Below are positions 1-27,201 of a stretch of DNA of 27,201 nt, piece by piece. The notes beneath the pieces are model-generated. The model worked only from the letters and a program-made list of their open reading frames with translations, searched no databases and was not told the origin of the DNA. Origin of the DNA: a virus. How positions within the stretch are numbered: position 1 is the stretch's first letter; every line of letters starts with the position of its first letter. The translations under genes were made by a program, and so were the position numbers. The stretch spans positions 1-27,201 of the IMG/VR virus record IMGVR_UViG_3300021185_003701; one strand, 5' to 3'.

Positions 1-48
1 ATAATTGCAAATAACAATTATGCGCCAGAAATGGCATTAGCAGCCTAA
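1..48 (+). CDS. 3' end of an upstream gene (partial)
   Basis: Frame 1 is open from the window edge to a TAA at 46-48 and encodes a tail ending NNNYAPEMALAA. The other two forward frames hit stops almost at once. The fragment is too short to assign a function. It is called a gene end only because the next gene starts 62 nt later on the same strand with its own AAAGGA ribosome binding site. Confidence 0.4.
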   Translation: MIANNNYAPEMALAA

Positions 49-110
49 GGGTATGTGGGGGCGGGTACTGCCTAGCAACAGAAGTGCCACTCTAATATAA
101 AGGACGTTTA

Positions 111-449
111 ATGAAATATGTAATTGATATCGACGGTACGATCTGCAAGGAAGTAATTATTCCAGACAGCGGCGGCAAGAAGGATTATGCAAATCATATT
201 CCAATGCCAGAACGCATTGCACGAGTAAATGCATTGTACGATGCAGGACATACAATTAAGTATATGACTGCTCGCGGGTGTGTTAGTGGCGTTGACTATT
301 ACGACCTAACCAAGAACCAATTAGAGGGTTGGGGTGCAAAGTATCATGAACTCAGCGTAGGCAAAAAAGAAAACTACGATGTATGGATTGACGACAAAGC
401 ATTTTGGAGTGAAAACTTCTTCCGTGAAACAGGCGAAACATATGAGTGA
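111..449 (+). CDS. HAD-like hydrolase, small phage type
   Basis: Small HAD-superfamily protein of 112 residues. Motif I is DIDGT at residues 6-10 (nucleophile Asp6, acid/base Asp8). The TAR at 53-55 is a plausible motif II, Lys85/86 may serve as motif III, and IDD at 93-95 fits motif IV. There is no cap domain, so a phosphate monoester, sugar phosphate or polynucleotide end could be the substrate; sequence alone does not say. Similar minimal HAD proteins are common in marine T4-like phages. The start follows AAAGGA at a normal distance, and the stop overlaps the aldolase start by 8 nt, which suggests translational coupling. Confidence 0.8.
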   Translation: MKYVIDIDGTICKEVIIPDSGGKKDYANHIPMPERIARVNALYDAGHTIKYMTARGCVSGVDYYDLTKNQLEGWGAKYHELSVGKKENYDVWIDDKAFWSENFFRETGETYE

Positions 450-1257
450 TCATAGATTTATTGCAGCAATGGATCACAGTGGTGGTTCAACAGGTGGCGT
501 ACTAGAACGCTACGGACAAGAATACACAGAAGAAAACAAGATGGAGAAAGTTCATGCTATGCGTCTTAGAATGGTCAACAGTCCTGACTTCAACGACTCA
601 AACATCTGGGGAGCAATCCTCTACCAAGACACAGTCACCCGCGGCATGGTTAATGTGCTTGATGAAAAAGGTATTGACACGTTTCTAAAAGTTGATAGCG
701 GATGCGAAGACAACGGTATGCTCAAAGAATTTGATGTACGTGCTATGTGCGAATGGGCTACAAACGGCATTGGTCCTCGAATCTACGGCACTAAGATGCG
801 TAGCATTATTAAAAGTGAAAGCATGATAGGTGCAGTTCTTAAACAGCAGTTTGAACTAGCACACACAATTAGTGAGTACGGTCTTGTACCAATTGTCGAA
901 CCCGAAGTGCCGATTGATCATCCTGACAAAGCCGCAATTGAAGATGAGCTGTATCGATTGTTAGAAATATATTTACAAGGCAAAGACTTTTCCGTTATTC
1001 TTAAACTAACACCTCCTGAAACACCTAACTTGTATCATAACTTGACAGTTAAACACAACGTAGAAAAGGTTGTATTCCTTAGTGGCGGATATGCTACACA
1101 AGAAGCATGCCGTAGGCTATCAATGAATAATGACATCACAGCAAGTTTTAGCAGAGCATTAAGTGAAGGACTAGCACATTCGCAAACAGATGCAGAGTTC
1201 AACGCAAAGTTGTCACAGAATATTAAAATGATAACAGGTGCTAATAATGACGCATAA
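442..1257 (+). CDS. Class I fructose-bisphosphate aldolase
   Basis: This 271-residue protein matches the short bacterial class I (Schiff-base) aldolases of the staphylococcal type along its whole length. It shares FIAAMDHSGGST (6-17), NIWGAILYQDT (54-64), FLKVDSG (81-87), IYGTKMRS (114-121), GLVPIVEPEV (147-156), LKLTPPETPNLY (187-198), VFLSGGY (211-217) and ASFSRAL. Lys188 in LKLT is the probable Schiff-base lysine. The family interconverts fructose 1,6-bisphosphate with glyceraldehyde-3-phosphate and DHAP without a metal. ATG 442 is preferred over upstream in-frame codons because the family start aligns there and overlaps the previous stop. In a phage this would be an auxiliary metabolic gene acting on host glycolysis or gluconeogenesis. 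Family assignment is firm; the role is inferred. Confidence 0.93.
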   Translation: MSDHRFIAAMDHSGGSTGGVLERYGQEYTEENKMEKVHAMRLRMVNSPDFNDSNIWGAILYQDTVTRGMVNVLDEKGIDTFLKVDSGCEDNGMLKEFDVRAMCEWATNGIGPRIYGTKMRSIIKSESMIGAVLKQQFELAHTISEYGLVPIVEPEVPIDHPDKAAIEDELYRLLEIYLQGKDFSVILKLTPPETPNLYHNLTVKHNVEKVVFLSGGYATQEACRRLSMNNDITASFSRALSEGLAHSQTDAEFNAKLSQNIKMITGANNDA

Positions 1258-1852
1258 TACACACGGATTCGAATTAGAAGAAAACGAACACGATGTAGTT
1301 GATAAGGTATATACAGATATTATACCAAGACAACAAAAAAGTGAATGGGTTGTAAGATTAAGAAATCAAGCAGGCGAAGAATGGAAGACAAGATGCACAG
1401 AACATTTTGCTTGGCAGGCAGCAGATTATATTGAAGAATTGGAAAGAGAACTAATGGTATTTAGAACAGGCGCAGATTTATTTGAAGTTGGCGACTTTAC
1501 AAGTCATGCAGGACTAAAACTAGCATGGAAGATTGAGTGCGATGCTATACGCCCAGAGTGGTGGGAAGGACTTGCACGTATGATAATGGATTACCAAAAA
1601 CGTCCTTTCTACAAAGCCGAAGGTATCCCAAGAGGCGGTATGGCACTAGGCGAAGCACTAAACAAATATGCAAGCGGAGATCCAACAGATCCTGTATTAA
1701 TTGCAGATGATGTGTACACAACAGGAACAAGTTTTCGAGAGTATTGTGACGAACATTATCCTAATCAAGATGTAATCAAGTGGTGCGTATTTGCACGTAG
1801 GCCAACCGATGATGGTGTACATGCATTATTTACTATGCCTGCTACAATTTAA
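1247..1852 (+). CDS. Phosphoribosyltransferase-like phage protein
   Basis: A 201-residue protein with the type I phosphoribosyltransferase PRPP-binding loop DDVYTTGTSF (154-163) after a hydrophobic strand, and a conserved IPRGG turn (127-131). The segment around residues 82-112 (GDFTSHAG, WKIECDAI, WWEGLA) resembles orotate-PRTase-like proteins seen in large phages. Residues 1-75 form an extra N-terminal part with charged helices (AADYIEELEREL) that is not part of the PRTase fold, so this may be a fusion. ATG 1247 overlaps the aldolase stop by 11 nt. The base acceptor is unknown; pyrimidine salvage or an NAD-related reaction are both possible. The gene ends an operon before the promoter at 1867. 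Confidence 0.75.
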   Translation: MTHNTHGFELEENEHDVVDKVYTDIIPRQQKSEWVVRLRNQAGEEWKTRCTEHFAWQAADYIEELERELMVFRTGADLFEVGDFTSHAGLKLAWKIECDAIRPEWWEGLARMIMDYQKRPFYKAEGIPRGGMALGEALNKYASGDPTDPVLIADDVYTTGTSFREYCDEHYPNQDVIKWCVFARRPTDDGVHALFTMPATI

Positions 1853-1866
1853 CACACCTTGCACGG

Positions 1867-1895
1867 TTGACTTCTGTATTTTTTTATGCTATATA
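1867..1895 (+). promoter_or_regulatory. Sigma70-like promoter with extended -10
   Basis: TTGACT (1867-1872), a 17-nt spacer ending in TGC, and TATATA (1890-1895) form a near-consensus sigma70 promoter with an extended -10. It lies 33 nt before the SD and ATG of the gene at 1929 and would start the small membrane protein/pseudoazurin operon. The TGCTATAT core recurs at 5721 and 15619. Confidence 0.7.
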
Positions 1896-1928
1896 TAGTA
1901 CACACCAAAAGACACACAGGAGAAAACT

Positions 1929-2288
1929 ATGAAGAATCCAAAACCCATTGGTTGGGCAACCACACTAACTGAAATTGCAAACATTCCACGTGAAATGTGG
2001 GACAGTGTAATGACAGTAGAAAAGTCACCACTACGTAATTTAGACCCTATGGTAGGACACATGATCTTCCAGTGTCTGTTTTTTATCTGGAGTGGCATCT
2101 TTGCCCTAATGGTAGGAAGTTACGTGGCTTTTGGCCTAAGCGCAGCCTTTCACTTGCTTTTGATTAGTGGTATTACAATTACAGTTGTAACATTCCGTCA
2201 AGCAGAAAATAATCCAGAGTCACTTAACAACATTTTGAAATCAGGACGTAAGTACAACGGCCGAGCAAATGGTGGCGAGCATGAGTGA
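1929..2288 (+). CDS. Membrane protein with two predicted TM segments
   Basis: A 119-residue protein not recognised as a named family. Residues 1-45 are hydrophilic with Trp and Pro; two hydrophobic segments lie around 48-68 and 70-92; the tail is polar (SGRKYNGRANGG). A strong CAGGAG ribosome binding site sits 7 nt before the ATG. It is the first gene after the 1867 promoter and is followed through overlapping starts by a small TM protein, an oxidase subunit IV-like protein and pseudoazurin. A role at the inner membrane near respiratory proteins is possible but only from context. Confidence 0.75.
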   Translation: MKNPKPIGWATTLTEIANIPREMWDSVMTVEKSPLRNLDPMVGHMIFQCLFFIWSGIFALMVGSYVAFGLSAAFHLLLISGITITVVTFRQAENNPESLNNILKSGRKYNGRANGGEHE

Positions 2289-2439
2289 GCAAACACAATA
2301 TTGCACTACAAAAGGCCTAGGTTGGGCATTCTTGATTATCATTATTGGTATGGTTGGTCTACCTATACTTGGCTCAGCTATTGCTTACCCAGAAAATTGT
2401 AAGCAATCTATTCTTATTCCGTGTATAGGTTTAGAATGA
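2281..2439 (+). CDS. Small single-TM protein, 52 residues
   Basis: The frame runs ATG 2281 to TGA 2437-2439, overlapping the previous stop by 8 nt and the next start by 4 nt, which is the packing used throughout this operon. The product has a polar N-terminus (MSEQTQYCTTKG), one strong hydrophobic helix at about 13-36 and a short tail with Cys40 and Cys48. Two tail cysteines could form a disulfide if the C-terminus is periplasmic. No family is recognised. Confidence 0.7.
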   Translation: MSEQTQYCTTKGLGWAFLIIIIGMVGLPILGSAIAYPENCKQSILIPCIGLE

Positions 2440-2648
2440 CAGACAATGAAGTAAGAGCAGCCGCTCAAATAGAAGCAGAAAAGACATTCGAAGGCTTCAT
2501 AACATGGAGCAAGCGAACTACATATGCATCAATAGCATTTTTGTTTATTGTGGCATCATGTAACTTTGGGGTAGAGGACGACACCTACCCTGGCTATAAT
2601 GGCGAACAATACAATCCGTCCAATCTCAATGTAAAGGATAAGAAATGA
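2436..2648 (+). CDS. aa3-type cytochrome oxidase subunit IV-like protein
   Basis: A 70-residue protein with one TM helix. Residues 10-40 (AQIEAEKTFEGFITWSKR, then hydrophobic residues ending SCNFG) resemble the small subunit IV of alphaproteobacterial aa3 cytochrome c oxidases, whose hallmark is a short acidic N-terminus followed by EKTF/Y-x-GF and one TM helix. The extra C-terminal 30 residues (YPGYNGEQYNPSNLN) are not part of that family. Its position directly before a pseudoazurin, an electron carrier, supports a respiratory link. ATG 2436 is chosen because it overlaps the previous stop as ATGA; the stop overlaps the pseudoazurin start the same way. The match is short, so the call is tentative. 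Confidence 0.5.
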   Translation: MTDNEVRAAAQIEAEKTFEGFITWSKRTTYASIAFLFIVASCNFGVEDDTYPGYNGEQYNPSNLNVKDKK

Positions 2649-3064
2649 GAAAATTATTAAGTTCAGTAAGTATTATCCTCGCCCTTGCCACTCCGGCACT
2701 CGCAGAGGATATGACGATCGATATGCTAAACAAGCGTGAAGATGGCGCTAAGATGGTATATAGTGAAGATATCGCACGTATTGAAGTAGGCGATACAATC
2801 ACATGGGTACCAACATCAAAAGGACACAATGTAGAATTTATTGCAGGTCCGGACGGATGGGACGCACCACGTAAATCAAAACTATCAAAAGAAGTTGCGA
2901 TTACATTTGACACACCAGGTGTGTATTTGTATCAGTGTACTCCACACAAAACAATGGGTATGATTGCTATTGTAGTTGTAGGTGACGGAGATAATGATAT
3001 TTCCAAAACAAAAGTAAAAGGCAAGTCAAAAAAGAAATTCAAGGAGTTGCTGGCTGATCTGTAA
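2645..3064 (+). CDS. Pseudoazurin-like blue copper protein
   Basis: Periplasmic type I copper electron carrier of 139 residues. A signal peptide ends ATPALA at residue 20. The mature protein follows pseudoazurin closely: VGDTITWVPTSKGHNVE, TFDTPGVY and QCTPHKTMGM. The four copper ligands are all present: His61, Cys98, His101, Met106. Known pseudoazurins pass electrons from cytochrome bc1/c to nitrite reductase or other terminal reductases. The C-terminus is lysine-rich (SKTKVKGKSKKKFKELLADL), as in bacterial pseudoazurins, where lysines contact the partner. It overlaps its neighbours by 4 nt (ATGA) and 1 nt (TAATG). A phage copy may keep respiration running during infection; that is inference. 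Confidence 0.93.
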   Translation: MRKLLSSVSIILALATPALAEDMTIDMLNKREDGAKMVYSEDIARIEVGDTITWVPTSKGHNVEFIAGPDGWDAPRKSKLSKEVAITFDTPGVYLYQCTPHKTMGMIAIVVVGDGDNDISKTKVKGKSKKKFKELLADL

Positions 3065-3471
3065 TGATTAAAACTTTAGTACACAGAATACCAGAGTTTT
3101 GTATGACTCATTGGCTGCTTCGTATTCCGCTTATTGTTGTATTCTTTCAGCAAGGAATGAACAAGTGGCCAATCAACATTGAAGACTCACCAGTAGAACT
3201 TACACTATTAGTTTGGACGTTTGTTGTACTTGGAGAGCTTGGTGCTGCCGCAGGATTGTTGGTCGGCGGCATGGCAGACTATATCAAACGCACAAAAGAG
3301 TTTGGCGATGTTATTACACGTTTCAGTGGTATTACTATTGCCAGTATTATGACAGGTGTTATATGGACAGGCGAACCCGAAAGTTTCTGGGACGTCTTAT
3401 GGTATGACAATCTGCATGTACTACTTTGGGTAGGTGGCATGTACTTTGCTCTGCGAGGAAACAGAACTTGA
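3064..3471 (+). CDS. DoxX-like inner membrane protein
   Basis: A 135-residue protein with four hydrophobic segments (about 17-32, 46-68, 83-102, 113-130). It has the early RIPLIVVFFQQGMNKW pattern and ELGAAAGLLVGG in helix 2, which resemble DoxX/DoxD-like proteins. That family includes the quinol-oxidising subunit of archaeal thiosulfate:quinone oxidoreductase and many bacterial proteins of unknown role. It follows pseudoazurin with a 1-nt overlap, so it probably belongs with the electron-transfer group. The specific activity is not known. Confidence 0.72.
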   Translation: MIKTLVHRIPEFCMTHWLLRIPLIVVFFQQGMNKWPINIEDSPVELTLLVWTFVVLGELGAAAGLLVGGMADYIKRTKEFGDVITRFSGITIASIMTGVIWTGEPESFWDVLWYDNLHVLLWVGGMYFALRGNRT

Positions 3472-3677
3472 GCGGACAAAGACGCTTTTTAAAAATGTGG
3501 GCAAGGACAGTTGGAATGCCAATCGGACTTAGTGACGATGACAAACCAGAGTTCTTGCCCATTCGACAAAAAGATGTAAGACGAGCACTAGCGTTTAGAA
3601 CGTTTTGGATTGTCTTGCATATACTAACATGTTGTGCTATTATAGCAGGCAACGGAAGAACATTAGGAGTTTGGTGA
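3468..3677 (+). CDS. Small phage membrane protein, TTG start
   Basis: A 69-residue protein beginning MSGQRRFLKMWARTVG, with a charged middle and one hydrophobic segment near 45-60 (FRTFWIVLHILTCCAII) ending NGRTLGVW. A TTG start at 3468 is chosen: it overlaps the previous TGA as TTGA and is preceded by GCGAGGA at a good distance. The upstream ATG at 3426 would read into the DoxX gene without an obvious SD. The same TTGA coupling is used for csgG. I believe similar proteins occur in marine myoviruses; function unknown. Confidence 0.65.
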   Translation: MSGQRRFLKMWARTVGMPIGLSDDDKPEFLPIRQKDVRRALAFRTFWIVLHILTCCAIIAGNGRTLGVW

Positions 3678-3678
3678 T

Positions 3679-3900
3679 ATGAAACCTAACAAACAGTTTG
3701 AATTATCGATTCGTGACATTGAAGTTATTGAATCAGCACTAAGAGCAAAAGCAGGTCGTAGAGGTATGGCTATTGCACAAGGTGATGTATCAACACAACT
3801 GCATGATGAAATGACAGAGATACAAGAACTGTTGGGTAGAATACACAACCAAAAGAATTGGTATAGAGCCAATGACGGTACATTTCAAGGCGGCGGATAA
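3679..3900 (+). CDS. Small conserved phage-type protein, 73 residues
   Basis: A soluble, mostly helical protein: residues 8-25 (LSIRDIEVIESALRAKAG) and 38-58 (STQLHDEMTEIQELLGRI) form two amphipathic helices, followed by HNQKNWYRAND. I recall this two-helix plus LLGRIHNQKxWYR layout as common in marine T4-like phages, without known function. It starts one nucleotide after the previous stop and is the last gene before the regulatory gap at 3901-4048. Confidence 0.7.
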   Translation: MKPNKQFELSIRDIEVIESALRAKAGRRGMAIAQGDVSTQLHDEMTEIQELLGRIHNQKNWYRANDGTFQGGG

Positions 3901-3945
3901 CTGTTGCAAAGAGAACACACTTTCAGTAAAGATTCACCTAAACGG

Positions 3946-3975
3946 TTGCACTTTTACTAAAGTATGTTATAAATA
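3946..3975 (+). promoter_or_regulatory. Promoter with T4-late-type TATAAATA
   Basis: TATAAATA at 3968-3975 is the exact T4 late promoter consensus. A TTGCAC (3946-3951) lies 16 nt upstream, so a sigma70-type reading is also possible. Transcription would start near 3981, just before the stem-loop at 3984, and lead to the porin-like gene at 4049. Confidence 0.65.
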
Positions 3976-3983
3976 AAACAGTG

Positions 3984-4010
3984 AAAGGGCAAGCGTCGAA
4001 CTTGCCCTTT
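3984..4010 (+). other. 5'-terminal stem-loop of the porin mRNA
   Basis: A perfect 10-bp stem (AAAGGGCAAG / CTTGCCCTTT) closes a 7-nt loop. It lies right after the predicted start site near 3981 and before the SD at 4037. No proper U-tract follows (ACTTTATG), so it fits an mRNA-stabilising 5' hairpin, as known for ompA, better than a terminator. It could still terminate transcripts from the upstream operon. Confidence 0.65.
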
Positions 4011-4048
4011 ACTTTATGAACACATAACAAAACAAGAAGGAAATTATT

Positions 4049-4855
4049 ATGCGTAACGTATTTACCATTTTAGCAGTAGCGGCATTTGCAAGTGCGGCTT
4101 CAGCGGAAGACACAACAACAGCGGCTCCAACAGGCCCAGTTATCTCAGGTGCAGTAAACTTAGACTTTGCTGAAACAGCTGGTGACAACTACGGTGGCAC
4201 AATGGGTATCGAACTAGACATCGATGCAGGTTCATTGGCAACAGTAGATCTAGACTTTAGTGCAACAGACGGTAGTGCTCTAACACTAGACACATGGACT
4301 GTAGGAACTACAGTAGCAGGCGTAGGCTTAGCGTTTGGTGACGACAACAACTTAATGCCAGAAACAGATGCAAATGCAGCAGCTGACGGAACATTGGCAA
4401 CACCAGCAATGACAGAATCATTAGCAGTATCAGTAGCTGGTGCAAGTGTAGCACTAGGCTTAACAGACTGGACAACAGATGTAACTGATGTAAGCAACAT
4501 TCAAGGTTCATACACAATTGATATGGATCGTTTTGCTATTACAGGTGCAATGGACTACAACATGGACAGTGAAAACACAGTGTTCGGTGGTGCAGTATCT
4601 GGCGTAGACTTAGGTGTAGCAACAGCAGGTAGTGCATTAACATATGACACAGATGCAGAAGTATTTGCATATGAAGGCACATTTGCAGTAAACTCACTAA
4701 CAGCATACGTAAACGGTACAGATGCAAACACACTACAGCACATTGGTGGTGAGTACACAATGGACTATGCAGGTGCAGAATTTACTGCTGGTGTTGACTA
4801 TGACACAGATGCAGAAGACTTTACACCATCAGCAGGTTTATCGTTCAACTTCTAA
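4049..4855 (+). CDS. Porin-like outer membrane beta-barrel protein
   Basis: A 268-residue protein with a signal peptide ending ASAASA near residue 19. The mature part is rich in Asp, Thr, Ala and Gly, shows alternating strand patterns throughout (ISGAVNLDFAETAG, GSYTIDMDRFAITG, GGEYTMDYAGAEFTAGVDYD) and ends SAGLSFNF, the aromatic C-terminal signature read by the BAM complex. It resembles short alphaproteobacterial porins. A strong upstream promoter, a 5' hairpin and a downstream terminator make it a stand-alone, probably highly expressed unit. Phage-borne porins are known to replace host receptors and block superinfection; a similar role here is inference. Confidence 0.78.
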   Translation: MRNVFTILAVAAFASAASAEDTTTAAPTGPVISGAVNLDFAETAGDNYGGTMGIELDIDAGSLATVDLDFSATDGSALTLDTWTVGTTVAGVGLAFGDDNNLMPETDANAAADGTLATPAMTESLAVSVAGASVALGLTDWTTDVTDVSNIQGSYTIDMDRFAITGAMDYNMDSENTVFGGAVSGVDLGVATAGSALTYDTDAEVFAYEGTFAVNSLTAYVNGTDANTLQHIGGEYTMDYAGAEFTAGVDYDTDAEDFTPSAGLSFNF

Positions 4856-4874
4856 GTTAAACACATAACAACTA

Positions 4875-4901
4875 AAAGGTCGCTTTATGCGGCCTTTTTT
4901 T
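4875..4901 (+). terminator. Rho-independent terminator after the porin gene
   Basis: A 9-bp stem (AAAGGTCGC 4875-4883 / GCGGCCTTT 4889-4897, one G-U pair) with a 5-nt loop is followed by a run of seven T (4895-4901). This is a classical intrinsic terminator 20 nt after the porin stop. Confidence 0.88.
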
Positions 4902-4905
4902 ATGA

Positions 4906-4912
4906 CTAAATA
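4906..4912 (+). promoter_or_regulatory. T4-late-like promoter element CTAAATA
   Basis: CTAAATA immediately follows the terminator and lies 26 nt before the ATG at 4939. A start near 4918 would give a leader of about 20 nt carrying the GGGCAGGG ribosome binding region. A fresh promoter is needed here because of the terminator. Confidence 0.5.
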
Positions 4913-4938
4913 AACATAGTACATAACAGGGCAGGGCA

Positions 4939-5205
4939 ATGGCAGACATAAATCAAACAGTAGAATTTCCTACTAGCGAAGAAGACTGTATCGAATGTGA
5001 TATTATTATTGAAGATGGGGCATTTGATGGATTTGAAGGTAAGACAATAAACATTACTGAAAACTCAGGAAGTCAGGGCGATGTACAAGCAGGTATAGAA
5101 TTTATCTATCACATGCGAGAACATATTGTAGACGTTACAGTAGCCACAGCATACTTATTAGTAGTGTATGCAATCTACATGTGGATTAAAAAGAAACTAA
5201 GTTAA
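4939..5205 (+). CDS. Small C-terminally anchored membrane protein
   Basis: An 88-residue protein with an acidic N-terminal two thirds (TSEEDCIECDIIIEDGAFDG) and one hydrophobic segment near 64-83, followed by KKKLS. The positive-inside rule puts the acidic part outside the cytoplasm. The CxxC at Cys17/Cys20 may be a redox or metal site, but no family is recognised. It is first after the terminator and is followed 12 nt later by the nuclease gene. Confidence 0.68.
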   Translation: MADINQTVEFPTSEEDCIECDIIIEDGAFDGFEGKTINITENSGSQGDVQAGIEFIYHMREHIVDVTVATAYLLVVYAIYMWIKKKLS

Positions 5206-5217
5206 GAGGGAAACACA

Positions 5218-5697
5218 ATGCAACATAATGAGTATGACGTAAAAGTCATTAAAGTAGTAGACGGCGACACAGTAGACGTAGACATTGATCTAGGTTTTGG
5301 TGTAACACTAACAGACGAGCGTGTAAGAATTATGGGCATTGATACGCCTGAGTCACGCACAAGAGACAAAGTAGAAGACTTGTTCGGCGAAGCGGCTAAA
5401 GCACGTTTGAAAGAACTTATGAAGCACGGCGGTAAACTTATCACTACGGAAGACCGCAAAGGCGAAGATATGAAAGGCAAGTTTGGACGTATCTTAGGAG
5501 ATTTCAAAGTAGAATACAACGGCGAAATGAAAAAAGTTACAGAGATTATGGAAATAGAAGGACATTGTGTTCCTTACTTTGGCGGATCAAAAGACGACAC
5601 ACAGGCTGCACATATGGCAAACCGTGAACGTCTACTAACCGAAGGTGTAGTAAGTCGTGAAGACTATGATGCCGCAGTTGCTAAAATGGCAAAATAA
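5218..5697 (+). CDS. Thermonuclease (SNase) family nuclease
   Basis: A 159-residue OB-fold nuclease of the staphylococcal nuclease family. KVVDGDTVDV (12-21) carries the calcium-binding Asp; VRIMGIDTPES (36-46) supplies Arg37 and Glu45; GRILGD (90-95) supplies Arg91, matching Arg35, Glu43 and Arg87 of the staphylococcal enzyme. An insert at 23-33 and a long C-terminal helical tail differ from the secreted enzyme. There is no signal peptide, so it acts in the host cytoplasm, perhaps degrading host nucleic acid to feed phage synthesis. AGAGGGA lies before the ATG. Confidence 0.9.
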   Translation: MQHNEYDVKVIKVVDGDTVDVDIDLGFGVTLTDERVRIMGIDTPESRTRDKVEDLFGEAAKARLKELMKHGGKLITTEDRKGEDMKGKFGRILGDFKVEYNGEMKKVTEIMEIEGHCVPYFGGSKDDTQAAHMANRERLLTEGVVSREDYDAAVAKMAK

Positions 5698-5700
5698 AGG

Positions 5701-5729
5701 TTGACATTCAACTAAACTCCTGCTATATT
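5701..5729 (+). promoter_or_regulatory. Consensus sigma70 promoter with extended -10
   Basis: TTGACA (5701-5706), 17-nt spacer ending TGC, TATATT (5724-5729). This is the best promoter in the window. Transcription would start near 5736, inside the loop of the overlapping inverted repeat at 5714-5758. Confidence 0.8.
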
Positions 5730-5758
5730 ACTTAGAGTAGAAACATTAGCAGGAGTTT
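5714..5758 (+). other. SD-masking inverted repeat, possible terminator
   Basis: A perfect 12-bp inverted repeat (AAACTCCTGCTA 5714-5725 / TAGCAGGAGTTT 5747-5758) encloses 21 nt and is followed by T to 5762. The right arm contains the AGGAG ribosome binding site of the gene at 5763. The left arm lies upstream of the start site predicted for the 5701 promoter. Read-through RNA from the nuclease gene would therefore hide the SD, or terminate, while RNA from the local promoter lacks the left arm and leaves it free. Confidence 0.7.
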
Positions 5759-5762
5759 TTTT

Positions 5763-6116
5763 ATGACAATGTCACTAGTTGGTCCTTATATGACCACCAC
5801 TCGTTACAATCGTAAACAGAAACAAAGCAAGAGTAAGAAGCTACAAAAAGCACAAGCTGAACACGAGCAGTGGCTTGTAAAGATGGGTGTAGGCAAAAGT
5901 ACAGCACAACACACCAACGAAATACCAGATTACAAAACACGTGACACAGTACCACTAGGCAACAAGATTGCAGGACATGGTCCAGCAAAGGAGTCTATGG
6001 TATATTCAGGCGAACGTCAGTTGCTTGGTATTGCAACAATGCATAAGAGTAATATGGTACCAGTATTCGCAGACAGAAAAGAAGATGCAAAAGACATCTC
6101 AAGTATGCGTAGATAA
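5763..6116 (+). CDS. Conserved phage-type basic protein
   Basis: A 117-residue, lysine-rich soluble protein. It begins MTMSLVGPYMTTTRYNRKQK, continues through a helical basic segment (SKSKKLQKAQAEHEQWLVKMG, about 22-42), and has a C-terminal part with YSGERQLLGIATMHKSNMVP. I recall this start and the AxAEHExWLxKMG segment from uncharacterised proteins of marine myoviruses; no function is known. Expression seems to depend on the local promoter and SD switch just upstream. Confidence 0.72.
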   Translation: MTMSLVGPYMTTTRYNRKQKQSKSKKLQKAQAEHEQWLVKMGVGKSTAQHTNEIPDYKTRDTVPLGNKIAGHGPAKESMVYSGERQLLGIATMHKSNMVPVFADRKEDAKDISSMRR

Positions 6117-6140
6117 CAAAACAATCATTGAGGTAGAAAT

Positions 6141-6632
6141 ATGAAACATTTTATTACAGCAGTAATGCTACTTTTCGTGACCGGTCCAGCATCGGCTCAA
6201 AACTTTGAATTGGAAAAACTATTTCCACAAGTGCAGTGTATGGCACTGAATGTATACTATGAAGCAAGAGGAAGCAACCTAGCAGACAAGGCAGCAGTAG
6301 CAGACGTAGTGCTGAATCGTGTAAATGATACACGTTATCCAGATACAGTTTGTGGTGTAGTCAAGCAAGGATTACAAGATGCTAACGGAAATATGCTACG
6401 TAACAAGTGTCAATTCAGTTGGTACTGTGACGGAAAACATGACAGGCCACAAGACGAAGATCGTTGGGTAGAAGCACAAAGTATTGCTTGGAATATGGTT
6501 GAAGAAAACAAATATCGCGGCATTACGGAAGGCTCTACGCATTATCACGCTACATATGTTAATCCACGTTGGGCTAAGACACTACAACTAGTCGGAAGAA
6601 TAGGTGCGCATATATTCTATAGGTGGGAATAG
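6141..6632 (+). CDS. SleB-type cell wall hydrolase (probable endolysin)
   Basis: A 163-residue protein with a signal peptide (MKHFITAVMLLFVTGPASA, cleavage near 19). The mature part follows the SleB/hydrolase_2 family: CMALNVYYEARG (33-44) with catalytic Glu41, AVADVVLNRV, YPDTVCGVVKQG, CQFSWYCDG, THYHATYVNPRW and RIGAHIFYRWE. The family cleaves peptidoglycan glycan strands. A Sec signal would export it without a classical holin, as in SAR-type or signal-peptide endolysins. The next gene encodes a large membrane coiled-coil protein with a peptidoglycan-binding-like stretch, so the two may work together. Confidence 0.9.
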   Translation: MKHFITAVMLLFVTGPASAQNFELEKLFPQVQCMALNVYYEARGSNLADKAAVADVVLNRVNDTRYPDTVCGVVKQGLQDANGNMLRNKCQFSWYCDGKHDRPQDEDRWVEAQSIAWNMVEENKYRGITEGSTHYHATYVNPRWAKTLQLVGRIGAHIFYRWE

Positions 6633-6634
6633 GC

Positions 6635-6640
6635 TAAATA
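6635..6640 (+). promoter_or_regulatory. Late-like TAAATA close to a start codon
   Basis: TAAATA ends 7 nt before ATG 6648. With the T4 late spacing the transcript would begin at or next to the start codon. The gene has no good SD, which fits near-leaderless translation. Confidence 0.4.
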
Positions 6641-6647
6641 CTACACG

Positions 6648-8774
6648 ATGATTTTAGGTTTACTAGTTTTAATAACTGCACTATGTATTAGTGCCGTTGC
6701 AATATATTATTCGGTCAGCGGACTAGTGGCAATTTTTGCCGCCGCTGCCCTACCCATTGTTATTATGGGCGGTGCTTTAGAAATAGGCAAGTTAGTTACA
6801 GCAGTGTGGTTGCACAAGTATTGGCACAAAGCACGTTGGTGGCTAAAATACTATCTAGCTATTGCTGTGGTTGTATTGATGTTTATTACAAGCATGGGTA
6901 TTTTTGGCTTTCTAAGTAAAGCACATATTGAACAAACTAGTGCAGCCAACGAAGGCATTGCACAAATTGAACGCATTGAACAAGAGCTTGTTCGACAAGA
7001 TGCAGTTATTGTTCGTGCAAGAGAACGTATTGTAGAAGCAGAAGCAAGTGTAGGCGCTGGTAATAATGCAGTACAAGATCAAATTGATAAAGAGCAAGGC
7101 AGAATTGATACAGCCTACGAACGTATACAGCCTGCTATTGATGAACAGAATACAATAATTCAAACACAATTACAAGCACTTGAAGATCAAGTGAATGTGT
7201 ATGAAGAAGAGCTAGTTAGTTTGGATGCTGATTTACAGCGTTTAAATAGTGTAGTAGAAAGCTACAGAACCGAACTTGCTGGTACAAGTGTAGCAAGTAT
7301 TGAAGCGCAAGTACAACCATACAGTGATCAGATTGCACAACTAGATGCAGACTTAGAACGCATCAACACACAAGCAAATGAATATGAACAACGCATAAGC
7401 GAAGTAAGCATTGACAACAGTGCGATTGAAGCATTGCAACAACAAATTGCAGACATAGAAAATGCAATTGTAGTTACAACTAATAAATTACAAAGTACTG
7501 AACGTGCTAAGATACAAGAAGGACAGGCTGTTATAGGTGTTACCAGTGACGGTTTGTTTGGTAGCAACACAAGAACTGCTCTTGCCAAATGGGTAGACGC
7601 ACAGCAATCACGTATAAGCACATTACAAACACAAGCAGTACAATTAAGAACACAGGCACAAGGCACCTTAGATGCCGAAAGAACACGACTAACAGATCTA
7701 GTAAAAGATCTGCGTGGCACACAGACCGACAATGTTTTACAACGTAAACAATCTTTGTTAAATGCAGTTGACAGTATCCGAAGTGGCGCTGTTGACGAAG
7801 CAAAATTAATGCGAGCAAATATACAGACAAAGATAGACACAGTCTTAGACATAGACATTCCTGCAAACAGAAAAGCAAGGCAAACTGCACAAGACGCAAT
7901 TACTGCCTTAAGACAAGCAGATGATCCTCGTATCAACACAGCAAGACAAGCAATTAAAGACCTTAGAGCAAGTGCAGACGCACAAATTGCCGCAAGTAAT
8001 ACTCTTATCCAAAGATTACGTGATACTATCACTATAGGAAAAGATGCAGATATCGAAGCTGTTATAGATACACAGGAAAACAAGATTGTAGAAGCAAATA
8101 ATACTATTGACAGTTTAACTGAAGACAAGTATACTCTACAAGCAGAATACAGAAAATTAGAAGCAGAAGTAGGACCGATAAAATATCTTGCAGAATTTAT
8201 ATACGGAGAAACTGATCAAGATATATTAGAAGAAGCTGTTCGTTGGGTTATTATTACAATCATATTTGTATTTGATCCACTTGCAGTCTTATTGCTGATA
8301 GCTAGTCAGGCAACATTTGAAATGCGCCGCACTAGCAAGGAGAATAAAAATGACAATTCAGTCGATGATAATAAGCATGTTAAATATGCACACCACACTA
8401 GTTCAGATAAAACCGGAGATGGAGAAACCTTTATCAATAGAAACACAGAAGACACCGGAGAAGAATCCAACTCCACTACCGAGTTGCGTAACACAGCTGG
8501 AGCCGGACAACAAAGAGGAATGCCTGCCGAAGGGCTGGATAGAGAACAATTAAAACGTAGTAATTTTGTAGAAACACTCGAGGGCGATGAAGACTACAAG
8601 GCAGCAAAGAAAGCATGGAAAACAGACCATCCAGAACAGAATATCAAGTACTATAAAGACAGATATATAAAAGGTAAGGATGAAGATTTGCCATGGCATC
8701 AGGAGCCTTATGTTCAAAACAATGAACAAGACGAATCAAGCCTTTGGAGTAAACTACAAAAACGCAATGAGTGA
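6648..8774 (+). CDS. Large coiled-coil membrane protein with PG-binding-like segment
   Basis: A 708-residue protein. Three hydrophobic segments lie in residues 1-90, then roughly 430 residues of Gln/Glu/Ala/Asp-rich coiled coil (about 92-520), another hydrophobic stretch near 530-552 (IIFVFDPLAVLLLIAS) and a polar cytoplasmic-looking tail to 708. Within the coiled coil, residues 288-322 (SDGLFGSNTRTALAKW) look like a peptidoglycan-binding domain 1 motif, normally written DGxFGxxTxxAL. Similar long membrane coiled coils occur in marine T4-like phages without a proven function. Roles in lysis, envelope bridging or DNA injection are possible. No strong SD precedes the ATG; TAAATA sits 7 nt upstream. 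Confidence 0.8.
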   Translation: MILGLLVLITALCISAVAIYYSVSGLVAIFAAAALPIVIMGGALEIGKLVTAVWLHKYWHKARWWLKYYLAIAVVVLMFITSMGIFGFLSKAHIEQTSAANEGIAQIERIEQELVRQDAVIVRARERIVEAEASVGAGNNAVQDQIDKEQGRIDTAYERIQPAIDEQNTIIQTQLQALEDQVNVYEEELVSLDADLQRLNSVVESYRTELAGTSVASIEAQVQPYSDQIAQLDADLERINTQANEYEQRISEVSIDNSAIEALQQQIADIENAIVVTTNKLQSTERAKIQEGQAVIGVTSDGLFGSNTRTALAKWVDAQQSRISTLQTQAVQLRTQAQGTLDAERTRLTDLVKDLRGTQTDNVLQRKQSLLNAVDSIRSGAVDEAKLMRANIQTKIDTVLDIDIPANRKARQTAQDAITALRQADDPRINTARQAIKDLRASADAQIAASNTLIQRLRDTITIGKDADIEAVIDTQENKIVEANNTIDSLTEDKYTLQAEYRKLEAEVGPIKYLAEFIYGETDQDILEEAVRWVIITIIFVFDPLAVLLLIASQATFEMRRTSKENKNDNSVDDNKHVKYAHHTSSDKTGDGETFINRNTEDTGEESNSTTELRNTAGAGQQRGMPAEGLDREQLKRSNFVETLEGDEDYKAAKKAWKTDHPEQNIKYYKDRYIKGKDEDLPWHQEPYVQNNEQDESSLWSKLQKRNE

Positions 8775-9159
8775 TATTACTTTAATAACTCCCCCCGATA
8801 GTATTAATAACGATGTTTATAGCATTATGTTAGTATATCCACAACAAGAAATTAGAGATGCAGTAAGCGATTTATTATCGCATACCAGCGCTCCTGTGAA
8901 TATCTATTTGTATGATCACCAAGATGATTTAGAAATAGATTGGATGATCGACCATGTTAAAAAAGTTAACATGATAATTATCGATCTTGATTTTTGTACA
9001 CCTGTAACAAAAAATATAGCAGGTTGGATTATTTCGCAACCTAACACTTTTTACTTGACAAATGACGGGATCACCCCGTATAATAAACTTAGTGCGAATC
9101 GTATATACGACTTGCAATATTTAGAACACTACATCAAACGAGGATTAGATGAAATTTAA
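8767..9159 (+). CDS. Conserved phage-type protein of unknown function
   Basis: A 130-residue soluble protein with alternating strands and helices: SIMLVYPQQEIRDAVSDLL, VNIYLYDH, WMIDHVKKVNMIIIDLDF, NTFYLTND and NRIYDLQYLEHYI. The order beta-helix-beta-helix-beta with a buried IIIDLD strand suggests a receiver-like or Rossmann-like fold, though no catalytic motif is evident. I recall similar proteins (ending in xYNxxSxNRIYDLxxL) in T4-like cyanophages. ATG 8767 overlaps the previous stop by 8 nt; the end overlaps the S21 start by 11 nt. Confidence 0.75.
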   Translation: MSDITLITPPDSINNDVYSIMLVYPQQEIRDAVSDLLSHTSAPVNIYLYDHQDDLEIDWMIDHVKKVNMIIIDLDFCTPVTKNIAGWIISQPNTFYLTNDGITPYNKLSANRIYDLQYLEHYIKRGLDEI

Positions 9160-9388
9160 CAAAAAGAAACGTGACGAAGAACTTAGAGGATTGCATGTTG
9201 TAGTACACAACGGCGACTTTACAAAGGCATTACGCAAATTTAAAAAGAAAGTATCTGATGACGGACTACTACAAGAATTGCGTAAACGTGAGTACTATGA
9301 ATCAAGAGGTACAAAGCGCCGCAAGGAAAAAGAAGCCGCTATTCGACGTTATAAGAGACTACGTGCAAAAGCTCAGGATCAGTGGTAA
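9149..9388 (+). CDS. rpsU: Ribosomal protein bS21, phage copy
   Basis: A 79-residue basic protein that follows bS21: VVVHNGDFTKALRKFKKKV (17-35), DDGLLQELRKREYYES (37-52) and a Lys/Arg-rich C-terminus with KRRKEKEAAIRRYKRL. bS21 binds the 30S platform near the anti-Shine-Dalgarno region and aids initiation. Viral bS21 genes are known from marine phages, including SAR11 phages, and may bias host ribosomes towards phage mRNA. The N-terminus is slightly longer than in bacterial S21. It is embedded in a chain of overlapping genes, so it is expressed with the phage operon. Confidence 0.92.
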   Translation: MKFNKKKRDEELRGLHVVVHNGDFTKALRKFKKKVSDDGLLQELRKREYYESRGTKRRKEKEAAIRRYKRLRAKAQDQW

Positions 9389-10065
9389 CACACCTTTATG
9401 CATTAGGATGTAGTTGGACTGAAGGCACTGACGATGAATTTCGTTTAGGCGGATGGGTAGGCAGATTAGCAGATAAACTAGGATGCGAATATACTAACCT
9501 TGGCGGACAAGGTGATAGTAATTGGTTACAGTATCTTAGTTTTTTAAAACAGCCAATTCATAAAGACAGCATAGCAGTATGGGGCCTAACAGCCTTTAGT
9601 CGACTAATCAATAGTAAGTTTCAAACTATAAGCAATGACAAGTTTGATTCAAACTTTATGCTAAAGTATTATAGTGACGAAGCAGTTCAGTATCAATCAA
9701 TGGTAATGCTACATAGTTGGCAAACCTATTGTATGAATAACAACATAGACTGTTTGGCATTTGTTAGCTTTGATGATCTTAAACGTATTGACGGCACATA
9801 TAATTTTGACAACAGTGAAACTGTTTATTCGTTGTTAAACAAAGATAAAATAATTACTAACACAACTATGCGCAGTTTTTTAGATGGTGACAGAAATCGG
9901 TGCGGAGAAGTAGATGAATCTTTAAGTTATGTACATAAAAAATATGGTAGACAAACAGCAAAAGATCGTGTAAACTTAAAGTACTTTAGTAAGGATGGTC
10001 ATCCAAACGCTAACGGTTACAGCCTGTGGGCTGATGAACTGTATAGGAGAATAAATGAGAATTGA
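9382..10065 (+). CDS. SGNH-hydrolase-like protein, GTG start
   Basis: A 227-residue protein. GCSWTEG (9-15) fits block I of SGNH/GDSL hydrolases with Ser11 as possible nucleophile; NLGGQGDSN (39-47) fits block [11 protein letters not shown] (205-213) fits the C-terminal Asp-x-His block with Asp205/His207. Similar proteins in marine phages are usually left uncharacterised; members of the fold deacylate or deacetylate glycans and lipids. The GTG start overlaps the S21 stop, and no in-frame ATG lies close by. The stop overlaps the GMP reductase start by 11 nt. Confidence 0.68.
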
Positions 10066-11215
10066 AGAAGATATTAAATTAGACTACAAGGATGTGTTGA
10101 TCCGTCCTAAGCGTAGTACACTTAAAAGTCGTAGTCAAGTTAAACTTAATCGTAAGTTCCAATTTAGGCATTACGATCACGACATTGCAACACCATTACC
10201 TGATGAATATCACTACGAAGGTATTCCAATAATGGCAAGTAATATGGACGGTGTTGGTACAATGCGCATGGCGGACAAACTTGCTGAAGGCGAAATGTTT
10301 ACTTGTTTGGTTAAGACATACAGTGCAGAATATTTAATTGAGTACTTCAATGGTGCAGACTTAGATGGCGATTCTATAGAACGCACCGAAAATGTAGCCA
10401 TGAGTATTGGCACAGGTGATAGTGATTACAACAAACTATTGCAAGTAAAGAAAGAAGTTGAACATAAACTTAAATATGTATGTATAGATATTGCTAATGG
10501 TTACAGCGATCATTTTGCAGCACACGTTCGCAAAGTACGTACAGAGTTTCCAGACTTGGTAATCATTGCTGGTAACGTAGTAACTAGAGAAATGACGGAG
10601 GAACTTATCCTTGCAGGAGCTGATATTGTTAAAGTGGGCATTGGTCCCGGGTCTGTTTGCACTACTAGGATTCAAACTGGTGTGGGATATCCGCAACTAT
10701 CTGCAGTCATCGAGTGCGCTGATGCAGCACACGGACTTGGTGGTCACATTATTGCTGACGGTGGGTGTACTTGCCCTGGAGATGTCGCTAAGGCCTTTGC
10801 TGCCGGCGCAGATTTTGTTATGCTTGGTGGCATGCTTGCTGGGCACAATGAAGGCGGTGGTGAGATAATCACTAAGACTTACGAAACCAATGAAGTAACT
10901 AAAACAGATGACGGATTCTTTGAATCTGTTTATGAAGAAAAACATTTTGTGCAATTCTACGGTATGAGTAGCGAAAGTGCAAACGACAAGCATTTTGGTG
11001 GATTGAAAAACTATCGTTCATCAGAAGGACGCACAGTGTTAGTGCCTTATAGAGGAGAAGTAGCCAGAACGGTACAAGAGATCCTCGGAGGTGTGCGTAG
11101 TACATGTACCTATGCAGGTGCAATGAAACTAAAACAACTAGCAAAGTGTACAACATTTATTCGTTGCACACAAACACACAATCCGGTCTATGAAGGATCG
11201 ACAATTGGTAAATAA
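10055..11215 (+). CDS. guaC: GMP reductase
   Basis: A 386-residue (beta/alpha)8 enzyme that converts GMP to IMP with NADPH. The start [20 protein letters not shown] and long blocks such as [51 protein letters not shown] and [13 protein letters not shown] match enterobacterial GuaC almost residue for residue. The catalytic Cys202 lies in GPGSVCTTR, and the short GMPR-type active-site flap favours GuaC over IMP dehydrogenase; there is no CBS domain. It is about 40 residues longer than the E. coli enzyme because of an insert near 40-55 and another before QFYGMSSES. In a phage it could rebalance guanine and adenine pools. The start overlaps the previous gene and follows GGAG. Confidence 0.96.
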
Positions 11216-11236
11216 ACATGAGCGCCGAAAGGGCTC
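11209..11236 (+). promoter_or_regulatory. Late-like promoter plus 5' hairpin before hsp20
   Basis: TAAATA (11209-11214) overlaps the guaC stop. Five nucleotides later, at the predicted start site 11220, begins a stem GAGC(G)CC / GGGCTC with a bulged G and a GAAA tetraloop (11220-11236). The arrangement matches 3968-4010 and 20635-20678. The SD AAGGAG follows at 11256. A TATAAT at 11239 may be a second -10 but has no clear -35. Confidence 0.55.
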
Positions 11237-11267
11237 AATATAATTCTTGCTTTATAAGGAGAAACAA

Positions 11268-11714
11268 ATGACAAGATTAACAACACTAAACCTACCTGAA
11301 TTTCACAGAGCAACTATTGGCTTTGATAGAATGTTTAACCAACTCAACAAAGAGTTTGCAAACAGTAAATCACAAGGTTATCCACCATACAATGTAGTAG
11401 AAATCGACGAAGACGAGTATATGATCTCGTTGGCAGTTGCTGGCTTTGGTATGGACAATTTGGATATTACACTAGAAAAGAATGTCCTTACAATTGAAGG
11501 TACTACTCCTCCAGGAGGCGAAGACGTTAATTACCTACATAAAGGTATTGGCGGACGTAACTTCCGTAGAGAGTTTACTCTAGCAGAGCATATCGAAGTA
11601 GAACAAGCTGGACTTGAATTAGGTATGCTTAACATTCATTTGGTGCGCAATGTGCCAGAAGCACAGAAACCAAAGAAAATTTCTATCAAAAACTTTGATG
11701 CAATTGAAGGTTAA
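11268..11714 (+). CDS. Small heat shock protein Hsp20 (IbpA-like)
   Basis: A 148-residue protein of the IbpA/IbpB class. The N-terminal RATIGFDRMFNQL and YPPYNVVEIDEDEYMISLAVAGF match IbpA. The alpha-crystallin domain spans about 38-130 with the conserved GIGGRNFRREFTLAEHIEV, and the tail has IPEA/KKIxI-type features (VPEAQKPKKISIKN). Such proteins hold unfolding proteins for refolding. Hsp20 is a frequent gene in T4-like cyanophages and pelagiphages. ATG 11268 follows a strong AAGGAG; upstream in-frame codons lie in the leader hairpin region and are rejected. Confidence 0.95.
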   Translation: MTRLTTLNLPEFHRATIGFDRMFNQLNKEFANSKSQGYPPYNVVEIDEDEYMISLAVAGFGMDNLDITLEKNVLTIEGTTPPGGEDVNYLHKGIGGRNFRREFTLAEHIEVEQAGLELGMLNIHLVRNVPEAQKPKKISIKNFDAIEG

Positions 11715-11721
11715 CAGTCTA

Positions 11722-11746
11722 GGGGGGAGTAATATCCCCCCATTTT
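11722..11746 (+). terminator. G/C hairpin between hsp20 and clpS
   Basis: A perfect 7-bp stem GGGGGGA / TCCCCCC (11722-11728, 11735-11741) with loop GTAATA is followed by ATTTTA. It is probably an intrinsic terminator or attenuator after hsp20, with a short U-run. No TAAATA lies before it, unlike the 5'-leader hairpins elsewhere. Confidence 0.6.
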
Positions 11747-11760
11747 ACTAGGAGAATAAT

Positions 11761-12063
11761 ATGAGTACTGATGTAGTATTAGATGAAAAAATCAAAATTA
11801 AAATTAAAGAGCCTAGTTTGTATCATGTGATCTTTCTTAATGATGACAAGACACCAATGGACTTTGTAATTGCATTGTTAGTAAACATTTTTCATCATAA
11901 TGAACATACAGCAATGGAAATTACTAACAAAATTCACGAAGAAGGTTCAGGTATAGTTGGTACGTATAACTACGAAATAGCAGAACAGAAGGCATTAGAA
12001 GCACAAAGTATTTGCAAGGAAAATAAATTTCCATTGCGTATCAAAATTGAAGAGGACAAATGA
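11761..12063 (+). CDS. clpS: ClpS-like N-degron adaptor
   Basis: A 100-residue protein. Residues 19-96 follow the ClpS fold: LYHVIFLNDDKTPMDFVIALL contains the NDDxTPMDFV signature that forms the N-end rule peptide pocket, then HHNEHTAMEITNKIHEEGSGIVGTYNYEIAEQKA matches the metal/His and GxGxxGxYxxEIAExK region. ClpS hands N-degron substrates to ClpAP. A phage copy may steer host proteolysis. The SD is TAGGAG. The end overlaps the heme oxygenase start as ATGA. Confidence 0.94.
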   Translation: MSTDVVLDEKIKIKIKEPSLYHVIFLNDDKTPMDFVIALLVNIFHHNEHTAMEITNKIHEEGSGIVGTYNYEIAEQKALEAQSICKENKFPLRIKIEEDK

Positions 12064-12599
12064 GCAAACTTAAAGAACTTACATGGGAAAACCATAGTAA
12101 AGCAGAAAGAACAGAACATGCCCGCAAGTTATTGAAGGGCATGAAACCAGAAGAATACCATACTTACCTTTACAATCAATGGGCATTGTATGCAGTACTA
12201 GAAGCACAAGCCGGCAGACACGGTGCATTAGAAGGCATTGAACACCTTGCTAGAGCAAATAATATCCATGCGGATATGACCGAACTAGAAGAAGAGTTTG
12301 ATATTGATCGTAAAGAACTGCAACTTTGTCAAGTTGTAGCAGACTACACAGATTATGTAATGCACATGGAACACAGGGACGAATTTCTAGCACATCTTTA
12401 TGTTAGACACTTTGGTGATATGTACGGCGGACAAATGATTCGCAAACGTAATCCTGGCTCTGGCACAATGTATGATTTTGAAAATGTAGAAGAACTAAAA
12501 ACTACAGTGAGATCGATGTTACACGACGACATGGCCGAAGAAGCAAATATTTGTTTTCAATTTGCTATGCAATTATTTGAGGAGTTGGAGAGTGAGTGA
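12060..12599 (+). CDS. Heme oxygenase, phage type
   Basis: A 179-residue, all-helical protein. His12 in LTWENHSKAER sits where the proximal heme ligand lies in bacterial heme oxygenases, and RHFGDMYGGQMI (117-127) matches the distal-helix motif (GDxxGGQ). The family opens heme to biliverdin IX-alpha, CO and iron using ferredoxin. A bilin reductase lies two genes downstream, so biliverdin probably feeds it, as in marine phage ho/pebS and ho/pcyX pairs. It is about 40 residues shorter than bacterial HO at the C-terminus. Overlapping starts tie it to ClpS upstream and to the next gene. Confidence 0.9.
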   Translation: MSKLKELTWENHSKAERTEHARKLLKGMKPEEYHTYLYNQWALYAVLEAQAGRHGALEGIEHLARANNIHADMTELEEEFDIDRKELQLCQVVADYTDYVMHMEHRDEFLAHLYVRHFGDMYGGQMIRKRNPGSGTMYDFENVEELKTTVRSMLHDDMAEEANICFQFAMQLFEELESE

Positions 12600-13777
12600 A
12601 AAGGTTATTTGCATTTTTTAATATTCCTGTTGATGATGCTAACAATGCCCAGAACACAGTCGAACACATGAAGGAATTTTTTGAAACCTTCAAAGAATAT
12701 CAAATAACAGTTATAACATCGTCGCTTTGGGAATTGTACCCATCCGGTCTATTACAGCAACACGTTCAGTATATTCATAGATACTGTACGCAGGAAAACT
12801 ATTTGCATTTTCATTTTTGCAACTTAGCACAATTACAAGATACTAAATTTCATCACCCATACGTAATACCATATGCATTCTTCAAGCATAAAATTTTACA
12901 CAGTGTTGACCATCAAGATCAAAAATTCTCCACCAAGTGGAATAGAGATAAATTTAGAGGCTTGTTTCTATCAGGTAAATCAGACAAGTTAAATAGGATC
13001 ATGCCATTAATACAATTTAAAGAACTGGAAATATTAAATACAAACGACATGGAATGGAGTTTGCACTATGTCAATAGTCAAGTTGATGCTATAACCGATG
13101 TAGTACATAAGGCTAATAGAGACGCCCAGGAACCCATTCGAAGTAAAAAGTTTGTAGCGAAGTTTTTAAAAAGACATGCTCGGAACCCAGATCAAATATC
13201 TCACGTTAAGGCCGGAGGCGCTTTCCATCACGACGGAGTTCCGTTTGATCACACGCTGTATGAAAATACATCTTTTAGTTTCATATCAGAATCAAATAGT
13301 TGCCCTGAAACTGGTAGCAATTGGATCACTGAAAAAACATGGAGAGCAATACTAAATCATCATCCGTTTATAATGTTTGCCGAGCCGCGGATGCTAGAAT
13401 GCCTAAGTAAGCAGGGCTATAGAACGTTTGAAAAATACTTCCCAGAAAAATACGACCACATTTACAATACATTACAAAGATATGATACTATATATAGAAA
13501 CATAACCTGGCTTAAAGATAATTGGAATACATTACCGTTTGATCAGATCAATCAAGATATAGTTCACAACTACGAACTATTAGTATCATCATACAACGAA
13601 GAACAGAAACAACTACGATCACAAATTAATTATACAGCCAATGACGAAAAATTAAACTTGCTTTTGTTTATGTCAGAGGCATACGAACAACCTAAAAAAA
13701 TCGGCGTTGACCATTTAGTATATTACAATTGGGGATCGCTGCCAGAGAATAAATTTATTGAAACGGAGAGAACATGA
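12596..13777 (+). CDS. Glycosyltransferase-like phage protein, GTG start
   Basis: A 393-residue soluble protein. The most telling part is about residues 226-290: FSFISESNSCPETGSNWITE, KTWRAILNHHPFIMFAEPRM and LSKQGYRTFEKYFPE. The pattern xExxxxx(F/W)ITEKTxRAIxxxxPFI followed by LxxxGYxTF is typical of phage and bacterial proteins with a GT10/fucosyltransferase-like C-terminal Rossmann domain. The N-terminal half is aromatic-rich and unrecognised. It sits between heme oxygenase and bilin reductase with 4-nt overlaps on both sides (GTGA, ATGA), which is unexpected for the pigment pathway. The glycan acceptor is unknown. Confidence 0.72.
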   Translation: MKRLFAFFNIPVDDANNAQNTVEHMKEFFETFKEYQITVITSSLWELYPSGLLQQHVQYIHRYCTQENYLHFHFCNLAQLQDTKFHHPYVIPYAFFKHKILHSVDHQDQKFSTKWNRDKFRGLFLSGKSDKLNRIMPLIQFKELEILNTNDMEWSLHYVNSQVDAITDVVHKANRDAQEPIRSKKFVAKFLKRHARNPDQISHVKAGGAFHHDGVPFDHTLYENTSFSFISESNSCPETGSNWITEKTWRAILNHHPFIMFAEPRMLECLSKQGYRTFEKYFPEKYDHIYNTLQRYDTIYRNITWLKDNWNTLPFDQINQDIVHNYELLVSSYNEEQKQLRSQINYTANDEKLNLLLFMSEAYEQPKKIGVDHLVYYNWGSLPENKFIETERT

Positions 13778-14460
13778 GTGAAGTTTGGGAAACCTTAATT
13801 GAAATACAAGATAGACTAATTGATGCATTTGATGCTACAGGTACAGAAATACAAGAACCTGGCATGGATAGATTCAATCAACCAGGCTGGCTTAATAGAG
13901 TATGGAGCAGTGACAGCTATCGCAGAGCACACATTGATGTAGTTGATGTACGTGACAGCAAAGGCTTGTGGATGATGCATTGTTGTGTATTTCCTAGACT
14001 AGACAATAACGGTCCTGTTTTTGGCTTAGATGTTATTGCTGGTAAAAATAAAATTACAGGATTCTTTCACGACTACAGCAGAACCGTAGATGCTGATCAT
14101 CCAATGATTGAAGCATTTGGTGACGAAGTAGGTAAACTTGAATGGCGCAAAGAACGTGAACTACCTGAGTGGGCTCAAGCAATTTTCTCACCACATATGG
14201 TAGCAGCAGGTAACGTGAGCAAACGTGAAGAACTTGATCAACTACTAGAACTTAGTTTAGATAGTGTTGATGCATATCTTACTGAAATTGGTAATCACAA
14301 TCATATGGCAGATACAGATGAAGTTAAGACTGCACAAAATCGTTATGCCCATTACCAAAAACAAAATCCACATACTCCTAAAACAATGACCAGTTTAGGA
14401 CTTGACGAAGAGGACGTAAGAGTATTCGTACAAGAATGTTTATTCCCTGATATTGAATAA
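13774..14460 (+). CDS. Ferredoxin-dependent bilin reductase (PcyX/PebS-like)
   Basis: A 228-residue protein of the ferredoxin-dependent bilin reductase family. The central block CCVFPRLDNNGPVFGLDVIA (70-89) with Asp86 and the following strand ITGFFHDYSRT (94-104) match the active-site sheet. LPEWAQAIFS (130-139) and the C-terminal QNRYAHYQKQNPHTPKTMTS then LFP (225) follow the family end. The family reduces biliverdin with electrons from ferredoxin. Marine phage members (PebS, PcyX) perform a four-electron reduction to phycoerythrobilin. The FHDYS form and the non-cyanophage neighbours suggest the PcyX-like branch; the exact product needs assay. It pairs with the heme oxygenase at 12060. Confidence 0.85.
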   Translation: MSEVWETLIEIQDRLIDAFDATGTEIQEPGMDRFNQPGWLNRVWSSDSYRRAHIDVVDVRDSKGLWMMHCCVFPRLDNNGPVFGLDVIAGKNKITGFFHDYSRTVDADHPMIEAFGDEVGKLEWRKERELPEWAQAIFSPHMVAAGNVSKREELDQLLELSLDSVDAYLTEIGNHNHMADTDEVKTAQNRYAHYQKQNPHTPKTMTSLGLDEEDVRVFVQECLFPDIE

Positions 14461-14463
14461 ATA
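14458..14463 (+). promoter_or_regulatory. Late-like TAAATA before the 14484 gene
   Basis: TAAATA overlaps the stop of the bilin reductase gene. A start near 14469 would leave a short leader with CAGGA before ATG 14484. The region is AT-rich, so chance occurrence is possible. Confidence 0.35.
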
Positions 14464-14483
14464 TATAAAACAGGAATATACAA

Positions 14484-15563
14484 ATGCGTTACAGTGATTT
14501 TAAAAATATTACAGAAGCCAAAGTAGCTAAATTAAAGCACGGCTCAACTCGTGGACACATGGGAGAGTACTTGCTAGGCGGTGCAGTTGTTGCAAAAATG
14601 ATTATTGGTGATGAACAAGTTACAGCTGAGCAAGTCAAAGCAGTATTAAGTAGAACTTCTAAAACTAAAGACCTAAGCCTAACATTTATGAGTGACGAAG
14701 GCGATAGCATTGCTTTTAAAAATATTATTAGTAATAAGAAAAATATTGCAGATGCAAAAGATATTGAAGCACTTACTAGCGTAATGTCAGACGAACTTGA
14801 TGGTGCAGTAAGATTTGCAAACAGTGATGTCTATGCTAAAAAATGGAGTAAAATCTTTTACGAAAACGGAAAGCCAGATAGAATAGTTGTTAAAGCAGCA
14901 GGTGAAGAAGATCAAAAAGGTACAAAAGCAGACATCTTTTTAATTTACAAAAAAGAAGATGGCACAGAACGTACAATTAAAGGCTGGAGTCTAAAAACAG
15001 GAAGTAATCTTATTGGACAAGCATCGCCTAGAACATTTGAAAATATGCAAGTGTTCTTTAAAGAAATGGGCGTCACACTAAAGCCGATTGAGAACTACGA
15101 AGAAAATCCGGCAGAACATGTTGTTTCAATAATGAAGCAAGTTAGTGATGACTTGAACGCACTTACAGCAGGTGATGATCCTGCTAAAGAAATACAACTA
15201 ATTACAAATGTTGCTGGATTTATGGATGAGCATCTTACAAAGAAAGATCCAAGAGTTTATATTGTTAATTTAGGTAAAAACGATTACACTGCACAAACAA
15301 TTAGAACTATGCGTAAAAATCTTGCTAATGTAAACTTAGAGACTAGTTTGAAATTAGGTGGAAGACCAACACTATATGTACACGAAATCGGCCAGCAAAG
15401 GAATTTTTTGTTTATGATTAGATATAGTTATGGTGCAGCAAAAGTTAGAGATGATGGATCAAAAAGAGCTGAAAGACATAAAATTATAGTCGAGACAGGT
15501 CCTCTGTTCAAACAACTTGCTACTATCTCAACAAAAGATGTTGAGCAAGGCACAGACCTCTAA
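14484..15563 (+). CDS. Possible PD-(D/E)XK nuclease-like phage protein
   Basis: A 359-residue soluble protein, unassigned with certainty. A helix with Glu28 (GHMGEYLLGGA), then KADIFLIYK with Asp150, then IKGWSLKTGSN with Ser169-x-Lys171 reproduces the Glu...Asp...(S/E)xK layout of PD-(D/E)XK nucleases, including restriction-like enzymes where E is replaced by S. The N-terminal MRYSDFKNITEAK looks like the short leader seen on many phage proteins. The C-terminal part (RNFLFMIRYSYGAAKV) is unrecognised. A DNA-cutting role would fit host genome breakdown or exclusion of rivals, but this is a motif-level guess. Confidence 0.6.
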   Translation: MRYSDFKNITEAKVAKLKHGSTRGHMGEYLLGGAVVAKMIIGDEQVTAEQVKAVLSRTSKTKDLSLTFMSDEGDSIAFKNIISNKKNIADAKDIEALTSVMSDELDGAVRFANSDVYAKKWSKIFYENGKPDRIVVKAAGEEDQKGTKADIFLIYKKEDGTERTIKGWSLKTGSNLIGQASPRTFENMQVFFKEMGVTLKPIENYEENPAEHVVSIMKQVSDDLNALTAGDDPAKEIQLITNVAGFMDEHLTKKDPRVYIVNLGKNDYTAQTIRTMRKNLANVNLETSLKLGGRPTLYVHEIGQQRNFLFMIRYSYGAAKVRDDGSKRAERHKIIVETGPLFKQLATISTKDVEQGTDL

Positions 15564-15598
15564 AAACTTATTATACCAAAACCCCTACTTTTGCTAGG

Positions 15599-15627
15599 TT
15601 GTATCCTTGCGGCTCTAATGCTATATT
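15599..15627 (+). promoter_or_regulatory. Sigma70-like promoter with extended -10
   Basis: TTGTAT (15599-15604), 17-nt spacer ending TGC, TATATT (15622-15627). The -35 is weak, but the extended TGCTATATT matches the promoters at 1867 and 5701. It lies 22 nt before the SD AAAGGAG and drives the two tiny membrane proteins and possibly csgF-csgG. Confidence 0.6.
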
Positions 15628-15657
15628 ATATGTATAGCAACACAAAGGAGAAACGCT

Positions 15658-15804
15658 ATGACACAAGGAATGTTTATTTACGCTATCATATGTACAATCT
15701 TAGGTATTACTTTTATTGCACTAGGCGATGTTGTGCTTGGTGCTCTTATTGCACTATGCGGACCGCTTTGGTTAATCATACAAGCTAATGCAGGAGGCAA
15801 GTAA
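15658..15804 (+). CDS. Very small hydrophobic membrane protein, 48 residues
   Basis: ATG 15658 to TAA 15802-15804, with AAAGGAG 7 nt before the start. The product is almost wholly hydrophobic: one or two TM helices around 5-22 and 24-42, then QANAGGK. The stop overlaps the next start as TAATG. Size and position before the CsgFG pore genes would allow a holin-like or accessory role, but no family is recognised. Confidence 0.7.
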   Translation: MTQGMFIYAIICTILGITFIALGDVVLGALIALCGPLWLIIQANAGGK

Positions 15805-15941
15805 TGGAACTTTTTATCCACGTAGCATTTTGTTTTTTTGTCGGAGTAGGTATTGGTGCAATCCTAATACAACTTAGCGCATTGTTCTGGATGTTCTGGG
15901 ATATGTTTTTCAACAAGCGCAAGGACCTGCTAGATAAATAA
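15804..15941 (+). CDS. Very small membrane protein, 45 residues
   Basis: ATG 15804 overlaps the previous stop by 1 nt, with AGGAGG upstream inside the preceding gene. One long hydrophobic aromatic helix spans about 3-36, followed by a positive tail NKRKDLLDK, so the C-terminus should face the cytoplasm. Together with its neighbour it forms a pair of tiny membrane proteins before csgF. No family recognised. Confidence 0.68.
   Translation: MELFIHVAFCFFVGVGIGAILIQLSALFWMFWDMFFNKRKDLLDK
15935..15940 (+). promoter_or_regulatory. Late-like TAAATA 5 nt before csgF
   Basis: TAAATA overlaps the end of the preceding gene and ends 5 nt before ATG 15946. At the T4 late spacing, transcription would begin at the A of the start codon, giving a leaderless mRNA. 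No clear SD precedes the gene. Confidence 0.45.
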
Positions 15942-15945
15942 TAGT

Positions 15946-16419
15946 ATGCGATACACATTCTTGATAATCTTTTTTATAATGACAAACTATGCACCAGCAG
16001 CAAGTGCCGATTTGGTGCATAGTTTTAAATCACCTTCGTTTAGTGGCAATGGGTATAGTGCTCATGTACTAAGTATGGAGCAATTACAGTTTAATAGACA
16101 AAAAGACATTGACGATGAAGCACAACGTGAAGCTGATCGTTTAGAGCGTGAACTAGAAAACACAGTGCTAAACAAGTTTATACGTAACTTAGAATCACGT
16201 ATCTACGCTACACTATCAAAACAAATGGTCGATAATATGTTTGCAGCATGTGGCGAAGAAGACCAGCCAGCGTGTTCGAATACTGGTACAACCGAAGTAG
16301 AAGGCTCTACTATTACATGGACCAAAGATGAAACTGATGGTAGTATTACACTTATTATTGATGGCGAAGATGGCTACACAGAAATAACTATTCCTGGTGC
16401 AGGAGACTTTAACTTTTGA
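15946..16419 (+). CDS. csgF: CsgF-like curli assembly factor
   Basis: A 157-residue protein with a signal peptide ending APAASA at 21. The start of the mature protein (LVHSFKSPSFSGNGYSAHVL) matches the CsgF N-terminus, whose FxxPxFxGN segment inserts into the CsgG barrel and forms the second constriction. The middle is helical (LERELENTVLNKFIRNLESRI), followed by a C-terminal strand domain (GSTITWTKDETDGSITLIID) as in CsgF. Cys104 and Cys110 are extra. In E. coli CsgF couples the pore to the nucleator CsgB. It is joined to csgG by a TTGA overlap, so order and coupling support the call. Confidence 0.85.
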   Translation: MRYTFLIIFFIMTNYAPAASADLVHSFKSPSFSGNGYSAHVLSMEQLQFNRQKDIDDEAQREADRLERELENTVLNKFIRNLESRIYATLSKQMVDNMFAACGEEDQPACSNTGTTEVEGSTITWTKDETDGSITLIIDGEDGYTEITIPGAGDFNF

Positions 16420-17198
16420 AACATTTATTGTTAATTACAGCATTAATGCTTGCAGGATGCAGCGCAGGAAATATTCCAGCACAGCTACAAAGCCCTGCAA
16501 AGATACAAGATAATCCAATGGTTGAAGAACTTAACGAACTAAAGCCATTAAATGGTCCTGTGATGACAATTGCTGTTTATAGTTTTACAGACAAAACTGG
16601 GCAGCGTAAGCCAGCAGAAAATGTTGCTAACCTGTCAAGTGCTGTAACACAAGGCGCTGAAGTTTGGGTAATAGATGCATTGTTACAAGCAGGCAACGGC
16701 ACATGGTTTGAAGTTGTAGAACGTGTGGGCATGGACAACATTATTCGCGAGCGTCAATTAATACGTAACACTAGAGAAAACTACGAAAAAGATAATGCTT
16801 CACCGTTAGCACCAATGAAATTTGCTGGTATAATTATCGAAGGCGGTATAGTTGGGTATGACTCAAATGTTACTACAGGAGGCACTGGCGCTAGATACTT
16901 TGGTATTGGAACAGCAGCAGAATACAGAGTCGACACAGTAACCGTAGCAATGCGTATTGTAAGTGTTAGTACAGGGCGTGTACTAGTTAGCGTTGCATCA
17001 GAAAAAACAATAGCAAGTTATCGTGCTGGAGCAGATGTATTTAAATTCTTAGACTTAGGCACAAAGGCATTAGAAATTGAAACAGGTTATAGTGTTAACG
17101 AACCTACAAACTATGCAGTGCGTGAAGCAATTGAACAAGGCGTCATTGAATTAATCTATCAAGGTGCAAATCAAGACTTGTGGCAGTTTAAACAATAG
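16416..17198 (+). CDS. csgG: CsgG-like curli secretion pore lipoprotein, TTG start
   Basis: A 260-residue outer membrane lipoprotein with lipobox LAGC (lipidated Cys15). Its body follows CsgG: MTIAVYSFTDKTGQRK, NLSSAVTQGAEVWVIDALLQAG, WFEVVERVGMDNIIRERQLIR, FAGIIIEGGIVGYDSNVTTGG, ARYFGIGTAAEYRVDTVTVAMR and IVSVSTGRVL. CsgG assembles into a nine-subunit channel that exports unfolded curlin. The TTG start overlaps the csgF stop and has AGGAGA 9 nt upstream. The 3' end overlaps the Fis-like gene on the other strand by 28 nt. Confidence 0.93.
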   Translation: MKHLLLITALMLAGCSAGNIPAQLQSPAKIQDNPMVEELNELKPLNGPVMTIAVYSFTDKTGQRKPAENVANLSSAVTQGAEVWVIDALLQAGNGTWFEVVERVGMDNIIRERQLIRNTRENYEKDNASPLAPMKFAGIIIEGGIVGYDSNVTTGGTGARYFGIGTAAEYRVDTVTVAMRIVSVSTGRVLVSVASEKTIASYRAGADVFKFLDLGTKALEIETGYSVNEPTNYAVREAIEQGVIELIYQGANQDLWQFKQ

Positions 17199-17449
17199 CG
17201 TTTCATTTTAGCTAATAGTGTTTCTCTTTTAATACCGAGTGATTTTGCAGCATAAGTTCTGTTGCCATCGTTTTCATCTAACGCTCGTTGTATCTTATCA
17301 ATCTGTAATTGATCAACTTCGTCATTTAAAGAATATTGTTTTGGCACTTCATCAGACCAAATCTCGTTAAACAAGTTCCAGAATTCTTCTTGTTCTTTGT
17401 GTTTTTGTTCTGCTTGTTTCAAAGCGTTGATTACGTATGCAGTTTTCAT
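17171..17449 (-). CDS. Fis-family helix-turn-helix regulator
   Basis: A 92-residue protein whose C-terminal half (about 50-86) is a Fis-type DNA-binding domain: IQRALDENDGNRTYAAKSLG, then IKRETLLAKMKR, as in Fis and the C-terminus of NtrC-type activators. Residues 1-45 are helical and charged and may dimerise. It lies on the minus strand between csgG and the first curlin gene and faces away from the curlin gene, so the 106-nt gap probably carries its own and the curlin promoter. AAAGG lies 10 nt before its ATG. It may control the module; that is inference from position. Confidence 0.85.
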   Translation of the reverse strand: MKTAYVINALKQAEQKHKEQEEFWNLFNEIWSDEVPKQYSLNDEVDQLQIDKIQRALDENDGNRTYAAKSLGIKRETLLAKMKRYCLNCHKS

Positions 17450-17466
17450 TATAATAGCCTTTATCT

Positions 17467-17532
17467 GTAAATATATTTACACTAAATATAAGTGTATTTA
17501 TTATTCGTTGAGGCACGAGGTAAATACATTTA
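17467..17532. promoter_or_regulatory. Palindromic TAAAT/ATTTA control region
   Basis: Between the Fis-like gene and the first curlin gene lie a perfect 14-bp palindrome GTAAATATATTTAC (17467-17480), an inverted pair TAAATA/TATTTA (17483-17500) and TAAATACATTTA (17521-17532). These may be operators for the adjacent Fis-like protein, whose relatives bind AT-centred sites bordered by G and C. They are also TAAATA late-type -10 elements on both strands. The last, 17521-17526, is placed to start RNA near 17532, directly before a hairpin. Confidence 0.5.
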
Positions 17533-17543
17533 GGGGAAACCCC
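17533..17543 (+). other. Short 5' hairpin before the first curlin gene
   Basis: GGGGAAACCCC forms a 4-bp G/C stem with an AAA loop, starting 6 nt after the TAAATA at 17521-17526 and ending just before the SD AGAGGAG. It would sit at the 5' end of the curlin mRNA, like the leader hairpins at 3984, 11220 and 20646. Confidence 0.45.
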
Positions 17544-17555
17544 AGAGGAGCAAAA

Positions 17556-18308
17556 ATGAGGGCAGCATTATATAGTTTTATACTATCGTGGGTTCTCGTA
17601 AGTGCAGCACATGCAAACGAGATATACATCACACAAATTGGCGATAGTTTAGATTTGGACATCTCACAAGATGGCAAGGATAACAAAATTGGAGACAGTA
17701 CTACAGACGCTGGCCTCTATGGCGACAACATGGTGTTTAGTATAACACAAACTGGCGATACTAATACCATTGATGCAATTATTGCAGGTGATAGCTACAC
17801 AGGTACATGGCAGTTTACTGGAGACAGTAACAATGTTGACTTATTGTGTGATAGCGCAGCAACAGCAGGTGGCGGAAATTGCGATAGTGTAACATTAAAT
17901 ATTACTACAACAGGCGACTTGAATACGTTTGACTTCAAGATTGGCGAAACCAATGACGCTGGCGATGCTACAATTAACTTCACAGTAGACGGTGACTACA
18001 ACTTAGTTGACATGGACTTAGATGGCACTGATGCTAACATTACTATTGAAATTGATAACAGTGCTTCAACAGGAAGTGGATCAACAATTACAAGTGCAAA
18101 TGATAACACATTAACTACCAGTTCACCTGGTAACATTGTTGATTTAGCAATATCAGGTAACGGCGATAGTTTAGGGCATACTGTAACATTAGACATTACA
18201 GGCGCTGGCAGTGTATACACTATTACACAAAGTGGCATCAACGACAACTTGGTAGACATGACTTCGACTGGGGATGGTAACACAGTTGATATTACACAAA
18301 CCGACTAG
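17556..18308 (+). CDS. Curlin-repeat protein (CsgA/CsgB-like) 1
   Basis: A 250-residue secreted protein. A signal peptide ends SAAHA near residue 23, and the mature protein begins NEIYITQIGD, the same opening as the second curlin gene. About ten degenerate repeats of 20-25 residues follow the curlin pattern (S/x-hydrophobic-x-I-x-Q-x-G-x-x-N-x-h-D), for example FSITQTGDTNTIDAI, WQFTGDSNNVDLL, LNITTTGDLNTFDFKIG and YTITQSGINDNLVDM. Such repeats stack as a beta-solenoid amyloid. Two cysteines (LLCDSAAT, GGNCDSV) in the middle are unusual for curlin. Start 17556 follows AGAGGAG; an upstream in-frame start at 17397 lies in the Fis-like gene and is rejected. Confidence 0.85.
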   Translation: MRAALYSFILSWVLVSAAHANEIYITQIGDSLDLDISQDGKDNKIGDSTTDAGLYGDNMVFSITQTGDTNTIDAIIAGDSYTGTWQFTGDSNNVDLLCDSAATAGGGNCDSVTLNITTTGDLNTFDFKIGETNDAGDATINFTVDGDYNLVDMDLDGTDANITIEIDNSASTGSGSTITSANDNTLTTSSPGNIVDLAISGNGDSLGHTVTLDITGAGSVYTITQSGINDNLVDMTSTGDGNTVDITQTD

Positions 18309-19416
18309 ACTTTTATACATAATATTTTTTGCGCTGGCGTATGTAGATATGGCCAAAGCATCTCCTATTGGCGAGATTGCCGAATCTAAAGGCAGCAGTA
18401 CAATCAAGCGAGACAAAGAAGCATACACAGGCGAAGTAGGTCTTGGGTTACAAATGAACGACAATGTTGTAACAGGCAAAGGTCGATTACGTTTAGATTT
18501 TATTGATGACACTAGGGTTGATGTTACAGAAAATAGTCGTATGACTATAGATGAGTTTATATACGATCCTGCTACACAAAAAGGTGCATTGTCAATGAAA
18601 GCAACACTAGGTGCAGTACGTTATGCTAGTGGACAAATTGCAAAAAACAGCAGACAAAGAGTAAACATTAGAACACCAAGTGCAACTATCAACGTGCGTG
18701 GCACAGATTTTATGATGATTATAGACGAGATTGGCGGTAGTATGGTAACACTATTGCCTAGTTGCGATGTTGCAGGACTGTGTGTTGTTGGCGAAATTGA
18801 AGTAGAATCAGACGCAGGCACAGTTATTATGAATCAAGCATTTCAAACTACAGTTGTAGCACACGCAGGAGCAGTGCCTAAAAGACCAATTACACTAAAC
18901 TTGCCAGAAGATATGCTTACCGCAATGTTAATCATAAGAAAAGTTTCTCCTTACACAGAGGAAATAGTAAGGCAATATCCAAACACAAATTTGTTAGATA
19001 TTGATTTTTTAAAGTTTGACGAACTTGATAAAGATCCGCTTGTAGAAGGAATTAAAAACATCTGGGTTACAGACTTAGATAATACAAGTTATCTAAATTC
19101 AGAGTTTATAGATGCTATGGAAAAACAACTTGCTGAAATATTAGCACAGTGGTTTGATGAGCTAGGAACTCAAAACATACAATTTTTTCAAGAAAAGTTT
19201 TTTGGACTAGATCCAGAAACAAATATATTTTACGATGAAGAATATCCTTATTTTATAGTAAGGAGAGCAGAAGGCGATCAACACTTTTTTCAATTAAGAC
19301 TAAGTCAAAGTCATAGTTATAGTGTTGACATGGTGCAGGGAGGATTTTACAAATATGGATATCAAGTGGGCGTCGGTGGCGCTAACAATATTACTATCAA
19401 TCAAAACGACTACTAG
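18274..19416 (+). CDS. FecR-domain protein, periplasmic
   Basis: A 380-residue protein. A hydrophobic signal segment (LLYIIFFALAYV) ends AKA near residue 29. Residues 30-160 form a FecR domain: GLGLQMNDNVVTGKGRLRLDF, DDTRVDVTENSRMTIDEF, GALSMKATLGAVRYASGQIA and VNIRTPSATINVRGTDF, the last being the family hallmark. The rest is unassigned. The start overlaps the curlin gene; ATG 18274 has no spaced SD, and TTG 18286 is an alternative that keeps the signal peptide. FecR-domain proteins often accompany CHASE2 adenylate cyclases, and one lies at 22996. Here it is sandwiched between two curlin genes, overlapping both, so it is co-translated with them. Confidence 0.85.
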   Translation: MVTQLILHKPTRLLYIIFFALAYVDMAKASPIGEIAESKGSSTIKRDKEAYTGEVGLGLQMNDNVVTGKGRLRLDFIDDTRVDVTENSRMTIDEFIYDPATQKGALSMKATLGAVRYASGQIAKNSRQRVNIRTPSATINVRGTDFMMIIDEIGGSMVTLLPSCDVAGLCVVGEIEVESDAGTVIMNQAFQTTVVAHAGAVPKRPITLNLPEDMLTAMLIIRKVSPYTEEIVRQYPNTNLLDIDFLKFDELDKDPLVEGIKNIWVTDLDNTSYLNSEFIDAMEKQLAEILAQWFDELGTQNIQFFQEKFFGLDPETNIFYDEEYPYFIVRRAEGDQHFFQLRLSQSHSYSVDMVQGGFYKYGYQVGVGGANNITINQNDY

Positions 19417-20191
19417 TAATGCAAATGAAATTTATGTATACCAAGTTGGTGACAATAATGCATTAACCTTGACTCAAGATGGGGATGTAAATTATATCAG
19501 TGGAATACCTGGTGAGACTAAAGGTATTGAAGGCGATGGCAATACGATTGATATGGTACAAACAGGTATGTATCATGGCGTCCAGGGAATGTTAGACGGT
19601 GATAACAATAATGTAGATTTCTATCAAGGCGGCGGCGGTGATAGTGGAATGATCACTTCTCGAGTTACTGGTGATAACAACGACTTGGTAATATGGCAAG
19701 GTAAACATGCTGATGGTACAATTGACTTAGCAGAGGGCGGTGATCACACTGCTACAGTTACAATTACTGGAAATTATAACGATATTAAAGCAGCACAAAC
19801 TGATCAACAAACTTCAGGCTATGGTAGGCATGAATTAACCGCAGAAATTACTGGTAATAGCAACGATGTTGAAATGACGCAAAGAGGAAATCAAAAGCAT
19901 CTATTAGACATTGATATTTCAGGTACTGGAAATGATGTTACAACTTATCAGAAAGGCAATGGCGGACAAAAAACTGCTGACATTGAGTTGTCAGGAAATT
20001 ACAATGTAATTGATTTAAACCAACGTGGAATGAATTCTGCATCAGCAAACATTAGTGTAGAAAGCATATATGGTCCTGCCTATAACGTAACAGTTAGTCA
20101 ACAAACAGACACTTCTGCTAAATCATTTAGCCTAAGTGGTGTATGTACAAACCCAAACGGGTGTGTTGTAAGTGTTCAGCAGCACAACTAA
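19355..20191 (+). CDS. Curlin-repeat protein (CsgA/CsgB-like) 2
   Basis: A 278-residue secreted protein with a signal peptide (KWASVALTILLSIKTTTSNA) and mature start NEIYVYQVGDNNALTLTQDG. Repeats follow the curlin rhythm: DGNTIDMVQTG, DNNNVDFYQGG, GDNNDLVIWQG, GNYNDIKAAQTD, GNSNDVEMTQRG, GTGNDVTTYQKG, GNYNVIDLNQRG. The GN-x-N/V-D-x-x-Q form is clearer than in the first curlin. It ends VSVQQHN with a CxxxxxxC pair (VCTNPNGCV). ATG 19355 lies inside the fecR 3' end (62-nt overlap) behind AGGGAGGA. Two non-identical subunits would fit a major/nucleator pair as CsgA/CsgB; which is which cannot be told. Confidence 0.88.
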   Translation: MDIKWASVALTILLSIKTTTSNANEIYVYQVGDNNALTLTQDGDVNYISGIPGETKGIEGDGNTIDMVQTGMYHGVQGMLDGDNNNVDFYQGGGGDSGMITSRVTGDNNDLVIWQGKHADGTIDLAEGGDHTATVTITGNYNDIKAAQTDQQTSGYGRHELTAEITGNSNDVEMTQRGNQKHLLDIDISGTGNDVTTYQKGNGGQKTADIELSGNYNVIDLNQRGMNSASANISVESIYGPAYNVTVSQQTDTSAKSFSLSGVCTNPNGCVVSVQQHN

Positions 20192-20325
20192 TGGAAACTG
20201 TATTGACATTTTTCATAGCAGGATTTTTTACAGCATTTGGTTGGTGGGCTGCTGAAAAGTTAACAACCAAAATAGACACTCATTACGAGGAAAAGCAAGA
20301 TGATATTAGAAGCACTAACGATTAG
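20191..20325 (+). CDS. Small single-TM protein, 44 residues
   Basis: ATG 20191 overlaps the curlin stop as TAATG. One TM helix (about 3-20, TVLTFFIAGFFTAFGWWAA) is followed by a charged tail (EKLTTKIDTHYEEKQDDIRS). This layout of a short METxLxFFIAxFF start plus charged tail is familiar from small proteins of marine phages. The stop overlaps the next gene by 26 nt. Function unknown; a membrane accessory of the module is possible. Confidence 0.68.
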   Translation: METVLTFFIAGFFTAFGWWAAEKLTTKIDTHYEEKQDDIRSTND

Positions 20326-20641
20326 TTTAGGACTCAGTAGCCATATTGGATTTGATGAAAAATATAACGCTTTTCATCCACACCTAAGATACACACATGA
20401 AAAATTTATTACAGGCGCCTATTATAATAGTGTAGAAAATTTAAGCGTATATGCAGGACATCGACAAGAAATAAACAATTTTGGTTTTGAAGCTGCATTT
20501 GTAACAGGCTACAACAATGGCTCGCTTACTCCTTATATTAGAGGCACATATGACATAGGTAAAATGAGAATGTTTATAGCACCAGGCATAGAAAGTGAAG
20601 ATATCGGCGTAGTTTTAGGAGTAGAGATTAGGCTTAAATAG
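20300..20641 (+). CDS. Small beta-strand-rich protein of unknown function
   Basis: A 113-residue protein with alternating strands suggestive of a small beta-barrel or outer-membrane-like fold: FHPHLRYTHEKFITGAYYNS, SVYAGHRQEINNFGFEAAFV, LTPYIRGTYDIGKMRMFIAP, VVLGVEIRLK. The layout x-HPxLRYxxxxFxxGxYxNS...SxYxGxR is one I associate with uncharacterised phage proteins. A classical signal peptide is not obvious (MILEALTISLGLSSHIG is short), so export is uncertain. GAGGA precedes the ATG. Confidence 0.65.
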   Translation: MILEALTISLGLSSHIGFDEKYNAFHPHLRYTHEKFITGAYYNSVENLSVYAGHRQEINNFGFEAAFVTGYNNGSLTPYIRGTYDIGKMRMFIAPGIESEDIGVVLGVEIRLK

Positions 20642-20678
20642 AGTGTGGACCGCGGCGTGAGGGCGCAACCGGCATCCA
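20635..20678 (+). promoter_or_regulatory. Late-like promoter plus structured 5' leader
   Basis: TAAATA (20635-20640) overlaps the preceding stop. Five nucleotides later a GC-rich stem begins at 20646: TGGA/TCCA, CCG/CGG and GCG/CGC pairs enclose a TGAGGG loop, ending at 20678. The loop repeats the TGAGGG of the true SD region at 20684-20689. The sequence is markedly richer in G/C than its surroundings. It could stabilise the mRNA or act as a regulatory leader; no known riboswitch class is recognised. Confidence 0.5.
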
Positions 20679-20695
20679 AACAATGAGGGTAAAAT

Positions 20696-22696
20696 ATGAA
20701 AAGAATAGCGATTGCCAGTATAATGGCAGCACTACTTAGTACTACTGCATTGGCAGATACGAGTAGCATGAGTACAACAGCAACAGGCATGGGTATACTT
20801 GAAAACAGTTATGTAAAAGCCGGAGTCAATGGTGACGCAGGTACTTTTGGATCAGGAGGAAGCACTCGTCCAGGACTACAGTTTGACAGCACAGGTTCAG
20901 GCACATTTCCAGCAGATAGCGCACAAGGCGACTACCTAACACCAGGTTCACCGTTTGATGGCTTTGCTATCAAGATAGATGGTACTAACAGCAAAAATAA
21001 TAACCAAGGCGGAAGTACTTGGGTAGATGCAGATGGTTTAACAAACGGTGATAATTCACTTACTTGGACTGGTACAAATTCAGCACACAGTGGTTGGGAA
21101 ATAGAAAACACATATACTTTAGGTGCTACATCAGAACACATTGAGATCGGCACACAGATTACAGCAGGCAGTGATGCTACCGCACTAAGTTTTGGACGCT
21201 TTATTGATCCAGATGCTATGCCAGAAACTGGCGACACAAGTGCTACAGACAACGTGCTAGGTTATGGCGTTATTCCAGATAGTAATGTAGCATTTGCAGA
21301 AGCAACAGTATCACGCTATGCACTAGGACTTTACTCCACAAACTCTAATGTTGATGCAGGTATTACAGGCTGGTCAACAGAGGCAGACGGTTATACTGAA
21401 AACGCTGTTGACGGTGACGGATCAAACACCAACAGAGGCGACAACACTATTGGACTAAGTTGGAACTGGGCCGATGTAAGCACAGGCGATATACTTACAG
21501 CAAGTTACGCATACATATTTGGACCAAGTGCGTTTGATGCTGCCGATGCTGCTATTACAGCAGGCGCAGGTGGCGGTGGTGACATCAGTAGTTGGGGTAC
21601 ATTAGAAGATGTTGGTAGTGCTACAGACGCAGCAGATGGCGCAGCAGAACCTACAGTAGTTAGTACAAGTACAGAAACTATTACCAGCAGTAGTGAAGCA
21701 GTTAATACAGCGTTGCCAGTACTTACAGCAGCACAAACAACACACGATAGCAGTGTAGCAGAAGGTGTACAAACTATTGCTAGAGAAACAACTACAACAG
21801 TAACAACACCAATGACAATCACTACAACTAGTTTTGTTAGAACTACAGCAACAATGAGTGATGGTAGCGAAGTTGTTACAGACGCTACACCAACAGTCAC
21901 TACAGCAAGTAGAGCAGATGATGTTGTAACCGTTACAGATCCAGGTGCATTTACAGGACGTATGGATCAAATGGATCAAATGTTAACATTGCGTCCACAT
22001 AGCAGCGTAGGTATAGGTGATGGATTTACAGCAGGACGTATTAACCATGATATGAGTAACGGATATAGTGCTGAGTCTCGAGTGTTTGGATTAGGACATA
22101 ATGCTGTGACTGATAATAGTATGACTATTGGTTTAGGTATAAATCGTATTACAACAGATATAACTGGTGAAGGTAGTACAGGTAGCATGTCTACAACAGT
22201 ATTAAGTTTAAGTGCAGGTAAACATATTGATGACAGCGATATTACAGTTCGAGGACAGGTAAATGCTGCAAACACAGACTTAGAGTACAATAGAACTATT
22301 GGAGACTTTAGTGCAATGGGATCTACTACTTCAAGCGATAGATGGGCAACAGTTACAGTAGAAAAATCAACTGGTATAGTTCGTCCGTTTGCTGGATATA
22401 CTATTGGTACAAAAAGTCACGATGCATTTGCTGAGACTGGCGATGTTCAAGCAGCATTACTAGATGCAGGCAACAGCGAAACATATCGTTATCCTACAAT
22501 TGGTATCAATATTGACAACGATATAGTAACAGCAAATATTGCTAGAGATTTTGACGATGCAGGAACAACTCGTATAGGTTTAGGTGTAAATCATGCTATT
22601 AATGAAAACATAGGTATTGCAGCCGGTGTTAACAGAATTACAGCAGGCGATAATACAAGTACAACTGTAAACGCAGGGTTTACTTGGAAGTTCTAA
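20696..22696 (+). CDS. Autotransporter-like outer membrane protein
   Basis: A 666-residue protein. A signal peptide ends TTALA at 20. Residues 21-300 form a beta-rich passenger-like region (DGFAIKIDGTNSKNNNQGG, ENTYTLGATSEHIEIGTQI). Residues about 325-425 are a Ser/Thr/Val/Ala-rich linker, and residues about 430-666 look like a 10-12-strand barrel (SVGIGDGFTAGRINHDMSNG, TIGLGINRITTDITGEGS) ending GFTWKF, the BAM signature. The layout matches type V secretion, but the passenger has no recognised enzyme or adhesin motif. It follows the curlin cluster behind its own late-like promoter, so it may be made in quantity late. Receptor masking or adhesion are possible roles. Confidence 0.75.
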   Translation: MKRIAIASIMAALLSTTALADTSSMSTTATGMGILENSYVKAGVNGDAGTFGSGGSTRPGLQFDSTGSGTFPADSAQGDYLTPGSPFDGFAIKIDGTNSKNNNQGGSTWVDADGLTNGDNSLTWTGTNSAHSGWEIENTYTLGATSEHIEIGTQITAGSDATALSFGRFIDPDAMPETGDTSATDNVLGYGVIPDSNVAFAEATVSRYALGLYSTNSNVDAGITGWSTEADGYTENAVDGDGSNTNRGDNTIGLSWNWADVSTGDILTASYAYIFGPSAFDAADAAITAGAGGGGDISSWGTLEDVGSATDAADGAAEPTVVSTSTETITSSSEAVNTALPVLTAAQTTHDSSVAEGVQTIARETTTTVTTPMTITTTSFVRTTATMSDGSEVVTDATPTVTTASRADDVVTVTDPGAFTGRMDQMDQMLTLRPHSSVGIGDGFTAGRINHDMSNGYSAESRVFGLGHNAVTDNSMTIGLGINRITTDITGEGSTGSMSTTVLSLSAGKHIDDSDITVRGQVNAANTDLEYNRTIGDFSAMGSTTSSDRWATVTVEKSTGIVRPFAGYTIGTKSHDAFAETGDVQAALLDAGNSETYRYPTIGINIDNDIVTANIARDFDDAGTTRIGLGVNHAINENIGIAAGVNRITAGDNTSTTVNAGFTWKF

Positions 22697-22698
22697 AA

Positions 22699-22704
22699 TA
22701 AATA
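22699..22704 (+). promoter_or_regulatory. Late-like TAAATA 4 nt before a start codon
   Basis: TAAATA follows the stop of the autotransporter-like gene and ends 4 nt before ATG 22709. There is no SD, so a nearly leaderless transcript is suggested. Confidence 0.4.
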
Positions 22705-22708
22705 CTGT

Positions 22709-22999
22709 ATGAAATGGATAAGCGAATGGTTGTTCAAAGAACATATAGAAAATATGGTGGAGGAAAAGTTTCAGGAGAAATTACTTGAAGCCTACCTTCA
22801 CCAGCGCAAACAAGAACACAAAGCAAGAATTGCCCGAGTCAGAGAAACGCTTAATAATACCTCATCGGGGATTTCGCAAGAAGCACCCTCCAAACTACAA
22901 CCCAGTAGTAGAGTACGAACGGGGAGTGCCGAATCCAAACCACAAGAGTCGCCCTCTGCGGCCGCAATGAAAGCAAAGTTGTTAGGAATTAAAAAATGA
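22709..22999 (+). CDS. Small helical protein before the cyclase
   Basis: A 96-residue soluble protein. Residues 1-50 are a long charged helix (HIENMVEEKFQEKLLEAYLH, QRKQEHKARIARVRETL), likely a coiled coil; residues 51-85 are Ser/Pro-rich and disordered; the end is AAAMKAKLLGIKK. The last codons overlap the cyclase start as ATGA, so the two are translationally coupled. No family recognised; a partner of the cyclase is possible. Confidence 0.65.
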   Translation: MKWISEWLFKEHIENMVEEKFQEKLLEAYLHQRKQEHKARIARVRETLNNTSSGISQEAPSKLQPSSRVRTGSAESKPQESPSAAAMKAKLLGIKK

Positions 23000-25041
23000 G
23001 AAAAGTACTGTTCAGCCCGCTTTGGAGTGTTTTATTATTAGGTGTGCTGAGTTATGTATACTATCTTAATCCAGCATTTATAGAAAGCATACGACTACGC
23101 TACTTTGATACACTTATTGTAAATCAACAACCTGTTGAAAACAACATTTACACAGTGAACATCGATGAACCAAGTTTAGAGGCTTACGGACAATGGCCGT
23201 GGCCGAGAGGTGATTATGGTAGCCTTATAGAGGACTTATATGCCAGAGGCGCTGGACTAGTGGTTTTCAATGTATTGATGTCGGAAGAAGACAGGTCAGG
23301 TGAAGATGCTACATTAGGCTTGACAATGCAGCAATTACCTGTTATAGTTACTATGTTAGGTGCGGAGGACAACAAAAATGAACCAGTCAATCCAGGCGCT
23401 ACTATTGTTAACAGCGACTTTCTTTATACTATTCCTAGTGTTCCAGGAATCATCGCAAATGTACCAGATATTGAATTCAACGCAGTAGGTAGTGGAATAA
23501 CAAACAGTTGGCCGGAAGTAGACGGTGTTACTAGACGTATACCTCTAGTAGTTGAATCTAGTGGTACATTATATCCAAATGTTACTATGGAAGTGCTACG
23601 TGTACTAGCAGGCGATCCTAGCTTCCAAATTAAACTATCACCTATGGGTGTAGATAAACTACGCATACCAGCATATGGTATAATACAAACAAGCCCCACA
23701 GGCGAAGTATGGATAGACTGGAGTCAGCGCAGCAAAAGCGTGAGCGCAGTTGACTTACCAGATGACTTTGCTGGCGGTATAGTGTTTGTAGGACCAACAG
23801 CAGCAGGGCTTACACAGCCACTAGCAACAGCAGCAGGCAGTGTATTTCCACACGAAGTACAAGCAGCAATGCTAGGAACAGTGTTTAATGAATCAAATAT
23901 TAGCAGACATCCAGACGCAGAGCAGTGGGCAGAACTAGCAGCTCTAGTTGCAGCCGGCGTACTGTTAATCATACTCGCCCGTTGGACATTTGTAGGCATA
24001 GCCTTCTTTGTGTTGTCCGTGGGCGGGTTTATAGGAGGGAGCATATATGTTTTCAATACACAAAATATTCTTATCGATGGTGCTGTTATCAGTGCTTTCA
24101 TCTTGCTCGTTGGGCTCAAACGATACATTGTCAAGTTCGTCGACGAGTTCTTACAAAAGCAAGCCATCAAAAAGCAATTCGAAGGTTATGCATCACCAAC
24201 AGTGGTTAGACTACTACAGGAGTCGCCAGAGCTTATTAAACTGGGCACTAAGCGTAATGTAAGTATTGTATTCTCAGACTTGCGTGGATTTACACCACTA
24301 GGAGAAAGTTTTGGAGATGACGTACAAGGACTCACACGTATTATGAATGGCTACATGGATGCTATTACAGAACCTGTGTTAGAGTCAGACGGAATGATAA
24401 TCAAGTACATAGGCGATGCTAGTATGCACATACACAATGCGCCTATAGATGATCCTAACCATCCTCGTACAGCAGTACAGTGTGGCTTAGACATGCTTAA
24501 AGCAGTGGAGAAGTTTAATGAAGAAGTTATTATACCTGATGGTCGTCCTGCTGTTGGTATGGGCGCTGGCATCAACACAGGGCTGGGGTACCTTGGTGAG
24601 ATGGGAAGTACTAAACGTCATTCATATGATGTCCTTGGAGACGCTGTCAGCACCGCAGCAAGAGTAGAAAGCAAATGTAAAGAGTATGGGTGTTTGTTAC
24701 TTGTAGGAGAATCTACATACGAAGCAACTAGAACAGATTTCTTCTACCTCAAAGTAGATGACTTGCAAGTCAAAGGCAAAAGTGTAGGACTTAAAATTTA
24801 CACAGTGTTGGATAAGCCATATCCTGCATGGCGTAGTGCGCAGAAGAAACATGAACAAATGCACGAAGACTATCGTGCGCAGCGTTTTGATGACGCTATA
24901 GACAAGTGTAAGATGTTGTATACACACTTTGATCACAAGATGGAAAAGTATTACGATATGTGGATTGAACGTTGTGAATATATGAAAACACAGGATTTGC
25001 CTTCAGATTGGAATGGCATCTTTGTAGCCACAAGTAAATAA
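22996..25041 (+). CDS. CHASE2-domain class III adenylate cyclase
   Basis: A 681-residue membrane enzyme. An N-terminal TM (8-25) is followed by a periplasmic CHASE2 sensor domain (about 30-300; NIDEPSLEAYGQWPWPRGDY is typical), three TM segments (312-330, 333-353, 359-376) and a catalytic domain (about 415-600). Metal Asp428 (FSDLRGF) and Asp474 (YIGDAS) are present, with Lys470 and Asp545 for adenine choice and Arg556 (AARVES) for catalysis. The usual transition-state Asn in the VN motif is Ser552 (DAVSTAAR), which may lower activity. It makes cAMP from ATP in response to an envelope signal. FecR and CHASE2 proteins commonly pair, and both are present in this phage module. Confidence 0.93.
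   Translation: MRKVLFSPLWSVLLLGVLSYVYYLNPAFIESIRLRYFDTLIVNQQPVENNIYTVNIDEPSLEAYGQWPWPRGDYGSLIEDLYARGAGLVVFNVLMSEEDRSGEDATLGLTMQQLPVIVTMLGAEDNKNEPVNPGATIVNSDFLYTIPSVPGIIANVPDIEFNAVGSGITNSWPEVDGVTRRIPLVVESSGTLYPNVTMEVLRVLAGDPSFQIKLSPMGVDKLRIPAYGIIQTSPTGEVWIDWSQRSKSVSAVDLPDDFAGGIVFVGPTAAGLTQPLATAAGSVFPHEVQAAMLGTVFNESNISRHPDAEQWAELAALVAAGVLLIILARWTFVGIAFFVLSVGGFIGGSIYVFNTQNILIDGAVISAFILLVGLKRYIVKFVDEFLQKQAIKKQFEGYASPTVVRLLQESPELIKLGTKRNVSIVFSDLRGFTPLGESFGDDVQGLTRIMNGYMDAITEPVLESDGMIIKYIGDASMHIHNAPIDDPNHPRTAVQCGLDMLKAVEKFNEEVIIPDGRPAVGMGAGINTGLGYLGEMGSTKRHSYDVLGDAVSTAARVESKCKEYGCLLLVGESTYEATRTDFFYLKVDDLQVKGKSVGLKIYTVLDKPYPAWRSAQKKHEQMHEDYRAQRFDDAIDKCKMLYTHFDHKMEKYYDMWIERCEYMKTQDLPSDWNGIFVATSK
25035..25040 (+). 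promoter_or_regulatory. Late-like TAAATA 4 nt before a start codon
   Basis: TAAATA overlaps the cyclase stop and ends 4 nt before ATG 25045. The gene has no SD. It fits the leaderless pattern seen at 15946 and 22709, but may also be chance in AT-rich stop-codon context. Confidence 0.35.
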
Positions 25042-25044
25042 TAT

Positions 25045-25695
25045 ATGCTCAATTATATACGAAACTTATTTGGTTCTACAGCCACGGAAAAACACACCAC
25101 AGATGACATAAATGTAATTTGGCTACACGGTGCTAATCAAACTAGTTTGAGCTTTAGGTATTTGCAAATGCAAACAAACTTTACCAATGAAATATCTATA
25201 AACTATAGCAGCATGAATCGCTTTCAAGATAACATTGAAATGATTGTTGATGCAGTGAAGGGCAAGGGTCCGCATTTTGTAATAGGACATAGCATGGGCG
25301 GATTGTACGCACTACATCTTACACAGTGGGTGAGAGTAGTAGGCGGTGTAAGTATAAGCACGCCATTTAGAGGCAGTAGTACAGCAGACTGGGCAAAATA
25401 CATTGTACCAAGTTATCCACTGTTTAGAGATATAGGACGTAAAAGCGATCCAATACGTGAAGCAAATGAAATGCAACTAGAAATGCCTTGGACACAGATT
25501 GTAACTACAACAGGTAGTGTACCTTATCACAACGGTCCTAATGACGGTGTGTGTACTCTAGCAAGTATGACGCATAGAGAAGATATGGAACACATTGAAG
25601 TAGCACATACACATTATGAAACTATGTGTTCAGATAGTGTTGCTGAAATTATAAAACGTAAGTATGAGCATGCCACACAATTAAAAATGCAGTAG
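25045..25695 (+). CDS. Alpha/beta hydrolase, lipase/esterase-like
   Basis: A 216-residue cytoplasmic protein (no signal peptide). NVIWLHGANQTS (23-34) supplies the oxyanion strand, GHSMGG (81-86) is the nucleophile elbow with Ser83, PNDGV (165-169) carries the likely acid Asp167, and VAHTHYE places His188 or His190 as base. The fold fits small lipases and esterases related to PGAP1-like and triacylglycerol lipases. The substrate is unknown; membrane lipid turnover near lysis is one idea. The 3' end overlaps the DUF3307 gene on the minus strand by 47 nt, so there is no terminator space between the convergent units. Confidence 0.85.
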   Translation: MLNYIRNLFGSTATEKHTTDDINVIWLHGANQTSLSFRYLQMQTNFTNEISINYSSMNRFQDNIEMIVDAVKGKGPHFVIGHSMGGLYALHLTQWVRVVGGVSISTPFRGSSTADWAKYIVPSYPLFRDIGRKSDPIREANEMQLEMPWTQIVTTTGSVPYHNGPNDGVCTLASMTHREDMEHIEVAHTHYETMCSDSVAEIIKRKYEHATQLKMQ

Positions 25696-26020
25696 CGTAA
25701 TGCAGCATTTGGTCTAATGATTGCAGTCTCCAGAATCTCTTTTCTGTTCGCTGCCAATTAAATTTTGTATAGAATACTGTTTTACCCCAATCAATATGCC
25801 AATGTGCAATGTAATCAAATACACTGTAAATTATAGCCCATGTTGGCGATACAAAAAATAAACACACAGCAAAGTTACTCAATCCGTGATGTAGATAATG
25901 TCTGTGTCCATTGTCAAAATATTTAAGTTTAGTAAAAGGTTGTTTGATATATGTTTGTGTAAACATATCAGCAAAAGCGTGTTTAATAGATAGTACAAAT
26001 AGGAAAAGTATCTCAATCAT
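25649..26020 (-). CDS. DUF3307-like membrane protein
   Basis: A 123-residue protein matching the DUF3307 pattern: an early IKHAFADMFTQ, then YLHHGLSNFAVCLFF, SVFDYIAHWHIDWGKT, and LQSLDQMLHYATAFL near the end. It has three to four TM segments with a conserved set of His and Asp (HxxxD, HWHxDW, DQxxH) that could bind metal or form a membrane active site. The family is common in phages and bacteria and has no proven function. Its ATG overlaps the preceding gene stop by 8 nt; it is last in the minus-strand operon. Confidence 0.83.
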   Translation of the reverse strand: MIEILFLFVLSIKHAFADMFTQTYIKQPFTKLKYFDNGHRHYLHHGLSNFAVCLFFVSPTWAIIYSVFDYIAHWHIDWGKTVFYTKFNWQRTEKRFWRLQSLDQMLHYATAFLIVWHAHTYVL

Positions 26021-26240
26021 TTTTAGATGTTTCGTGCTTCATTAATAATGCATTCACTTCATCTGTTTTGATAAGCCACCCATTTTCATTTACAATAAAA
26101 ACGTCACCGGGTCGATATAACCAGTTTTCTTTTTTATTACCTTTGTTGTCAATTCCCATTACTTCACCTTCCCAGTCGCCTTTGACCTTAAAGCCTTTGC
26201 CGCCAGGAATGCTATCAATTGTATAATCTACCCACATCAT
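26013..26240 (-). CDS. Hypothetical soluble protein, 75 residues
   Basis: A protein with a strand-rich, SH3-like look (DYTIDSIPGGKGFKVKGDWE, EVMGIDNKGNKKENWLYRPG, VFIVNENGWLIKTDE), ending in a short helix. No family recognised. Its start overlaps the preceding gene stop by 4 nt and its stop overlaps the DUF3307 start by 8 nt, so it is a genuine member of the operon. Confidence 0.65.
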   Translation of the reverse strand: MMWVDYTIDSIPGGKGFKVKGDWEGEVMGIDNKGNKKENWLYRPGDVFIVNENGWLIKTDEVNALLMKHETSKND

Positions 26241-26494
26241 GTTACTTTCTCCGAATGTTTTATTATAAAATGTGTTGCTTCTTTTGTATCTGGCATTTCA
26301 ACTGAGATATTGCAACAACAATATATATCTGAAGGAAGTGTACGACTAGAAGTGTGTTCTAGTATCCATTTCCAGTTGTTTTCTTCAACTTGTTTATATG
26401 TTTCAGTACCCACTTTACGCATGATCCACATTTGTTCCATGCTGGTGTTTGCGTGAGTCCATTTATATTCACAGCTTCCGAGGTGTACTTTCAT
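26237..26494 (-). CDS. Hypothetical soluble protein, 85 residues
   Basis: An 85-residue protein with several Trp residues and a CCCNISVEM segment (Cys59-61), mixed strand/helix character (WTHANTSMEQMWIMRKVG; KQVEENNWKWILEHTSSR) and an EATHFIIKH C-terminal part. It may be a small cytoplasmic enzyme fragment or a regulator; no motif decides. It begins 8 nt after the stop of the cysteine-rich gene and is preceded by TAAATA 5 nt before the ATG, without an SD. Confidence 0.62.
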   Translation of the reverse strand: MKVHLGSCEYKWTHANTSMEQMWIMRKVGTETYKQVEENNWKWILEHTSSRTLPSDIYCCCNISVEMPDTKEATHFIIKHSEKVT

Positions 26495-26499
26495 ACTGG

Positions 26500-26505
26500 T
26501 ATTTA
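26500..26505 (-). promoter_or_regulatory. Late-like TAAATA on the minus strand
   Basis: Read on the minus strand, TAAATA overlaps the stop of the cysteine-rich gene and ends 5 nt before the ATG at 26494, the same geometry as at csgF. A start at the ATG itself would be expected from T4 late spacing. Confidence 0.35.
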
Positions 26506-26661
26506 TTGTTTACAAAGTTCGCATTTACAATTCTGGCAAACATCGTTGGCACACGAAGCACACTCTATGTCACAGTGTGATTCACAATGACAGTTCTCAC
26601 ACTTACTTTTTGGGCGCTTTGCCTGTCGTGTCTGATTCTGCTGCAGAATGTTTGTATTCAT
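26503..26661 (-). CDS. Cysteine-rich metallothionein-like mini protein
   Basis: A 52-residue frame from ATG 26661 to TAA 26503. Residues 1-20 are basic (MNTNILQQNQTRQAKRPKSK); residues 21-50 hold ten cysteines as CENCHCESHC, DIECASC and ANDVCQNCKCELC. The pattern CxxCxCxxxC recurs as CxxCxCxxC. Such density is typical of metallothioneins or small zinc/copper clusters and is unlikely by chance. AAAGG lies 7 nt before the ATG. The frame overlaps the upstream gene by 59 nt, which is long, but no later start codon is available. It follows two membrane genes in the operon. Metal bound and role are unknown. Confidence 0.65.
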   Translation of the reverse strand: MNTNILQQNQTRQAKRPKSKCENCHCESHCDIECASCANDVCQNCKCELCKQ

Positions 26662-26935
26662 CAACTAACCTTTGTAATTCATCTTGTCGTGCGGGATTAA
26701 GTTTGGCTCTATATTCAAGTACCATACTGAGTTTACTATTGAGTCTAATTAAATCGTTGTCTAGCATACGAATACGGTCTACTAGTTTAATAAGTGTACC
26801 CATTGTTTCGCCTATAACAGGATCAATTGTTTCAGTAACCCATTTCCATATAAAATAGATAAAGTAACCCATACCCATAGCAGCAATAATAGGAAACCCA
26901 TAGTCACTAACTGCTTTGGCTAGATCAAACTCCAT
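26603..26935 (-). CDS. Small membrane protein with helical tail
   Basis: A 110-residue protein: one TM segment at about 13-33 (FPIIAAMGMGYFIYFIWKWV), then a coiled-coil-prone region (TLIKLVDRIRMLDNDLIRLN, SKLSMVLEYRAKLNP) and a polar tail. I recall a protein of this layout (LIDRIRMLDxDLIRL) in many marine phages, often near small membrane partners; holin-like or spanin-like roles have not been shown. It starts directly after the stop of the gene at 26936 with GGAG upstream. Confidence 0.72.
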   Translation of the reverse strand: MEFDLAKAVSDYGFPIIAAMGMGYFIYFIWKWVTETIDPVIGETMGTLIKLVDRIRMLDNDLIRLNSKLSMVLEYRAKLNPARQDELQRLVDEYKHSAAESDTTGKAPKK

Positions 26936-27130
26936 TTATTCTCCAAACATGTTTATGAGTGCTGGACCAAACTCTCCGGCAGTCCATCCTAGTGCTACTA
27001 TAGCAACTACGCCCATAACTAGCCATTTCATTTTGAAATCGTCTACGTCCATTCTAAAAGCAACTAGTTCGTTACCTAAAATTCTTACTGCAAGTTCTAA
27101 CTTGCCTTTGTCATCAGTCCCTTCGGGCAT
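26936..27130 (-). CDS. Small membrane protein, C-terminal TM
   Basis: A 64-residue protein: charged helix (LELAVRILGNELVAFRMDVD) followed by one TM segment (about 35-52, WLVMGVVAIVALGWTAG) and EFGPALINMFGE. It lies end to end with the gene at 26603, and both have a single TM plus helix, so they may form a complex. AAAGAAG precedes the ATG. No family recognised. Confidence 0.68.
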   Translation of the reverse strand: MPEGTDDKGKLELAVRILGNELVAFRMDVDDFKMKWLVMGVVAIVALGWTAGEFGPALINMFGE

Positions 27131-27200
27131 CTTCTTTTCCTTCGTTTGCTGCTATACGATCTATGTTTGGTCTTACGTTTAGTGCGTAACTAAGTAATGC
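27114..27200 (-). CDS. 3' end of a minus-strand gene (partial)
   Basis: Read on the minus strand from the window edge, one frame is open for 28 codons and ends VRPNIDRIAANEGKEDARRD at TGA 27114-27116, overlapping the next gene by 17 nt. The overlap style matches the operon. The fragment is too short for a function. Confidence 0.5.
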   Translation of the reverse strand, partial: ALLSYALNVRPNIDRIAANEGKEDARRD

Positions 27201-27201
27201 A

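Follow-up and report, generated by a model that had tools for sequence, protein, structure and literature searches.

A 27.2 kb viral record from IMG/VR (27,201 nucleotides; the window) carries at positions 15946-20191 genes for CsgF, CsgG, a FecR-domain protein and two curlin-type proteins, here CurA and CurB. With a probability of roughly 0.55, we take these genes to be a phage operon, expressed late, whose products send curli-type amyloid fibres out to the surface of the infected cell. CsgG and CsgF would form an outer-membrane pore with a surface collar, CurA and CurB would be the exported subunits, and transcription would come from T4-type late promoters. The FecR protein, with its leader, would act as fibre base or tether rather than as an iron regulator; its FecR domain would stay with the cell while the protein's C-terminal end, a curlin-like segment, would join the subunits. 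The protein may also signal fibre export to a CHASE2 cyclase, which in turn would produce cAMP. In about a quarter of loci, a divergently encoded Fis-type regulator would act with a palindromic operator. The likeliest benefit, by inference, is a coat of fibres on the cell or its debris in which other phages and cells are blocked or trapped. If widespread marine phages do secrete amyloid in this way, the effects of infection on cell stickiness, superinfection and ocean particle formation would change. Fibre secretion had been suggested in an earlier note on this DNA, and it stands as a good working model, with the exporter, the subunits and the CsgF segment that binds CsgG conserved together.

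Pfam matches and gene positions confirm the curli module where the earlier note had placed it. A T4-type late-promoter-like box, ATAAATA (15934..15940, plus strand), lies 12 nt upstream of the start codon of csgF (15946..16419; Pfam CsgF 1.3e-12), which is followed by csgG (16416..17198, TTG start; Pfam 9.1e-53), encoding the outer-membrane curli pore lipoprotein. Both had been recognised correctly, as had the position of the exported FecR-domain protein (18274..19416) between the first curlin-type secreted subunit, CurA (17556..18308; the ORF scanned with Pfam spans 17547-18308), and the second, CurB (19355..20191); all five genes are on the plus strand. Beyond this core, three items had been overlooked: a minus-strand Fis-type regulator divergent from the curlin genes (17171..17449; HTH_8 1.5e-9), a plus-strand CHASE2 adenylate/guanylate cyclase (22996..25041; Pfam CHASE2 5.5e-35, Guanylate_cyc 1e-17) and four plus-strand ORFs between CurB and the cyclase (20143..22999), whose membership in the module is uncertain. 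These ORFs lie at 20143-20325, 20300-20641 (a match to PHROG 3600, PagP-like), 20696-22696 (secreted) and 22709-22999, and the corresponding gap exceeds 1500 nt in 16/95 loci, a count that includes repeats of the same contig. Signal peptides in the window proteins were read by eye. The contig is a virus record, and the refuting case named in the earlier note, a bacterial chromosome, came out negative. Megablast with window bases 1-25000 as query found no match among phage records. The major capsid family Gp23 is present in only 1/8 related virus records, so it is gene content and promoter boxes that speak for a T4-like contig.

The window CsgG aligns with the E. coli CsgG structure at 8.8e-52 over residues 4-258, so that it matches the solved pore along its own length. 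At the level of sequence this favors a CsgG able to form the barrel, a point on which the earlier note had staked its proposal. The lipobox it had pointed out reads LAGC by eye, and its Cys15 is invariant in 89/89 aligned phage CsgGs; the protein qualifies as the lipoprotein pore of a curli, or type VIII, secretion system. The N-terminus of CsgF is conserved as well, with P30, F32, G36 and H40 in 90/90 proteins, F27 in 89 and L42 in 88. This segment is in register with the CsgG-binding segment of E. coli CsgF, in which F24, F26, F31, L41 and L42 contact CsgG (accessible text of PMC12311626), and by sequence comparison the phage protein is a type VIII CsgF with a CsgG-binding N-terminal segment. 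The alignments comprise 90 rows for CsgF and 89 for CsgG, with locus L004 swapped for the window protein and none left out.

In agreement with the earlier note, no CsgE was found: phmmer with E. coli CsgE gave no match at E<=10 among 19,590 ORFs from 243 sequences, the window included. This weakens the fibre-secretion model, as does the lack, by eye, of an N22-like leader in CurA and CurB. CsgE binding is called essential for substrate selection in the accessible part of PMC10133297, and CsgE is said to be not essential for curli in that of PMC7029224. Because the available text of PMC9599517 describes alphaproteobacterial curli modules without CsgC, CsgD and CsgE, we do not treat CsgE as defining for curli.

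In loci with room for the neighbor in question, CsgG is accompanied by CsgF in 76/77, a curlin in 58/58, FecR in 49/49 and the cyclase in 28/28. Anchored on FecR, such loci contain CsgG in 75/75, a curlin before FecR in 78/78 and after it in 55/59, and the cyclase in 42/44. The linkage of csgG, curlin and fecR that the earlier note wanted checked is thereby borne out, and FecR, which follows CsgG in all 49 loci and ends like a curlin, is by these signs no intruder in the module. The counts describe close relatives, as they come from best-scoring subsets (the best 80 of 579 CsgG relatives, of 489 FecR relatives and of 216 in a third set). Some CsgG- and FecR-relative loci share one contig and the linkage counts are not dereplicated; the strict-motif and operator-association counts below are, as are the cyclase counts in the module families. 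Five contigs of 3.1 to 11.5 kb from the genome collection (L163-L167) hold all or part of the module and are probably phage DNA misbinned in MAGs.

The FecR protein is modeled as a leader helix followed by the FecR domain (Pfam 2.8e-8; found in 82/82 aligned members), and alignment and model point to a curlin-like segment at its end (residues about 316-380; bases 19219-19416, plus strand). The segment recurs in 82/82 aligned phage C-termini with two invariant glutamines at a distance of 22 residues, Q355 and Q377 in the window protein. That alignment drew on 85 representatives; two fragments, from L067 and L165, were omitted and the window protein stood in for its identical counterpart from L004, giving 82 rows. 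A strict C-terminal motif occurs in 71/86 phage FecR tails, for which shuffling predicts 0.9/86, versus 4/80 bacterial ones; the dereplicated phage set takes in HTVC008M, Melnitz and those members of L163-L167 that passed the filters. We call the tail only "curlin-like" because homology with curlins is unsupported by Pfam (the curlin repeat profile matches 2/82, best E 0.039, with motif and spacing in agreement) or by hhalign (20.6%, 11 columns), and this also weakens the fibre model. The tail segment appears to be a new detail, as does the dedicated gene switch of Fis-type gene and palindrome; no prior description of tail or operator was found among the matches listed from open-licence main texts, including the accessible text of PMC9599517.

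FecR could instead have no more than a regulatory or sensing role, in fibre export or in iron, with its C-terminal segment a periplasmic curlin-binding site and no part of the fibre. A role of the regulatory kind is suggested by PMC9599517, and we give this reading serious weight at somewhat below even odds. The FecR domain finds its best structural match in periplasmic domains of anti-sigma regulators (PupR, Z 14.1), and in 27/75 bacterial loci without detected curli genes a FecR relative has a CHASE2-type cyclase no more than 5 kb away. Pfam, on the other hand, finds no anti-sigma domain of the general type among the 82 members (an unrelated entry, RsdA_SigD_bd, matches 2 of them weakly, best 0.39) and no sigma factor family among 30 window proteins scanned. 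A FecIRA-type iron regulator in particular was rejected, for want of both an N-terminal cytoplasmic anti-sigma domain and a partner sigma factor nearby. The tail and the operator are reasons to reconsider the iron-regulator reading of this FecR, and they make the question of fibre, pore or relic specifically testable. We continue to prefer FecR as a putative fibre base or tether. Its residues 29-123 superpose on the cell surface anchoring domain 5ix9 (Z 10.4, rmsd 2.3, 22% identity, 73/76 residues), a shared fold that shows no function. The 5ix9 domain comes from a giant ice-binding adhesin with a different secretion route; a literature look-up for an anchoring domain of this type found nothing. 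The cAMP output of the cyclase is uncertain because Ser replaces Asn in 39/59 cyclases of the set at what we presume to be a catalytic-motif position.

CurB contains 9 curlin-type motifs, against a shuffled mean of 0.59 and maximum of 4 (0/2000 shuffles reach 9; every window protein was shuffled 2000 times), and its Curlin_rpt match (1.5e-9) is above the Pfam cut-off. CurA has 2 motifs, a number reached by 64/2000 shuffles, and its Curlin_rpt match (5.3e-4) falls just below the cut-off at 20.3 bits versus 20.7. Of the two curlin-repeat proteins claimed earlier, CurB thus holds as a type VIII subunit, whereas CurA is weak by motif yet has a predicted structure resembling beta-solenoids, the fold whose absence the earlier note would have counted against itself. 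Foldseek gave no significant match for the CurA fold, and this and the weak motifs weaken the fibre model. Values of dN/dS (from two relatives, several dS values near saturation) are 0.07-0.15 for csgF, csgG, CurA, fecR and the FecR tail and 0.40 for CurB, indicating purifying selection on both CurA and the FecR tail. The CurA alignment started from 82 representatives and has 81 rows, with L165 left out and L004 swapped for the window protein. The solenoid proteins might leave through CsgG as soluble or surface adhesins, decoys or virion parts and form no amyloid; the degenerate CurA repeats and the superposition of its model on non-amyloid solenoids, phage tailspikes included, would suit this, but the nine CurB motifs and the retention of a curli-specific pore and CsgF make it unlikely.

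The amyloid subunits, which the earlier note had offered as the new point, are already in print. The accessible text of PMC9599517 reports the csgF-csgG-curlin-fecR-curlin-cyclase module for pelagiphages, with a histidine kinase before csgF, identifies CsgA/B, FecR and adenylate cyclase in pelagi-podo- and myophages, and records phage curli gene transcripts in marine metatranscriptomes. HTVC008M (KC465899) and Melnitz (MZ577097) share the window's gene order, csgF, csgG, curlin, fecR, curlin, cyclase, and their CsgF, CsgG and FecR are 42-52% identical to the window's. Unlike the pelagiphage module, that of the window carries a Fis-type gene with its operator in the interval from csgG to CurA, and additional ORFs, about 2.8 kb in all, precede the cyclase. 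No clumping was seen with Melnitz (accessible text of PMC9004378), which weakens the fibre model. Compared with E. coli curli (csgBAC, csgDEFG), CsgG and CsgF are homologous and the repeats curlin-type, but the phage module lacks a CsgE match, adds FecR and the CHASE2 cyclase, and runs in one transcription direction. Five alphaproteobacterial curli loci on chromosomes (L254-L258) come from a set of 385 genomes; csgF adjoins csgG there, with curlin-like ORFs nearby, but the phage models detect no FecR or cyclase in the 18-19 kb around each. In bacterial FecR and CHASE2 sensor pairs (PMC5192318, accessible text), a periplasmic FecR-domain protein is likewise encoded with a CHASE2 receptor, but no curli genes were detected at such loci and the strict tail motif is as rare as given above. 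It is conceivable, though we hold this only tentatively, that two bacterial systems, curli secretion and the FecR-CHASE2 cAMP sensor, have been joined through the curlin-like FecR tail. FecR would then hold and nucleate the fibre and detect its growth or pull, and the Fis-type switch, its operator lying directly ahead of a T4-type late promoter, would govern this cassette and, in other phages, further late secreted ones.

Pinholins and holins are small inner-membrane helical proteins, whereas the window CsgG has 260 aa and a lipobox and is homologous to an outer-membrane pore. A role of CsgG as a pinholin- or secretin-like pore for lysis or gating, with the other genes timing lysis or carried as passengers, is improbable, and as a main function we set it aside, keeping it as a weakened rival: late-type boxes would fit lysis timing equally and a pore with no CsgE gate found might be open, but curlins and FecR are invariably kept with CsgG in loci with room, the CsgG-binding CsgF segment is retained, and selection on CurA and the FecR tail is purifying. 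Lysis has indeed been suggested for csgG-like genes in marine phages, as the earlier note mentioned; the accessible text of PMC9004378 proposes it for Melnitz and relies on missing csgA/csgB, but Melnitz has two annotated curlin-repeat genes.

The late operon that we favor would be read from boxes such as that before csgF. An exact late box at -35 to -5 precedes csgF in 41/90 loci, csgG in 0/89 and fecR in 0/85, the other genes serving as control in place of a shuffled one. Allowing one mismatch gives 54/90 before csgF versus 41 by shuffling, a weak excess, and the information lies in exact matches. A sigma-70 scan was not informative (32 sites versus 28.1 in shuffles). The Fis-type gene occurs in 25/111 dereplicated loci, about a quarter, window included. 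HTH_8 matches 26/26 distinct relatives of its product, and it is on the minus strand, and so divergent, in 42/42 placed relatives (not dereplicated). Three loci with the gene were unscored for the palindrome: L004, which is the window sequence and has the operator, missed because an upstream TTG had been taken as the start of the curlin ORF; L098, with an imperfect palindrome; and L103, with none seen. In the window the candidate operator is a 16-bp perfect palindrome, TGTAAATATATTTACA (17466..17481), proposed on its family-wide association with the Fis-type gene: across dereplicated loci, GTGTAAA-N4-TTTACAC is found in 22/25 with the gene and 0/86 without, often directly upstream of a T4-type late-promoter box.

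The window is a complete IMG/VR virus record, 27,201 bases long. Its positions 15946 to 25041 carry, on the plus strand, csgF, csgG, the curlin-type gene CurA, fecR, a second such gene, CurB, then four ORFs that are small or secreted, and lastly a CHASE2 cyclase; a Fis-type (HTH_8) gene lies after csgG and ahead of CurA, encoded on the minus strand. On re-examination of gene content, the coordinates and names that an earlier note gave for the curli genes and FecR (csgF, csgG, two curlin-repeat proteins and FecR at 15946-20191) were correct; the cyclase and the Fis-type gene had been overlooked. Between CurB and the cyclase lie a PagP-like piece (20300-20641, PHROG 3600) and a 666-residue protein (20696-22696) that starts with a leader and has Phe as its last residue. 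The latter has no Pfam or PHROG family and no match in the phage records, and is perhaps an outer-membrane barrel. The module is of a kind already known: Pelagibacter phage HTVC008M and Methylophilales phage Melnitz share its order of csgF, csgG, curlin, fecR, curlin and cyclase, and the phage collection holds 12 records with a CsgG relative and 6 with a FecR relative. Pelagimyophages are described in the cited part of PMC7029224 as carrying csgF, csgG and three neighbours, with “sibling capture” suggested. The relevant passages of PMC9599517 identify CsgA/B, FecR, a histidine kinase and an adenylate cyclase in the phage module, note that CsgE is lacking and report transcripts of phage curli genes.

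Linkage was counted only at loci with enough room. Among loci fetched by CsgG (best 80 of 579 relatives), CsgF lay upstream in 76/77, and curlin (58/58), FecR (49/49) and cyclase (28/28) lay downstream. Among those fetched by FecR (best 80 of 489), CsgG (75/75), CsgF (70/70) and curlin (78/78) were found upstream, and curlin (55/59) and cyclase (42/44) downstream. The bacterial sample comprised 385 genomes from the class of a Xanthobacter, which we take from its name to be Alphaproteobacteria. CsgF scored above the cut-off in five of these genomes and below it in one more. The five chromosomal loci resemble the phage module in having csgG and curlin-like ORFs near csgF, and the phage models found neither FecR nor cyclase in the 18-19 kb read at each. 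A CHASE2-type cyclase lay within 5 kb of 27 of 75 bacterial FecR relatives, and a curli gene was detected at 0/75 of these loci. Because neither FecR nor cyclase was detected at these curli loci and no curli gene at the bacterial FecR loci, the phage module looks like the union of two bacterial systems. Part of PMC9599517 likens the viral organization to alphaproteobacterial modules; in our small sample, this holds for csgF, csgG and the curlins only.

Two side observations concern the bacterial genomes. A Rhodobacteraceae MAG (G003; loci L163, L244-L247 and L259) has four CsgF places on four contigs; since at least L163 and L259 hold a phage-type module, the MAG probably includes misbinned phage contigs. 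In Pelagibacteraceae genomes (L184, L187-L189, L194, L197, L222, L227, L236), a cyclase-type ORF is followed, about 1.3 kb further on, by a FecR-domain ORF of ~191 residues, and curli genes were not detected at these loci.

The promoter regions of close relatives carry ATAAATA boxes, which we take to resemble T4-type late promoters. At -35 to -5 the box precedes csgF in 41/90 and the cyclase in 16/59, as compared to csgG in 0/89, CurA in 1/82, fecR in 0/85 and CurB in 2/65. Exact TATAAATA occurs within 250 nt of csgF in 29/90 (2.75 by shuffling), and the window has ATAAATA at 15934. These late-type boxes suggest that the module is expressed near the end of infection. All 44 Fis-type matches are on the minus strand, and HTH_8 matched 26/26 distinct proteins; of 42 placed, 25 sit on the csgF side of csgG, ahead of csgF itself, and 17 between csgG and CurA. 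The palindrome GTGTAAA-N4-TTTACAC, or a close form, was found in the gap at 22 of 25 dereplicated loci with a Fis-type gene and 0/86 without (0.7 expected across all 111). A separate gap scan detected it in 22/26 Fis-type gaps, with NATAAATA following within 45 nt in 16 of the 22: 12 at 4-5 nt, one at 9 nt and three, those before CurA, at 36-37 nt. In the window, the 36-37 nt spot before CurA reads GGTAAATA, with no exact box.

Searching by DNA pattern alone returned at least 120 viral stretches, several of them contigs already in the locus set. Among the 120 matches listed, 14 are next to csg genes, four have only a Fis-type gene nearby and 102 have neither. A late box adjoins 16 of the matches, 15 of which have a Fis-type gene. 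At the four Fis-only loci (L271 ~10224, L319 ~3413, L371 ~4683, L372 ~906), where no csg genes were found nearby, Fis-type gene, palindrome and late box precede another set of proteins, about 180-330 and 660-700 residues long, whose starts look like leaders.

The window's CsgG aligns with the E. coli pore over residues 4 to 258 (8.8e-52). CsgF residues P30, F32, G36 and H40 are kept in 90/90 sequences, F27 in 89/90 and L42 in 88/90, and this N-terminal segment is in register with E. coli FRNPNFGGN. Changes at F24, F26 and F31 abolish CsgG binding and those at L41 and L42 reduce it, according to work cited in part of PMC12311626. Conservation of this segment, in register with the E. coli CsgG-binding segment, speaks for retention of the CsgG-CsgF complex, contrary to the separation of the two proteins that PMC9004378 considered. 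For Melnitz, the cited passages of PMC9004378 hold that csgA and csgB are absent, record no clumping and propose a pinholin- or secretin-like lysis role. A 1499-base record named Salmonella phage S.Kent 1-2-1 (OR851715.1) encodes a CsgG that shares 40.5% identity with that of the window; the record may carry a wrong label or consist of host DNA.

CurB contains nine curlin-type motifs, a count reached by 0/2000 shuffles; CurA contains two, reached by 64/2000. The CurA model (pLDDT 82.3, pTM 0.81) gave no significant Foldseek match, and a second structure comparison showed 14 entries with Z of 8 or more, led by 8bwk (Z 10.5, rmsd 3.6 over 190 residues). Most of the 14 are, as we understand them, beta-helix or solenoid proteins, among them alginate lyases, pectate lyases, phage tailspikes and one autotransporter. 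By eye, mature CurA and CurB both seem to start NEIY, and no N22-like leader was seen in either. With several dS values approaching saturation, dN/dS was 0.066 and 0.125 for CurA against relatives L006 and L010, and 0.40 for CurB against L010 only.

In the FecR model (pLDDT 84.2, pTM 0.55), a leader helix is followed by the FecR domain (33-195), a middle region of poor prediction quality, and then a helix and six confidently predicted strands (318-377). By structure comparison, the FecR domain resembles PupR (Z 14.1) and also the cell surface anchoring domain 5ix9 (Z 10.4, with 73 residues superposed at rmsd 2.3). In the tail, Q355 and Q377 are invariant in 82/82 aligned phage FecRs, with I373 in 81/82, I375 in 77/82 and N371 in 73/82. 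The Gln spacing of 22 fits the curlin repeat of 23 ± 5 residues given in the cited part of PMC10192328. A strict motif falls within the last 16 residues of 71/86 phage and 4/80 bacterial FecRs (shuffled mean 0.92/86). A looser ending, h-x-h-x-Q, closes FecR (83/85), CurA (79/82) and CurB (60/65), as compared to CsgF (2/90), CsgG (0/89), cyclase (4/59) and other ORFs (63/1109). Since the strict motif occurs in only 3/82 CurA and 0/65 CurB, it is a FecR hallmark, and the form common to all three proteins is the loose one. Because curlin monomers are modelled as joining through terminal repeats (PMC10192328, in part), FecR's curlin-like C-terminal edge could seed or hold a fibre; counting against this are a weak Pfam curlin match in 2/82 tails and an hhalign comparison with curlin that was not decisive.

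A curli coat on the infected cell could keep rival phages off; alternatively, it could bind cells and debris together, allowing trapped progeny to meet new hosts. Curli of E. coli biofilms are reported to protect the cells and to trap T7, the trapped phages remaining infectious (PMC8346279, in the passages cited). We consider exclusion of rivals slightly more likely than holding of cells and debris.

The window also encodes a heme oxygenase (12060-12599) and a ferredoxin-dependent bilin reductase (13774-14460). Among phage records, the nearest relative of this reductase is encoded by Pelagibacter phage Mosig (46.5%), which makes a SAR11-type host likely. Among 59 phage cyclases, the set to which the window's (22996-25041) and its relatives belong, 39 have Ser at a catalytic-motif position that is usually Asn, which may alter activity. 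A Cell Wall Hydrolase family protein (6141-6632) is a candidate lysin.
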